This document shows positions 1 to 50,165 of a DNA stretch of 50,165 nucleotides, piece after piece. The notes beneath the pieces are model-generated. The model did no database searches and was not told the DNA's origin. It was given only the letters and a program-made list of their open reading frames with translations. The stretch's first letter is position 1; every line of letters starts with the position of its first letter. The position numbers and the translations under genes were made by a program. The stretch comes from a virus: positions 1-50,165 of IMG/VR virus record IMGVR_UViG_3300027579_000002; one strand, 5' to 3'.

Positions 1-458
1 GCCCAGGGTTCGGTTTGACCCTGGCCAGGCCGGCACGTGAAACGCGTGGGCAGTTCGGGTAGTTCGGGCTCAGGCCGTGCGCTTAGCTCGGCCAGCGCTT
101 CCAGGATCTCATCGGCCACACGCTCGGCAGGGCTGCGCAGCGTGTGGGCAGGGGCTGCAGGGGCCTCGCCTGGCAGGAGAGGGCCACGGGCTACAGGCTT
201 GACAGCCCAGGCCTTTTCAAGGCTGCGCAGCATGCATGCGGCAACCTCAGCCAGGTTGCTGGCAGGGCTCAAGCAGTCGCCGCAGCGCACGTGGTAGCCG
301 TACGTGGCGTAACTGATGTGGACGGGCAGGGCCAGGGCTTTGGCGGCCTGCTGCAGGGCTGTCAGGGTTGGGCGCTTCAGGCCTTGGGCCTTGGTGGCTT
401 TGGTGGCCACGGCCTGCAGATAGGCGGCGGGGCCAGCGGGAGCGGTGTTGGCGGGCAT
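1..458 (-). CDS. Hypothetical Ala/Pro-rich protein, C-terminus cut by left edge
   Basis: The minus strand is open from base 458 to the left edge, giving at least 152 residues beginning MPANTAPAGPAAYLQAVATK. It is rich in Ala, Pro and Leu, with a short middle part holding two close Cys (VRCGDC). I chose the ATG at 458 because it sits in the context gaaacc-ATG, which many other genes of this arm share; an in-frame ATG at 500 would add 14 residues. The coding strand is strongly G+C-rich (67% in one 60-base line, against 47% in a sampled line near 8.9 kb). No family was recognised. The 3' end lies outside the window. Confidence 0.5.
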   Translation of the reverse strand, partial: MPANTAPAGPAAYLQAVATKATKAQGLKRPTLTALQQAAKALALPVHISYATYGYHVRCGDCLSPASNLAEVAACMLRSLEKAWAVKPVARGPLLPGEAPAAPAHTLRSPAERVADEILEALAELSARPEPELPELPTRFTCRPGQGQTEPW

Positions 459-689
459 GGTTTCAAGTGCAAAGGGGCTGGCTCGCGCCAGTGCCCCCAT
501 TAAAAGGCCTGCAGCCCCTAGCAGGCAAGGTAAAGCCAGGGGCAACTAGGCCACTCCCATAGGTGGCCTACTAGCTAGGGGCTTTGGCCCCTGCGGGATG
601 GTACGGGCCAGCGCCTGCCATGCCGTGCAAAGCAAAAAAGAGATGATCGCGCACGCACGTACGGCATCGCCTGCCGCTTTGGCAACTAG

Positions 690-1062
690 GCCAATCGGCA
701 CGCCGTCCATTGATGCGGATGCGGAAGGGCACGGCCTGGGGGTCGTGCTGCTGATCAGCAGGGGCAGGCCGTGCGGATGCGGAACAAAGGCCAGGGGCTG
801 GCATCGATGCGGAACGGCCCCGCCTGACGTTGCGGATGCGGAACGATTGGGGCCAGGGCCTGCGCTGCTGATCACGCTGCGCAGGCCGCACGAACGCGGA
901 ACGGTAGGGCTGGCTGATCAAAATGCTGATCACTGGCGCAGGCCGCTACCAACGCAGAACGGCAGTGGCTGGCTGATCACGATCGTGATCACTGGCGTGA
1001 GCTGCTACGAACGCAGATCAGGACCGCTTGCCGATACGGCTGCGGATCGCAGGCGGCTGCCG
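690..1062. repeat. Degenerate tandem array, period about 58 bp
   Basis: The core ctgatcac/ctgatcag recurs at 751, 868, 926 and 985, that is at spacings of 117, 58 and 59. Each core is followed by a gcaggccg-like word and then by an aacgcggaac-like word (about 715, 776, 834, 893, 951, 1009). The segment has no convincing gene on either strand. It could be a replication origin, a packaging or regulatory region, or a decayed repeat; the sequence does not decide. Confidence 0.55.
974..991. promoter_or_regulatory. 18 bp perfect palindrome
   Basis: TGATCACGATCGTGATCA reads the same on both strands. It lies in the last well-formed unit of the 58 bp array, where the repeated ctgatcac core is mirrored by its own reverse complement. 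A dimeric protein-binding site is plausible, but no binder is identified. Confidence 0.5.
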
Positions 1063-1115
1063 ATACTGGTACGTATCATAATCAGGGACGATCCGAAGAT
1101 TGGCACAAATACAGG

Positions 1116-1129
1116 TGTACTATAGTACA
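1116..1129. promoter_or_regulatory. 14 bp palindrome resembling a cyanobacterial LexA box
   Basis: TGTACTATAGTACA is a perfect palindrome with the core GTAC-N4-GTAC. The published cyanobacterial LexA consensus, as I remember it, is RGTACNNNDGTWCB; this site matches the whole core but not the two outermost positions. It lies between the G+C-rich segment and the small-gene arm, in an A+T-rich stretch (1085-1200) with no gene, where a control region could sit. Function is inferred. Confidence 0.4.
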
Positions 1130-1210
1130 GACGCACTACTATGCGGTTATGCGCATAAAAGCATAAAACGGTAGCGTTATGAAACAATGTGAAGAAACCA
1201 TGATACGCCC

Positions 1211-1289
1211 CTAGCCGGACCCTAGATACGGAGCTAGCCGGACCCTATACGCTTCCAGCCGGACCCCAGATACATCACCAGCCGTGCCC
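1211..1289. repeat. Tandem repeats of about 22 bp, four units
   Basis: Units begin at 1211, 1234, 1255 and 1278 (ctagccggaccct, ctagccggaccct, ccagccggacccc, ccagccgtgccc), spacing 23, 21 and 23. The last unit overlaps the 3' end of the 52-residue gene. Short evenly spaced direct repeats like these suit a replication or regulatory protein; no cognate protein is visible next to them. Confidence 0.6.
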
Positions 1290-1433
1290 ATCAAACGCCG
1301 CCTTTATGGCGGCTTCTTCATTGGAAAAAGGCCCTCCTACCACTGAATCATCAGAATCATCGTAGAAATACCAGCCTTCAATGAGTTCAGTGCCTTTGCA
1401 AGAGGCTTCATCAAAGAAATCAATGAGAATCAT
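1275..1433 (-). CDS. Small acidic hypothetical protein (52 aa)
   Basis: ATG at 1433 to TGA at 1275 gives 52 residues beginning MILIDFFDEASCKG. A Trp-Tyr-Phe-Tyr segment is followed by six acidic residues within eight positions, then GGPFSNEEAAIKAAF. The GPF-x-x-EEA pattern is common in small phage proteins that begin with a short beta hairpin and end in a helix. It lies 24 bases after the stop of the next upstream gene, so it is the last gene of that run. Function unknown. Confidence 0.55.
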   Translation of the reverse strand: MILIDFFDEASCKGTELIEGWYFYDDSDDSVVGGPFSNEEAAIKAAFDGHGW

Positions 1434-1457
1434 GATTAATCGTCTCCAATGAAATAA

Positions 1458-1760
1458 TTAAGCCAATTGCCTCTGCAGGAACTCCCAGGCCCATTTGCTC
1501 TTGGTGCTGGGCCTGAGCAGTTCATAGGCCTCGTGATCCACGATGGTATCGCCAGCACTGTCCACGTGCCCTTCAATATCGAGCTGCCAGATGCCCTTGC
1601 AGGCCCCATCGGGGCCGTAAATGCCAATGACGTGCTCACGGTCCTCCATCGCCTGTCTCACGTGGAAGATGAGCTGCTGGAGCGAGGCAGCTTGGTAGCT
1701 GCCTCTTGTGCAGGAGAAATACGGGCCGTTGTCTTGGTAGGTACGGATGGTAGTGATCAT
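1458..1760 (-). CDS. Hypothetical protein (100 aa)
   Basis: The gene starts at ATG 1760, which overlaps the TGA of the preceding gene (1757-1759) as ATGA, a usual sign of translational coupling; a TTG nine bases further upstream is less likely. The 100-residue product begins MITTIRTYQDNG and contains a predicted amphipathic helix (LQQLIFHVRQAMEDREHV) followed by a beta-rich part (IGIYGPDGACKGIWQLDIEG). No family recognised. Confidence 0.6.
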   Translation of the reverse strand: MITTIRTYQDNGPYFSCTRGSYQAASLQQLIFHVRQAMEDREHVIGIYGPDGACKGIWQLDIEGHVDSAGDTIVDHEAYELLRPSTKSKWAWEFLQRQLA

Positions 1761-1981
1761 TGGTCGCAAGTGGGAAGGGGCTCGTCTTCGATTTCGTGGG
1801 CAAGTTGTTTGAGCTGGTCTAGAGCTACCTGGATGACATAGCCCCTGCCGACTGAGCTTTCATCAAGCAGTTCTTCTAAAGCTCTGATTTCATCGTGTAG
1901 TTCTTCAACGGAATGGAATGTGCGTGCTGTATAAGACACTCCATATTCATCTTCAGAAACGAAAGAAATAGGAAAAGGCAT
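1757..1981 (-). CDS. Hypothetical protein with acidic helix (74 aa)
   Basis: I chose the ATG at 1981 (MPFPISFVSEDEYG) over upstream in-frame non-ATG codons because it follows the preceding gene's stop by about 23 bases. The middle is a Glu-rich helix (SVEELHDEIRALEELLDE). The first five residues, MPFPI, are the same as those of the gene at 3155-3364, as are the bases around the start. It overlaps the next gene by four bases. Function unknown. Confidence 0.6.
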   Translation of the reverse strand: MPFPISFVSEDEYGVSYTARTFHSVEELHDEIRALEELLDESSVGRGYVIQVALDQLKQLAHEIEDEPLPTCDQ

Positions 1982-2004
1982 GATCAAAGGAGAAACAAGA
2001 GAAA

Positions 2005-2205
2005 TCAGAGCGCAGCCCATTCATGACGGACAGCACGAATAGCCTTCACGTTCCAGGATTCAGGAAAACGATGCTCAGCCAGCGTTTTAGCTTCTTCTTC
2101 GCTAGTGGCATCAAGGTTAATGGTTTGCCAGTTCAGATAGATGTCGCCGTAACGGTGCTCGATGGTGACGGCGTAGGTGTGGGTGGCGAGAGGCAGGGTG
2201 CTCAT
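2005..2205 (-). CDS. Hypothetical protein (66 aa)
   Basis: ATG 2205 is preceded by ttaaaacc with no Shine-Dalgarno. The 66-residue product has a beta-strand-rich first half (TYAVTIEHRYGDIYLNWQTI), then a short helix with EEEAKTLAEHRFPESW, a pattern seen in small phage proteins in which an EEA-type helix packs on a sheet. It follows a hairpin and a TATTGTTC box, so it probably has its own promoter. Function unknown. Confidence 0.6.
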   Translation of the reverse strand: MSTLPLATHTYAVTIEHRYGDIYLNWQTINLDATSEEEAKTLAEHRFPESWNVKAIRAVRHEWAAL

Positions 2206-2241
2206 GGTTTTAAAAAATCGAGGGAAGCTCGCGCTTCATGA

Positions 2242-2252
2242 GAGAACAATAG
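2242..2252 (-). promoter_or_regulatory. TATTGTTCTC box, promoter candidate 1
   Basis: On the minus strand ctatTGTTCTC follows a hairpin and precedes the gene ending at 2005. It is one of five similar boxes (2242, 2620, 3117, 3742, 4544) with consensus tTATWGTTCYC. TATAGT/TATTGT would serve as a -10 element; no -35 is obvious. Confidence 0.4.
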
Positions 2253-2259
2253 TCCGAAA

Positions 2260-2277
2260 GGGGCCGTGATCGGCCCC
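2260..2277 (-). terminator. Hairpin terminator after the gene at 2292-2582
   Basis: On the minus strand GGGGCC-GATCAC-GGCCCC is followed by tttc. It lies 15 bases after the stop of the upstream gene and directly before the TATTGTTC box. Confidence 0.6.
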
Positions 2278-2291
2278 GTCGTTACAAAGCT

Positions 2292-2582
2292 TCACGCAAG
2301 CTCAACGCGATCAATGGCGAAGTCAGGGTGGAGCTGCTGGCAAATGGAACGTGCTTGCTCAGCAGAAAAAGTGATATAGCCAAGAGCGTCGTTGCGCTGA
2401 TTTCTACGGCAGAAGCCATAGCAGACGAACTTACGCTCTACAGGCTCAATGGTTTTGATGATGTAGGAGGGGCGGGAATCTGCAACGTGCTGCTGAGCCT
2501 GCTCGGGAGAAGCAGCATCAATGAGAAGCTCGCACTGACCGCCATTGCTGGAGTTGGTGCAGAGGATGGAATAGGAGGTCAT
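2292..2582 (-). CDS. Hypothetical protein (96 aa)
   Basis: ATG 2582 lies in the context caacc-ATG. The 96-residue protein reads as a compact alternating alpha/beta fold: a first strand (YSILCTNSS), a strand-helix unit with ASPEQAQQHVADSRP, then a second similar unit (GYITFSAEQARSICQQLHP). The two xAxPEQAxxxxxxxxP-like units suggest an internal duplication. It is flanked by hairpins and promoter-like boxes. No family recognised. Confidence 0.6.
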   Translation of the reverse strand: MTSYSILCTNSSNGGQCELLIDAASPEQAQQHVADSRPSYIIKTIEPVERKFVCYGFCRRNQRNDALGYITFSAEQARSICQQLHPDFAIDRVELA

Positions 2583-2619
2583 GGTTGGTTCCTTAAACGA
2601 GGAGCGTCGCCGCTCATGA

Positions 2620-2632
2620 GAGAACTATACAG
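2620..2632 (-). promoter_or_regulatory. TATAGTTCTC box, promoter candidate 2
   Basis: On the minus strand ctgTATAGTTCTC lies about 40 bases upstream of ATG 2582 and just after a hairpin. The eight bases before it (ccatgctg) resemble those before candidate 3 (ccatgccg). Confidence 0.45.
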
Positions 2633-2644
2633 CATGGCAAAGCA

Positions 2645-2658
2645 GGGCCTTACGGCCC
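2645..2658 (-). terminator. Hairpin terminator after the gene at 2690-3076
   Basis: On the minus strand GGGGCC-gtaa-GGCCCt is followed by gcttt. Its position between a stop codon and a promoter-like box matches the other hairpins of this arm. Confidence 0.45.
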
Positions 2659-2689
2659 CGCTGCTGGCGTTGATATTTCGTTACAAAGG

Positions 2690-3076
2690 TCAGTCCCAGT
2701 GGTTGCTGTAGATCTGCTTACCGCTCCAGATGCGCATGGTGCGTTGGAGCTTGCTGTTCCACAGCCACTCTTCACCATCGCTGTGGCATTTGATGCGGAA
2801 ACTCTTGACAGGCGCCACTACCAGCTCACCGCCTTCACCATCGGCACGATTCTGGAAGACCAGCTTTGGCTTGCGAGTGAGTTCGGGCACTGCGTAGCCA
2901 CCAGCAGGGCCTTTGTCCACTTCATGGCTCTCGATCTGCTGCACCCAGGCAGTCTTCTCTGTGCAGCGCACCACCACGTAGAAATCCACGATGGTCATGG
3001 AATAGCCCCAGGAACTGGAAAGGATGGTACCTGGCTGGAGCTGGGTGCCTTGGAGAGGAGGAGCGATGAGAGTCAT
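2690..3076 (-). CDS. Conserved phage hypothetical protein with SSWGY motif (128 aa)
   Basis: ATG 3076 follows ccacc with no Shine-Dalgarno. The protein has the segment GTILSSSWGYSMTIVDFYVV near residues 16-35; similar SSWGY-x-x-T-x-x-D-F-Y segments occur in an uncharacterised small protein family of many tailed phages (from memory). The rest is beta-rich with several Lys and Trp, ending IYSNHWD. It sits alone between hairpins with its own promoter-like box. No biochemical role is known to me. Confidence 0.65.
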   Translation of the reverse strand: MTLIAPPLQGTQLQPGTILSSSWGYSMTIVDFYVVVRCTEKTAWVQQIESHEVDKGPAGGYAVPELTRKPKLVFQNRADGEGGELVVAPVKSFRIKCHSDGEEWLWNSKLQRTMRIWSGKQIYSNHWD

Positions 3077-3116
3077 GGTGGATGGTTGGTTAGAGGAGGC
3101 GTCTCCGCCTGTGAGA

Positions 3117-3128
3117 AGAACTATACGG
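3117..3128 (-). promoter_or_regulatory. TATAGTTCT box, promoter candidate 3
   Basis: On the minus strand ccgTATAGTTCT lies about 45 bases upstream of ATG 3076, just after the hairpin at 3134-3153. It shares ccatgcYg immediately upstream with candidate 2. Confidence 0.45.
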
Positions 3129-3133
3129 CATGG

Positions 3134-3153
3134 CAGGGCCTCTATCGAGGCCT
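3134..3153 (-). terminator. Hairpin terminator after the gene at 3155-3364
   Basis: CAGG(G)CCTC-TAT-GAGGCCTG forms a strong stem that starts at the stop codon of the minus-strand gene. Confidence 0.5.
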
Positions 3154-3154
3154 G

Positions 3155-3364
3155 TTACAAACCGTCATAAAGGCTCTCAATGCGAAACGGGGCGAGCCTG
3201 CCCATGCGTAGAGCTTTTTCCTTGACAAACTGCTGGCTATTGGTTTTTGTGTTTTTGATTTTATGCAGGCCAGTCTCCGTGATCTTTACGACGGTGTATT
3301 CTCCTCGCCATTGCTTGAAGCCAAAATCGTAGAGATCAACGAGGGTGCCAATGGGAAAAGGCAT
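3155..3364 (-). CDS. Hypothetical protein, probable small beta-barrel (69 aa)
   Basis: ATG 3364 starts MPFPIGTLVDLYDFGFKQW. The product alternates short strands (GTLVDLY, GEYTVVKIT, GLHKIKNT), ends in basic residues and could be an SH3-like or PilZ-like barrel. The first five residues match the gene at 1757-1981. A spacer of about 38 bases separates it from the preceding gene. Function unknown. Confidence 0.6.
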   Translation of the reverse strand: MPFPIGTLVDLYDFGFKQWRGEYTVVKITETGLHKIKNTKTNSQQFVKEKALRMGRLAPFRIESLYDGL

Positions 3365-3402
3365 GATAAGATGAATGTTCCCAACAATTTCTTTGTGGGG
3401 CG

Positions 3403-3723
3403 TTACGAGCGACGGAGCACGCTGTGAGAGCTAGGCCTCGTGAAGCCTAGCTCAGCTCTGGCTTCAGGGCATTGATCACAAATGCCCATTAACATTTCGC
3501 CTACATAGTGTTGCGCCTGGCGAAGCTTATCGAAAGCCTCTGCTCTTTCATCGCGAGCTTTGTAGTAGGCGTCAGTGCCTTGTGGATAGAAATCGCGAGC
3601 GTTACACGTGGCTGCTACGAGCGCATCTACTGCCTTACCAATGGCATCGTAAGCAGCAGCGTATTCATCACGCAGTGTGGTGGCGCCAGTGCCGTTGAGA
3701 TGAATAGTTGGAATGGTTGCCAT
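3403..3723 (-). CDS. Conserved phage hypothetical helical protein (106 aa)
   Basis: The start is ATG 3723 in the context caaacc-ATG, giving MATIPTIHLNGTGATTL; the longer open frame upstream crosses the promoter-like box and hairpin and is rejected. Residues 5-13 (PTIHLNGTG) are followed by an all-helical body with CNARDFYPQG and a C-terminal CDQCPEARAELG segment. I recall similar IHLNGT-starting proteins in many tailed phages, where they are uncharacterised. Confidence 0.65.
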   Translation of the reverse strand: MATIPTIHLNGTGATTLRDEYAAAYDAIGKAVDALVAATCNARDFYPQGTDAYYKARDERAEAFDKLRQAQHYVGEMLMGICDQCPEARAELGFTRPSSHSVLRRS

Positions 3724-3741
3724 GGTTTGAAGCGCGAACAA

Positions 3742-3754
3742 GGGAACAATACAG
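3742..3754 (-). promoter_or_regulatory. TATTGTTCCC box, promoter candidate 4
   Basis: On the minus strand ctgTATTGTTCCC lies about 20 bases upstream of ATG 3723 and just after the hairpin at 3758-3779. Confidence 0.4.
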
Positions 3755-3757
3755 AAG

Positions 3758-3779
3758 AAAGGGGCCACGAGGCCCCTTT
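3758..3779 (-). terminator. Rho-independent terminator after the HicA-like gene
   Basis: AAAGGGGCC-ACGA-GGCCCCTTT is a perfect stem with A and T tails on either side, so it can work in both directions; the minus-strand genes end on its right. Confidence 0.65.
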
Positions 3780-3790
3780 GTCACAAACCG

Positions 3791-3982
3791 TTACGAAGAC
3801 AAGACTCGCTTAATAAAGCTTTCAACGTTTCTTAGAAAACGCTTGTCTAAAGTACTTTTACTTGTGCAAAATATTTTACCGGAAGGATGTTTGAAAACAT
3901 AATGTCTTTTTTCGCGATGAAGGACAAAGTCATATTTTGCGGCCAAAGCAAATACTGCTCGCCTATTGTCTTGCGTCCCCAT
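3791..3982 (-). CDS. HicA-like small protein (63 aa)
   Basis: ATG 3982 overlaps the TAA of the preceding gene (TAATG). The product MGTQDNRRAVFALAAK continues with YDFVLHREKRHYVFKHPSGK and a basic C-terminal helix. This order (helix, strand, R/H-x-x-HYVF-x-HP-G strand pair, helix) is that of HicA-type mRNA interferases with a dsRNA-binding fold, in which a His in the first strand pair is catalytic. Here the candidate is the H of RHYVF. No HicB-like antitoxin lies next to it; its upstream partner is a small helical protein. The assignment rests on pattern only. Confidence 0.4.
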   Translation of the reverse strand: MGTQDNRRAVFALAAKYDFVLHREKRHYVFKHPSGKIFCTSKSTLDKRFLRNVESFIKRVLSS

Positions 3983-4188
3983 TAAAGCACTTTCCAAATG
4001 TCATCTTGCAGAGCATCTGCAAGCGTAATTAGCAAATCGCGTTTCTTTTTATAAGCGGGCTTATTAATGCGGGAAAGAATAAAACTGCGAGCAGAAGAAC
4101 GATCATTTGCGCTGTAATCTTTCCACTTATGTTTTGCATTGTCAGAAACCATTCTGGCAATAGCCTGTTGCGTTTTTGTGAGAGGCAT
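3982..4188 (-). CDS. Hypothetical helical basic protein (68 aa)
   Basis: ATG 4188 is preceded by gaacc. The product begins MPLTKTQQAIARMVSDNAKH and is predicted all-helical and basic (KPAYKKKRDLLITLADAL). It is coupled to the HicA-like gene by a TAATG overlap, and its start follows the stop of the SH3-like gene within a few bases, so the three are probably one transcript. It does not resemble HicB. Function unknown. Confidence 0.55.
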   Translation of the reverse strand: MPLTKTQQAIARMVSDNAKHKWKDYSANDRSSARSFILSRINKPAYKKKRDLLITLADALQDDIWKVL

Positions 4189-4191
4189 GGT

Positions 4192-4470
4192 TCAGAAGAC
4201 GAGGGTTTGACCGTTGGCTTTGATGCTGACCACGCGCTCGCAATCAAACGAACGCCAAGCACCTTCTCCTTCTTTACGAGCAATGGAGAAATCACGACAG
4301 CGGACAATGTTGGGCTTCTTTACTGCCGTGCCAGTGCCCTTGATTTCCTTGGTGTCCCAAGGATTAAAGCAAAGCTTGCGAATGGAGCCATCAGCCTTGA
4401 TGAATTCCACTGAAACAATGCTGTGACCAGCATTGAAAATGAATTGTTTGATCTTGTTGGTTTTGTCCAT
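4192..4470 (-). CDS. SH3 beta-barrel-like phage protein (92 aa)
   Basis: The start is ATG 4470 (MDKTNKIKQFIFNAGHSIVS); the upstream open frame runs through a hairpin and is not coding. The body has VEFIKADGSIRKLCFNP, then RCRDFSIARKEGEGAWRSFDCERVVSI. The order F-x-KxDGxxR ... WRSFxxxRV matches small phage proteins annotated as SH3 beta-barrel fold-containing (known from T4-like and other phages, from memory). A host-interaction role is often suspected for these but is not shown here. Confidence 0.6.
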   Translation of the reverse strand: MDKTNKIKQFIFNAGHSIVSVEFIKADGSIRKLCFNPWDTKEIKGTGTAVKKPNIVRCRDFSIARKEGEGAWRSFDCERVVSIKANGQTLVF

Positions 4471-4508
4471 GAGGAGCTGTCGCCAGCGAAGGAACGAGGA
4501 AGAAAGGG

Positions 4509-4528
4509 GGAGCCTCTTGCGAGGCTCC
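4509..4528 (-). terminator. Rho-independent terminator after the 65-aa gene
   Basis: On the minus strand GGAGCCTC-GCAA-GAGGCTCC is followed by cccctttcttcc. It lies downstream of the stop of the 4549-4746 gene. Confidence 0.6.
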
Positions 4529-4543
4529 TTTCCCATCGACCGA

Positions 4544-4555
4544 GGGAACTATAGG
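4544..4555 (-). promoter_or_regulatory. TATAGTTCCC box, promoter candidate 5
   Basis: On the minus strand ccTATAGTTCCC overlaps the TAG stop of the 65-aa gene. Unlike the other four boxes it precedes the hairpin, so transcripts from it would have to read through that hairpin to reach ATG 4470. Confidence 0.3.
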
Positions 4556-4746
4556 CTCAGTTGAACCGGGCTGTCAAGCCTTTCCACGGGGAAGCCGTTG
4601 GCAATGCGGCAGTAGCGCTCAGGGTGGAGCTGCATGCACTTGTCAAGGCCTTCCTTGTTAGGGAGCACATTGGGGGAGGCTGCAATGGCAAAAGCACCGA
4701 GCCCAAAGATCAGGCTCACTAGCAGGAATGAAGCTGCGTCTTTCAT
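4549..4746 (-). CDS. Small exported or membrane-anchored protein, LHPERYC type (65 aa)
   Basis: ATG 4746 overlaps the TGA of the RlpA-like gene as ATGA. Residues 5-24 are a hydrophobic segment ([20 protein letters not shown]), a signal peptide or anchor, followed by a short exposed part with [10 protein letters not shown]. Small proteins with a leader and a C-x(4)-HPERYCR segment are frequent in marine picocyanobacteria and their phages, which supports a cyanobacterial host. The coupling with RlpA suggests both products work outside the cytoplasmic membrane. Confidence 0.6.
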
Positions 4747-5093
4747 AGCTTTGAAATGCAGATGGAGGCTTCGCCTTGAGAAGGAGAAGCAATGCGAGAG
4801 AAGCTGCCGTAGGACAAGTCCAAGATGCGGCCCCCGTAGTATGGGCCTCGATCATTGATTGTCACTACCACTGACTTTCCATTGTTGCGATTCTTTACCA
4901 GCACTTTTGTGCCAAATGGAAGCCAGGGGTGAGCAGCAGTGAGGGCGTAAGCGTCAAAGCGAGAGCCGTTAGCAGCTCGTTGTCCGTGATAACCGTCGCC
5001 AATGCCGTAGTGCGAGGCGCGACCACATTGGAGTGTTGCTGCTTGCGCTTGTAAGGGGCAGAGCAGCAGGAGGGAGAAAAGGAAACGTTTCAT
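4743..5093 (-). CDS. RlpA-like secreted double-psi beta-barrel protein (116 aa)
   Basis: ATG 5093 starts a signal peptide, [18 protein letters not shown], cleaved near residue 18. The remainder is the RlpA core: GRASHYG, then [28 protein letters not shown], and [17 protein letters not shown]. RlpA of Pseudomonas is a lytic transglycosylase on denuded peptidoglycan; the His of TAAH and the Asp of NDRGP correspond to its essential residues and both are kept here. There is no SPOR domain. It could help lysis, entry or wall remodelling of the infected cell. It is coupled to the 65-aa exported protein. The longer in-frame extension to 5150 is rejected because it would bury the signal peptide. Confidence 0.85.
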
Positions 5094-5187
5094 CAAATAG
5101 TACGAAAGAACTAGCGAGGGCCAAGTCGTCTCCGACAAGGCAATGCCCATTGTGCCATGAATTCAATCGTTGCTGCCGAGCCGACGA

Positions 5188-5407
5188 GGTGTGTTATGCT
5201 TTTGAAGCACTCGGTCCTAGCGGCTTAATTGCTGCTCTCGTCTTTGGGCGAGCCGTGAGGGTGGACGCCTCTGATGATGCGGGCAAAGCCGTATGGCTTA
5301 GCCAAGGAGTTTTTGCATGGTCTCCTGCGAGGCGCATCATCTCCCTTGTATCTTTAGGGAAAGGGGCATCGGAGGGTGTGAAGAAAAGGGGCTGTAAGGC
5401 CCCTTTT
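5188..5407 (+). other. Non-coding stretch with promoter-like sequence and terminator; possible short transcript
   Basis: Reading plus-strand, TGTG-TTATGCT (about 5190-5201) resembles an extended -10, and about 200 bases on there is a strong terminator (5384-5407). The plus-strand frame through it is open but also runs through the RlpA-like gene and the terminator, and I see no good start, so I do not call a protein. A small RNA is possible. The divergent minus-strand RlpA gene begins just to the left. Confidence 0.25.
5384..5407 (+). terminator. Perfect bidirectional terminator
   Basis: AAAAGGGGC-TGTAAG-GCCCCTTTT, followed by ctttt on the plus strand. It separates the 5.2 kb stretch from the promoter region of the plus-strand 55-aa gene. 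Confidence 0.7.
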
Positions 5408-5423
5408 CTTTTGCTTGGCCACT

Positions 5424-5448
5424 GTTGCACAGTGGGAGCTTGTGCAAC
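5424..5448. promoter_or_regulatory. Inverted repeat GTTGCACA-N9-TGTGCAAC
   Basis: Two perfect 8-base arms (5424-5431, 5441-5448) lie about 50 bases upstream of the lone plus-strand gene in this arm. They could form an operator for a dimeric regulator or a hairpin in its leader. Confidence 0.4.
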
Positions 5449-5499
5449 AAGCTCTCATACCTTGCTAGCTAGACTCGACCAATACAAGATCAGCCGATC

Positions 5500-5667
5500 A
5501 TGAAGCTTTCTGCAGAGCAGGAAAGGGAAAGGCTTAAGCGATGGATGGCAAGCGGGGAAATGTATGATCCTCGCAATGAGCCAGATTACGATACGTTTGA
5601 ATATGCCACTGAACCTCTTCCTGGCGATACCACTTGGGCAAAGAAAAAGCCCCTTACGGGGCTTTAG
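5500..5667 (+). CDS. Small hypothetical protein on the plus strand (55 aa)
   Basis: ATG 5500 to TAG 5665-5667 gives MKLSAEQERERLKRWMASGE and then an acidic Tyr-rich part, ending KKKPLTGL. It is the only plus-strand gene I accept in the left arm. Its last codons form the stem of a terminator (5646-5665), so coding and termination share sequence. A terminator and an inverted repeat upstream imply its own promoter. Function unknown. Confidence 0.6.
   Translation: MKLSAEQERERLKRWMASGEMYDPRNEPDYDTFEYATEPLPGDTTWAKKKPLTGL
5646..5665 (+). terminator. Terminator overlapping the 3' end of the 55-aa gene
   Basis: AAAGCCCC-TTAC-GGGGCTTT; the right arm contains the first two bases of the TAG stop. There is no long T-tract after it, but the A and T flanks of the stem would allow minus-strand use too. 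Confidence 0.5.
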
Positions 5668-5728
5668 CAGGATTCTTGATAAATGGCGTTTATTGGAAAT
5701 CCTGATAATTGATGATTAGTTGATCGGA

Positions 5729-5971
5729 CTACTGGGTTTCTAGTTCGTCGGCAAGAATAAGGAGTAGCGTTCGATATTTAATGTGAGCGGCTAGAAAACC
5801 TCGTTGGTATTCATCAGAATCTGAACAAGGTGGTGGTACAGGCGAGATCACCTCATCAACTGCAGCACGAAGAGCAGCAGCAAGATCTTCATTGCTGAGA
5901 CTATCTGGATACTCATGCCCAGACCAAAAAGCATTGTGGACTGCTTCTGCAGCGGGTGTAAGTTTTGTCAT
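5729..5971 (-). CDS. Hypothetical helical protein (80 aa)
   Basis: ATG 5971, MTKLTPAAEAVHNAFWSG. Residues 25-45 and 58-78 are predicted helices separated by a Pro-rich turn (SPVPPPCSDSDEY). The opening TPAAxAVxxA is common among small proteins of phages and plasmids that consist of a single helical repeat. The gene at 14736-15056 has a similar CHEAFWSFPEDTLSSD segment, so the two may be distant relatives. Function unknown. Confidence 0.55.
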   Translation of the reverse strand: MTKLTPAAEAVHNAFWSGHEYPDSLSNEDLAAALRAAVDEVISPVPPPCSDSDEYQRGFLAAHIKYRTLLLILADELETQ

Positions 5972-5995
5972 GAGGAAGAGAAATGATGTTGACTA

Positions 5996-6208
5996 CTAAT
6001 TCTTAGGATTAGGAATAACAGAGTAAATGGTCATGCTTGCTTTTTCAAACAATTCAATAGCTTCCATTGCCAATCGAAGTTCTTTATCTAAAACGTGTTC
6101 GTCATAACCGCATACAGCATAAGCTGCTGCTACATGCCTAGCAACTTTGGCATAGATGTAAGCAAAATCAGGTTTGATGAATTCGACAGGTTCAATCTGA
6201 TGGGTCAT
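5996..6208 (-). CDS. Hypothetical helical protein (70 aa)
   Basis: ATG 6208 in the context gtacc-ATG; MTHQIEPVEFIKPDFAYIYA, all-helical by inspection. It follows the next gene's stop by about five bases and leads into the 80-aa gene after about 25 bases. No family recognised. Confidence 0.55.
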   Translation of the reverse strand: MTHQIEPVEFIKPDFAYIYAKVARHVAAAYAVCGYDEHVLDKELRLAMEAIELFEKASMTIYSVIPNPKN

Positions 6209-6213
6209 GGTAC

Positions 6214-6465
6214 TTACTCAGGCAGGGATTCAAGAGCGCGGCGGATGATCGCAATACCCTTCTCACTTAGGAAGGGTTGATTCTCAGGATCGTGGCTTAT
6301 CAATGCAAGCGCCTGCTCCTTCAAGCTCGGCGGCTTGGGCTGAGCAAGTGCGGCGCGGGCTTCTGTCGCCAACGCATGTGCTTCGCGTCGGTCATCCATC
6401 AAAAGCTGCCGGTAATGGTCCAGCTCGTCAGCCATGCGGGCGCACAGCGCTCGGAAGTCAGTCAT
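6214..6465 (-). CDS. Hypothetical helical protein (83 aa)
   Basis: I chose ATG 6465 (MTDFRALCARMADELDHYRQ), which overlaps the stop of the upstream gene by eight bases; the longer frame would cover most of that gene. The segment CARMADELDHYRQLLMDDRREA is a long amphipathic helix, of a type common in small phage proteins (a pattern like ELxxxLxxWxxxL). Function unknown. Confidence 0.6.
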   Translation of the reverse strand: MTDFRALCARMADELDHYRQLLMDDRREAHALATEARAALAQPKPPSLKEQALALISHDPENQPFLSEKGIAIIRRALESLPE

Positions 6466-6667
6466 CTTCGTCAGGAAGAATTTCAAGAAGGGATGTGATG
6501 CACTGCCCGGTGGTGTTTTCAGCGCCGAGGCAGTAGCGCTCGGCCTCGCGCAGTGCCATGCGTAGCCGCTCCACAACGGGCCACGGATCGCGCAGTTCGG
6601 TGGAAAAGTCATCGAATGGTGCGGGGTGGAAGTCGCTCATTGGGGTGATGGGATGTTCTTGAGTCAT
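6458..6667 (-). CDS. Hypothetical protein (69 aa)
   Basis: ATG 6667, MTQEHPITPMSDFHPAPFDD. After a Pro-rich first 20 residues it forms a helix (WPVVERLRMALREAERYC) and ends in acidic residues. Its stop overlaps the start of the downstream gene, which has a related helical content; the pair may interact. No family recognised. Confidence 0.55.
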   Translation of the reverse strand: MTQEHPITPMSDFHPAPFDDFSTELRDPWPVVERLRMALREAERYCLGAENTTGQCITSLLEILPDEDD

Positions 6668-6704
6668 TGTTGAACCTCGTAGTGTGTAGAAATTGGCAAT
6701 TTGG

Positions 6705-6878
6705 CTAGATGGAAGTGACGAGACGATATCGCTTCAGGATTTCCTCCTGCTCTTTCTCTCGCCAGTATTGAAGCCTACGTTCAAGCTTTGCCGTAGCAAG
6801 TTGCATCACGCTTCGTTTGTCATAATCCCAATCCAACAATGGATCAGAAGCTTTGGCCAAAGAGTTGTTCGTAGGCAT
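6705..6878 (-). CDS. Hypothetical basic helical protein (57 aa)
   Basis: ATG 6878 to the stop at 6705 gives MPTNNSLAKASDPLLDWDYD and a Lys/Arg/Glu-rich helix (KLERRLQYWREKEQEEILKRY). A longer open frame upstream exists, but it is the shadow of the gene at 6844-7020, so I use this internal ATG. The two genes overlap by 35 bases in different frames. Function unknown. Confidence 0.45.
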   Translation of the reverse strand: MPTNNSLAKASDPLLDWDYDKRSVMQLATAKLERRLQYWREKEQEEILKRYRLVTSI

Positions 6879-7020
6879 GAGAGATAGCGCGAAATTTCCT
6901 AAGATGATGATCCCTATCTTGCGCCAACAATTCCGCGAGATCTTTGATGAACTCATCGCCATTGTCATTATCAAAGTAATTAAAAATAGCGTCTGAAAGC
7001 ACATCTTTGGGCGTGCTCAC
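6844..7020 (-). CDS. Hypothetical protein with GTG start (58 aa)
   Basis: GTG 7020 overlaps the TGA of the upstream gene as GTGA. The product is (M)STPKDVLSDAIFNYFDNDNG followed by DEFIKDLAELLAQDRDHHLRK. The composition is normal for a small acidic helical protein, and the coupling to the upstream gene favours it over the competing frame. It is below 60 codons. Function unknown. Confidence 0.5.
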   Translation of the reverse strand: MSTPKDVLSDAIFNYFDNDNGDEFIKDLAELLAQDRDHHLRKFRAISHAYEQLFGQSF

Positions 7021-7388
7021 AGTTTGCCTCCTTTAATGGCATTGTTGTAGTTCATTAGATATTCTTCAAAATCAGCACCAAGAGGAGCCTCTTTTTGAAG
7101 CTCTTCATGATTCTGCTTGAGCATGTCCAAGCTCACAACAAAAGCACAACGAATGCGCTCCAGGGCCAGTTGTTGCACGACGTTAGGCTCTTCATCAATA
7201 GCCTTTTCAATGGTGCAAATGAATTCTTGCAGATCTCCCATGGAGAAGCTGCGCGTCACCATTGGCTGGCCAAAGTGCATGGCAAGCTCTCCATCCTTAA
7301 AAGCAGAAACAGGATGGTTGGGCAGTAGGTGATTGAAGGAGACGGTCACGATGGTGAAGCAGAGGGCTAGCGACGTTCGCCGTCGCAT
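7017..7388 (-). CDS. Hypothetical protein, possibly with N-terminal hydrophobic segment (123 aa)
   Basis: The frame opens at ATG 7394/7388. From ATG 7388 the product is MRRRTSLALCFTIVTVSFNH followed by LLPNHPVSAFKDGELAM, which could be a weak signal peptide. A GTG 42 bases further in would remove this part and start TVSFNHLLPNHP; I cannot decide between them. The body (MVTRSFSMGDLQEFICTIEKAI) is mixed alpha/beta. It is coupled to the downstream GTG gene. No family recognised. Confidence 0.5.
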   Translation of the reverse strand: MRRRTSLALCFTIVTVSFNHLLPNHPVSAFKDGELAMHFGQPMVTRSFSMGDLQEFICTIEKAIDEEPNVVQQLALERIRCAFVVSLDMLKQNHEELQKEAPLGADFEEYLMNYNNAIKGGKL

Positions 7389-7409
7389 GTGCATAGTGTG
7401 CCAGCAAAA

Positions 7410-7429
7410 GGCCCCCTATCAAGGGGGCC
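7410..7429 (-). terminator. Rho-independent terminator after the 139-aa gene
   Basis: On the minus strand GGCCCCC-TTGATA-GGGGGCC is followed by ttttgc. It lies about a dozen bases beyond the stop of the gene at 7442-7861. Confidence 0.65.
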
Positions 7430-7441
7430 GTTCATAAATCG

Positions 7442-7861
7442 TTACAAAGCTCGTGGCTTGCGCAAAGCCTGTGTGGCGATGCTTAGATTTTTGGTGATAG
7501 GCAAAGGCTTGTCTCGCCATTTAATGGCAATGGCATGGCAAGAGCCCACTGGCATTAGCTCAGCATGCCTGAATGCCCTATCCAGCAGGATTTGATAAGC
7601 CTGTCGCTTTGGCTTGCTCATCGGCCCTTCAGGCTCTTCAATGTTGGTACGAGCAAAGTCGGCAAGTTCCGTAATGTCATCTAGCTCATTGGTGGCAATG
7701 ACAAAATGTCTACCACGTTGTTGAGCCTTTCGCCATGCAGGATGAATGGGCGGATTCTCCATGGCTAAAGCTTGTGCTTCTTCTCGCAATTGAGGAGGAA
7801 TGCAAATGTGAACCATGCGAGGCAGAGAATGCTCTTCAACAAGGGAGAGCTGAAAGTCCAT
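7442..7861 (-). CDS. Hypothetical protein (139 aa)
   Basis: ATG 7861, MDFQLSLVEEHSLPRMVHIC. The first half has a strand-turn-helix segment around PPQLREEAQALAMENPP; the second is basic (MSKPKRQAYQILLDRAFRHA). It ends directly before a terminator. No domain recognised; a nucleic-acid role would fit the basic second half but is not shown. Confidence 0.55.
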   Translation of the reverse strand: MDFQLSLVEEHSLPRMVHICIPPQLREEAQALAMENPPIHPAWRKAQQRGRHFVIATNELDDITELADFARTNIEEPEGPMSKPKRQAYQILLDRAFRHAELMPVGSCHAIAIKWRDKPLPITKNLSIATQALRKPRAL

Positions 7862-7863
7862 GA

Positions 7864-8034
7864 TTAGATGAAACGGAATTGTCCGAAACGAAAAGAACGA
7901 TTGCCGATGATTAGAAGGCTTTCACCAAAGCCGTCATACATTGTGCCAAGAAGAAAACTATTTCTCCATTGAAAACAGAAATCTCCCAGGCGAATATGCC
8001 CAGTGATGTCAGAGCAATGGAAAGAGAAAATCAT
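7864..8034 (-). CDS. Small hypothetical protein (56 aa)
   Basis: ATG 8034 overlaps the preceding TGA as ATGA, and the TAA stop lies three bases before the next gene's ATG. The product MIFSFHCSDITGHIRLGDFC is rich in Phe, Gly and Arg, with a repeated pattern (GTMYDGFGESLLIIGNRSF, FRFGQFRF) that reads as beta strands. It is a middle member of a four-gene overlapping run (8626 to 7442). Function unknown. Confidence 0.5.
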   Translation of the reverse strand: MIFSFHCSDITGHIRLGDFCFQWRNSFLLGTMYDGFGESLLIIGNRSFRFGQFRFI

Positions 8035-8201
8035 AATTTGGGGTCTTCGGGAAGCGGAGGAATTTCTTCAATCATTGCAATCCTCACATCGGGACGCATG
8101 GCAAGCATAAAGTGTTCAGCTTGTTTTGCGGAAATCGCCCCAAGGGCGATTTTCTTGCCTTCGTAAGTGGTGATCAAGAATGTGCGGCACGTTGCAGCCA
8201 T
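8031..8201 (-). CDS. Small hypothetical protein (56 aa)
   Basis: ATG 8201 shares a base with the TAA of the upstream gene (TAATG). MAATCRTFLITTYEGKKIAL continues GAISAKQAEHFMLAMRPDVR and ends PPLPEDPKL: a strand, a helix and a strand, the small alpha/beta pattern seen several times in this arm. Function unknown. Confidence 0.55.
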   Translation of the reverse strand: MAATCRTFLITTYEGKKIALGAISAKQAEHFMLAMRPDVRIAMIEEIPPLPEDPKL

Positions 8202-8626
8202 TACCAACTCTCCTCTTCAAGCTCTTCAAGAATGTGCTGACTGAGCGTTTCTTCAAGCATGGTGCGCCATCCGCCGTCGCCTCCAATGCTATTAATTTCT
8301 GAAAGGAGATGGAGAGCATCAGCAATGCGAGTGGAGTCCATTAGGCAGCTACAAGCCATACTGGGCTCTTCACCAATGAGTTCCTCAAACATGCCAATGT
8401 GCAGCTCAAACCATTTGCCCAGGCAGAACAGGGCCACTTGCCGGTAGGTTTCGTCGCCATGCTTCTGCAGCATGGCTTCTATGGTCTTGGCCAGTTTCGG
8501 CGGAATGCCTACAGTGCCATGGTCCTGCAAGTGAGGCGAGATTGAAGCGCCGATAGCTTGCCGCTTGCCATCTTTAGCGGCTACAGCTTGCCGTAGAAAC
8601 TGGTCGACGGAATCAAAAGCGTCCAA
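8201..8626 (-). CDS. Hypothetical helical protein (141 aa)
   Basis: ATG 8626, MDAFDSVDQFLRQAVAAKDG. Mostly helical, with several Cys (ALFCLGKWFELHIGMFEELI, PSMACSC) and a strongly acidic C-terminus (HILEELEEESW). It opens a four-gene overlapping run and follows a hairpin at 8652-8673, so a promoter probably lies just upstream of 8626. No family recognised. Confidence 0.6.
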   Translation of the reverse strand: MDAFDSVDQFLRQAVAAKDGKRQAIGASISPHLQDHGTVGIPPKLAKTIEAMLQKHGDETYRQVALFCLGKWFELHIGMFEELIGEEPSMACSCLMDSTRIADALHLLSEINSIGGDGGWRTMLEETLSQHILEELEEESW

Positions 8627-8651
8627 TGGAAAAGGGAGAAGATGGGCTCAT

Positions 8652-8673
8652 AATGGTCCCATTAAGGACCATT
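8652..8673 (-). terminator. Inverted repeat between the candidate TerS gene and the helical gene
   Basis: AATGGTCC-CATTAA-GGACCATT, two perfect 8-base arms, lies directly after the stop of the 251-aa gene. There is no T-tract, so it may be an operator instead of a terminator. Confidence 0.4.
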
Positions 8674-8674
8674 G

Positions 8675-9430
8675 TCAATAGTCATCTTCATTAATTGTTT
8701 GTAAAGGCATGGCGTCAGGAAGTGGCTCGTTTTCTGGTTCTGCATCGAAGCTAATAGTCTCAGCAGACGCAGGAAGAGAATTGCTTCGGCGTTCTTCCGT
8801 TGCTTTGGCTTCCTTCTCCTTTTCAATGGTGGAAGACAAATCTTTCAGGAATTTCCTATAGGAGGTGTCTTGGTTTTCCACTTGCTTGATTTCGTTCAAG
8901 CCAAGCAACTTTGCTTGTTCCACCAGGGAATTCTTGGCCACGTTAAGGAACGATGCGTCGCCAGCACTTTCTTCAATCTTCACCATCTCCTTGCTACCAT
9001 CGTCACCACCGTCCATAATGGTGACTACTTTCTTGCGCTTACTATTTTCAAAGCTACGAAGAGCTAAGTCTTTTAGCTCCATTTGTTCTTTCAAGAGACG
9101 CGCCCTGTGCGTATCTTGATTCTTCAAGATTTCTTGCGTATAGAGATCGCGGTTGAAATGGCGATCACCATTAACTGTTTCTTTGCTGAGTTTAAGAACA
9201 TTCGCAATCTGACGATTGCTCATTTTTGCTGCAAGAAGCTCCTGCACCATCCATCGCCTAACGCCAAGCATCTCTTTGGTGTAGATGCCAGGACCGGCTG
9301 TACCGCCTTTTGATTTATGCTCACGAATGGCTTCGTATTGTGAAATTGGAACGCCAGCCTTTGCTAAAGCTTTTCGTGCATAAGCCTCTTCTTCTTCAGG
9401 CGTAGCAAATTCAATTTCAGGACGAGGCAT
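8675..9430 (-). CDS. HTH DNA-binding protein, candidate small terminase subunit (251 aa)
   Basis: ATG 9430, MPRPEIEFATPEEEEAYARK. Residues about 58-92 (WMVQELLAAKMSNRQIANVL, then KLSKETVNGDRHF) look like a helix-turn-helix. Then comes a long charged helix and a segment near residue 160 (GDASFLNVAKNSLVEQAKLLGL) typical of small terminase-like proteins. The tail is acidic and probably disordered. A small terminase recognises packaging DNA and recruits the large subunit, here not in the window; a replication or regulatory DNA-binding role is the main alternative. It sits far from the capsid genes, which is unusual for a small terminase. Confidence 0.45.
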   Translation of the reverse strand: MPRPEIEFATPEEEEAYARKALAKAGVPISQYEAIREHKSKGGTAGPGIYTKEMLGVRRWMVQELLAAKMSNRQIANVLKLSKETVNGDRHFNRDLYTQEILKNQDTHRARLLKEQMELKDLALRSFENSKRKKVVTIMDGGDDGSKEMVKIEESAGDASFLNVAKNSLVEQAKLLGLNEIKQVENQDTSYRKFLKDLSSTIEKEKEAKATEERRSNSLPASAETISFDAEPENEPLPDAMPLQTINEDDY

Positions 9431-9472
9431 TCTTTATTATTTTGCTTCTCGCATTGTAAGCGAAGCTTTTGG

Positions 9473-9643
9473 CTATGCGCCCCTCATGGTATCTCCCTTT
9501 CCATGGAGAGTACGAACAAATAATTCTGTGAAACGTTCCATGCGCGAGGCCACGACAGTGGCCGGAGCATCATCAATGGCTTGCTTCAACATACAAAGCT
9601 CTTCCCATTCAGCTTGTGACAATGGTGAGGGAGTGTAATTCAT
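9473..9643 (-). CDS. Small helical hypothetical protein (56 aa)
   Basis: ATG 9643, MNYTPSPLSQAEWEELCMLK; I prefer it to an upstream in-frame start at 9664. The second half holds VVASRMERFTELFVRTLHGK. Similar short proteins with PLSxxEWxEL ... KMERFTELFVRSLxGKG occur in cyanophages (from memory), without known function. The start lies inside the preceding 57-aa gene in another frame. Confidence 0.6.
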   Translation of the reverse strand: MNYTPSPLSQAEWEELCMLKQAIDDAPATVVASRMERFTELFVRTLHGKGDTMRGA

Positions 9644-9782
9644 GACGAAGCAATGCAATGGCATGGAACGTGCCTAATAGAAGAGCGGCGCCTAATGCGC
9701 CGCTCCATAGTGCCACTCTGATTTCATGGCGACGAATGGCATCATCAATGAGACGCTGAAGATCATCGCCTGAATTAAGCAT
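9609..9782 (-). CDS. Small single-pass membrane protein (57 aa)
   Basis: ATG 9782 in the context gaacc-ATG gives MLNSGDDLQRLIDDAIRRHE, then one transmembrane segment (VALWSGALGAALLLGTFHAI) and a short tail. The N-terminal half is an amphipathic helix. It overlaps the next gene by 35 bases in a different frame. It could be a holin-like or superinfection-type membrane protein, but one helix alone does not decide. Confidence 0.5.
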   Translation of the reverse strand: MLNSGDDLQRLIDDAIRRHEIRVALWSGALGAALLLGTFHAIALLRHELHSLTIVTS

Positions 9783-9785
9783 GGT

Positions 9786-10001
9786 TCAATGATACTGCCA
9801 GAAAGCTTTTTCTAACAGATCATCAAACTCATTTAGCTTTTTAGGGCAATACTTCCTAATAAATTCTTCCATTTCTTTGTGGAAGCTATCAACGATTTCT
9901 GCATAAGCAGCATCTAGCCCGCGAGAGTCCATTTCATGCTCAGCTTCACGCTCGTAAGCAAGAGCCATGCAATCCTTTGGGTTGGTGCAGAATTCACGCA
10001 T
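9786..10001 (-). CDS. Hypothetical helical protein (71 aa)
   Basis: I chose ATG 10001 (MREFCTNPKDCMALAYEREA) because it overlaps the upstream gene's end by eight bases only. The product is an acidic all-helical protein with two Cys seven residues apart near the N-terminus and one more at KYCPKKL. Function unknown. Confidence 0.55.
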   Translation of the reverse strand: MREFCTNPKDCMALAYEREAEHEMDSRGLDAAYAEIVDSFHKEMEEFIRKYCPKKLNEFDDLLEKAFWQYH

Positions 10002-10509
10002 TGGCTTGCTCCTGCACGGCGAAACCACCATCAATCAATTGCTGGATTTCATGCAAGCTTCCGCGCCAATGGCGCTCACCATTGTTATCACGGGCTCCGT
10101 AAAGCGTACGGGCCGCTGGTTGCGGCCCTTTAGCGGGTTTTGAAAAGCCGTGATGAATGATTGGCAGAATTTCTGCTCCATTGTGCTCCAGCAGAGGGAG
10201 CTTTTCTACTGGCTGAGGCGGTAGAAGCATTGCTTTGGTAGTTTCCTTTGCAATGTTAGTAACGTTCTTTTTGTTTGAAGGCTTGTTTGCCTTTCGTCTG
10301 GAACGTTCCGCCCTGTGGGGCTCCACTCTGGCTAGAGCGGCATTGCGGAGGTTTGAGGCCTCGTCTGGCCTGTTCCTTTTAGGGAATCTTGGCCTGATGA
10401 TCGAGGCGCTTCGCCCTGGGGGGCTCCGCTTGCTCTGGATGGCCAGGCAGCGTAGGCTTGTAGCCCCCTGGAATGCTCGTCTGAGATCTCTGGGATACTC
10501 GCGGGACAT
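9994..10509 (-). CDS. Hypothetical basic protein, start uncertain (up to 171 aa)
   Basis: The frame runs from ATG 10509. The first 90 residues are Arg/Ser/Pro-rich and come from a G+C-rich stretch; the last 78, from an internal ATG (MLLPPQPVEKLPLLEHNGAE), look like an ordinary small protein with a C-terminal helix (GSLHEIQQLIDGGFAVQEQA). The true gene may be only that second part. A TTGTGA-N18-TAAACT promoter could serve the longer version. No family recognised. Confidence 0.45.
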   Translation of the reverse strand: MSREYPRDLRRAFQGATSLRCLAIQSKRSPPGRSASIIRPRFPKRNRPDEASNLRNAALARVEPHRAERSRRKANKPSNKKNVTNIAKETTKAMLLPPQPVEKLPLLEHNGAEILPIIHHGFSKPAKGPQPAARTLYGARDNNGERHWRGSLHEIQQLIDGGFAVQEQANA

Positions 10510-10572
10510 TCCGGAACCAGTTTACTCACCCCCGCCAAATTTTCACAAGAGGGCCAGTGAGGAAATTGGCAC

Positions 10573-10594
10573 AAAAAAGGGGGCTTGAGCCCCC
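10573..10594 (-). terminator. Rho-independent terminator after the primase-helicase
   Basis: On the minus strand GGGGGC-TCAA-GCCCCC is followed by TTTTTT: a textbook intrinsic terminator. Confidence 0.85.
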
Positions 10595-10644
10595 GTTAGT
10601 CTTTTGTCTATACTGAAGAAAGCTGCTCGCTACGGTAGGCAGCG

Positions 10645-10669
10645 GGGAGGCTGTGCAATAGAGCCTCCC
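10645..10669 (-). other. Stem-loop directly after the primase-helicase stop
   Basis: GGGAGGCT-N9-AGCCTCCC has perfect 8-base arms about 20 bases after the stop. It stands upstream of the strong terminator at 10573-10594; a TATAGAC-like element lies between them. It may protect the mRNA 3' end or mark a short RNA. Confidence 0.45.
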
Positions 10670-10685
10670 TCCTATTGCGAGACAG

Positions 10686-12701
10686 TCAGAACCACTCATC
10701 ATCGTCTTCCCCTTCGGGAAGACTTTCATTGGGAACAATGGGAACAGGCTCTTCTTGGGGAGCTTCTTCCTGAGCGGGAACAGGCTCAAAATCAACATCT
10801 GGAGCTTCATAAGCCCAGCTTTGGTACATCCTGGTGCGTTCACCATTGGGACCAACAATGAAGCTGGTGTCAATCAAGCCTTGACGACGTGCCACTTCCA
10901 GCAAACGTCCCACGCTTACCGTGTCCCATGAGCCAGAAGCATTAGCAGCAGCCTTCCTATCGAAACGCTCGTGCTTGCGAGAGTTGATCATATTGACGAG
11001 ATTATCCATGCTCTCATTGCCACCCACTGCAGGCCCTTTGTAATACCAGCCATAAGTGGCAGGATCACGCTGCATGAAATGCTTACCAGCTAAGCCACTT
11101 CGGCTCTTGGTCCATTCAAACATGAACTGCGTTGAATCAGGATTATTGTCAGTGCGATAGAGTTTCACCACTTCACTAACGTTGGCTTCAAAGCTGGAGC
11201 TATCACGAATACCACCACTTTTATTCAAGTGGTGAAGGATGACAATGGAGCAACCATATTGATTGGCAATGTCGCGCAGTTCGTAAATGCAATTACCAGC
11301 ATCAGAACGGATGAGATCTACATCCATGCCAGCCAAGCATGAAGTGAGACTATCAATCATGATGAGCTGTGGCTGGTGGCGCTGCACGTAAGAAAGGAGC
11401 TGGGGGATGTTACTAAAGCGCCAGCGATCAATGAAATCAATCTGACCATTGCCTAGTGCATCATCGTCGTAGCCAATAATTTGAAGCTTTTCTGCAGCAT
11501 CAACAACTGGCTCGTCGCATTGAATGATGAGCACTTTCCCTTTCTTGCAACGGCGATTGCTCCAATCTTTACCAGTGGCAACGTGCAAAGCCCAGTTGTA
11601 GACGATTGTGCTCTTGCCACTTCCGGGAGCTGCAGCTAGCAGCATCACGCTACTTTCAGGAAGAATGCCAGCAATAGTCCACTTCCTTGAGTCTTCAGAC
11701 TGTGCAATTGCTTTTGCATCGAGGATTTCCATTTCCTCTTTGCCATGTACGCGACCGCGTGCTTCAGAAAGCAGCTTGTCGATTTCTTGTGAATTCAGCT
11801 TGACGCCATGAGCATCCATCCATTGGCGAGCTTCATAGGCAATGCGGGCATCGTTGTTGTAGAGACCAACCATGCGCTCAAACGTGCCAATGATCTCCTC
11901 GTAAGAAGGGAGCCCGTCTTTCCCTTCGTGCCTATCCTTTGAGACGATGGATGAAAGAATGGCATCTTGATCTGCACCATCATCAAGCCAGTCGGCTAAG
12001 TCATAGCCTCCTTTCTGAGGCAGATTGTCCCATTCAAAGCTGCTTGGATCCGCGTAGCACCATTGCGCATTGGGATTGTCTGCAGCCACCTCCTTCATGA
12101 GAGCCACGCCAGGCTCATCACGATCAGGACATAGAACTACTTTCTGCCCGCGAAACAGTTGCGAATAGTCACCGTTCGCACGATATTGTCCGCTGCCACC
12201 AAGAAACGTGCTAGAAGGCAGGCCGATTTCCCAAAGCCTATCAGCAGTCAGTTCGCCTTCAACAATGAAGATGGGCAGGCCTGAAGCTGCTGATGCTTCA
12301 ATGGCATCGTAATAGCGATAGGGAAGAACGTTCTTGCGAAGTTGTTTGACAATTTCAGAACGCTTGCCACTTACATTATTGGCAGTGGGATAGTCTTGCG
12401 AAATGCTTTTCTTGCCAGAAGTGTCATCTCGCGTGACGACTATCACGTCTTCGCGATTGCGATTTTGATAGGGGAACGAATAGCGTTTTGCTTCGCGCAT
12501 GGGACGTTCCCAGCGCTCTAGAGGAGCAAGAATGTTACGAATTTCTGCACGATGCTTCGGACTGTCGTCATTGAAGCAGTTGTATGCTCCGTTCCCTTCG
12601 TTCACGGACAGGTCGTTGCCACCGCACGCAGGGCAGATGTATTTGCCTGCATGGTCGCTCGGCTCCAGTTTGGCGAGGTGTTCAAGAATGGAAAAAGCCA
12701 T
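10686..12701 (-). CDS. Bifunctional primase-helicase (Toprim plus RecA-like ATPase, 671 aa)
   Basis: Residues 23-42 hold a zinc-finger-like C-x2-C ... C (CPACGG, NCFN). A Toprim domain follows, with the Glu of FIVEGE at 148 and DRDEPG at 193-198. The ATPase has Walker A APGSGKST at 358-365, Walker B LIMIDSL and a following LHHLNKSGG segment as in RepA/AAA_25-type hexameric helicases. The enzyme would unwind DNA ahead of the fork and lay primers. The C-terminus is acidic (EGEDDDEWF), a possible partner-binding tail. The gene stands alone on the minus strand, divergent from the recombination genes, and ends at a strong terminator. The zinc finger keeps only three clear Cys, so primer synthesis could be altered. 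Confidence 0.85.
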   Translation of the reverse strand: MAFSILEHLAKLEPSDHAGKYICPACGGNDLSVNEGNGAYNCFNDDSPKHRAEIRNILAPLERWERPMREAKRYSFPYQNRNREDVIVVTRDDTSGKKSISQDYPTANNVSGKRSEIVKQLRKNVLPYRYYDAIEASAASGLPIFIVEGELTADRLWEIGLPSSTFLGGSGQYRANGDYSQLFRGQKVVLCPDRDEPGVALMKEVAADNPNAQWCYADPSSFEWDNLPQKGGYDLADWLDDGADQDAILSSIVSKDRHEGKDGLPSYEEIIGTFERMVGLYNNDARIAYEARQWMDAHGVKLNSQEIDKLLSEARGRVHGKEEMEILDAKAIAQSEDSRKWTIAGILPESSVMLLAAAPGSGKSTIVYNWALHVATGKDWSNRRCKKGKVLIIQCDEPVVDAAEKLQIIGYDDDALGNGQIDFIDRWRFSNIPQLLSYVQRHQPQLIMIDSLTSCLAGMDVDLIRSDAGNCIYELRDIANQYGCSIVILHHLNKSGGIRDSSSFEANVSEVVKLYRTDNNPDSTQFMFEWTKSRSGLAGKHFMQRDPATYGWYYKGPAVGGNESMDNLVNMINSRKHERFDRKAAANASGSWDTVSVGRLLEVARRQGLIDTSFIVGPNGERTRMYQSWAYEAPDVDFEPVPAQEEAPQEEPVPIVPNESLPEGEDDDEWF

Positions 12702-12729
12702 GGGCGATGGTGAGATGGGGGTGTTCTAG

Positions 12730-12764
12730 CACCAGAATCCTGCTGCTGCAAGGCTTTCGCAATT
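12730..12764 (-). promoter_or_regulatory. Candidate minus-strand promoter for the primase-helicase
   Basis: On the minus strand TTGCAG, 17 bases, TAGAAC lies 20-60 bases upstream of ATG 12701. Both hexamers are imperfect, so this is a weak call. Confidence 0.3.
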
Positions 12765-12790
12765 CTTCATGCCAGCTTTAGCTTCAAGCC

Positions 12791-12818
12791 TTGACGCTCT
12801 GGCTATGACGGCTATATT
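12791..12818 (+). promoter_or_regulatory. Sigma70-type promoter for the plus-strand recombination operon
   Basis: TTGACG (12791-12796), 16 bases, TATATT (12813-12818). It lies 27 bases upstream of the first small ORF of the plus-strand run, divergent from the primase-helicase. It is the best promoter match I see in the window. Confidence 0.6.
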
Positions 12819-12844
12819 GGCCATGTCCCTCGCACGGCAAAACC

Positions 12845-12919
12845 ATGGAACTCTTGCTGGCCGCCATCATCGGTTTCAGCATTGGTTACCTTCTCGGCCC
12901 TCTGTTCTATGACCATTGA
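12845..12919 (+). CDS. Very small membrane peptide (24 aa)
   Basis: ATG 12845 in the context aaaacc-ATG encodes MELLLAAIIGFSIGYLLGPL and ends YDH. Almost the whole length is a transmembrane helix with GxxxG-like spacing. It is the first ORF after the promoter and overlaps the next gene's start by 11 bases. It may be a real membrane peptide or a leader controlling the next start. Confidence 0.4.
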   Translation: MELLLAAIIGFSIGYLLGPLFYDH

Positions 12920-13154
12920 TCACGGCGAGCTAAAGAAGAGCCGCCACTTCACCCTCACTGATACTGCCTACGCCCATCTGAAGAACATCGCTCATGATGC
13001 AAGGCAAAGCCTGAGTGAAACAGTGGAGCGTCTCATTCGCTCCACTCCCATCTGGGAAGGTAGCGCCACTCTTTCTGATGGTGCTTTTTCCATGATCGAG
13101 GATTATTCCATTTCTGACATCACCATCGAAAACTATGAAGGTTTCTCAGCTTAA
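12909..13154 (+). CDS. Ribbon-helix-helix-like DNA-binding protein (81 aa)
   Basis: ATG 12909, MTIDHGELKKSRHFTLTDTA. The segment SRHFTLTDTAYAHLKNIAHD, then ARQSLSETVERLIRS, has the strand, helix and helix order of CopG/Arc-type proteins, including the S-x-S-E-x-x-E-x-L-I motif of the second helix. The second half is acidic and unassigned. As the second ORF of the operon it may autoregulate it. The longer frame from 12882 has no better start. Confidence 0.6.
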   Translation: MTIDHGELKKSRHFTLTDTAYAHLKNIAHDARQSLSETVERLIRSTPIWEGSATLSDGAFSMIEDYSISDITIENYEGFSA

Positions 13155-13410
13155 ACTTGCCTGCGAAGAGTTTCTTCTTGAGCATCCCGATTCTGAAGTG
13201 AAGATTCTATGGGAAGAAGGCGTCATTTCTGAAAACTACGATCCTGAATACCTTGAAGAGCCCACTGATGTGAGGGTGATTAATGACTGGCCTCTCCCTG
13301 GTGACAGTCTTATCACCAAGAACGAAAACCCAGACAAGATGTTTGTCATCATGTATGGCGAATATCAACCTCGTGGTTTTGGTTACAAAGCAGTGGCTTC
13401 AATTGAATGA
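13135..13410 (+). CDS. Conserved phage hypothetical protein (91 aa)
   Basis: ATG 13135, MKVSQLKLACEEFLLEHPDS, overlaps the previous gene by 20 bases and the next by four (ATGA). A helix with HPDSEVKIL is followed by a loop rich in Glu/Pro and strands (DKMFVIMYGEYQP). Similar short proteins with L...HPDA-V ... occur in phage operons, uncharacterised. Function unknown. Confidence 0.55.
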   Translation: MKVSQLKLACEEFLLEHPDSEVKILWEEGVISENYDPEYLEEPTDVRVINDWPLPGDSLITKNENPDKMFVIMYGEYQPRGFGYKAVASIE

Positions 13411-14360
13411 ACCACACTATCTTCACTTATTCTCCGTCCGACTTTTCCAGCATGGAAGACTCCGCAAAAGCAGCAATGCTCGACCGTTACAACGGCATCT
13501 TCACCCCGCTGGAAATCAGCGCCGAAGCTTTTAAAGCTGCGTATGACACTCCAGACATTGGCCCTCACATTGAAAAGGACTACAAAGGCTTGTCCTATTT
13601 GTCCTGGCCATTTGCATTCCGCTATTTGAAGGAGCATTTCCCGACGCTCTTTGTGGCCTTTGAAGAGAAAACTCTTGGCTGGCCCGTCTTCGGTGAGCCT
13701 GGTGCTTTTATCCTTCGCCCCTACCTCACGGACGGCATTCGTCGCACCCCTGCTCTTGTCTTTCCCGTGATGGACAGGAAGCACAACTCTATTCAACAGC
13801 TTGATGGCCGTGCCATTAGTGACAACATCCAACGTGCGAGCGTCAAGGCCATCGCTACGTTCACGGGCCTTGGTCTTCGTCTCTATGCCGGAGAGGACAT
13901 CCCGAAGGAAGAAGCGCCGAAACCGGCGCTGCAGCAAGATGCCCCAAAGCCTGCTCGTGCGGCCAAGAAGGCTGCGACGGCCACTACTGGTGGCACTTCT
14001 GATGTTGGAGAAGAAGGGCCTACTGCCGCCGCCGATACAGGGACCAGTGAGCCTTTCGACGCAAAAGCAGCTCTTACAGCAGTGTGTAAAGCCAATCCGT
14101 TGAACTATGGCGACGAGAAAGCTTCTATGGCTGCAGGTAAAGCTGCTCTTGAAAGCATTGGACTTGCTCGCGCCACGGAAGTCAAAAGCTGGCAAGCCTT
14201 CGGAAACGTCGTCGCAGCAATGATGACGCTATGGGCAAAGCAAGAGCAAATTGCCATTAGCAAAGCTGAAATGACTGAAGAAATCAATGCCGTGCGTGGC
14301 CTTGAAGATACTGCTGCCATTATTGATGGCATGAAAGCTTTCGTCGCAAAAAAGCAGTAG
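13407..14360 (+). CDS. Sak-type single-strand annealing protein, DUF1071 family (317 aa)
   Basis: Residues about 50-165 carry the family signature: YKGLSYLSWPFAFRYLKEHFP, then ALVFPVMDRKHNSI, a DNIQRASVKAIA helix and GLGLRLYAGEDIP. Such proteins (Rad52-like superfamily) anneal complementary single strands in phage recombination. After about residue 170 comes a low-complexity Ala/Pro/Lys/Thr linker and a C-terminal helical domain of about 100 residues (SEPFDAKAALTAVCKANPLN), which could recruit SSB or another partner. It is grouped with an exonuclease (15096) and a protein with an SSB-like tail (15932), as in other phage recombination modules. A hairpin terminator follows. Confidence 0.75.
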   Translation: MNHTIFTYSPSDFSSMEDSAKAAMLDRYNGIFTPLEISAEAFKAAYDTPDIGPHIEKDYKGLSYLSWPFAFRYLKEHFPTLFVAFEEKTLGWPVFGEPGAFILRPYLTDGIRRTPALVFPVMDRKHNSIQQLDGRAISDNIQRASVKAIATFTGLGLRLYAGEDIPKEEAPKPALQQDAPKPARAAKKAATATTGGTSDVGEEGPTAAADTGTSEPFDAKAALTAVCKANPLNYGDEKASMAAGKAALESIGLARATEVKSWQAFGNVVAAMMTLWAKQEQIAISKAEMTEEINAVRGLEDTAAIIDGMKAFVAKKQ

Positions 14361-14370
14361 ATCTAGCAGC

Positions 14371-14389
14371 GGCCCGCTTAGCGCGGGCC
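14371..14389 (+). terminator. Hairpin terminator after the annealing protein gene
   Basis: GGCCCGC-TTAGC-GCGGGCC, followed by tttgc on the plus strand; 10 bases after the stop codon. Confidence 0.6.
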
Positions 14390-14411
14390 TTTGCTGGAGC
14401 AGTTTGCATTG

Positions 14412-14552
14412 ATGATGATGCCCTACCAATTACTGAGCTTCCTCCCGCCCTATTTGGCGAATGATCCTCTTGGCCTGTTCCTTCTCGTTACCTTTACATG
14501 CCTGATCCTTGCTCTGTCAATCTTGGCGATTCTTTCGCTGATTCTCCCATGA
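14412..14552 (+). CDS. Small membrane protein (46 aa)
   Basis: ATG 14412 (ATGs also at 14415 and 14418) encodes MMMPYQLLSFLPPYLANDPL and then one long transmembrane helix (LFLLVTFTCLILALSILAIL). Its TGA overlaps the next gene's ATG as ATGA, so the two are coupled. Function unknown. Confidence 0.5.
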   Translation: MMMPYQLLSFLPPYLANDPLGLFLLVTFTCLILALSILAILSLILP

Positions 14553-14761
14553 GTCGTTTCACTTTTCTTTACGAAGAAGGAGAAACCAAAGTCTCCTATT
14601 CTTTCCATAACATTTACATGCCTGAAATCATTGAACATTTCAAGCAGTTTATTTTGGCTTGTGGCTTCTTTGAGAGCTGCATAATGGCCTCCATGGAAAC
14701 AATGGTTGAAGAGCATGAAATGATGGAAGAAAAGCGTGCAAAATCATCGCTCTCTAATTGA
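14549..14761 (+). CDS. Conserved phage hypothetical protein (70 aa)
   Basis: ATG 14549, MSRFTFLYEEGETKVSYSFH. Two strands are followed by a helix with MPEIIEHFKQFILACGF. The pattern of two strands and F-x-x-F-L-x-G-C-G-F resembles uncharacterised small proteins in cyanophages and other tailed phages (from memory). It ends in acidic Met/Glu-rich sequence and overlaps the next gene by 26 bases. Confidence 0.6.
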   Translation: MSRFTFLYEEGETKVSYSFHNIYMPEIIEHFKQFILACGFFESCIMASMETMVEEHEMMEEKRAKSSLSN

Positions 14762-15056
14762 TGCTTGTCATGAAGCGTTCTGGAGCTTTCCTGAAGACAC
14801 GCTTAGCAGTGATCGTCGCATTGCTGCTGTTCTTGAGGCCGTTGCTAATCATCCTTTGGCTGATAAGCGATTCCTTTATCAAACTGCTCGCACTATTCTC
14901 ATGCCTGACATTGCGATGTGCACGGGGGGTGAATGCCCTGTTAAAGAAAATTGCTGGCGTTACATGGCGCCTGCGGATCGCTGGCAGAGCTATTTCGCTG
15001 CGCCTCCATGCGATGAAGAGGGCTGCGACTACTTCTGGGACATGAATGAAAAATGA
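14736..15056 (+). CDS. Cys-rich hypothetical protein, possible metal binder (106 aa)
   Basis: GTG 14736 is the likely start ((M)QNHRSLIDACHEAFWSFP). The second half has six Cys: MCTGGECPVKENCWRYMAPA, then PPCDEEGCDYFW. The order C-x4-C-x5-C-x(n)-QSYFxxPPC is found in uncharacterised phage proteins. The Cys spacing would suit an iron-sulphur or zinc site, not demonstrated. It resembles the left-arm gene at 5729-5971 in its N-terminal helix. Confidence 0.55.
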   Translation: MQNHRSLIDACHEAFWSFPEDTLSSDRRIAAVLEAVANHPLADKRFLYQTARTILMPDIAMCTGGECPVKENCWRYMAPADRWQSYFAAPPCDEEGCDYFWDMNEK

Positions 15057-15095
15057 CAAGTGGCTTGTTACGATCTATGCCTTGCAGCCCTTCAA

Positions 15096-15860
15096 ATGCC
15101 AGCGTTTCCCCGCTACGAACCCAACAGGCTCCAACTGAACAAGAAGCGCTATTACGTTTGCGACGATTTTCCCAATGTTCCCGCAGGGTGTGTTTTGCCC
15201 TCTGTGACGACTATTGCGAGCGCGTGTTCATCGCCTGGCAAGATTGCAGCGCTCATGAATTGGCGCAGGAAAGTGGGCGATGAAGAAGCTAATCGTCGCA
15301 CTCGTAATGCTGTGGATCGAGGCAATTGGCTTCACGGTGTTCTAGAAGACCTCTGGAATGGTGAAGACATTCAAACCCACCTCGATTCGCACGAGAATTA
15401 CGTCCCCTACTTTGAAAGCATTGTTGGCTTTCTTGAGCGAGTGGATAGTCCGCTGCTCGTTGAAAGCGCCATTGCCTGGTACGATCCTGCGCAAGAAATT
15501 GGCTATTCAGGCACGTTCGATATGCTCGCCAAGATGAACAGCGGGGCGTATGCCTTGCTTGATTGGAAGACGAGCTACAAGGAAAAGCCTGACACTCAAC
15601 TGGCCGATTACCGCATGCAGCTTGGTGCCTACGTGCAAGCCATTGAACAGATGTATGACATCGAAGTCAATGAAGCACATTGCGCCATTGCTATTTACGA
15701 TCCCGACACTGGTAACGGCCAGGAAGCGCAAATCGTAAGTCTTTCGGCAGCAGAGCTTGCTATGCAGGCAGGCATCATGGTGCAGAAGGTGCAGCAGTTC
15801 TTCTTTGATCACTACCCAGGCGGGCGCCCCTTAACAATTTCTATGGACCGTGGAGCTTGA
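15096..15860 (+). CDS. PD-(D/E)XK exonuclease, RecB/Cas4-like (254 aa)
   Basis: I choose ATG 15096 (MPAFPRYEPNRLQLNKKRYY); a GTG at 15060 would add 12 residues. A helical N-terminal half (RNAVDRGNWLHGVLEDLW, with the His of motif I) is followed by the core GYSGTFDMLAK and YALLDWKTSY, where D and the D-x-K pair are the metal-binding motif residues, then MQLGAYVQAI, the motif IV-like Q-x-x-x-Y. Such enzymes digest one strand of double-stranded ends and feed the annealing protein encoded upstream. No zinc or iron-sulphur cysteines of the Cas4 kind are present. Confidence 0.8.
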   Translation: MPAFPRYEPNRLQLNKKRYYVCDDFPNVPAGCVLPSVTTIASACSSPGKIAALMNWRRKVGDEEANRRTRNAVDRGNWLHGVLEDLWNGEDIQTHLDSHENYVPYFESIVGFLERVDSPLLVESAIAWYDPAQEIGYSGTFDMLAKMNSGAYALLDWKTSYKEKPDTQLADYRMQLGAYVQAIEQMYDIEVNEAHCAIAIYDPDTGNGQEAQIVSLSAAELAMQAGIMVQKVQQFFFDHYPGGRPLTISMDRGA

Positions 15861-15931
15861 CTCCCCTGTTTATGGCGCTATGCTTCTGATGCCCCTTCCA
15901 GGGCCTACTACACTCCGCAGAGGAACACTCA

Positions 15932-16210
15932 ATGCCCGCTGGCAATCTTCCTTCTTTTTCTGGATCGCTTGATCTTACTCCCGACATTCTCAATGCCATG
16001 AAAAAGGCCGGGACTAATGCAAATGGCAACTACAAGCTGCGTTTTGCATTGTGGAACAACGACAAGCGCGATAAAGATACTGCCCCTCATTTCAAGGGTC
16101 TGGTGACAGTGCCTGAAATGACAGAGAGCCCCAAGGCTTATGCTTCGATGTGGGACAACGGCAGTGGCTCCAAGCAAAGCTTTTCTGGCGGCTCTGACGA
16201 TCCGTTTTGA
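15932..16210 (+). CDS. Small protein with SSB-like C-terminal tip (92 aa)
   Basis: ATG 15932, MPAGNLPSFSGSLDLTPDIL. A strand pair (YKLRFALWNNDK) and a beta-rich middle are followed by a Gly/Ser-rich linker ending GGSDDPF. Bacterial and phage SSBs end in a short acidic tip DDIPF that binds partner proteins; the DDPF end and the position in the recombination module make an SSB-related role plausible, although 92 residues is short for an OB-fold protein with tail and no clear OB fold is visible. It is followed by a terminator. Confidence 0.5.
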   Translation: MPAGNLPSFSGSLDLTPDILNAMKKAGTNANGNYKLRFALWNNDKRDKDTAPHFKGLVTVPEMTESPKAYASMWDNGSGSKQSFSGGSDDPF

Positions 16211-16242
16211 TCGCTTCTTGAAGCTTTTCTTTTCTTGACAAC

Positions 16243-16270
16243 GGGGCTCTTAAGAGCCCCTTTTCTTTTT
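16243..16270 (+). terminator. Rho-independent terminator before the dCTP deaminase homologue
   Basis: GGGGCTCTTAAGAGCCCC followed by TTTTCTTTTT; textbook intrinsic terminator. Confidence 0.85.
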
Positions 16271-16278
16271 CCAGAACC

Positions 16279-16866
16279 ATGCTTCTTAATGACAAGGAAA
16301 TCAGCGTTCTTGCTGAAAATGATATTATTTTTCCTTTCGTCGCAGAGAAAACCAGAGAGCTGCCCAATGGCACAAAAGCCCTCTCATACGGTTTAAGTCA
16401 TGCAGGGTATGACCTCCGTTTATCCCCTAAGGGGTTCATGGTCATCAATGATTCCCACATCACGGATGAAGTGCTAGACGTAAAGGCTTTTAATAAGGAG
16501 CTGGTGTACGAGGCTGAACCAATTGAAGAGAATGGCTCCACGTTCTTTGTCCTTCCGCCGTTCTCCTGCGCTCTTGGCGTGAGTGTGGAACTCCTGACAA
16601 TGCCGTCTAACATTATGGGACTGACGGACGGCAAATCAACGTATGCTCGACAAGGTACGATCATTAACGTTACGCCAATTGAGCCTGGCTGGTCTGGCCA
16701 TCTCACTATTTGTATTGTTAATCCCCTGGCTTTTCCCGTTCGCATCTATGCCAACGAAGGCATCGTGCAAGTCATGTTCGTCCGTCTCAATGAAGACTCA
16801 CGAAGTGACTATGGAAATGGCAAGTATCAAAACCAAGGCGCTAACGTAACGTTTGCTGCCGTATAG
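16279..16866 (+). CDS. dcd: dCTP deaminase/dUTPase-fold protein with altered catalytic residue (195 aa)
   Basis: The trimeric dCTP deaminase/dUTPase fold is clear: AGYDLRLSP (43-50), LTMPSNIMGLTDGKS (106-120), GKSTYARQG (118-126), VTPIEPGWSGHLT (131-143), VNP, RIYANEG (155-161), and a C-terminal GKYQNQG. Ser120 and Arg124 match the E. coli Dcd Ser111/Arg115. The catalytic Glu138 of E. coli, in the block V-T-L-E-F/I-S-N, aligns with Cys145 here (LTICIVN). Dcd normally makes dUTP from dCTP; with ThyX nearby it would feed dTMP synthesis, but with Cys at this position deamination is doubtful. It could act as a dNTP-binding protein, a dUTPase-like enzyme or use a different mechanism. ATG 16279 follows a terminator, so its transcript may start there. 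Confidence 0.8.
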   Translation: MLLNDKEISVLAENDIIFPFVAEKTRELPNGTKALSYGLSHAGYDLRLSPKGFMVINDSHITDEVLDVKAFNKELVYEAEPIEENGSTFFVLPPFSCALGVSVELLTMPSNIMGLTDGKSTYARQGTIINVTPIEPGWSGHLTICIVNPLAFPVRIYANEGIVQVMFVRLNEDSRSDYGNGKYQNQGANVTFAAV

Positions 16867-16869
16867 CTT

Positions 16870-17232
16870 GTGAGCGCTCTTGAAGATCAATTCCTCGGGC
16901 TATGGCAGGCTCATTTCCCAGATCTTCCATTGATTAGGGAATACAGCGACGTAGAAACGTGGGAAGCTGATTTTCAAGAGCGCTATGCCAAAAGCAAGCG
17001 TTCAAAGCGTTACAGGGCAGACTTCGCTCATCTGCCCTCACGTTCTCTCATTGAAATACAAGGCGGCACGTTCAATCGTGGCCGTCACGTAACTGGCTCA
17101 GGCTACGAGCGTGATGCTCGCAAATTCAATTTGGCAACGATGGGTGGCTGGAAGATCTTCCTTCTTACCACCCAAACGGCCAAGGAAACTTTTTGGCTTG
17201 AGCGGATTGCTGCTTTTCTGCGAAGCGCTTAA
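16870..17232 (+). CDS. VSR/DUF559-like PD-(D/E)XK endonuclease (120 aa)
   Basis: GTG 16870 ((M)SALEDQFLGLWQAHF) lies three bases after the previous stop. The core is YRADFAHL, with the first Asp, then LIEIQGG with the E-x-Q, then GRHVTGSGYERDARKFN and GWKIFLLT. This order (DFA ... IEIxGG ... GRH ... D.xKxN ... GW) is the pattern of small phage nucleases of the very-short-patch-repair/DUF559 type. In the recombination cluster it could resolve or nick DNA. Its last 68 bases overlap the convergent minus-strand gene. Confidence 0.65.
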   Translation: MSALEDQFLGLWQAHFPDLPLIREYSDVETWEADFQERYAKSKRSKRYRADFAHLPSRSLIEIQGGTFNRGRHVTGSGYERDARKFNLATMGGWKIFLLTTQTAKETFWLERIAAFLRSA

Positions 17233-17539
17233 CTGCATCAGCAGCTTCACCAAGCAGCTCATCAGCAGCTTGTAAATCACGCTCTTGGAGCTGCATAGCT
17301 TGCCGCAGCTCAAGATTCTCCTTGACCAATGCAGTGACGGCTTCTTGCATATTGCTCCAGCCTTCCATCATCGTGCAAGCCACTTCACGCAGCTTGTCAA
17401 TGTCATTGCATTCACTCAGTGCCTTCTTATTCGCAACGAGAGCGAAGTCCCGCTCCATGCTCCGTTCAAAAGGCCCCATAACGCCAATACAATCTTGACC
17501 ATTGTATTTTAGGCCAACGGGAATAGAGAAAGTGCTCAT
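17165..17539 (-). CDS. Hypothetical coiled-coil protein (124 aa)
   Basis: ATG 17539, MSTFSIPVGLKYNGQDCIGV. Residues 55-115 (MQEAVTALVKENLELRQAMQ and following) form a long heptad-like helix, ending KKFPWPFGW. It is one of two minus-strand genes inside the plus-strand block and overlaps the VSR-like gene tail to tail. A role in antisense control or as a coiled-coil partner is possible; function unknown. Confidence 0.6.
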   Translation of the reverse strand: MSTFSIPVGLKYNGQDCIGVMGPFERSMERDFALVANKKALSECNDIDKLREVACTMMEGWSNMQEAVTALVKENLELRQAMQLQERDLQAADELLGEAADAVKRFAEKQQSAQAKKFPWPFGW

Positions 17540-17569
17540 TGTCCTTGCATTGTTTCGTTTAGCCTAGCC

Positions 17570-17887
17570 ATGCAGCGATTTGGCAAGCAGTTTGTTTATC
17601 TGGTGGACGATGGGAAGGATGCCGTAAAATGCGGGACGGGCTACCGTCCTTACAAACTCCCTCGCACTCCTCGCAACCATGAATGGCTTCCAGGACAGCA
17701 TGTGGTGTACGTACAACGTACGGCAGCAGGGTGGATGCCCTCTTCCGTTGTTGGCACCATTGAAGGCTTTGATGAAAGCGGAAGATCTCGTAAGGCACGA
17801 GTACGGTGGCATTCGGCTACGAACATTGCTCCTACAATCAGTCTGCAACGGCTCAGGCCTCTCGCTTTAATCCATGGCTATTGCTGA
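17570..17887 (+). CDS. Hypothetical protein (105 aa)
   Basis: ATG 17570, MQRFGKQFVYLVDDGKDAVK. The product is basic and beta-strand rich (HVVYVQRTAAGWMPSSVVGT) with Arg/Lys-rich loops, possibly a small SH3- or KOW-like barrel. Its last 14 bases overlap the thyX start. The gene is divergent from the coiled-coil gene, with 30 bases between starts. No family recognised. Confidence 0.5.
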   Translation: MQRFGKQFVYLVDDGKDAVKCGTGYRPYKLPRTPRNHEWLPGQHVVYVQRTAAGWMPSSVVGTIEGFDESGRSRKARVRWHSATNIAPTISLQRLRPLALIHGYC

Positions 17888-18587
17888 AAAAATCGATCCG
17901 CTGATGGATGGCATCAGCATGGTGCGTCTCATTGATTGGATGGGAAGCTCTCTTGATATTGTTTGCGACGCTCGGCAGAGCTTTGATCAGACCAGCAGCG
18001 AATGGTCCGAAAAGGACCAGAAGCTTCTTAATTATCTCGTCAAGCACCAACACACCAGTCCATTTCGTGGCGTTGTCACCAAATGGCAAGTGAAGGCTCC
18101 GCTGTTCGTTTGTCGGCAATGGTGGAAGCATGTTATTGGTGGTACGTTTGCCAATGACACGCTTGGTTGGAACGAGAAAAGCTTTCGCTACTGCGAAGCT
18201 GATGAAGAGGCCTATTACATGCCTCGTGAATTCCGCCAGCAAAGCCCCAGCAACAAACAGGCCTCTAGCGGCCCTCTGGAGCCAAGCATGAACCAAGTGG
18301 CCATGATTGAATATGCCAAGGCCCTTGAGCAGTCCAAGCAGGCTTACAAGGCGTTGCTGACGCTAGGAGTGAGCAAGGAGCAGGCACGAGGCATCATGCC
18401 AATGTCCACCTATACGTCCTTCACCTGGACTTGCAGCCTTCAGGCTCTCTTGCATTTCATCTCTCTGCGGGACAAGGCTGATAGCCAAGGAGAAATCCAG
18501 GCTTATGCTCAGGCCTTGTCTTCCCTTGCCCGTCCATTGTTCAAAGAAGCCTTTGAGGCTTTTGATCTTCACCAATCTTCTTTCTAA
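17874..18587 (+). CDS. thyX: Flavin-dependent thymidylate synthase ThyX (237 aa)
   Basis: ThyX makes dTMP from dUMP using methylenetetrahydrofolate and reduced FAD. Family landmarks are HQHTSPF (58-64), the FAD/dUMP motif region FVCRQWWKHVIGG (78-90) and NEKSFRY (100-106), YMPREFR, and a C-terminal part with ARGIMPMSTYTSFTW and LRDKADSQGEI. The classical motif RHRxxSxNExSxR is here K-H-V at 85-87 with a gap of about twelve residues to N-E-K-S, so the RHR triad is not kept. Variants with KHT/KHV occur in phage ThyX proteins as I remember. The gene shares one base with the DUF3310 gene. ATG 17874 gives MAIAEKIDPLMDG. Confidence 0.85.
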   Translation: MAIAEKIDPLMDGISMVRLIDWMGSSLDIVCDARQSFDQTSSEWSEKDQKLLNYLVKHQHTSPFRGVVTKWQVKAPLFVCRQWWKHVIGGTFANDTLGWNEKSFRYCEADEEAYYMPREFRQQSPSNKQASSGPLEPSMNQVAMIEYAKALEQSKQAYKALLTLGVSKEQARGIMPMSTYTSFTWTCSLQALLHFISLRDKADSQGEIQAYAQALSSLARPLFKEAFEAFDLHQSSF

Positions 18588-18955
18588 TGACTGACGCCGT
18601 GAATCATCCCCGTCATTATGCCAAGAATGGCGGCATTGAATGTATTGAGGCTATTGAAGCTTCAATGGACCAAGACGAATTTCGTGGATTCCTGAAAGGG
18701 AATGTAATGAAATACGTTTGGCGCTATGAAGAAAAAAATGGCCTGGAAGATTTGAAGAAAGCCAGTTGGTATCTTGATCTTCTCATTTTTAATATGGAAA
18801 ACGAGCCACAGCAAGAAGCAGTTGAGGCTCTTGAGAATGCTTCCCAACAATGCGAAGGAGGATTCTGTCCAATGCCTGGCTCGGTTCAGCCGGTTCCTGG
18901 CATTCGCTACGATCTTCCCGGAAAGCAAATCACTTTTGCTCCCATTGAAAACTAA
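18587..18955 (+). CDS. DUF3310 (SaV-like) nucleotide kinase-type phage protein (122 aa)
   Basis: ATG 18587, [20 protein letters not shown]. The core [20 protein letters not shown], then [20 protein letters not shown] and [13 protein letters not shown], is the DUF3310 signature, a short family annotated as SaV-like or nucleotide kinase in phages, often placed with thymidylate metabolism genes as here. Its activity is not established. It ends at a bidirectional terminator and meets the HNH gene tail to tail. Confidence 0.85.
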
Positions 18956-19434
18956 GCAGCATTGCAACAAAGCCCCCATAAGGGGGCTTTTTCATGCTCA
19001 ATTGTTTGGTGCATCGGCAGCACAATCCCTTTCTTCTCGCACCATGCTTCAAGCTCCTTCTGGTCAGTGTGGGCGCTAACAAAGCTATTGCAATACACCC
19101 ATGCCATCACAATCTCCTCTCGCTTCTCGGTCCAGAATGGTTGCACTCGCCACCATTCCAGCATTGGAAGGTTTCCTTTACGAAGATTACAGCTTTTGCA
19201 TGCGGGAAGCATGTTCCAACGGCTGAAATGCGGGCCTCCTTTGCTCTTGGGAACAATGTGGTCAATCGTAAGCTTTTCTTTCCATTCCCCGCAATATGCA
19301 CAGGCACACTGCCCAAATGGTCCCCTCAGAAAATAATCTTCAAAAATACTCTTACGAAATCTACGTTTTGCATCTCCAGGGCGAAGTTCAATGAGAGAAT
19401 AAAGCAGCTCATCAGGACCATTCGCTCTTGGCAT
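18952..19434 (-). CDS. HNH endonuclease (160 aa)
   Basis: ATG 19434, [20 protein letters not shown]. The zinc/HNH core is [20 protein letters not shown], then GG ... [18 protein letters not shown]-x2-C, the D-H of the catalytic motif, N, and C-x2-C. Homing-type or free HNH enzymes cut DNA near phage genes. It stands alone on the minus strand at the end of the plus-strand block, the typical seat of a mobile HNH gene. The last codons ([11 protein letters not shown]) run through the bidirectional terminator stem at 18969-18990. No intron flanking signals seen. Confidence 0.8.
18969..18990. terminator. Bidirectional terminator between DUF3310 and HNH genes
   Basis: AAAGCCCCC-ATAA-GGGGGCTTT then ttc on the plus strand. 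It lies in the C-terminal codons of the HNH gene and 14 bases after the DUF3310 stop. Confidence 0.75.
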
Positions 19435-19484
19435 GGCACTATTAAATTGTCTTGACCATAGTTTAACGCTAAATAATGCCTCGT

Positions 19485-19500
19485 GAATTTTGTATAGAAT
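19485..19500 (+). promoter_or_regulatory. Candidate promoter for the lysis cassette
   Basis: ttttgTATAGAATagg lies about 20 bases upstream of ATG 19515. TATAGA resembles the TATAGT of the left-arm boxes. No good -35 at the right spacing; weak evidence. Confidence 0.3.
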
Positions 19501-19514
19501 AGGCGTATTGATTG

Positions 19515-19730
19515 ATGGCTATGGACAGTTTCAAGGACGGCCTTGCAAATTTTGTAGCCACCATCACGGCTGGCATGTTGCTGTCAACAGGCGCCATGCT
19601 TATTGCAGTGGGCACTCAGCAAGCAAGAGTGGCAGTGCAAATTGAAAGCATCACCGAGAAGCTAAGCGTGCTCACAGATAAGATGAGCGACATTGAAACT
19701 AGAGTGCGCAGTTTAGAAATTAAGCGCTAG
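19515..19730 (+). CDS. Small membrane protein with C-terminal coiled coil, holin or spanin-type candidate (71 aa)
   Basis: ATG 19515, [20 protein letters not shown]. One transmembrane segment at about residues 14-34, then a charged coiled coil ([20 protein letters not shown] ...). It stands one gene ahead of the endolysin. This layout is common for small phage proteins beside lysis genes; it could be an antiholin, an accessory membrane protein or one half of a spanin pair. Confidence 0.45.
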
Positions 19731-19760
19731 CGTATTTATATCTTCCTTGCATTGTTCATC

Positions 19761-19904
19761 ATGAGCGGCGCAGAATGGTTTGTTATTGGTGGCATCATTA
19801 TTGCCGCCGCCGACCAAATTCTTGATCGTTCCCCTTGGAAAAGCAATAACGTTCTTCAGCTTCTTCTTGAAGGCTTGAAGACTATTTTTCGCGTGAAGGG
19901 CTGA
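19761..19904 (+). CDS. Small holin-like protein (47 aa)
   Basis: ATG 19761 encodes MSGAEWFVIGGIIIAAADQI, a hydrophobic first helix, then LDRSPWKSNNVLQLLLEGLK and a basic end (TIFRVKG). It lies between the coiled-coil membrane protein and the endolysin, four bases before the latter. Short size, one helix and basic tail fit a holin or an accessory membrane protein. Comparable small WFVIGGIIIAAADQ-type proteins with a DRSPWKSNN segment are typical cyanophage orphan genes. Confidence 0.45.
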   Translation: MSGAEWFVIGGIIIAAADQILDRSPWKSNNVLQLLLEGLKTIFRVKG

Positions 19905-19908
19905 GGCC

Positions 19909-20853
19909 ATGTGGCCGTCAAATCGAGCATTCTGGGATGAATGCTTCCAAATTGCTCGTAAATATGGCGCTCGATATCCAGAGCTGGTAGCTGCACAATG
20001 CTGCCTAGAAAGTGGCTTTGGGAATCATACTTCTGGAAAGCATAATTATCTAGGCCTAAAAGGAAGTGGCACCACCACTTCTACGCAAGAATGGTATGAC
20101 GGTCAATGGGTGACCATTAAAGCTGGTTTTATTGATTTCCCTAGTCTTGCTGCTTGCATTGAATATTTAATCACGCGATGGTATAAAGACTATCGTCACT
20201 TTAAGGGCATCAATAATGCCCCTAATCGCTATGCAGCGGCGCGTATGCTCAAGGAGCAATCGTATGCCACGGATCCCGATTACCCCGCAAAACTGTCTAA
20301 GCTCATGAAGGAATATGCTCCTGAGAGCACTGCTTTTACTATGATTGGCCCCAAGAAACGTCCGCAAGATTTTGGCTTTAAGAAAGGCGATTCACATTTA
20401 ATTGTGAACGATGCAGTGGAAACCATGAAGGCTTTCTCATTTGAAGGGAAGCTCTTATGGGAAATCCCTTGTCTTGCTCGTGGACAATATAGTGATTTTG
20501 AATGGAAGATTACAAATTCAGACACTCCTCCAGGGATCTATAAAATTGGTGCCATTTACAAAGACTATGAGAAAGTGGGCGACAAGCCTGCTTATGATCG
20601 CACCCTCATGGCTTACGGCTGGTACAGCTTTGACATGGTCGAACTAGAAAATCAAGAAGCCGGCAATGGTAGGGCTGGAATTATGGTGCATGGTGGCGGA
20701 AGCGCAAATGGTTGGCCGGGAGCATGGGCTCCCAAGCAGCCATTAGTCCCCACTCATGGTTGCGTGCGTTGTCACAACATTGACTTGCGCGACAAAATCC
20801 TTCCGCTCACCAAAACCGGCACTGTCTTTATTAGCGTCTATCAAGAAGGTTAA
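19909..20853 (+). CDS. Endolysin: GH73-type glucosaminidase fused to L,D-transpeptidase-like domain (314 aa)
   Basis: The N-terminal domain (about 1-140) carries LVAAQCCLESGFGNH with Glu34, NYLGLKG and T-x-QEWYDGQW with Glu61, then YATDPDYPAKL, all as in GH73/FlgJ N-acetylglucosaminidases. After a hinge near residue 145, residues 160-314 form a YkuD-type L,D-transpeptidase: H261 in MVHGGG and PTHGCVR at 281-287 with catalytic Cys285, the family motif H-x(n)-[S/T]-H-G-C-V-R. GH73 cuts glycan chains; the second domain would act on peptide stems, normally by making 3-3 links or exchanging residues, which is unexpected in a lysis enzyme. It lies after two small membrane proteins. Confidence 0.8.
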   Translation: MWPSNRAFWDECFQIARKYGARYPELVAAQCCLESGFGNHTSGKHNYLGLKGSGTTTSTQEWYDGQWVTIKAGFIDFPSLAACIEYLITRWYKDYRHFKGINNAPNRYAAARMLKEQSYATDPDYPAKLSKLMKEYAPESTAFTMIGPKKRPQDFGFKKGDSHLIVNDAVETMKAFSFEGKLLWEIPCLARGQYSDFEWKITNSDTPPGIYKIGAIYKDYEKVGDKPAYDRTLMAYGWYSFDMVELENQEAGNGRAGIMVHGGGSANGWPGAWAPKQPLVPTHGCVRCHNIDLRDKILPLTKTGTVFISVYQEG

Positions 20854-21056
20854 TTACTTAAGCCCAGAAGCACCCTGAGGCGCTTCCATTTAGCAAGCTC
20901 CTTCTCGTGGTAGTCCTCCCAAGAAGCGATGGTTTCGCTCAGTGCCTTACAGGCCATTGCTGGATCATCGTCTGTCAGTAGCTCAGCAAGAATGTCCGAA
21001 AGATGCTCCGTCTGTTGCTTGTACCACTCGCCTTCTGCAACGAAAGGAAAAGCCAT
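20850..21056 (-). CDS. Hypothetical helical acidic protein (68 aa)
   Basis: ATG 21056, MAFPFVAEGEWYKQQTEHLS. An all-helical, acidic protein with a basic end (EKELAKWKRLRVLLGLSN). It meets the endolysin gene tail to tail with a four-base overlap and is the last gene of the minus-strand virion block. Function unknown. Confidence 0.55.
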   Translation of the reverse strand: MAFPFVAEGEWYKQQTEHLSDILAELLTDDDPAMACKALSETIASWEDYHEKELAKWKRLRVLLGLSN

Positions 21057-21092
21057 GGAAAGGGGTAGCATGGTGCTGCCCCAGCATAGCTT

Positions 21093-22319
21093 CTATAGCG
21101 TTTCAATCCAGCCCAACATGCCAGTTGCTTTAGCGTTGCCAGAGCTTGTCACTGTAAGGAACAGTTCATCGCTAACTCCGCTTCCATTGACGCCCAAGGA
21201 AAGGCTAAGCCCATCTTGCACATCGATTTCCACTGAACCAGCGCTGTAGTAAAGACCAGCATTAACAGTGGTTCCGCCGGAAACAATGCTGCCAGCAGAG
21301 GTGGTTTCCACATTTCCCCTGCCATTGGCACTAGCGGTCCAAGTAACGCCAGAAGTGGTTGGATTACGACGAAGCTTCCATTCAATCGTGGTATTATCCT
21401 CCGTCACTAAATCAACTTTCACTGGAATGATCACATTATCAGTGCGGCCACTTGCCATGCGAATGCCGGCAACGATACGCTCACCAGTGATATTAGGAAT
21501 TGAACCAAGAGCAGGAGAAATTGCATAAACTTCGCCATAGGGTTGATACCCGCCTTCGCTTGCAACAGTGGAGCAAATTTGCTTCATTGTTGCGCCACTA
21601 GCGCTTGTTGCATATTTTGCAATGCGATAGGTTTGTGGCAATACTGCCGCTGTCATATAGACGCTACTAATATTATTTGCATGGAGGAATTCATGGCAAT
21701 AATAATATTCGCCATCAAGAATAAAACCACAACGTGCCCGTCCTGCCCCTAACCATTCAAGATCAGTGGTAAAGATGTTGGCCTTTGAAAAATCAAGCCA
21801 CGAAGCAGTGTCAATATTCCATTGATCCTGATTAATAACGTTTTCAGTGACAACGCCAGAATACTTTCCTCTTACCACTAGCTGAAGAGTGGTGCCACTG
21901 GCACGAAGAATGATTCCATTGTTGTCATCAAATAGTCCCACTTCCTGAATAACACCACTCGCCGGCATTGACCCAGCAAAGCTTTGAATGGAAAGCAAAG
22001 ACTTTCCTGGCTGATAAGGAAACCTTCGCCGAGTGCGCCTCATTACGCTGTCACCAGAGGCGGTGGTGACAGTCATATTGATAGAGCTTTGATTCGCATC
22101 ATGAACAGACGATGCAGAACCAGTGATGGTTTCATTCCACACATCACTACGTTTGTCGTAACGAAGTACGGAATCAAATAGCGTATATGGCTGGCTTACG
22201 CGCTTACGTGCAAAGGCATCCACTTCTCCGCTGTCAATACCACGACGAATAATTTGACCACGATAATCGGCGGCAATTGCAGTTTCAAACTGGTCACCGC
22301 CTCTAACTACTTGTCCCAT
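21093..22319 (-). CDS. Virion structural protein, GDQFETA family (408 aa)
   Basis: ATG 22319, MGQVVRGGDQFETAIAADYR. Recurrent features are GEVDAFARKRVSQPYTLFDS, FPYQPGKSLL, a DLEWLGAGRARCGFILDG segment and a TMKQICSTVASEGGY segment. I recall closely similar large proteins in cyanophages, annotated as virion structural proteins without an assigned place in the particle. The rest is Ser/Thr/Gly-rich and beta-rich. It ends the tail-fibre cluster, 25 bases after the 829-aa gene. A fibre or adhesin role is inferred. Confidence 0.65.
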   Translation of the reverse strand: MGQVVRGGDQFETAIAADYRGQIIRRGIDSGEVDAFARKRVSQPYTLFDSVLRYDKRSDVWNETITGSASSVHDANQSSINMTVTTASGDSVMRRTRRRFPYQPGKSLLSIQSFAGSMPASGVIQEVGLFDDNNGIILRASGTTLQLVVRGKYSGVVTENVINQDQWNIDTASWLDFSKANIFTTDLEWLGAGRARCGFILDGEYYYCHEFLHANNISSVYMTAAVLPQTYRIAKYATSASGATMKQICSTVASEGGYQPYGEVYAISPALGSIPNITGERIVAGIRMASGRTDNVIIPVKVDLVTEDNTTIEWKLRRNPTTSGVTWTASANGRGNVETTSAGSIVSGGTTVNAGLYYSAGSVEIDVQDGLSLSLGVNGSGVSDELFLTVTSSGNAKATGMLGWIETL

Positions 22320-22344
22320 GAAAATAGCCCTTTATTTAAGTCTA

Positions 22345-24834
22345 TTATGGAGCAGTATATCCTTGAGCATTGACATACACTTGAGCGCCGGAGGCTACAC
22401 AAGCAAAGTTTAAAGCAGCATTAGCGGACGTTTTCAATGGATTATTAAAAACAATTTGATCTGTTGATGTCATGGTTCCACTGAGGTGTCCGCGCCAAAT
22501 TACAGTACTACCATCCTTTACTACGGCTTCTGTCACCGTAGCATTCGCGTTTTTAACCGCCAAAGAAGTGAGATAGCGTCTTAAACCAGCACCGGCAGCG
22601 CCAGCTAATGCCACGTCTGCTGTGTTTGAAATGCCACTACTAGTTGCAGCGTAGGACCATTCAAGCTCAGGAATTTGATATGGACGAGTGATTAATGCAC
22701 CTTGTAAAGTGGTGATTAGATCAGCCGTATCGCCAGTGGCAACGTTTGCGTAGTTGGCAGTGAGAGCACGTCCTGCAATCCTTACAGGGTTACCAGCAAC
22801 CGCAGCATCGTGCGCTGCAGAGCCTGCAGTATTAAGCGCATTAACGCTTGCTTGGTGAGTTAACTGTACTGGAACAGAAGCTGCTTGCGTTGAATTAGCT
22901 TGAATCTCCACTCTTTCACGGAGATAATCAAAAATACGAACAAAGCCAATTCGTGCGTCTGTACGTTTAATGATCGTACCGCCAGCATTTGTAGTGGTAA
23001 AAGTGGCAGGAAGAACAGTTCCTCCAATGGGAAGTAAAGTTATTGTCGTAGTAGCAACGTTTGCAACTTTATAGACGCCATCCACATTTAAAGATGCACC
23101 AGTCGAATCGTTTCTACAGCTATAAACATTCACATAGTCCCCAACTGAAGCGGCCCAGTTGCCGCTACCAACGAGAGTTAATGCAGTGCCATCGTTGGCT
23201 GCAGACTGAATGGCAACAGTTGTAAAGGCGGCAGGAATGCTTCCGCCTTGCACTCGCGCCACCATGCCACCATAACTGGTAGCAGTGGCAGAAGCACCAA
23301 AAGCAATGGTGAAAGAAGTGGACGTGGGGGTGGAGGCAACTGCAGTGGCAGTAGTCAAGTTGGCGAAGTTAGTTTGATCACGAATGCCATAGATGACAAT
23401 TTGATCACCAGTTGTTAAACCATGCGCTGTTGACGTTGTAATTGTGGCAGTGGTAGAGCCGGCTTTGACTGCAGAAACAATTTGTGCAGTTGGAACAGTA
23501 AGCCCTTTATTATTGGTAAATCGAAAACGCAGCTTATATTGTTTTGTAAAATCAGGAACCACCTGCGTTCTAAATATCCTGGCATTCAACGCACCAATAC
23601 TGTCAACTGCAGCATCTTGATACTGAGCCCTGTCTGCCTGCAAAATATATCTAAATTCAGTGGCTGGAAACCATGAGTAAGTGAAAGCAGCATTAATACC
23701 TTGTGTTCCAACAGTCGTGTTGACGGTTGTTGAATGGTTACCATTCGCAGCACCGCCAGGAAGAACATCGCCACTATTGGCGCGCACGTATAAAGATGAG
23801 TTAGTGGCAGTAGCGTTCTCAAAAATTTGCGACATCCCATCCCTTGCATATCCCAATGCAGAGCGCTGGTAAACAAAACCGGAAGTAAATGGACCTGCCG
23901 TTACAGAAGGAATGGTACCACCAGGTCCAGCAGTGCAAGTGAACTGCGTGGTAGAAGGAATGGTCGCAACAACTAAAGACGGATAGTTAAATCGACTATC
24001 ACTCACTCCATAAATACCAATACGCTTGCCAGGAACAAGACCATGGGCGCCTGACGTATTAACTGTCAAAGTGGTAGTTGATTGCGAAATACTTGCAATG
24101 GTTAATTCAGAAGGAGGGGTGAGACCTGCGTCTGTGCTAATAATTTCTACTGACAGCTCTTGTCCCAATACTCGCTGGGACATACTTAAGCCAACTGCAG
24201 CCTCTAAAGGCATGTCATAGTTAGTGATTCCCTGTAAAACTGTTTCTCCGTCTGCGACTAGAGGATCTTTAGAAATAACTAGATAGGACGCAGACATTGC
24301 ATTTCCATCTAGCTGAACAAGGTCCCCCGAAGCTGTAGTTAAAGTCCAATTAGTTCCAGGAGAAAAGCTTTCAAACGATTCCCTGAATTTAGTAGTAATA
24401 TTCGCAGGGTAAACATTTACGCCGCTAGCGATGGCAGTTCTAATGCCAGACGCAGTGGCTTCAGACGCAGCTCCAGACGGTAATGGTAAACTTGCAATGC
24501 TTGCAGGTACTGGATTGCCGCTATCATTGCTAATCTCTACGCTTGCATTAGCAATCTCCACTTGAATATCTGCGCCATCATCAACAAAAAGCTGCACTTT
24601 ATCTGCAGCGTTCATGCCGCTAGTGTCAGCATTAAGGAATAGCGTCGTATTTCCCGAAACGCTGCTAACACTACCGCCTCGTGCCGGCGAATTGAATTGA
24701 TAAATAACTACATTATCAGTGACATTTGTAGCAAGCAAAAATTGCTCTAGCGGAAAAATACCGCTAATCGTAATACTGCCAGAGCCAGCAACGCCAGGCG
24801 AGAATGTATAGCCAGAAACGAGATATTTAGCCAT
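22345..24834 (-). CDS. Large Ser/Thr-rich virion protein, fibre-like (829 aa)
   Basis: ATG 24834, MAKYLVSGYTFSPGVAGSGS. It is low in Cys and Lys and rich in Thr, Ala, Ser and Gly. Twice it has an S-T-T-A/L-T-I/V-x-TSTAHGLTTGDQI-like unit (IVSAVKAGSTTATITTSTAH; SISQSTTTLTVNTSGAHGLV), a pattern typical of phage baseplate and fibre proteins with Ig/hub-like repeats. The C-terminus (ANAALNFACVASGAQVYVNA) is beta-rich. Probably a tail-tip adhesin or structural component. Confidence 0.55.
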   Translation of the reverse strand: MAKYLVSGYTFSPGVAGSGSITISGIFPLEQFLLATNVTDNVVIYQFNSPARGGSVSSVSGNTTLFLNADTSGMNAADKVQLFVDDGADIQVEIANASVEISNDSGNPVPASIASLPLPSGAASEATASGIRTAIASGVNVYPANITTKFRESFESFSPGTNWTLTTASGDLVQLDGNAMSASYLVISKDPLVADGETVLQGITNYDMPLEAAVGLSMSQRVLGQELSVEIISTDAGLTPPSELTIASISQSTTTLTVNTSGAHGLVPGKRIGIYGVSDSRFNYPSLVVATIPSTTQFTCTAGPGGTIPSVTAGPFTSGFVYQRSALGYARDGMSQIFENATATNSSLYVRANSGDVLPGGAANGNHSTTVNTTVGTQGINAAFTYSWFPATEFRYILQADRAQYQDAAVDSIGALNARIFRTQVVPDFTKQYKLRFRFTNNKGLTVPTAQIVSAVKAGSTTATITTSTAHGLTTGDQIVIYGIRDQTNFANLTTATAVASTPTSTSFTIAFGASATATSYGGMVARVQGGSIPAAFTTVAIQSAANDGTALTLVGSGNWAASVGDYVNVYSCRNDSTGASLNVDGVYKVANVATTTITLLPIGGTVLPATFTTTNAGGTIIKRTDARIGFVRIFDYLRERVEIQANSTQAASVPVQLTHQASVNALNTAGSAAHDAAVAGNPVRIAGRALTANYANVATGDTADLITTLQGALITRPYQIPELEWSYAATSSGISNTADVALAGAAGAGLRRYLTSLAVKNANATVTEAVVKDGSTVIWRGHLSGTMTSTDQIVFNNPLKTSANAALNFACVASGAQVYVNAQGYTAP

Positions 24835-25086
24835 TCATCCTAAAGCAATGGAATAAGCAATAGCGTTATCGTTGTCTCCTTGTGGTCCTTGCGCTCCAAC
24901 TGAAGACGCAACCACCATAGAAGAAGCAACGGAATCACTATTAATGATAGCTGCATTAGTGCTTGAAGCACTGACGATAACAGCATTGCCATCATCGCTA
25001 GAAAAGATGGCGCTAGACCCTGTATTATTTTCGCCAATTAATGCAACACTGCCATTAGCAGTCGAAATGAGAGATACTTCCGGCAT
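24835..25086 (-). CDS. Small virion-type protein with short collagen-like triplets (83 aa)
   Basis: The stop lies directly before ATG 24834. MPEVSLISTANGSVALIGEN is a Ser/Ala-rich beta-repeat (xVSLIxxAxxSVxLxG), and near the end GAQGPQGDN gives three G-x-y triplets. Small proteins of this type may be fibre attachment or folding modules. Function inferred from position only. Confidence 0.45.
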   Translation of the reverse strand: MPEVSLISTANGSVALIGENNTGSSAIFSSDDGNAVIVSASSTNAAIINSDSVASSMVVASSVGAQGPQGDNDNAIAYSIALG

Positions 25087-25090
25087 GAAA

Positions 25091-25663
25091 TTAAGCGCGT
25101 GAATAAGTGGCTTGAACAGTCATCTTGCCAGTAAGCCAATAATATCGCTCGCCTCCAGATGAAGTGAGACTCACGTCATAACCAAACTGTCCAGTTTCAA
25201 AGCCAGAAGTGGTGGCAGGAGAAAGTTCAAGCTGAAACAAACCATTTGCTGCATCAATTAACGATGGAGAGAAAGTGCCCACATATTGATTTTCAAGAAG
25301 CCCGCGAATATCAGAATCAACAGTATATCCACTTAAATTAATGGGAGTGCTCACGTAATGCGTACCACTAGCGGTACCATGAAGAGCTAGGCTTGTTCCC
25401 CCAGAAGAAGCTGACACTTTGAAAGAATCGTTAGTTAAACCACTTGCAATGACATAGTAGACAGTATTGTCAGTCATCCCGCAAGGTAATGCGCCTCCAG
25501 CAAATACCACTTTCTGACCACTGTTAAAGCCATGGCAGCTAGTAGTAAATGTGCTTCCAGAAATATCAATTGTTGTTTGCTTCTGGTTTTCAGTGGCTCT
25601 AAACTGATTTTTCCAAGTGGCATTTTGCAATACCACTATGTCATAAGTGGCTGGATAAATCAT
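25091..25663 (-). CDS. Virion protein, tail-tip type (190 aa)
   Basis: ATG 25663, MIYPATYDIVVLQNATWKNQ. Beta-rich, with a TFTTSCHGFNSGQKVVF segment that parallels the HGL-x-x-G-(D/K) units of the 829-aa protein. The N-terminal YDIVVLQNATWK is like virion proteins of T4-like cyanophages (from memory). The end (YWLTGKMTVQATYSRA) is beta-hairpin-like. Possibly a baseplate or fibre adaptor; not certain. Confidence 0.5.
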   Translation of the reverse strand: MIYPATYDIVVLQNATWKNQFRATENQKQTTIDISGSTFTTSCHGFNSGQKVVFAGGALPCGMTDNTVYYVIASGLTNDSFKVSASSGGTSLALHGTASGTHYVSTPINLSGYTVDSDIRGLLENQYVGTFSPSLIDAANGLFQLELSPATTSGFETGQFGYDVSLTSSGGERYYWLTGKMTVQATYSRA

Positions 25664-25712
25664 TGCTCACTGGCTAATTAGCTTCATTATAGCTTTGTTC
25701 TTGCCATTAAAA

Positions 25713-25730
25713 AAGGAGCTAACGCTCCTT
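25713..25730 (-). terminator. Rho-independent terminator after the 46-aa basic protein gene
   Basis: On the minus strand AAGGAGC-GTTA-GCTCCTT is followed by TTTTTAATGG. It lies eight bases after the gene's stop. Confidence 0.75.
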
Positions 25731-25737
25731 GAAATAA

Positions 25738-25878
25738 TCATCCCTTGCCTTGGCCGCGAGAAAGTTTGCGGCCGTGAGATGCTTTGCTATGTTTTCCTTG
25801 GCCTTGCTTTGTAAGCTTTGGCTTGCCAGCTTGATGTAGCTTTTGACCGCTAATACCAATCTTTGATTTTGCTGCCAT
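25738..25878 (-). CDS. Small very basic protein (46 aa)
   Basis: ATG 25878 gives MAAKSKIGISGQKLHQAGKP and continues KLTKQGQGKHSKASHGRKLS to RGQGKG. About a third of the residues are Lys/Arg/His. I recall short basic proteins of the same pattern (KSKxGxxGxKxxQxGxPxxTRQG, ending SRGQGK) in cyanophages. Its close spacing to the 103-aa gene (three bases) and its own terminator support it as real; a longer frame here is a shadow. It might bind nucleic acid or the capsid interior. Confidence 0.6.
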   Translation of the reverse strand: MAAKSKIGISGQKLHQAGKPKLTKQGQGKHSKASHGRKLSRGQGKG

Positions 25879-25881
25879 TTA

Positions 25882-26193
25882 TCAAGCCCAAGGAAGACCA
25901 GTGCCAGTGGTGGGAGTACGTTGCTGTTCAATTTGAACGGCAAGAGCAGCTTCAATTTCTGCTACTTTCTCATCGCCAAACTTTTCTTTCACCCAGCCGA
26001 TGACAATTTCGGGAGTGAGCTGAGCGTAAGGAATGGCATTGTCCTCGTCAGGAGCTTCAAGACCAAGACTGCCATAGGCCGAACTTGCATAGGTGCCATC
26101 ATCGGCAGAAATTGTATAGTGAACAGTGCCCACGTAACCATTTGAAAGCGTGCGGTCCATATTGGCCACCGCCCATGTGTAAGTAATTGCCAT
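25882..26193 (-). CDS. Conserved cyanophage-type small protein (103 aa)
   Basis: ATG 26193, MAITYTWAVANMDRTLSNGY. A Trp-Ala-Val start, beta strands with VGTVHYTISADDGTYASSAY, then IPYAQLTPEIVIGWVKEKFG and a helix, end in a Thr/Gly-rich tail. Small proteins with YTWxV(x)NMDR ... VIGWVKxKLG are widespread in cyanophages next to fibre genes (I think Pfam lists them as DUF7936). Function unknown. Confidence 0.65.
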   Translation of the reverse strand: MAITYTWAVANMDRTLSNGYVGTVHYTISADDGTYASSAYGSLGLEAPDEDNAIPYAQLTPEIVIGWVKEKFGDEKVAEIEAALAVQIEQQRTPTTGTGLPWA

Positions 26194-26236
26194 GATCAGA
26201 AAGAATGGTCTTCGTTAGTTTAGCAATGGAAAAGAA

Positions 26237-26259
26237 GGCGGTTTCTTCGGGAAACCGCC
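26237..26259 (-). terminator. Terminator after the S74 fibre gene
   Basis: On the minus strand GGCGGTTTC-CCGAA-GAAACCGCC is followed by ttctttt. Arms of nine bases. Confidence 0.8.
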
Positions 26260-26279
26260 AGAGCTAGTAGCGATGTGGA

Positions 26280-28067
26280 CTACGCGCTTTCAAGAGCTGC
26301 AACTTTGGCCTTAAGTACGTCGATCTCAGCCAACGCCTCCTGCAGAGCCTTGGTCAGCGGTGCAATGAACTGGTCGTAACGCAGAGCCTGCTGGCTGTCG
26401 GGATCGTTTTTATCGGTTAACACCCATCCGCCAAAGTCAATACCGAACTCGTCGGCGACTGTCTTGACCTCTTGAGATGCAAATCCCCAGTGCGTACGAT
26501 TACCGGGAACGGGATGCTGCCTTGGATTTCCGTTTTCGTCTGGAATGGGAGCACCGTCTTCATCGCGCTCTATTTCATATCCACCAATCTTCCATTTGTA
26601 GGTAATAGGCCGGAGGCGCTTGATAAAATCAATACCATTTTCAATAGGCCGAATTTCCGTTTTGTCACGAATATCTGATGTTTGGATGGCTCCGTTGACA
26701 GCCCAAATAGCTGTCCAGCGAGCTGCTGATCCCCCACAAGAATAAGTATTATCTGTTGCAGGTAGTAAGTTTGACCAAAATGATGAGCCAGTATTATGTA
26801 AAATAGCGAGATTAACTGGTGATGCCCAATTACTGTTTTGTGCGCTTCTAATATAAGGACCAATTGCGCCCCCAGTAACGTAAGCTCCGAAGTGATATGA
26901 ATAGCGACCAACTTCCTGGCCAGCAAATATTTCTAGGCCAGGACCGCTGCCTCCGGCATCGTAAGAACCAGTATTGTTCTGAATAGTAACTCGTCCAGTA
27001 CTCCCAATCCTCATCCGCTCCGTTGGAGTACTCGCCCCGTCGGAGGTCGTGCTCAGTATGATTCGGCCTGGCATGTCACTAGTGCCAGGGGTGCCGTCTA
27101 CAACAACTCCTATGCTTGCAGCACGAATCCAGGCGCTGCCGTCGTATCCCGCTCCATGAATCTCAGTAAGAGTATCTCCGCTTGCCACGCTTGAGGGGCT
27201 TGCTTTGGTTCCGCGAGAACTACCAAGCCTTAATTGAGCCGCAAAGGCTACTGAACTACTGTTGCGGATAAAGATTCCGCTATCTGCGGTATTACCTTCA
27301 GTGCTGATTTGCAAAGGCGCCGTGCCATTTGCTGTATCCGCAGTAGACGTACCAACTAAGAGCCTGCCGGAGCTGTCGATGCGGGCGCGTTCTAAAGCAT
27401 CAGTGAAAACTAAGAAAGCTTTATTTTGTCCATCAAGCTTAAGTCCAGTTCGGACATCACCAAGCGATCCTCCACCGTAGGAGTAAATAAAGCCATTTCC
27501 GCTTGTGCCTATATCGCCCGAATAATTTATGTCTCCAGATACGTCGAGTTTTGATGCGGGGCTCGTAGTGCCAATCCCTACACGACCTGAACTGTCAATA
27601 AACAGTCGCCCAGTGCCATTAGTGGTTAGAGCTAGCTGGTCTGCACCAGGAGAGTAAATACCAGTATTTGCGTCCCCGCTAATAAATAGTCCTGGCGTGG
27701 AATCTGAGCCCGCGACAACACCAAACGCACCAGTCATCGTGTCGCCAGTGACGTTTACAAACTCACCAGCCTCACTGCGCCATGCAGCACCGTCCCAAAT
27801 CTTAAACACATAAGTGCCGCCACTGGTATCAAGCCATTGCTCGCCAAGGCTATTACCAGCAGTGCCGCCACTTGCAGGACTAACATTAGGAGCCGTTGCG
27901 CCAACATGCACAGGCCCCACTTTCACTAAATTACCATTGGTATCCTTAAAGAATGCTCCAGGACTACCACTTGCATAGTTAATGGCCAATTGTCCATCAA
28001 CCATGGACGCAGGATTAGGGCGCTTGTTAAGCGTCGATGAACGCAGATGCTGAAGAACACCAGCCAT
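26280..28067 (-). CDS. Tail fibre with C-terminal S74 intramolecular chaperone (595 aa)
   Basis: ATG 28067, MAGVLQHLRSSTLNKRPNPA. The N-terminus (PASMVDGQLAINYASGSPGA) is the usual fibre attachment start, followed by repetitive beta-rich sequence and G-R-V-G-I-G-T-T-S-P-A-S-K-L-D-V-S-G-D type units. The last 135 residues form an S74 peptidase domain: TSDIRDKTEIRPI with Ser and Lys five apart, then LRPITYKWK ... HWGFASQEVK, and a coiled C-terminus. In K1F endosialidase the Ser-Lys dyad cuts off this chaperone after trimerisation. Start codon follows a long hairpin that covers its ribosome site. Confidence 0.85.
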   Translation of the reverse strand: MAGVLQHLRSSTLNKRPNPASMVDGQLAINYASGSPGAFFKDTNGNLVKVGPVHVGATAPNVSPASGGTAGNSLGEQWLDTSGGTYVFKIWDGAAWRSEAGEFVNVTGDTMTGAFGVVAGSDSTPGLFISGDANTGIYSPGADQLALTTNGTGRLFIDSSGRVGIGTTSPASKLDVSGDINYSGDIGTSGNGFIYSYGGGSLGDVRTGLKLDGQNKAFLVFTDALERARIDSSGRLLVGTSTADTANGTAPLQISTEGNTADSGIFIRNSSSVAFAAQLRLGSSRGTKASPSSVASGDTLTEIHGAGYDGSAWIRAASIGVVVDGTPGTSDMPGRIILSTTSDGASTPTERMRIGSTGRVTIQNNTGSYDAGGSGPGLEIFAGQEVGRYSYHFGAYVTGGAIGPYIRSAQNSNWASPVNLAILHNTGSSFWSNLLPATDNTYSCGGSAARWTAIWAVNGAIQTSDIRDKTEIRPIENGIDFIKRLRPITYKWKIGGYEIERDEDGAPIPDENGNPRQHPVPGNRTHWGFASQEVKTVADEFGIDFGGWVLTDKNDPDSQQALRYDQFIAPLTKALQEALAEIDVLKAKVAALESA

Positions 28068-28071
28068 AATT

Positions 28072-28129
28072 AAAAGCCTTCCAGAATTACAGGAGACAAA
28101 TTAGTCTCTTGCAATTCTAAAAGGCTTTT
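28072..28129 (-). promoter_or_regulatory. Long stem-loop covering the ribosome site of the S74 fibre gene
   Basis: Arms at 28072-28097 and 28104-28129 pair at 22 of 26 positions around a six-base loop. On the minus strand the 3' arm contains GGAAGG, about 10 bases before ATG 28067, so the site would be inside the stem. It can also act as a terminator between the two fibre genes because the arms end in A4 and T4. Confidence 0.75.
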
Positions 28130-28141
28130 GTTTTCTAATGA

Positions 28142-31100
28142 TTAGAACGTGCCTTCATCAATGATGGCATCAATAGTACCAGCAGAGAAATTACCACTTG
28201 CATCGCGAGCGACAATTGCGCTAGCAGTGTTAGCGCTGGTAGCAGTGGTGGCGCTATTACTAACTTTTCCAGCGGTGGAAATAGTATTAAGTTTGGTATC
28301 AGCAATGCTGCCAGCAAGCATTGTATTGGTGACTGTGCCAGTATCACCAGTAGTGACAACAGTGCCAGTGACGTTGGGAAGCGTGATTGTCCTGTCCGCC
28401 GTGGCATCAGCAGCAGTAAGCTGAATTTCAAAAGCGTTATCAGTGGCGCCCTCAAAGAAAAGCGTGCCTGTCGTCCCGAATGTAACGGCACCAGTAATAG
28501 TCCCACCAGCTTTGGGCAATGCTGCATTAGCCAGGTCATAAGCGCTCTTTACTGCAGTGGCAGTGGCAGCAAGCGTAGAGCTAGTAGTGCTCGTGCTGTC
28601 AGTGAGCTGAACGGTGCCACGCACGCTTGTCGTAGCGTCAGGGATGGAAATAACTGGCGTTGTGGTGCCGCTAACAACAGTGAGCGGAGCATTAACGCTC
28701 ACTGAAAGAACTGTGCCACTTGCAGGCGTCACCCACTGAACACCGCCACCAAACGCAGAATTAGCCGTCAATACTTGCCCATTTGTTCCCACTGCTTGCT
28801 TGACAAGAGTGGTTCCACTGCCAACAAGAAGATCACCCTTCGTGTAGGAATTAAAGCTTGTTCCGCCATAACCAGTGGCAAGAATGCCGCTCGCTACGTT
28901 ATTAACATTCCTACATTCGTTGCTAACTTCTTCAATGGCAGCTTGTACGTTGCTTGCAGAAATGCTTGCAGCAGGAGTAAAGGACACCTGCGCAGCGCTC
29001 TGCGAAAGATAAGTGGAGCTAACATCCACTTCAGTCCAAGCAGCACCATTGCAAAGCAGAATGTCGGGCGGCTGCAAAGTAGTAGCAGGAGCAGGCGAAG
29101 TGCCAGTACCACCGCTTGCTACCACCACGTAATAACGATTAAACGTGGCAGAAGGAGTGGGAAGTGGTTGCCCAACGGTTAAACCAACAGCAGCACCATC
29201 GCTACTGGTGCTAGCAATAATATTTCCGCTTGCGTTATATGTGCCACCAAAGATGATTTCGCCAACGCTAATGCCAACAGGGTTCCAAACGTTACCATCC
29301 CATAAGTAAAGGTCTTTCTCCAATGGATTGAAGAAGAATTGTCCAATAAAATCAGCAACCGGCGGTGCTTCGCCAAACTGACTCACTGAATAGTTTGCAA
29401 GTTTAGAAGCAAGAATGGAATCATCCGCAATTAAGCCACTACCAAATGTGCCAGTAGTAATTTTGCTTGCAGGAAGAGACGGAATGTCATCCGCAACCAA
29501 GCTTGTCTGACCAGCACTAACGTGCCCCTGTGCATCCACTGTTACTTTGTAATAGATGCCAGACGCCACGCTATTCGCGTGGTTAAAGATGCCGCTGACA
29601 GTTACTAGGCCCGTACCAGCTTGAGCTACGCCTAATGCTGCCGTGGTAGCCCTAGGAAGATCATTGGCGGTGATGGCACGGAAAGTCGGAGCAGCATCAG
29701 CACTGCCGCTTGCAGGACCAGCAAAGAAGCGCGTGGCAACTTGCGTGTTTAACGAAGGAACAATGGATGCACTGAAGGCATCAGGATAGGAGGTGGTAAA
29801 GCTGTAAACAGTGTCGCCAGAGATGACAGCAGTGGAAAGACCAGACTGTCGCTGCCATTCACTTCCCGTCCAAGTGTATTCAACGCCAGTGCCAGTATTT
29901 AGCCATTGCTGGCCAATAAAGATGCCACTACCAACAGGAGTGGAGCCAGCAACAATGGCAGCAGAATTATTCGCCATCTTGGCGCTGGTAACAGCACCAT
30001 CCGCAATTTTTGCAGTGGTAACAGCCCCGTCATTAATCTTTGCTGAAGTGACTGCAGAAGTGGCGATAGTGGCAGCAAACGCCCCTGTGCCAGTGCCTGT
30101 AACATCTCCAGAAAGCGTGATGGTCTGGTCGCCAGTATTAGTACCAGTGGACGTACCAGTAAAGGTGCCGTTTTGCGTGGCTAATGTGCCAAGACCAAGA
30201 GTGGAGCGAATATCAGCAATAGTTGCATCATCAAGAATAGAACGCGCCGCAGAAGTGCAAGAGATTTCTTCTACAGTACCGCCACTTGCTGAAGAGCGAC
30301 CAAGCAACACATTGCTTGTAGAAGTGGCTTGAATTTTTGCGTAAGAAACAGCTCCGTCAGCAATCTTGGCAGTTGTAACGCCACCGTCAATAATCTTGGC
30401 TGTAGTAACAGAATTACTAGCAAGCTTGTCTGCCGTAACGTTTGCATCTACAATTTTGACAGTAGTAACGCCACTATCAGCAAGCTTTGCAGTGGTGATT
30501 GCACTGTCGGCAATGTTTCCAGTGACAATGGAAGAAGAGTCATAATCTCCACTTCCTACTGTATTTTTTACGGCTAACGAACCAAGTCCAAGCGTAGTGC
30601 GCTGTGCAGTGGCATCAGCATCATCCAACAATGCCCTGCCTGCCGCAGTAAGTGTGATGCTTTCTACGTTGCCGCTACCAGCAGATGCTCGACCAAGCAG
30701 CACGCCACTTGCCACTTGTTGAATCTTGGCAAAAGTGACGGCATTATCTTCAATGGCTGCAGTTGGAATGGAACCACTTGTATAGCTTCCAGAAGGAATG
30801 GAACTCGCAGTGATTACTACGCCCGATAGCTCGCCGGAAGCAAGCGCCAATTTTTCAATGGTGACAGCGCCGGAAGCTAATTTCGCGGCAGTGATTCCAC
30901 TGTCAACCAAATTGATTGTATTTACAGCGCCACTAGCAAGCTTAATTTGCGTGATGCCACTGTCGGCGATATTTGCTGAAGAGATGGCGCCACTGGCCAA
31001 TTTTGCCTGCGTAATGCCACTATCAACTAATTGAATGGTGCCAACTGAATTGGCTGCCATTTTTGCAAGCGTAATGCCACTTGCAGCTAGATGAACAGTA

Positions 31101-31690
31101 TCAATGGCGCCAGCACTTACATTATTCCCTGTAATGCCACTGGTTTCAATTTTTGCAGAAGTGACAGCACCATCAAAAATCTTGGCTGTTTCTACCGCGC
31201 CGCTAGCAAGCTTTGCGGCCGTAACTGCTAAATTATTGATCTTACCAGTGGTAATGCTTAAGTCTTCAAGAAGACTGGTATTGATAGTGTTGCCAGTGGC
31301 AACTATTCCCAATTCCAATGTGGAACGTGCACCAGCAGCATTGGCATCATCAAGAAGAGTGCGAATATAAACAGTGCAATCAATCTCTTCTACATTGCCA
31401 GTAGAACTACTGCGACCTAGAAGCTTATTAGCGCTTACTTGCTGTATCTTGTCATAAGTGAGCGTATTAGGGGCAATGGAAGAGCCAGTAAGTTTTGCAA
31501 TACTGGCTTGATTAATCTTTGAAATATCAAGAGTTGAAGCGTCAGCAATGTTAAAGCCTGCCTGGATCAGGCTCTTCACTTGCACCTTCTTGGTTTGACT
31601 GGCGCTAACGTCCGAAATGGGTAGTACGTCGTTAGAAGCTACGCCTCCCTGAGGAAGTTCGACGAGTTCCGTAATTCTTTGATCGGCCAT
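28142..31690 (-). CDS. Long tail fibre with decapeptide repeats (1182 aa)
   Basis: ATG 31690, MADQRITELVELPQGGVASN, a typical fibre N-terminus. Residues 151-280 consist of thirteen 10-residue units, [LI]-x-[SD]-[GS]-[AG]-[VI]-T-x-A-K, and 391-452 of six more. A module starting K-I-Q with LLGRSS and ending RSTLGLG occurs three times, at about 81-128, 322-370 and 452-501. The C-terminal half has fibre-type segments (GTNTGDQTITLSGDVTGTGT; IFIGQQWLNTGTGVEYTWTG). The repeats suggest a long trimeric rod with 10-residue period. This protein would bind the host together with the S74 fibre encoded downstream. Confidence 0.8.
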   Translation of the reverse strand: MADQRITELVELPQGGVASNDVLPISDVSASQTKKVQVKSLIQAGFNIADASTLDISKINQASIAKLTGSSIAPNTLTYDKIQQVSANKLLGRSSSTGNVEEIDCTVYIRTLLDDANAAGARSTLELGIVATGNTINTSLLEDLSITTGKINNLAVTAAKLASGAVETAKIFDGAVTSAKIETSGITGNNVSAGAIDTVHLAASGITLAKMAANSVGTIQLVDSGITQAKLASGAISSANIADSGITQIKLASGAVNTINLVDSGITAAKLASGAVTIEKLALASGELSGVVITASSIPSGSYTSGSIPTAAIEDNAVTFAKIQQVASGVLLGRASAGSGNVESITLTAAGRALLDDADATAQRTTLGLGSLAVKNTVGSGDYDSSSIVTGNIADSAITTAKLADSGVTTVKIVDANVTADKLASNSVTTAKIIDGGVTTAKIADGAVSYAKIQATSTSNVLLGRSSASGGTVEEISCTSAARSILDDATIADIRSTLGLGTLATQNGTFTGTSTGTNTGDQTITLSGDVTGTGTGAFAATIATSAVTSAKINDGAVTTAKIADGAVTSAKMANNSAAIVAGSTPVGSGIFIGQQWLNTGTGVEYTWTGSEWQRQSGLSTAVISGDTVYSFTTSYPDAFSASIVPSLNTQVATRFFAGPASGSADAAPTFRAITANDLPRATTAALGVAQAGTGLVTVSGIFNHANSVASGIYYKVTVDAQGHVSAGQTSLVADDIPSLPASKITTGTFGSGLIADDSILASKLANYSVSQFGEAPPVADFIGQFFFNPLEKDLYLWDGNVWNPVGISVGEIIFGGTYNASGNIIASTSSDGAAVGLTVGQPLPTPSATFNRYYVVVASGGTGTSPAPATTLQPPDILLCNGAAWTEVDVSSTYLSQSAAQVSFTPAASISASNVQAAIEEVSNECRNVNNVASGILATGYGGTSFNSYTKGDLLVGSGTTLVKQAVGTNGQVLTANSAFGGGVQWVTPASGTVLSVSVNAPLTVVSGTTTPVISIPDATTSVRGTVQLTDSTSTTSSTLAATATAVKSAYDLANAALPKAGGTITGAVTFGTTGTLFFEGATDNAFEIQLTAADATADRTITLPNVTGTVVTTGDTGTVTNTMLAGSIADTKLNTISTAGKVSNSATTATSANTASAIVARDASGNFSAGTIDAIIDEGTF
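30851..31240 (-). repeat. Thirteen in-frame 30 bp units encoding decapeptide repeats
   Basis: These bases encode residues 151-280 of the long fibre. On the plus strand the units show as gccactgtc/gccactagc, then aattttgc-like words every 30 bases. The unit is not identical in DNA, so it is an old repeat that diverged in sequence but kept length. A second block of six units lies at 30335-30520. Confidence 0.75.
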
Positions 31691-31731
31691 CTCTCAAAAA
31701 GGCAGTGCTAAATACAGTCTAGTCTTAAACG

Positions 31732-31745
31732 ATAATAGCTATTAT
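31732..31745. promoter_or_regulatory. 14 bp A+T-rich palindrome upstream of the long fibre gene
   Basis: ATAATAGCTATTAT is a perfect palindrome 42 bases upstream of ATG 31690, in the gap after the 336-aa gene. It could be an operator or part of a late promoter; no other element supports it. Confidence 0.3.
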
Positions 31746-31766
31746 GACTCCCCCTCATCCCTTAAA

Positions 31767-32777
31767 TTAATCACTGGGTTCCTGCAGCAGATAATCAAGG
31801 CTTTGCTCAAGATAAATGGCATCATCATCTTCTTTCAAGATGAACTCAGTTGGTATTCCCACGCGAAGCTTGAATTCCCCAGTGGTAACAAAATCAATGG
31901 AACAAGCCACTAAGGCGTCAGACGTTACAGTTACACCCGCCCTTGTTACAACTGCCTCAACTTCGTAATAAACTTCTTCTCTAAAGCTTGGTGATCTATC
32001 TACCGACGAAATCGAAAGCAAAGCTTTAAATGCACTGCCAATATTTATTCTGTTAATAACTTGCAGCAAGAATAGTGGTGTGTCCTGTCTTGGAATAGTG
32101 TCATAACTAAACAAACATTCGATGCTTCCATTGCCACTGAGTAATCCTGCTGAATACTGCTGCTTAAAGGTGTCCGACAAGCTTGTCGTCTCCATCGCAG
32201 CCCTGTCAGTATTTATTTCAAACGATGTAACAGAGCCCAGTGTGTTATACCTAGTGTCTTTCACTCCAATCGTAACTGGCAATGATTCGCCGTAAAACTG
32301 GGCCAACGCATATTCATCTGCTCGCTCATTATTAATGGCACTTTCAAAGCTATCAAAAAGGCGAATACCTCCTAGTTGATTAATGTGAGCATAGGCCCGT
32401 GCATTTTTTGGCACTTGATATGGACTCATGCGATATTCAGTGTATCCCTCCGGAGGTAATTCAGATGAAAAGCCCATCTCATCATCTTGCCATCCAGCTA
32501 AACCAACAGTGGCATTATCATTCCATACCACTTCGCTATAACCATCAACATCCGGCCCCGGAACGCTCCAAAAAGAAGCGGGCATAAACAGAAGGCCCCT
32601 AGGGTCTTCCGTGCTAATTTCTAAAAAATCTCCAGCAATTATGTTCCTATCACTATCGTCAAAACTAAAGCGGTTTAACGCGGTATTAACATCATCAGGC
32701 GAAATGGCAGCAGTGAAAACATTCTCTCCACCACGCTGAAGCTTAATCGCGCCTGTATGGCCAACAAAGAATGTCAT
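31767..32777 (-). CDS. Tail-tube-like structural protein, long form (336 aa)
   Basis: ATG 32777, MTFFVGHTGAIKLQRGGENV. Its first residues match the pattern M-x-F-x-x-G-x-T-G-x-[IL]-K of the 139-aa neighbour at 32827-33246, as does a segment near the middle (FEINTDRAAMETTSLSDTFKQQYSAGLLSGNGSIECLF...) that resembles TLDTSVNMLDTTALGDTANTF. The shorter protein looks like a tail tube, so this may be a tube domain plus a large insertion and C-terminal part, possibly a tip or fibre adaptor. It lies between the hub gene and the fibre gene. Confidence 0.5.
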   Translation of the reverse strand: MTFFVGHTGAIKLQRGGENVFTAAISPDDVNTALNRFSFDDSDRNIIAGDFLEISTEDPRGLLFMPASFWSVPGPDVDGYSEVVWNDNATVGLAGWQDDEMGFSSELPPEGYTEYRMSPYQVPKNARAYAHINQLGGIRLFDSFESAINNERADEYALAQFYGESLPVTIGVKDTRYNTLGSVTSFEINTDRAAMETTSLSDTFKQQYSAGLLSGNGSIECLFSYDTIPRQDTPLFLLQVINRINIGSAFKALLSISSVDRSPSFREEVYYEVEAVVTRAGVTVTSDALVACSIDFVTTGEFKLRVGIPTEFILKEDDDAIYLEQSLDYLLQEPSD

Positions 32778-32826
32778 TTCGCCTCAGCATTGATTATTCT
32801 ATTGTACGAACAATAACAGCATCATA

Positions 32827-33246
32827 TCAAGCAGTGCCAGTAAGCACAACAGCAGTTAGAGCGCCATTAATTGTAAAGTTAAACGAGACAGTGGTAAGCT
32901 CATCAGTGGATGATGTGATGCTTGCACTGTTAATGAAAGCATTAGCCGTAAAGTATTGATCCGGTCCCACTTCAAAAGTGAGGGCAGCCACGTCAGCGTC
33001 AGTGACCGCACCAGTTTTGGCAATCCTTGTAAGAAGATCGGTCACATCAGTGGTATCGCCGTTGTAGTACGACAACGTGGCGCTACCAGTGGCGCTAGAC
33101 AAGCCAGGAGTGAAAGTATTGGCAGTATCCCCTAAAGCCGTAGTATCCAGCATGTTTACGGAAGTATCAAGAGTCCAGTTGCGAACTTTTGATACTTGGT
33201 TAGTGCCAATCTTTAGCTTGCCAGTACGGCCGGTATAAAAGGGCAT
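32827..33246 (-). CDS. Tail-tube-like protein, short form (139 aa)
   Basis: ATG 33246, MPFYTGRTGKLKIGTNQVSK. The series VRNWTLDTSVNMLDTTALGD, then TNTFTPGLSSATGSATLSYY and a C-terminal TVSFNFTINGALTAV, has the beta-sandwich order of lambda-like/TP901-1 major tail and tail-tube proteins (VxxW-x-L-x-x-x-x-x-L-(D/E)xTxx(G/S)). The more canonical tail tube candidate is at 45970-46548, ahead of the tape measure. This copy lies after the tail hub, where it may form a tip ring or fibre base. A second related gene follows. Confidence 0.55.
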   Translation of the reverse strand: MPFYTGRTGKLKIGTNQVSKVRNWTLDTSVNMLDTTALGDTANTFTPGLSSATGSATLSYYNGDTTDVTDLLTRIAKTGAVTDADVAALTFEVGPDQYFTANAFINSASITSSTDELTTVSFNFTINGALTAVVLTGTA

Positions 33247-33281
33247 CGTCTTAAAGCTTTTTGTTTATGATAGCAACGTTT

Positions 33282-36200
33282 CTATTCAACTAAGAAGACG
33301 TCATCAAAATGAGCAATCTTAGACAACGTAGCTCCTCCAATTTCGTCGCACTGATGTTCGACGGCACTAATTGTAATTTCTCCTTCTTCTTCCATTGACA
33401 CACCAGTTACGCGGAAAACACGTTTTTTCGTTAGCTCTATGCCAAGCACAAACAACCACCCTTCATAGCCCGCTAATTCAGACGATTGGTTATTAGCAAT
33501 GGGAACGGAAGACAGTTTTGTGGGCGAGTCTTGGCCGTTGTAAAGCAGCACGGTAAAACTGCCATTTACAGCTTCTTCAGCCAGTGGAATATTAAGCTTG
33601 CCTTCTTCTTCAACGATGCCGCTTCTAATGTCATCCCATTGGTTTTGATCTAGCTGCACGTAAATATATGAACCAGGAGCAACTGGACTTTCAGTGGGGA
33701 ATGTCTTAAATTCAATGGCACGACGAGAATATCGACGTTGCTGACAAAGAAGCTTGCCATATTTAATTGCTTGCTCTCTGCTGCTTACAAAAGCAGATAA
33801 GTCAAAGGTTTGACGAATGCTCAAGCTTTCATCAAACTCCGCATCGTCTTTATGAATTTGAACGCTAGTGTTCTGAGGAAAAACTTTATCATTCGCCGTA
33901 TCTCGATAAACAATGGTGGCAATTAAATCCTGCGTGTTATCGCCATAGTCAAGGAATTCTTCTTTATAACTGTCCTCTAAAATATTCCCTTGATTAAAGA
34001 GGGCAGAAATTTGCACCTCCCGTGAAATCGTATAAAGGCGGCTGTCGTAAGGCACAGCAGGAATTAAAGTTTCCTTGCCTCCAATGCGGGCAAATTCCAG
34101 CAGGCTAAATGGAGCAACTTGCGACCAAAATTCCCGCCACGACGCAGGATCGGCGATCACGCCGTCCATAAATAGCTCATTTACTTTGCAAAATTGTTGG
34201 GAAATACCAAGCTGCTTTTTGTCTATGCCATTGATATTGGCATAAGCCGTAATGCCGTTTTCCTTGTCAAGCACACTATCCAAGAAGATTTCTGGCGCAT
34301 AACTTGTAGATTCAGAAAGCACATCCGCATAATTACCATCGACGTCAATAATTTTCCTAACCTTTTTCCCTTTATTCACCCATGCACTAAGTGAGCGCAA
34401 GTCTCTTACGCCTTGGCCGCTATAAATGTTTAGACCAAGCATAGATATGTCTTTATAAGTGAAGTCGGTCAGATCTTGTTGCTGCTGCTCTGTCACGGCA
34501 ACTAAGTTGATTTCCGCTCCGCTTTCAAAGGAAAAGGAAATCTGCGTGTCGCTACGCAGAGAAAACAGCCCCCATTCATCAACAAACTTAGGAGCACGAT
34601 TCAATGGAGGAATGCCACGCCTTGTATTTTCAGCAGACTTGCCTTTGTAAACAATGGAAAAACCGCCTCCCAAGTCAATCGTTTGACCGTTAATTGACCC
34701 TCCATATCCAGAAGTGCGTAGATAAATCATTGGCATATCTGCACCATTGTTACGAGTGCGTAATTCTGCTGCTAGATCAACAATGGGCTCTAGCTTAAAT
34801 TGCCATTTTTCTTTCGATGGAGCGATAAAGCGTAGCCCAACATAAGTGTCAAGCTCTTTGCCGTTCCTAACGCCAATAACATATGGGACTAATTTATACG
34901 TTTCTTCATCAGACTTTTTATACCACAACCAAAACATGGCAGTGCGATTGCGCACGCCATTGTCACTATCTTTGTGCCCCTGCTGGTCCTCTTCTGCATA
35001 TTTATTCATGCGCCCTTGAATGCGCTGAAACACCTTCGCTTTGAATGCAAAGTTTACCACTTCACATTTTGTTACGCATTCGTAGCGTATTTCGTCAATC
35101 TTGGCAATACATTTTGTATTGAAATAGTCATTCCAAGAATTTTCGTTTTTTAATAGCCTGGTAATTTGATTTAAATTGGCAACTGCTGCGTCGTAGCTTG
35201 CCGTCCATGCAGATTGAGACACGGCTTCTGCTGAACTATCGCGATCAACAGCGCTTGCAACTTCAGTTCTCTTTTTGGTAATCGCACGGCGCCTAGCCTT
35301 TAGCGCCTTTCGCTCTTCTCGGAGATTGGTATTCTTATTGCTGTCATAAAGACCCTGTTCAATGGCGCGAGTGGAAAGTCTCGCGAATTCATCGCGAAGC
35401 TGCACTCGCTTTTCTTTCTTCTTGTTAATTTTGTCCTTCTTTTCTTTTTTTGCTTCTTTTAATCGTTCCTTCTGTCTGTTTGTTCTACTGCCAGGCGCGA
35501 TTTCAAGGATGTCAGAAATCTCGTCCTGTAAATTCTCAATCTCATCGTTCAATACTTTGATTTCGTTTTCTATCTTGTCAATCGTATCCCTAATATCCTT
35601 GAAAGCTCCTTCATCTTTGATTACATTCAAAAGCTCACTGTTTGAAAGGTTGCCCTTCAAAACGGCAGTAGCACTTTCAATGGCATTATCAATCTCCTCT
35701 AGCTCCGCATCAAACGCCGCAATCCTGTCTGATCCAGGCCCAGTAAAGCGCTCTGCAAAAGCTGCCCCTTTTTCTGCGTTAAGCGTAGCAATTAGTTCTT
35801 CTGCTTCTCGCTTCTGTCTCCTTAAATCTTCTTCGTTTTGCTGATAACGTTGAGTGGAATAATCCTCTTCACATAGCACGCCGCTTTCAGTGCATTCAAA
35901 AATAAAAGTTCCTTCAATGTCTACGCCGCTCCGAATGTTATCCGCTACAAGTTTAAATTTTGCTGCTCCAATTTTGTACGTGCTAGCAGAATCAAACACA
36001 CCAATATAAGCACTCCTTAAATCAAGAGCTGCACGTTGTACTTGCTCTGTAGGTTTATTGTCATCTTCCGAAAAAGAAATAGTAAGTCGATTCCCAACAG
36101 GAAATGATGGCCTTACACCTGTTGACGGCCATGTGCTCGGCCAATAAATTCCTCGTCCTTCAGTTACATTAATTCCCAGGGAGTCTTGACGCAGGCGCCC

Positions 36201-36986
36201 CTCATCGTCTCGATCCTCTACTTGCACTCTTAATGGCACCACGTCGTACAGACCCAGCGAAGAGCTTGTAGTAGGTGAAAAGGCTTGACTATAACCTTGC
36301 GCTCTATTTTGTCCGTTTTTGATAACAGAACAAATTAAATCATTCTCAGTGGTATAAATTGGATCACTCGCAACTGACACATCAGACGGAAACTTTTTGT
36401 CCTTGAAGGAAAGTCGTCCTTCTGCTTCATTGGCATAAAGAAAATACCGTTGAGATGCCAAGTCTCTAAGCGGCGTTTGACCAAAAGCGGTGCGTCCGTA
36501 GTCGAAGCTTTGAACAGGGCCAGCACCAATAACTGCAAGCATTTGCATGTATTGGCTAGTACCAAAGCTATGTACTGCAGACCAGACAAGAGACGTGTTG
36601 ACGCGCAAGCCTCCTGCTGCTTTGTTCTCGTCAGTATTGGTATAGATGAGATTGATGGGCTCTCCATAGCGAGCCACTTCTTGAAGAGAATTAAATCCGT
36701 AACGTGGAGCAAAAAATGGGTTGCGAGATTGACTCCCCATCTTTTGACCAGGAATCTCTGGCTTTGGAGCAAGTAAAGTCGCGGCGACTTGTGCAACAGT
36801 TCCGACAATAGAGACAATCGCGGCGGCCAATGCCCACTCCGCACCCGTTCCCATTCTTACATCAAGAATAGTGCCTTGTTTTTCGTCCCTGTAATTTAAT
36901 CTTGCTAAATAAAACTGCCAATATTCTTCCTCTGAAATTTGCAAAGCGTCGATAAGAGCACGCTCGTAAGGAAGAAGCTTTCTCAT
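33282..36986 (-). CDS. Tail hub/host specificity protein, gpJ-like, with coiled-coil insertion (1234 aa)
   Basis: ATG 36986 overlaps the preceding gene by four bases. After an N-terminal 45 residues there is a hydrophobic helix (WALAAAIVSIVGTVAQVAAT, 51-70), as in lambda J and other hub proteins, then a beta-rich hub (RYGFNSLQEVARYGEPINLIYTN; a PLRVQVEDRDDEGRL segment). Residues 380-620 are unlike the rest: long charged helices rich in Lys, Glu and Arg (KEAKKEKKDKINKKKEKRVQ), probably a coiled-coil insertion. The C-terminal half (LRSLSAWVNKGKKVRKIIDV; LLEFARIGGKETLIPAVPYD) is again tip-like. The last gene of the lambda-type M-L-K-J series, it would bind the fibres and the host. Confidence 0.75.
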   Translation of the reverse strand: MRKLLPYERALIDALQISEEEYWQFYLARLNYRDEKQGTILDVRMGTGAEWALAAAIVSIVGTVAQVAATLLAPKPEIPGQKMGSQSRNPFFAPRYGFNSLQEVARYGEPINLIYTNTDENKAAGGLRVNTSLVWSAVHSFGTSQYMQMLAVIGAGPVQSFDYGRTAFGQTPLRDLASQRYFLYANEAEGRLSFKDKKFPSDVSVASDPIYTTENDLICSVIKNGQNRAQGYSQAFSPTTSSSLGLYDVVPLRVQVEDRDDEGRLRQDSLGINVTEGRGIYWPSTWPSTGVRPSFPVGNRLTISFSEDDNKPTEQVQRAALDLRSAYIGVFDSASTYKIGAAKFKLVADNIRSGVDIEGTFIFECTESGVLCEEDYSTQRYQQNEEDLRRQKREAEELIATLNAEKGAAFAERFTGPGSDRIAAFDAELEEIDNAIESATAVLKGNLSNSELLNVIKDEGAFKDIRDTIDKIENEIKVLNDEIENLQDEISDILEIAPGSRTNRQKERLKEAKKEKKDKINKKKEKRVQLRDEFARLSTRAIEQGLYDSNKNTNLREERKALKARRRAITKKRTEVASAVDRDSSAEAVSQSAWTASYDAAVANLNQITRLLKNENSWNDYFNTKCIAKIDEIRYECVTKCEVVNFAFKAKVFQRIQGRMNKYAEEDQQGHKDSDNGVRNRTAMFWLWYKKSDEETYKLVPYVIGVRNGKELDTYVGLRFIAPSKEKWQFKLEPIVDLAAELRTRNNGADMPMIYLRTSGYGGSINGQTIDLGGGFSIVYKGKSAENTRRGIPPLNRAPKFVDEWGLFSLRSDTQISFSFESGAEINLVAVTEQQQQDLTDFTYKDISMLGLNIYSGQGVRDLRSLSAWVNKGKKVRKIIDVDGNYADVLSESTSYAPEIFLDSVLDKENGITAYANINGIDKKQLGISQQFCKVNELFMDGVIADPASWREFWSQVAPFSLLEFARIGGKETLIPAVPYDSRLYTISREVQISALFNQGNILEDSYKEEFLDYGDNTQDLIATIVYRDTANDKVFPQNTSVQIHKDDAEFDESLSIRQTFDLSAFVSSREQAIKYGKLLCQQRRYSRRAIEFKTFPTESPVAPGSYIYVQLDQNQWDDIRSGIVEEEGKLNIPLAEEAVNGSFTVLLYNGQDSPTKLSSVPIANNQSSELAGYEGWLFVLGIELTKKRVFRVTGVSMEEEGEITISAVEHQCDEIGGATLSKIAHFDDVFLVE

Positions 36987-37378
36987 TGTTTAATATCTGG
37001 CAGCATTTTGAATAATTTTAACGATGGAAACAAGCGAGACCAGTAAGATCTGCCTCCTCGTGAAACCGTAAGTATTCCTCCATCATAAGCCACCCCAACT
37101 GCTATCTCGCCTCCTGGCTTTGGAAGAATAATGGCAACGTTGCCATTTTCTTTTTCCATTGTTCTAGTGCCGTTTTCAAATAGCCATCTTACAATTCGCT
37201 TCATTGGTAGATTACCAGAATCGTATTCATCATATGCCCATCGAAACTCATCTTCATAATCATGAAGCCCAAGGCGGCGTCTCACTTCACATACGAGCAT
37301 AAAACAATCACTCTTTCCATTGCCTTCGCAAAAACGGGCTCTGCGCTCATAGGTGAGTCCGATTAGATCGTTAATCAT
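36983..37378 (-). CDS. NlpC/P60-like tail protein, gpK-like (131 aa)
   Basis: ATG 37378, MINDLIGLTYERRARFCEGN. GKSDCFMLVCEVRRRLGL (21-38) is the Cys motif of phage NlpC/P60 tail peptidases, Cys25 being the nucleophile candidate. The later histidine-bearing strand, usually H-V-G-I/A-x-x-x-x-G, is EIAVGVAYDGG (91-101) with no His at the equivalent place, so peptidase activity is uncertain. It follows the gpM- and gpL-like genes and precedes the J-like hub, as in lambda. The four-base overlaps on both sides show translational coupling. Confidence 0.6.
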   Translation of the reverse strand: MINDLIGLTYERRARFCEGNGKSDCFMLVCEVRRRLGLHDYEDEFRWAYDEYDSGNLPMKRIVRWLFENGTRTMEKENGNVAIILPKPGGEIAVGVAYDGGILTVSRGGRSYWSRLFPSLKLFKMLPDIKQ

Positions 37379-37911
37379 CGTAAATTAACTTCTGCGTTCA
37401 ACGGTAAAATTCCAACGTTTTCAGACGTGAATGTGCGACGAGGAAAACTCGCACCCACGCTATCCATTGCAGATCGAAAGCGCAGTTCTACAGTTGTATC
37501 ATCAAATGAAGCGCCCACTCCCACGTAGGATTCTTCATATTGTGCCGTAGCAGAAGCAAGACTATACGATGCGTAATCAGTAATATTACCAGTGCTTGCC
37601 ATCCATACTGTTTTTAACGTAAGCTGACTAAGTCTATTGCCATTGCCTTCCTCGACCATCGCAATTGTAAATTCACTATGAGGAAATAATAAGCGTAAGA
37701 TTTCATTGTCTCCGTTCAATGCCGCTAGCGCTCCTTCCGCTCTAAAAGGAGCAAAACGATACACTGGCGAAGAAGTGCCGGGTACTGGCACTGCTGCAAA
37801 GTCTTTACCAAAAAAATAGTTTTGATAAAAATGATTGATTTCTGGCCTAGTCTTGGTCGCTGGAATTTTTATCTGCGCAAAATTAGCAATGTGGACAGTG
37901 GTAGTTGCCAT
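37375..37911 (-). CDS. Minor tail protein, gpL-like by position (178 aa)
   Basis: I choose ATG 37911 (MATTTVHIANFAQIKIPATK), two bases after the preceding stop. A beta-rich protein with YRFAPFRAEGALAALNGDNE and a C-terminal RRTFTSENVGILPLNAEVNL. Its place between a gpM-like and an NlpC/P60-like gene is that of lambda L, which in some tails binds an iron-sulphur cluster through Cys; this protein has no Cys, so the assignment is by order only. Confidence 0.5.
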   Translation of the reverse strand: MATTTVHIANFAQIKIPATKTRPEINHFYQNYFFGKDFAAVPVPGTSSPVYRFAPFRAEGALAALNGDNEILRLLFPHSEFTIAMVEEGNGNRLSQLTLKTVWMASTGNITDYASYSLASATAQYEESYVGVGASFDDTTVELRFRSAMDSVGASFPRRTFTSENVGILPLNAEVNLR

Positions 37912-37913
37912 AA

Positions 37914-38309
37914 TCAAACGCCAGAATAATCCAACTCACCAATAAGTCTCACTGTAACAGTGCTGCGTCCATTGAACACGCTTTCCACTTGCGGCGGTTC
38001 AGCATATTCCCACAGGATATTAGCAGGAGCTTGTAGAACGTTTTTCAAATCTGTGCTTATGCCAGAGAATACGGTATCAGGAAGCGTGAAACGAGCATAG
38101 CTACCATATTGGCCATAGTAATGATCAAGGATGGCTTTCGTATTGGCATCAGAAATGTTTTCAAACTGGAGATCAATAACGTGACCAAATGAACGATTAC
38201 CAAATACTCGCTTAACAGTGGCGCCAGACAGGCCACGGTAAGTTTTAGTGGGGAATTGTCCTGGAGAATAAGAACGCCCAGTTGGTTTAATGGAAGGAAA
38301 TACTGCCAT
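37914..38309 (-). CDS. Minor tail protein, gpM-like (131 aa)
   Basis: ATG 38309 overlaps the stop of the tape measure gene by one base (TGATG). MAVFPSIKPTGRSYSPGQFP continues KTYRGLSGATVKRVFGNRSF and then GHVIDLQFENISDANTKAIL, with a C-terminal strand set (STVTVRLIGELDYSGV). The fold order and size match distal tail proteins of the lambda M type (Phage_min_tail). It begins the M-L-K-J-like series. Confidence 0.6.
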   Translation of the reverse strand: MAVFPSIKPTGRSYSPGQFPTKTYRGLSGATVKRVFGNRSFGHVIDLQFENISDANTKAILDHYYGQYGSYARFTLPDTVFSGISTDLKNVLQAPANILWEYAEPPQVESVFNGRSTVTVRLIGELDYSGV

Positions 38310-41300
38310 CAGCGGATACCAATGCTAGAGCGAGTGGATGGGCTTTGCTTAATCTTATCGAGCGTCATTGACATGCCTCGTTGAGCACCGCCAACAATGG
38401 AAGCGCGACGAGTTTCTGCCATTGCTTGCTCTAATTGTTCCCGGCTAACGTATTCTACGCCATTGATCTTTGTAGTTTCAAACTTCATGCTCAGAGAAGG
38501 CGCTTGAGGCATGCCTGGAGCGCCGCCTCCCATGAGATCACGAGCAGATCGTCCACCGAGCTGCACAGGGATGGAGCGACCGTCTGGAAGGGGCACAACG
38601 GCTTCGTTGTACTTGCCTTCGCCCATTAAGCCAAGAGTGGGACCTCCCACAACTCCTCCATTAGCAAATGCCCTGAAGCCTCCTTTGGCAATGCCACCAT
38701 TGGCAAACACTGCACCTAGCTTTGGAGCAAATGGAGCAGCTCCGAGCGCATCTGCAGTGCCATTGAAAGAAGAACTAGTTCCGAATTGACCGGCAGATCC
38801 GCCTCCAAACATGCCGCCAAATCCACCCAGGAGACTTCCGGCCATGGAGGCAATCATGCCAATACCACCAAGCACGTTAGACGTGCCTCCCTCCTTGATT
38901 TGATTGATGCCAGCCATGATTCCCATGATGCTACCAGCAGCCATGCCAATACCGCCAACAACACCTGCCAGACTTTTCTGCCAAGTTTTGCCGGCAGCAC
39001 CATTTGGTCCCATTTCTTCACCGGCGGCGCCTACTGTCATTGCGCTATTCCAAACTGAAGCGTCCACTTGTCCTAATTGTTCTGCGTAGGCATTGGCGCT
39101 TTCAGTGAGGGAGCCAAGTTCTGGTATCTGAAGCGCATTTCCGCTGGCGTAATCCAATGAGAACATGCCACCAGACTGAGGCGTATATGGTCCGGCGCCT
39201 GTTGCGGCACCTCCGGTTCCAGTTAAAGCAGCAGTGTTAGCTTTAACGGCTTCTGTATTAAGCCTAGTTTCTTCGGTATTTTTGTCTTGAGCCTCAATAG
39301 GAGTAGTTGAAGGCTTCGTTTCTTCAGGCATATTCTCAGCCGCGCCTTTCGGGAAGAAGTTTTCAATGGCAAATTTAGAAAGTCCTTCCTTAAAGAATTT
39401 CTCCACAGGAGCCATGGCAAAGTCAAGGAAGATTGTCAGCACTCTATCCTTGAGACCTTCTTGGAATTTCTTGAGAGATTCCACTGCGTCTTCGCCGCTA
39501 ATAACTTCTTTGAGGAAACCTTTATAGTCGGAAGAAGTTTCAGTGACAAAGCTATCAATGGTCTCGCGAACAGCTTTAATATTGTCGCGAACTTTTTCAA
39601 GATCGTAAATGCGATTTAATTGTTCTGCCGTAGCGTCTTTATTTTCTTGGGCAATCCTAAGTCTTTTCTGCTCTTCTTCGCTAATCGCTCTCAATAAGGA
39701 TAGTTGATCTCGGAGACCTTTAATTGTCTGCTCTATCTGCAATGCACGCGCCGCTTTAATTCGCTCTAGTGTTACTTCTTTTAGGTTCTCAATTTCAGTT
39801 TTAATAAGTTTTTGCTGCTTAGCCTTTAACTCCCTAGTTTTATCTTCAATAATAAGATTTGCTTCTTGTTCTGCCGTCAATCCCTCATAACCATTGTTTA
39901 AATTCTCAAGCAGCATTGCTTGCTTCTGTATTTCAATATTTTCATCTCTAATTGCATCTTTAAACGGACGCTTTAATTTGATTTTTGCGCCTTGAACTGC
40001 AGTTTTTTCCTCTTCCTTGACAAGTTCTCGCTCATTTGCTGCTAGTTTCTCAAAAACTGCCAATTGTTTTTCGCGTACGCCCACTTGATATTCGCCAATA
40101 TCAGCCTTCTTTTGCGCCAAGGCTTCGTCGATGATTAACAGCTCAAAATTGCGCTTGTTAGCAGCAGACGCAATTTCGTACTCGGTTTCATCAATAATTT
40201 CAAGTTGGCGCTGTTGCTTTAATTTTTCTTCCGCTATTCTTTGGTTGTCGCGCAATTGAGCTATTGCTTCGCTATTGAAATCACGAAGCTGACGTTCGCG
40301 CTTTCCTTGCGTGCCCGAATCGGCAGGCAATGTCGCAATGGGTTTTGGCTCGTTAATTCCAATTCTTTGTCTTTGTCGCTCGGCAAGTCCCACTCCAACT
40401 TTTTGACGCTGCTCTAGATTTTTTGCTTCATTGCGCAATAATGGAACTTGCCCTCGTAGTTGATTAACGTCAACCTCCGTCCTGCCCTGTAAGTCATATC
40501 CAACCCTTTCAAGTTCCATTCTTTCTGCAAGAGTCGTCTGCGCGTAAATTTGAGTACTTCCTCTTCCTGCTTTCCTGCCTTTTTGTTCAAGACGGTCCAG
40601 CAGTTTAATTGAATCCTCAATGGCATTGCGTCGCCGTGTAGTCTCGTATAAATCAGCCTTGGCAATTTCTACGTTGCCGGTCCTGATAGCATCCTGCATT
40701 TTTGCCATTGCAGTCTTTGTTCTTTCTGCAGCTTCTGCGGCTTTATTTCCAACATTTAAAAATGCCGTGGCCACTGAGCCAAGCGCGACGACAAGCAGGC
40801 CAATGCCAGTAGAAGCCAGTAATCCTTTCACCGCCATTCCAAATCCAATCGTCGCCACTTGTGCTCCAGTGGCTGAAACGCCAACAAGACGCAAAACGCC
40901 AGCCAATACAGTTGCACGTGCTGCGGCAACAGCGCTGATACTCCCGCCCGCTTGGACCACTGCATTCATTGTGGCCAAGGTGCCCATGGCAAGCATTGCC
41001 GCCGCTCGCGTGGCGGCGAAAGACAAAGCAAGCACTGCAAGAGTGTTTACAACGCCAGTTAAATTTGTTCCCAAAGCCACAAAAACTGGGCCGAGAATAC
41101 TTCCTACTCCACCCGCAAAATCACTAACCGCTCTTGCCGCTTTTGTTACTTCTGTAACAAAATCTTCAATATCCTTCGCTTGATTAGCAATGGCCGGATC
41201 TCTTGCCGCAGCATTCAGCTCAGAAAGTTTTGCGGCAAGAGCTGCAATGCTTTGAGCATTTGCCCCGCTTGATTTCGCATCTTCTAACTGTTTTTTCACT

Positions 41301-43738
41301 CGCTCTTGTTCTCCAAATGCCAACGATGCAGCTTTGCTTAATTGAGACAATGAGCTTGAAAGTGGCAACAAAATAGCCTGAGCAGCAGCGTTTGCCAAAG
41401 GAGCAAAGCTTTCTAAAGTACGCTGAAAATCCCCTTGAACTGTGTTTAATAAACCTTGCAATGATCGTCCTGCCGCTTGCGCTCCGGTGCCAAAGCGCGT
41501 CATCAGTTCATCAGCCACTTTTGCAAACGTATCCCTAAACTTACTGCCAACAAACTCGCCGTCCTCCATCGCCTTGCTAAATTCCTTGACGGACATACCA
41601 GCAGCTTTTGCAAAAATCGCAAGAGCACCAGGTAGCACATCACCCAATTGCCCCTTAAGCTCTTCACTCATGATTTGGCCTTTGCTTGCCATTTGCCCAA
41701 AGGCATAAATAACGCGCTCGGCTTTATCAGGCGTCAGTTGCAATGCAGCAGTGGCTGCACTGATGCCAGTGAATAGCTTTTCAATGGACCCCGAATCAAA
41801 GTCAGCGGGAGCCATTGAGGCATAAAGTTTTGTAAAACCAGAGCGCGTTGTCTCAAGATTTAAGCCAAATGCACGTTGTACGTTATCAACGTACAAAAGT
41901 TCCTTCGCGAATGTGCCAGTGTCTTGCGTGGCAGTCTGAAGGGCATTGTTATATTGTTGCTGACTCTTTGCTGCATTTAGAATTTGCCCCGGTAAGCTTT
42001 GTACAAATGCAAGCCCTTTATATGCCGTACCAAATAGCAATACTTGCTTAACAGCAAAACCAAATTCGCTTGCAATTTCCTTTAAGCCGCCAACAAGAGG
42101 AATCTGGGATGCACGAAACTGTTTCATTGACTGACTTGCCACGTCTAACCCAGTCTTAAATTTCTCCATTTGGCTACCAGCGCCAATAAAAGTGGCTGGA
42201 CCTTGACGACCACCAAGGGGGCTATCTTCCGGGAAACCGCCCGGAGGAACGTAACCACCTCCACGACCGCCTCCAGAGCCGCCAGCGGATGTTACTGCGT
42301 TGAAACGCATCTGACTGGGTGGAGTGGTTCCGCCAGTAGCAGGCAATGCCAAACGTGGAGAGCCAGTGCGAGGACTTGTAGGAGGAAGAGCACTCCTTTG
42401 CCCTGTATAGTCAACGACTTTTACTGGAATTATCGCTTGAGCTTCTGCACTGCGCAAAGCTCCTACTACCTTTGTAATGAGAGAGCTAACTGCATCTCCA
42501 ATTTTTGCTTTTACTGCTCTACTCTCAGCATCTTGCAATGCTTGAGCTAAATAGGCGAACGCCCCCATGGCATCTTTGATTCCCATGGTCGTCTGAGTCA
42601 CATCCACTTCGATTACAGTAAATGTGCGGCGCAAGAAGTCTTCAATATTTTTCTGTAAAGCAGCGTAAATACGCTTGGTATCTACTAGCACGCCAGATTC
42701 GCCACCCGCTTGCTGACCAATAAGTTGCTGAATAATTGCTTCTGTTCCTTGAGCGATAGAAGTTTTCTGCGTGACGCTAGGTAGTAATCCGGCAACTTTT
42801 GGTAATGGTTGAAGTTTGGCCGCTTGCGCCGCCTGTTGCTGAGCCATTTGCTGACGCATCGCAGCCGGATCCATGCCAAGCATGTTGAATAAGCCACGCG
42901 CAAATGTATCTAAAACTCCTTTAAGTGGACCATTCCCAACATCGCGCAATTGGTTTTTGATATTACCAAGAATATTCTCGGCAATGTCTTGATTTAACTC
43001 CGTAACAAGCTTTTCAATTAACGGATCCTTCTTGAGCCTTGAAACGCCGCCAATACCCTGCTCTTTTGCAAGAGCTTGAAGTTGCTTGACGGTTAAATCC
43101 TCAAGAGCTTTTTTCAGTCGCTCAGAACGTCCTACTTCCGTGGCTTGCGGAACATTACCGCCCGATAAGCCCTGTGAGCGCATGTATTCAAAAAGCCCTG
43201 CCGCACCAGTTGGCCCGGCAGAAAAACCTCTTTCAACTTCCGCTTTAACTTTAACGCTAATGCCAGATAATTTTTGCTGTACTGCTTTCTTAAATTCCGA
43301 AACATCTGCATTTGTGATGGACGGTTTAATGCTGGTTGCAATACGTAGCTTGCCGCCGCCTTGCTTGATTTGCTGGTTTTGAGCAAGCCTTTCCTTAATA
43401 GACGCAACAACTTTATCAACGTCCTTACCAGTGGCACCGTTCTTAATGCCAACAGGAATTTCTACCTTGCGAAGTTCGCGCAGATCGTCAAGCCTTCCTT
43501 TGATTTTGTCAAACTCATTTTTTGTTAATCCGCCGACAAGATTCAGCTCAACAGTAAATTTTTTGCCGCGAATGTACCTATCAAGAAGTCGATATTGATC
43601 TGCAATTGCTTTCTTGTCAAACCTGATGGCAATGGGAACAGACTGTCCGCCGAGTTGCGTGCCAATTGTGCTTAATTGCTGCCTAAAAAATGCCAGGTCA
43701 AGACTTACCTTCAGCTTCAATTCGGCGTCTTGAGCCAT
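38309..43738 (-). CDS. Tape measure protein (1809 aa)
   Basis: ATG 43738, MAQDAELKLKVSLDLAFFRQ. The largest gene of the window. Residues about 560-780 are a tape-measure domain (EFGFAVKQVLLFGTAYKGLA, LQLTPDKAERVIYAFGQMAS, LKGQLGDVLPGALAIFAKAA, then MSVKEFSKAMEDGEF). A hydrophobic region follows (LNTLAVLALS..., VKGLLASTGIGLLVVALGSV), then coiled coils (KQRQLEIIDETEYEIASAAN) and Gly-rich C-terminal repeats (GGIGMAAGSIMGIMAGINQI). Residues 213-247 resemble a SAP-like motif (LTVKQLQALAKEQGIGGVSR). Tape measures set tail length; if the usual 0.15 nm per residue holds, the tail is about 250-270 nm long. A long tail without sheath genes fits a siphovirus. Confidence 0.9.
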   Translation of the reverse strand: MAQDAELKLKVSLDLAFFRQQLSTIGTQLGGQSVPIAIRFDKKAIADQYRLLDRYIRGKKFTVELNLVGGLTKNEFDKIKGRLDDLRELRKVEIPVGIKNGATGKDVDKVVASIKERLAQNQQIKQGGGKLRIATSIKPSITNADVSEFKKAVQQKLSGISVKVKAEVERGFSAGPTGAAGLFEYMRSQGLSGGNVPQATEVGRSERLKKALEDLTVKQLQALAKEQGIGGVSRLKKDPLIEKLVTELNQDIAENILGNIKNQLRDVGNGPLKGVLDTFARGLFNMLGMDPAAMRQQMAQQQAAQAAKLQPLPKVAGLLPSVTQKTSIAQGTEAIIQQLIGQQAGGESGVLVDTKRIYAALQKNIEDFLRRTFTVIEVDVTQTTMGIKDAMGAFAYLAQALQDAESRAVKAKIGDAVSSLITKVVGALRSAEAQAIIPVKVVDYTGQRSALPPTSPRTGSPRLALPATGGTTPPSQMRFNAVTSAGGSGGGRGGGYVPPGGFPEDSPLGGRQGPATFIGAGSQMEKFKTGLDVASQSMKQFRASQIPLVGGLKEIASEFGFAVKQVLLFGTAYKGLAFVQSLPGQILNAAKSQQQYNNALQTATQDTGTFAKELLYVDNVQRAFGLNLETTRSGFTKLYASMAPADFDSGSIEKLFTGISAATAALQLTPDKAERVIYAFGQMASKGQIMSEELKGQLGDVLPGALAIFAKAAGMSVKEFSKAMEDGEFVGSKFRDTFAKVADELMTRFGTGAQAAGRSLQGLLNTVQGDFQRTLESFAPLANAAAQAILLPLSSSLSQLSKAASLAFGEQERVKKQLEDAKSSGANAQSIAALAAKLSELNAAARDPAIANQAKDIEDFVTEVTKAARAVSDFAGGVGSILGPVFVALGTNLTGVVNTLAVLALSFAATRAAAMLAMGTLATMNAVVQAGGSISAVAAARATVLAGVLRLVGVSATGAQVATIGFGMAVKGLLASTGIGLLVVALGSVATAFLNVGNKAAEAAERTKTAMAKMQDAIRTGNVEIAKADLYETTRRRNAIEDSIKLLDRLEQKGRKAGRGSTQIYAQTTLAERMELERVGYDLQGRTEVDVNQLRGQVPLLRNEAKNLEQRQKVGVGLAERQRQRIGINEPKPIATLPADSGTQGKRERQLRDFNSEAIAQLRDNQRIAEEKLKQQRQLEIIDETEYEIASAANKRNFELLIIDEALAQKKADIGEYQVGVREKQLAVFEKLAANERELVKEEEKTAVQGAKIKLKRPFKDAIRDENIEIQKQAMLLENLNNGYEGLTAEQEANLIIEDKTRELKAKQQKLIKTEIENLKEVTLERIKAARALQIEQTIKGLRDQLSLLRAISEEEQKRLRIAQENKDATAEQLNRIYDLEKVRDNIKAVRETIDSFVTETSSDYKGFLKEVISGEDAVESLKKFQEGLKDRVLTIFLDFAMAPVEKFFKEGLSKFAIENFFPKGAAENMPEETKPSTTPIEAQDKNTEETRLNTEAVKANTAALTGTGGAATGAGPYTPQSGGMFSLDYASGNALQIPELGSLTESANAYAEQLGQVDASVWNSAMTVGAAGEEMGPNGAAGKTWQKSLAGVVGGIGMAAGSIMGIMAGINQIKEGGTSNVLGGIGMIASMAGSLLGGFGGMFGGGSAGQFGTSSSFNGTADALGAAPFAPKLGAVFANGGIAKGGFRAFANGGVVGGPTLGLMGEGKYNEAVVPLPDGRSIPVQLGGRSARDLMGGGAPGMPQAPSLSMKFETTKINGVEYVSREQLEQAMAETRRASIVGGAQRGMSMTLDKIKQSPSTRSSIGIR

Positions 43739-43772
43739 CTGTCTTTACGTCTACATTCCTTTCATTCTATAA

Positions 43773-44746
43773 TCATTGTTCCTGATTGCGCCCAGCAAAA
43801 GCCTTCATTTCATCAGCAAGCAATGCAATAACGCGCCCATCCATTCTTCTCGTCTTCATTAAACGTTGCAGAACAATCAAGCTTGCATCTGTCACGCCAT
43901 CTTCCTTCTTGATCTGCTTCGTATCAAACGGCAGGAAATCTTCAGGCTTCACCTTGCTCTTCTTGCCCGCCATCATTCCTGCTGCCATGGTGCCAAGCTT
44001 GGCCACAGCAACGCTACTGACATTGTATTTAGCAATGTCATGACGATCAAGATATTTCAGTGCACGCTTAACGTCATCAAGCTTCTGGAGGCCAAAATTT
44101 TTGGCGCTCCATCGCTCGTCTTTAAAGTCAGAAGCTGAGAGCCTGAAATAGATTTCGTTCCAATCTGTCAGGCTCTTAAGCTGTTTTCTGGCTTGCGCTT
44201 CAAGCCTTTCTGCTACTGAGGAGAATTCCTCTTCGTCGCTTTTTTTGCTTCTGCAGCCTCCTGCGTCTCAGCATTCTGCTCTTCAGCAATAAACTCAACC
44301 ACTTTTGCAATGGCTTTGCGAGGAAGATTTTTGGTGTCTTCAATCTCCCAATCGCCAAGATCGCGCCATTCGCCATCGATAAGACCCTGCCCACGAGAAC
44401 GGATGAAGGCAGTGACCATTCGAGCGTTAGTGGCTTCCACTGACGAACCACTGGTGATCATGCTCAGTGTCTCCTCTGTGAATTCAGAGAGCAGCTCGGC
44501 TTCCGAAATGGAACCACCGCCTTGCAGCAGTGCAAAGGCCTCATCCAGGGGAATCTCACGCGAGGCAGCAATGCGCTTTGCAAGCTGAACGGCGCGAATA
44601 GTGGCTTGACTTTGCAGCTTGCTGATTTCCTCCTGTTCGATGGATTCAGCAACAAGCCAACTGCCATATTTCTTCAGGCGGATTTCGGGCAGCAGCTCAA
44701 AATAGCCTTCAGTCTTGGTTTGGACTAGGAAGCTGTATTTGCTCAT
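43773..44746 (-). CDS. Tail assembly chaperone fusion (gpGT-like) by -1 frameshift at A7
   Basis: The upstream frame runs from ATG 44746; the slippery site is A-AAA-AAA at 44246-44240 in codons GCA AAA AAA GCG. After a -1 slip the frame continues AGC GAC GAA GAG ... and stays open to 43773, giving about 324 residues (169 + 155). In lambda and relatives G and GT are made from one start by a -1 slip, and the longer form binds the tail tube and tape measure. The downstream frame has no good start at the right place (a GTG far inside at 44006 gives only 77 residues), which also favours frameshifting. It precedes the tape measure, as expected. Confidence 0.75.
44213..44746 (-). CDS. Tail assembly chaperone, short form (gpG-like, 177 aa)
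   Basis: ATG 44746, MSKYSFLVQTKTEGYFELLP. Zero-frame product, mostly helical with EQEEISKLQSQATIRAVQLA and an acidic C-terminal part (FIAEEQNAETQEAAEAKKAT) ending KRNSPQ. This order (beta-rich start, helical body, acidic/basic end) suits a tail chaperone. It is the major product if no slip occurs. Upstream in-frame TTG is rejected because it overlaps the previous gene further. Confidence 0.7.
   Translation of the reverse strand: MSKYSFLVQTKTEGYFELLPEIRLKKYGSWLVAESIEQEEISKLQSQATIRAVQLAKRIAASREIPLDEAFALLQGGGSISEAELLSEFTEETLSMITSGSSVEATNARMVTAFIRSRGQGLIDGEWRDLGDWEIEDTKNLPRKAIAKVVEFIAEEQNAETQEAAEAKKATKRNSPQ
44240..44246 (-). promoter_or_regulatory. Slippery heptamer A AAA AAA for -1 frameshifting
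   Basis: On the minus strand seven A's lie in the codon phase gcA AAA AAA gcg. Both tRNALys can re-pair after one base back. The zero-frame stop is 27-29 bases downstream. A following stem-loop was not obvious by eye. Confidence 0.7.
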
Positions 44747-44972
44747 GATCAAGAATGTTTAACAATGCGTTGAACACCTTCACTCGCTCATGGGAAGAAC
44801 GAAACTCAGGCGGCACTTCAACCAGCATTGAATGATTGTCGTTGCTTATTCTAATGGTGGTTTCTTTGCAGGAAATAAGGCACAGTATGCCCACTTCCAA
44901 CGCGGTGCCATCAATCAAGCAATTAATAGCATGCACTGTATTGTCAGTGCTCCATAGATAGTCAATTCTCAT
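44709..44972 (-). CDS. Hypothetical protein in the tail operon (87 aa)
   Basis: ATG 44972 overlaps the preceding stop as ATGA, and the 3' end overlaps the chaperone gene by 38 bases. MRIDYLWSTDNTVHAINCLI is followed by beta strands (LEVGILCLISCKETTIRISN) and a C-terminal helix. The position between the gp10-like and chaperone genes suggests a minor tail or connector role. No family recognised. Confidence 0.5.
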   Translation of the reverse strand: MRIDYLWSTDNTVHAINCLIDGTALEVGILCLISCKETTIRISNDNHSMLVEVPPEFRSSHERVKVFNALLNILDHEQIQLPSPNQD

Positions 44973-45430
44973 CGTCCCATTGCAAAGCGAATGCGCTGCA
45001 AGAGCTGCTGTTTAATAGCACTTTGCTCAAATCTGCTCGGAATAGCAATATCTTGAGTCCATGGTCTAGCAAATGGCACGTTTGTTCCTTTCAGCGCGTC
45101 GTGAACATACCGAGCATAAGCCTGCCCACTGCTATTGGTGGCGTCCCAATTCCAAGTGGCTTCAGCTCCAGATGATGATAGCGACACATCAAAGCTATCC
45201 CTGCCGCTCTTGTACAGAGTGCCAAGGTCGTAAATATCACGATTTCCTGCATTGATAAAACTTCCGTCTTTTCTTTTCGTGTCCCGGCCGTAGTCCCATT
45301 TCTCCTCAAAGAATTGATCGCGAAAGTGATCGTTCACGTCAAAACGCGTCCAAGTTTCAAAAGCCTTAGAAAGTTTGGCTTCTATAAGCTTGGCATTGAT
45401 AATTGTTCCGCCAACGATAACTGCTGTCAT
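44969..45430 (-). CDS. HK97 gp10-like neck/tail completion protein (153 aa)
   Basis: ATG 45430 overlaps the stop of the tail terminator gene (TAATG). MTAVIVGGTIINAKLIEAKL continues with an FFEEKWDYGRDTKRKDGSF segment and GTLYKSGRDSF and ends RFAMGR. The order (N-terminal amphipathic helix, then basic body, DLGTLYxSG, beta strands) resembles the HK97 gp10/tail-completion family that joins neck and tail. Assignment is moderate because similarity is judged by eye. Confidence 0.45.
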   Translation of the reverse strand: MTAVIVGGTIINAKLIEAKLSKAFETWTRFDVNDHFRDQFFEEKWDYGRDTKRKDGSFINAGNRDIYDLGTLYKSGRDSFDVSLSSSGAEATWNWDATNSSGQAYARYVHDALKGTNVPFARPWTQDIAIPSRFEQSAIKQQLLQRIRFAMGR

Positions 45431-45840
45431 TAGCTTGCCGGATATAATTGTTTGACAATGCGATCAGGAATAATAAATTGACATTGCTCGTAGGCGATGT
45501 CGTCACCAGGAAAATACGAAGGAGTGCAATCAGGAAACCTCCTGACCATCCTTTCCATCGCTTCATTCAATGTGGCGCTGCTCGGTGTGAACTGAGCAAG
45601 CCTCACTTCCCATAATTGATTAACCTGCACCATTCCCACCATGGCACGAGGCAGTCGATTGGGGAACTCTCGCATGGTCACTTCTAAGCCTTTCACTTTC
45701 CATTCCTTTGGCACGCTTTGTCTGCCCACTACATAGACGGCAGGAAGCGTTGAATTATTTGGCAGCGTATAATTGCCAATAAGATTAGGCGATGCAGAAA
45801 GCAGCTCAGTAACAGTTTCGCGTAGTTGTGAAATGTTCAT
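45430..45840 (-). CDS. Tail terminator-like protein (136 aa)
   Basis: ATG 45840, MNISQLRETVTELLSASPNL. Helix, then beta (LPAVYVVGRQ; QLWEVRLAQF), then a helix (LNEAMERMVRRFPDC) and a hairpin, the order of tail terminator proteins that cap the tube. It lies directly between the tail tube gene and the gp10-like gene. The stem-loop at 45846-45869 stands just before its start. Confidence 0.5.
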   Translation of the reverse strand: MNISQLRETVTELLSASPNLIGNYTLPNNSTLPAVYVVGRQSVPKEWKVKGLEVTMREFPNRLPRAMVGMVQVNQLWEVRLAQFTPSSATLNEAMERMVRRFPDCTPSYFPGDDIAYEQCQFIIPDRIVKQLYPAS

Positions 45841-45845
45841 TAAAA

Positions 45846-45869
45846 AGCCTGTTCCCGTAGGAACAGGCT
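45846..45869 (-). terminator. Stem-loop with T5 tract after the tail tube gene
   Basis: On the minus strand AGCCTGTTCC-TACG-GGAACAGGCT is followed by TTTTTA and then ATG 45840. It can end part of the abundant tail tube transcript. A weaker stem (AACAC-N10-GTGTT) lies at about 45929-45948. Confidence 0.7.
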
Positions 45870-45969
45870 AGCGAAAACGAAGGTGCAATCCTGAAAAATG
45901 GACTAAGAGCGGCGCCTTTGGCCGAAAAACACGCTGAAATCAGTGTTTGCTTCCTCAGTTTAACAGTGA

Positions 45970-46548
45970 TCAAGAATTGGGAGCGCTCGGGATGAGGCTG
46001 CCAGTATTTTCAGCATTCTGGTGAATACCAATACGACCACGGCTCACAAGATCAAAAGTCACCTCAACGAGGTTATCAGCAGGATAGCTCTCGTTATAGT
46101 TCATCACGCGACCCACATAAGCCACGCGGTCGTAGTAGAAAGTAGTGCCAGACGAGCCGAGTTGCTTGTTGATTTCTACGTACACTTCAGCGTTCTTGTC
46201 GTAGCGCGAAGAGCTAATCACTTGGAAAGCTTCATCAAAGCTGTTCGGCAGGAACACAGTGCCATCAACATCCTTCTGGAAGTAGGAAGTGATGGAAGCA
46301 GTGGCTTGGCTGGTAACGATTACGCTATCAGCAAAACCGCCGCCACCAAGCAGATAGAACTCTTGGTTGTTGTCATTGAACGCAACAGATGCAGTAGTGG
46401 CTGCTTGCAGCGTATAAAGAGTGGGGGCGCCGCTAACAGTGAAGGTGGCGCCAGACTGAGTGATGATGGGACGAGAAGTGCCGCCAATGGAACCCACGCG
46501 GACAATCACATCTTGACTCTTCACCAATTCCGTGGGATGGTAGAGCAT
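45970..46548 (-). CDS. Major tail (tube) protein candidate (192 aa)
   Basis: ATG 46548, MLYHPTELVKSQDVIVRVGS; GAGGAAA-N6 before it gives a fair ribosome site. All-beta with Gly/Ser/Thr, including SITSYFQKDVDGTVFLPNSF and YDRVAYVGRVMNYNESYPAD and VEVTFDLVSRGRIGI near the end. Abundant tail tubes have this composition. The place between head completion and tail terminator genes and the terminator behind it support a highly expressed tube protein. An alternative is a head-tail joining protein. Confidence 0.6.
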   Translation of the reverse strand: MLYHPTELVKSQDVIVRVGSIGGTSRPIITQSGATFTVSGAPTLYTLQAATTASVAFNDNNQEFYLLGGGGFADSVIVTSQATASITSYFQKDVDGTVFLPNSFDEAFQVISSSRYDKNAEVYVEINKQLGSSGTTFYYDRVAYVGRVMNYNESYPADNLVEVTFDLVSRGRIGIHQNAENTGSLIPSAPNS

Positions 46549-46575
46549 GAGAATTTCCTCAATGAAAGAAGAGAG

Positions 46576-46965
46576 TTAAGCGTTATCCACGCTTCCTTTG
46601 CCAATCAGTCTAAAAATTCCCCTGACAGGCGTGCCTAAAAACTGCCAATAGTGAATAGCAATTTGTTCATTCGGCAATAGTTCAAACCTTCCTTCCCTTC
46701 CATTGATAATTGCCTGAGCACTATCACCAACAGTCACGCCAGACAAAGCAAGAGGGCTGGTCATCCTGCCTTCCATATAGACGGCAGTCAGATCAGCCCC
46801 CAGCAGTTGGTCGTAACGGGGATTTTGCTTCTGCTTTAACGTGGCATAGAAAGTAATACCAGTAGCCGCAGGCACGTAGTTGCCAGTTTCATTGTCAAGC
46901 ACATAGCCCGAAGCCACATTAAACACCAAGGTGGCATTCGCAAGTGGCTCCAGGAAATTGCTCAC
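46576..46965 (-). CDS. Head closure/stopper-like protein (129 aa)
   Basis: GTG 46965 overlaps the upstream stop as GTGA. (M)SNFLEPLANATLVFNVASGY is beta-rich, with GITFYATLKQKQNPRYDQLL and an HYWQFLGTPVRGIFRLIGKG end. Position between an adaptor and the tail tube, size and beta content fit a head-completion (stopper) protein. No specific motif is recognised, so this is by context. Confidence 0.45.
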   Translation of the reverse strand: MSNFLEPLANATLVFNVASGYVLDNETGNYVPAATGITFYATLKQKQNPRYDQLLGADLTAVYMEGRMTSPLALSGVTVGDSAQAIINGREGRFELLPNEQIAIHYWQFLGTPVRGIFRLIGKGSVDNA

Positions 46966-47273
46966 ACGACAAACCCAACAGAAGAAAGAGGAAGATTATT
47001 GGTCATTCGTTTGAACTCCTGACCATACTGAGTGGCATCAAGCCCCTCGCCATACACTTTGCCGTCAGTGGCACCAATTTGAATGCCCATTTGAGCAAGT
47101 TGAATGGCAATGATATGAGCAGCAAGAAACTTGACTGCCCTGTCAGTTTGATCCCCAAACACATCACTAGAAGCATCGTAAGAAGCTTCTGCAATGGCAC
47201 CATTAACAATGCCAGAAGGATGTGGACTGAATTCAGGGAAGCGCTCAAGGAAGTTCGCGTAAGTGACTGCCAT
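46962..47273 (-). CDS. Head-tail adaptor, DUF4054-like (103 aa)
   Basis: ATG 47273, MAVTYANFLERFPEFSPHPS. The pattern YxxFLxRFPEF, then AIAEASYDASSDVFGDQTDR, then AVKFLAAHIIAIQLAQMG is the helical adaptor (DUF4054) signature: F-P-E-F near the start and L-A-A-H in the last helices. Such proteins attach to the portal ring and begin the neck. Confidence 0.6.
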   Translation of the reverse strand: MAVTYANFLERFPEFSPHPSGIVNGAIAEASYDASSDVFGDQTDRAVKFLAAHIIAIQLAQMGIQIGATDGKVYGEGLDATQYGQEFKRMTNNLPLSSVGFVV

Positions 47274-47275
47274 AA

Positions 47276-47662
47276 TCAGGCCTTCCCAATACGAATGGCT
47301 TCAACGCGCTTTGCAATGGCATTCCTCACGCGAATACGCCCTTCAATCTTCTTCCAATCCGCCAGACGGTCTGGATCATGGATGAGTTCAATGGCGCGAA
47401 TAGCTTGCGTAAGGGGAAGTTCACTAAGGCTTTGAACATTTTCAGGCAGGTCTTCTACCATCACTTGTTCTTTCATTTCTTCAATGGCACCAATAGCAAG
47501 AAGCTTTTTGACAGTGCCGTTCTCCTTAGCTTCCTTCCACTTCTCATCAGGAATTTCCTGATTAAGACCAGGAGTGAGTTGAATAAGCCCGCTCCTGGTA
47601 ATAATGCCAAACCCTGCATCGCGAGGGGGATTTTCAAGTTCGGGACGATAAGCAATCAGCAT
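47276..47662 (-). CDS. Hypothetical protein of the capsid operon (128 aa)
   Basis: ATG 47662, MLIAYRPELENPPRDAGFGI. A beta start (IITRSGLIQLTPGLNQEIPD) is followed by helices with SELPLTQAIRAIELIHDPDR and a basic end (RNAIAKRVEAIRIGKA). It follows the major capsid gene after a 56-base gap and precedes the adaptor by two bases. No family recognised; connector or capsid accessory protein is likely by context. Confidence 0.5.
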   Translation of the reverse strand: MLIAYRPELENPPRDAGFGIITRSGLIQLTPGLNQEIPDEKWKEAKENGTVKKLLAIGAIEEMKEQVMVEDLPENVQSLSELPLTQAIRAIELIHDPDRLADWKKIEGRIRVRNAIAKRVEAIRIGKA

Positions 47663-47718
47663 TGTTCAAGAAAAACAATTGCTAATAGCTTAACGCCCTC
47701 CTTCTTGATTAACTATCC

Positions 47719-48627
47719 TCAGGAAGCGGCCTGCACGTAGATCACGCTCTTGGGATAGTAGAGAGCAACGCCACCCACACGGGCATGAGCAGGAACGATG
47801 AATTCCAGACCACGCTGTTGGGGCGGGAACAGCTCAAGAGGCTGAGGAATGTGCAGTTGCACCTTCTCAGGATCGCGCTTGTACACAACCATACGGTCAG
47901 TATTCAGCACGCTGTTATCAGCCTCAAGTTGGTTGATGGGCTCAACGTTGCGGATGTAGGGGTTGGTACGCAGGAAGTACTCAAGCACGGTCACGTCCGA
48001 GCTGTCGGAGTTGCGAGTGGTGCTAATCTTGTTGTAATCCGCGTAGGACAGCAGAATGGTGTCGGGCTGTTCCTTCATCTTGGAGCCGTTGATGATGGCA
48101 GTCACGCCATAGTTCAGCAGTTCCAGCATTTCTTGAGCAGTGGTGCCAGCAGTGGTAAACCACTTGTCAGCAGCAACAACGTCCACAGTGGAGTTGTTGA
48201 AGAAACCAGCGAGACCCACAGAGCTTTCGCCGAAGAAAGCCAGGCTCTCCACTTTCTCTTCATAGGCACGACGCACAGCAGCAGCACGACGCTGCTCCAA
48301 GGCGATGTTGGCCATTTGAGCAGCACGCAGTTCCTGCACGGTGTAGCCAAAGCTGCCACCGAAGGAACGGATGTTGATGCTCTTCTCCACTTGGCTGATG
48401 TCAGCGCGGGGCAGATCATCAGCGGCGTCCGCAATCAGACGGAACTCACCAGTGGAGTCCATGATGCGATAGGTGAAGGTCTGGGCGCCAGGACCAGCTT
48501 CAGCAGTGACGGGCAGCACAGTGGGATATTTAATATCCGCATACTGCACTTCAAAGACTTGGGGGCGAATGTACTCAAGCTGACGCTCAAGGAACAGGCC
48601 CGCATCATCCATACGGAATTCAGACAT
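47719..48627 (-). CDS. Major capsid protein, DUF2184/HK97-fold type (302 aa)
   Basis: I choose ATG 48627 (MSEFRMDDAGLFLERQLEYI) because AGGAGG lies nine bases upstream; the longer frame starts without such a site. The sequence has LEYIRPQVFEVQYADIKYPT, then FRLIADAADDLPRADI, SFGYTVQELRAAQMANIALE, and a C-terminal part VVYKRDPEKVQLHIPQPLEL with ARVGGVALYYPKSVIYV. These match the DUF2184-type major capsid proteins. It would assemble with the DUF2213 protein as protease/scaffold and the decoration protein between them. Confidence 0.85.
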   Translation of the reverse strand: MSEFRMDDAGLFLERQLEYIRPQVFEVQYADIKYPTVLPVTAEAGPGAQTFTYRIMDSTGEFRLIADAADDLPRADISQVEKSINIRSFGGSFGYTVQELRAAQMANIALEQRRAAAVRRAYEEKVESLAFFGESSVGLAGFFNNSTVDVVAADKWFTTAGTTAQEMLELLNYGVTAIINGSKMKEQPDTILLSYADYNKISTTRNSDSSDVTVLEYFLRTNPYIRNVEPINQLEADNSVLNTDRMVVYKRDPEKVQLHIPQPLELFPPQQRGLEFIVPAHARVGGVALYYPKSVIYVQAAS

Positions 48628-48643
48628 TTTTAAGAGCCTCCTA

Positions 48644-49204
48644 TCAAGAATCAGCAGAGAGGGTGAAGCTCGGACCATTCAGCTCCAGAACAGCGAGGCC
48701 GCTGCCAGTGGTAGAGGTGAGGAAACGAGCGTTAGCGAGGCGAACAGTTTTGCCCGATGCGAAAGCATGGGAGAACTGACCAACCTTGCCAGTGCCGCTA
48801 GCGGAATACAGCACACGCACGGGCGATGCGGGAGTAACGGCGCCAGTCACGTAAACGGCAACTGCACCTTCATTGGCCACGTTCATGGCTTGCTGGTTCT
48901 TCACACCAGGACGATTGTTTGCGTCCAGGGCGGTTTCATCAACATAGGTGAGGACGTTAACGCCCAGCACAGTGTCAGAAGCGCCAGAGATGGTAGTAGC
49001 GGAGTTGGCAACAGTGCCAGCAGTGTTGTATACCACCAGATTACCGAAAGGCACAACAGCGCCAGTTTCGTTAAGGCGAGTGGTGATAGTGTTGTCGCGG
49101 ATGTCAGACAGTTGACCTTCCAGCAATGCGTTGTGCTGCAGGCTATAAGCCTGTTGCACGCCACCAGCGGAGGCAGTGCCCGAAGCAGAGAAAGTTACGG
49201 CCAT
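48644..49204 (-). CDS. Capsid decoration-like protein (186 aa)
   Basis: ATG 49204 has AGGAGG upstream. MAVTFSASGTASAGGVQQAY begins an all-beta protein rich in Ala, Val and Thr with VVPFGNLVVYNTAGTVANSA, the G-N-L-V-V-Y and P-V-R-V-L-Y parts typical of phage decoration or cement proteins. It lies between the protease and the capsid gene, in the decoration/cement position common to such phages. Confidence 0.6.
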   Translation of the reverse strand: MAVTFSASGTASAGGVQQAYSLQHNALLEGQLSDIRDNTITTRLNETGAVVPFGNLVVYNTAGTVANSATTISGASDTVLGVNVLTYVDETALDANNRPGVKNQQAMNVANEGAVAVYVTGAVTPASPVRVLYSASGTGKVGQFSHAFASGKTVRLANARFLTSTTGSGLAVLELNGPSFTLSADS

Positions 49205-49206
49205 AA

Positions 49207-50165
49207 TTACTTAGCCTCCTTGGAGATGGAAAGGGGCTTCTTCCAAGCATTCTGCAGCATGTCCAGATAGGACGAAGGTGCAGACACAGGAGAAGCAATG
49301 GAAGCTACGACTTTGCGCAGCTCGTCAGTGGTGGCAGAATCTTTGCGACCCTCAGAGAGAGTATCAAACATTGCTTGCACGTAGTCGTCGCTCTTCTCGG
49401 AAAGATCAAGCTCATCACCACGCACTGCCTTGATGGAATCAACCATCACTTCACGGGCGGTTTTGCCAGCGAAAGCGTAAGCAGCATCAAGAACAGGCTT
49501 AGCCTTCTCGATGAGAGCCACACGCTCTTCCACCATGGAATCAAGATTGATTTCCTTGGCGGCAGCCAATTCAGCAGTCAGTTCTTCAACTTGTTCTGCC
49601 AGAGCATCAGCGCGACCCTCAGCGGAATCACACTTGCCCTTCATTTCCTTTTCCATGGCGTCCATTTCTTCCTTCATTTTGGAAGCTTCGGACATCATGG
49701 CGTCGTACTTTTTCTTCATGTCCTCGTAGGACATTTTGGCGTCTTCGCGTTCTTTAGTGATCGCAAGAGCAACGCTCTCCGTCACTTCAAACTCGGCGCC
49801 GTCGAAAACGACTTTCGCGCTCATAGTTGTATTTTCCTCAATGGAAATTAGAGATGGATCTGCTGCATCTTGACGATCAAGATGAAGCTTCACTTGCGGG
49901 CCAGCGCGGCCCCGACGAACAACGGCGATGTGATTACCAAGGATTTCCTTTTGGATGCCATCGTAATGCTCACCGCTATCAGTAACGCCAGGCGTAGGAT
50001 CATAATTAACCCTATAGCCAGCGCTTACCTCACGAGCATCGCCCCGCATGATGCGATCAATGGTTTCCTTGTCCGTAATTGTCATTACAGCTTTGACAAA
50101 ACCATTGTCGTACACCACTTCAGTGCCGCTAAATCCTACTTGGTAGTCTTTAGTATTGTCGGCAT
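49207..50165 (-). CDS. DUF2213 head maturation protease/scaffold, N-terminus beyond right edge
   Basis: The frame is open to base 50165, so the start lies outside. The visible N-part ends with EVVYDNGFVKAVMTITDKET, then the family core GDAREVSAGYRVNY and YDGIQKEILGNHIAVVRRGR. DUF2213 proteins carry S-A-G-Y and G-N-H-I-A motifs thought to hold the Ser/His of a capsid maturation protease. After about residue 120 comes a long coiled-coil (MKKKYDAMMSEASKMKEEMD), a scaffold-like segment, so protease and scaffold appear fused. A coiled second half of about 190 residues is usual for such fusions. Confidence 0.75.
   Translation of the reverse strand, partial: ADNTKDYQVGFSGTEVVYDNGFVKAVMTITDKETIDRIMRGDAREVSAGYRVNYDPTPGVTDSGEHYDGIQKEILGNHIAVVRRGRAGPQVKLHLDRQDAADPSLISIEENTTMSAKVVFDGAEFEVTESVALAITKEREDAKMSYEDMKKKYDAMMSEASKMKEEMDAMEKEMKGKCDSAEGRADALAEQVEELTAELAAAKEINLDSMVEERVALIEKAKPVLDAAYAFAGKTAREVMVDSIKAVRGDELDLSEKSDDYVQAMFDTLSEGRKDSATTDELRKVVASIASPVSAPSSYLDMLQNAWKKPLSISKEAK

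Follow-up and report, generated by a model that had tools for sequence, protein, structure and literature searches.

A GH73 glucosaminidase joined to a divergent YkuD domain in a cyanophage endolysin, and the changing glycosidase partners of that domain

In a virus whose hosts are cyanobacteria of fresh and estuarine waters, the endolysin combines a GH73 glucosaminidase and a YkuD domain, which has the L,D-transpeptidase (LDT) fold, in a single protein. The gene lies in a lysis cassette, the catalytic residues of its product are invariant among relatives, both domains are under purifying selection, and the YkuD domain is found with different glycosidase partners in other viruses and in host genomes. 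We see about an even chance that this is an endolysin with two activities, GH73 acting on the glycan and YkuD on the stem peptides, with a mainly hydrolytic outcome. The window, meaning the whole stretch of DNA that was analysed, is IMG/VR record IMGVR_UViG_3300027579_000002, positions 1-50,165 (50,165 bp). The features discussed here are collected in Table 1.

Table 1. Lysis cassette of the window and landmarks within the endolysin gene (TM, transmembrane segment; AF2, AlphaFold2)
Feature	Position	Strand	Remarks
HNH endonuclease gene	18952-19434	-	between thymidylate-synthase-side genes and lysis cassette
Small protein, one TM then predicted coiled coil	19521-19730	+	holin- or spanin-like; ORF listed from TTG 19512
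47-aa one-TM protein, holin candidate	19761-19904	+	phrog_22542; stops 4 bases before endolysin start
GH73-YkuD endolysin gene	19909-20853	+	314 aa; without signal peptide
GH73 glucosaminidase domain	19930-20319	+	about residues 8-137; PF01832
E34 codon	20008-20010	+	expected GH73 catalytic acid
Linker	20320-20349	+	residues 138-147; dN/dS 0.24
YkuD (L,D-transpeptidase fold) domain	20350-20847	+	residues 148-313; PF03734, AF2, Foldseek
Catalytic His261 codon	20689-20691	+	invariant
T282-H-G-C285-V-R287 catalytic loop	20752-20769	+	C285 and R287 in 70/70 fusions
C285 codon	20761-20763	+	numbering in the earlier note correct

An earlier note on this DNA had described the gene as a GH73-YkuD fusion beside two small membrane proteins. 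Its open reading frame was recovered exactly, with GH73 first and YkuD second by Pfam, the two neighbours are real and have one transmembrane segment each, and the conserved gene order bears out the placing of the fusion in a lysis cassette. PHROG 3513, labelled 'endolysin', covers the entire protein (E 2.3e-58). The closest match among isolates is Synechococcus phage S-CBS4 gp063 (YP_005098362, 88% identity, annotated endolysin/lysozyme), which has the same architecture and both small upstream genes; its record names the glycosidase side alone and leaves the YkuD domain unmentioned. The trio of two small genes and endolysin is kept in order in S-CBS4 and also in the distant phages L264 and L285. 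The position, the adjoining membrane proteins and the missing signal peptide are all features of an endolysin. One of the two small proteins is probably the holin; the endolysin shows no sign of a signal peptide and is by default taken to leave the cytoplasm through a holin. In S-CBS4 an HNH endonuclease gene occupies the same place as in the window. A scan of the lysis cassette for consensus promoters and terminators gave no clear signals. Full-length homologues in S-CBS4 and in many IMG/VR contigs show that the fusion is widespread, which settles a doubt raised in the earlier note. A local oddity or an assembly chimera is ruled out by the ~460 IMG/VR viral stretches that encode the YkuD module and by several isolate genomes.

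The GH73 domain matches PF01832 (Glucosaminidase) over residues 14-136 (E 8.8e-18, 65.6 bits against a cut-off of 30.2). Its LES and YATD motifs, the latter at residues 119-122, match those of the listerial Lmo1076 (3fi7) when the two are aligned, and both E34 and Y119 are invariant in the 70 distinct fusion sequences compared. The YkuD domain matches PF03734 over residues 203-294 (E 2.4e-6, 28.6 bits, above the gathering cut-off). The earlier note had called its motif complete, and H261 and THGC285VR287 are indeed all present, but the gap between histidine and cysteine (HG-X22-C) is unusually long. Conservation and dN/dS were computed on 70 distinct, gap-free, full-length GH73-YkuD fusions, in every one of which H261, G262, W269, W273, T282, G284, C285 and R287 are found. 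When all 53 aligned relatives are taken, whether fused or not, H261, G284 and C285 are still invariant and R287 is present in at least 90%. Median pairwise dN/dS among the fusions is 0.0585 for GH73 and 0.0609 for YkuD, against 0.24 for the linker. Because YkuD is under as much constraint as its partner and H261, G284, C285 and R287 are so well kept, it is very probably catalytic, and a degenerate YkuD domain is ruled out by the same residues and the equal dN/dS. The equal constraint also bears on a proposal of the earlier note, that the domain protects the wall or sets the timing of lysis, or that it is a passenger without a lytic role. Canonical LDTs do strengthen walls, but the domain is repeatedly fused or adjacent to lytic enzymes, and there is no reason for exporting a protector only after the holin has been triggered, so that the chance of such a role appears very slight.

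The AlphaFold2 model of the YkuD domain is good (pLDDT 89.3, pTM 0.87). The full-length model reaches a pLDDT of 78 overall and is poor in GH73, where the alignment is shallow, and it was therefore left out of domain-domain geometry. In Foldseek searches of the PDB, the YkuD model matches YkuD-fold enzymes with a probability of 1.00, at TM-scores of only 0.5-0.6. The LD-carboxypeptidases Pgp2 (E 1.8e-6) and Bd1075 come first, with a small lead over Bacillus subtilis YkuD (1.2e-5), and mycobacterial LDTs and DpaA (8ikr) follow. Profile-profile comparison (hhalign) with host LDTs gives a probability of 84% (E 7e-6) with the Cys loops aligned; the domain profile found no LDT among PDB sequences, the link to those structures coming through fold comparison. 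Judged from fold and residues, the active-site geometry appears to be present, a point on which the earlier note had left room for doubt.

The YkuD family is best known for linking wall peptides, as L,D-transpeptidases. The class of an individual member can be judged from a few positions. Arginine two residues after the catalytic cysteine (C+2) marks transpeptidases, and alanine, valine or asparagine there marks LD-carboxypeptidases and DpaA (PMC8263019, PMC8938487). In all 70 fusions this residue is R287, which agrees with the transpeptidase rule and departs from the Ala/Val rule of the LD-carboxypeptidases. A tryptophan in the D-Ala pocket is the mark of a carboxypeptidase (PMC10653827); here the corresponding residue, placed two before the histidine from Csd6 numbering, is M259 (Cys or Ala in some). 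Known LD-transpeptidases and LD-carboxypeptidases follow the spacing H(S/G/D)X14-19C (PMC4599014), from which the X22 of the phage domain departs; 15 housekeeping YkuD proteins from cyanobacterial host genomes have X14-18. With its arginine, its methionine at the inferred tryptophan position and its X22 spacing, the cyanophage domain belongs by its sequence to a divergent YkuD family and is not a clean fit to either class. It shares the fold, the Cys/His pair, [ST]HGCVR and the arginine at C+2 with YkuD-type LDTs such as B. subtilis YkuD, LdtMt2 and E. coli YcbB, and differs from them in its X22 spacing, where they have 14-19, and in having neither signal peptide nor LysM. The YkuD fold is shared with the hydrolytic LD-carboxypeptidases Pgp2, Csd6 and Bd1075, the first and last of which are the best Foldseek matches, but these have alanine or valine at C+2, the pocket tryptophan and an NTF2 domain, where the phage protein has arginine, methionine and a GH73 partner. 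That the domain was recently captured from a housekeeping LDT of the host is ruled out by the far higher PF03734 scores of the host proteins (roughly 80-107 bits against 28.6) and by their shorter spacing. Relatives of ~60% identity do exist in host genomes, as prophage-like or GH24-fused copies.

Two other readings arise from these residues. A pocket methionine like M259 is found at the same position in DpaA, a YkuD-family hydrolase that is among the fold matches, and an amidase of that kind would free envelope proteins linked to meso-DAP and so loosen the outer membrane at lysis. This is highly improbable here: DpaA-like proteins lack the arginine, and no DAP-linked lipoprotein is known to us from picocyanobacteria. 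The arginine, being of transpeptidase type and invariant in the fusion family, fits instead a true transpeptidase that edits the wall in cis, by 3-3 linking or by exchange of D-amino acids, with a product that would be a preferred or less obstructive substrate for the glycosidase. As an example of such dependence, the muramidase TtsA needs peptidoglycan that has been edited by the LD-transpeptidase YcbB (PMC6996933). The T6SS effector Tlde1a kills via a modified LDT fold, by carboxypeptidation and exchange (PMC9638812). Tlde1a resembles the phage protein in that an LDT fold is turned on the wall of another cell, and it differs in its T6SS delivery and single domain. However, the glycosidases found with the module (GH73, GH19 and GH24, described below) are unrelated and unlikely to share one requirement for LD links, the module also exists without a fused partner, and new cross-links would work against lysis. 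Editing of this kind is thus unlikely, although the precedents give it some weight.

The partners of the YkuD module were surveyed in ~260 loci fetched from the IMG/VR set, in which some contigs were fetched more than once. GH73 and YkuD are in one ORF in 198 of these. YkuD is followed by GH19 in one ORF in 13 (B23-like), and the same two domains are separate neighbouring genes in 6 (L094-L097 are among such loci). The remaining loci mostly have YkuD without a detected fused partner, and some are cut by contig ends. The domain order in B23 is opposite to that of the GH73 fusions, and its GH19 match has an E-value of 7e-4, under Pfam's own cut-off. A third partner is seen in S-CRM01, where g113 is a GH24 lysozyme without its C-terminus and the overlapping g112, which also encodes YkuD, begins with the missing end; an in-frame GH24-YkuD fusion is present in cyanobacterial chromosomes. 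The frameshift split in S-CRM01 (locus L083, 3234-4543) may be due to sequencing error, decay or recoding. In a tree of the module the main GH73, GH19, GH24 and stand-alone groups separate, with some weak branches and one GH73 fusion (L103) outside the main GH73 group, and the partners have therefore been joined more than once. In cyanophage PSS2, gp098 (locus L084, 3992-5218) is a two-domain lysin with a C39-type peptidase in the slot after GH73. Among 50,697 phage records the YkuD module is found in five, which come from three Synechococcus phages, as two of these have double entries; the whole protein as query matches 96 of the records, mostly via its GH73 part. One chromosomal GH24-YkuD gene is at L170 9389-10819, and the same locus is found in L171, L172 and L176, all Cyanobiaceae chromosomes. 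It looks like a domesticated endolysin, as apparent housekeeping genes flank it and no phage genes are recognised around it.

The module also occurs without any glycosidase beside it. In two T7-like contigs, G304 and G307 (42.5 and 47.1 kb), the YkuD gene adjoins the large terminase gene and is the sole free-standing wall enzyme by Pfam, on contigs that may be incomplete and by a search that could miss divergent lysins. Their other wall-active domains (DPBB/M15 and M23) are inside proteins of 837 and 1281 aa, which in size and setting resemble virion entry enzymes. One stand-alone podoviral YkuD gene is at L338 9789-10373. The statement that YkuD pairs only with glycosidases is too strong in view of these two podovirus contigs, with their peptidase- or DPBB-type domains in large proteins. 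A T4-like contig has YkuD alone and a separate GH24 lysozyme elsewhere. In brackish and freshwater Synechococcus and Cyanobium genomes, a small N-terminal domain precedes YkuD, and a gene for a small, probably two-TM protein follows. A phage major-head gene (phrog_212, E 4e-54) is close to and opposite this gene, and for that reason these loci are read as prophage-like elements. The small-domain YkuD gene and its holin-like neighbour were seen at L173 8285-10750, L174 and L175, WH 5701 being included. Such stand-alone copies would have nothing to target if YkuD were mainly a wall-binding module, one that stands in for an ordinary binding domain and tethers the glycosidase to stem peptides, possibly through the acyl-enzyme. 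The C-terminal site in the window, where many modular endolysins have their binding domains, and the fusion to different glycosidases are in line with such tethering, but the domain is N-terminal in B23, and binding alone would not account for a dN/dS of 0.061 with unchanging H, C, R and loop. We regard targeting as improbable.

That YkuD recurs with three sugar cutters of unrelated families, and also by itself, suggests that it helps to dismantle the wall. On the two-activity reading, the holin would open the inner membrane and the signal-less endolysin would reach the murein, where GH73, going by its family, would cut the glycan strand next to N-acetylglucosamine. C285 and H261 of the YkuD domain, again by family, would act on the stem peptides, at the bond that follows the L-centre of meso-DAP, and the acyl-enzyme so formed would at lysis be resolved mostly by water or free amino acids and not by new cross-links. 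The net effect would be that stems are trimmed and LD (3-3) links opened next to cut glycan, so that the thick cyanobacterial wall fails faster. Of the roles proposed in the earlier note, cutting or trimming of peptides is thus favoured over link formation or wall protection, because of the glycosidase partners, the C39 slot in PSS2, the lone podovirus YkuD and a fold nearest to LD-carboxypeptidases. The co-occurrence with host LDTs described below, which is confounded, and the grouping of YkuD with peptidase-type domains in PhaLP entries add support. The hydrolytic outcome is weakened by R287, an LD-transpeptidase signature, by M259 in place of the carboxypeptidase tryptophan, as in DpaA, and by the small Foldseek margin at TM-scores of 0.5-0.6 and the possible incompleteness of G304 and G307. 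In the literature searched, nothing was found on a YkuD enzyme acting as an LD-endopeptidase on intact sacculi.

Whether the hosts make a target for such an enzyme was considered in 300 Cyanobiaceae genomes, counting a host YkuD as canonical at a best E below 1e-15. A strong canonical YkuD protein is present in 163 of them and the phage-type module in 40, the latter in 39 of those 163 genomes and in one of the 137 that lack a canonical LDT (Fisher p 1e-10), a statistic confounded by phylogeny, genome size and incomplete assemblies. The pattern agrees with host LDTs creating the target. A stronger version of the lytic reading, tentative and on balance doubtful, is that the distinct cyanophage clade is a true lytic enzyme, either an LD-endopeptidase or an LD-carboxypeptidase, that can serve by itself as an endolysin, is freely shuffled among glycosidases and is limited to hosts with LD-transpeptidase products, whose LD links would be its target. 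The literature search found nothing on LD-transpeptidases in connection with cyanobacterial peptidoglycan cross-links, nor on LD links in picocyanobacterial walls. It is worth noting that 132 of the 300 genomes have no detectable YkuD-domain protein and that those listed are mostly small, which suggests that LD-transpeptidation may be absent in many picocyanobacteria.

The fusion had been called unexpected in the earlier note. YkuD in phage lysins is already catalogued, and the sequence of the S-CBS4 homologue has been public for a long time. PhaLP, in its account of lysin domains (PMC8310338), has YkuD as a rare catalytic domain with ten entries and puts it among the peptidase-type domains, and Table 3 of an earlier endolysin survey (PMC5017753) has it as a rare catalytic domain with three; the use of YkuD as a lysin catalytic domain is the same there as here. 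What looks new is the divergent cyanophage family, which moves among three glycosidase families and also occurs alone. Biochemical characterisation of YkuD-bearing phage lytic proteins was not found in the literature searched. If the domain is lytic, a transpeptidase fold joins the working repertoire of phage endolysins, the natural set of forms (fusions to GH73, GH19 or GH24, separate genes, lone copies) offers a way to measure what YkuD contributes, and there is a route to asking whether picocyanobacterial walls hold LD links. Searching BFVD with the YkuD model gave weak likeness to DUF5675 phage proteins and to parts of large marine cyanophage proteins (P-TIM68, and a GH19 protein of S-N03).
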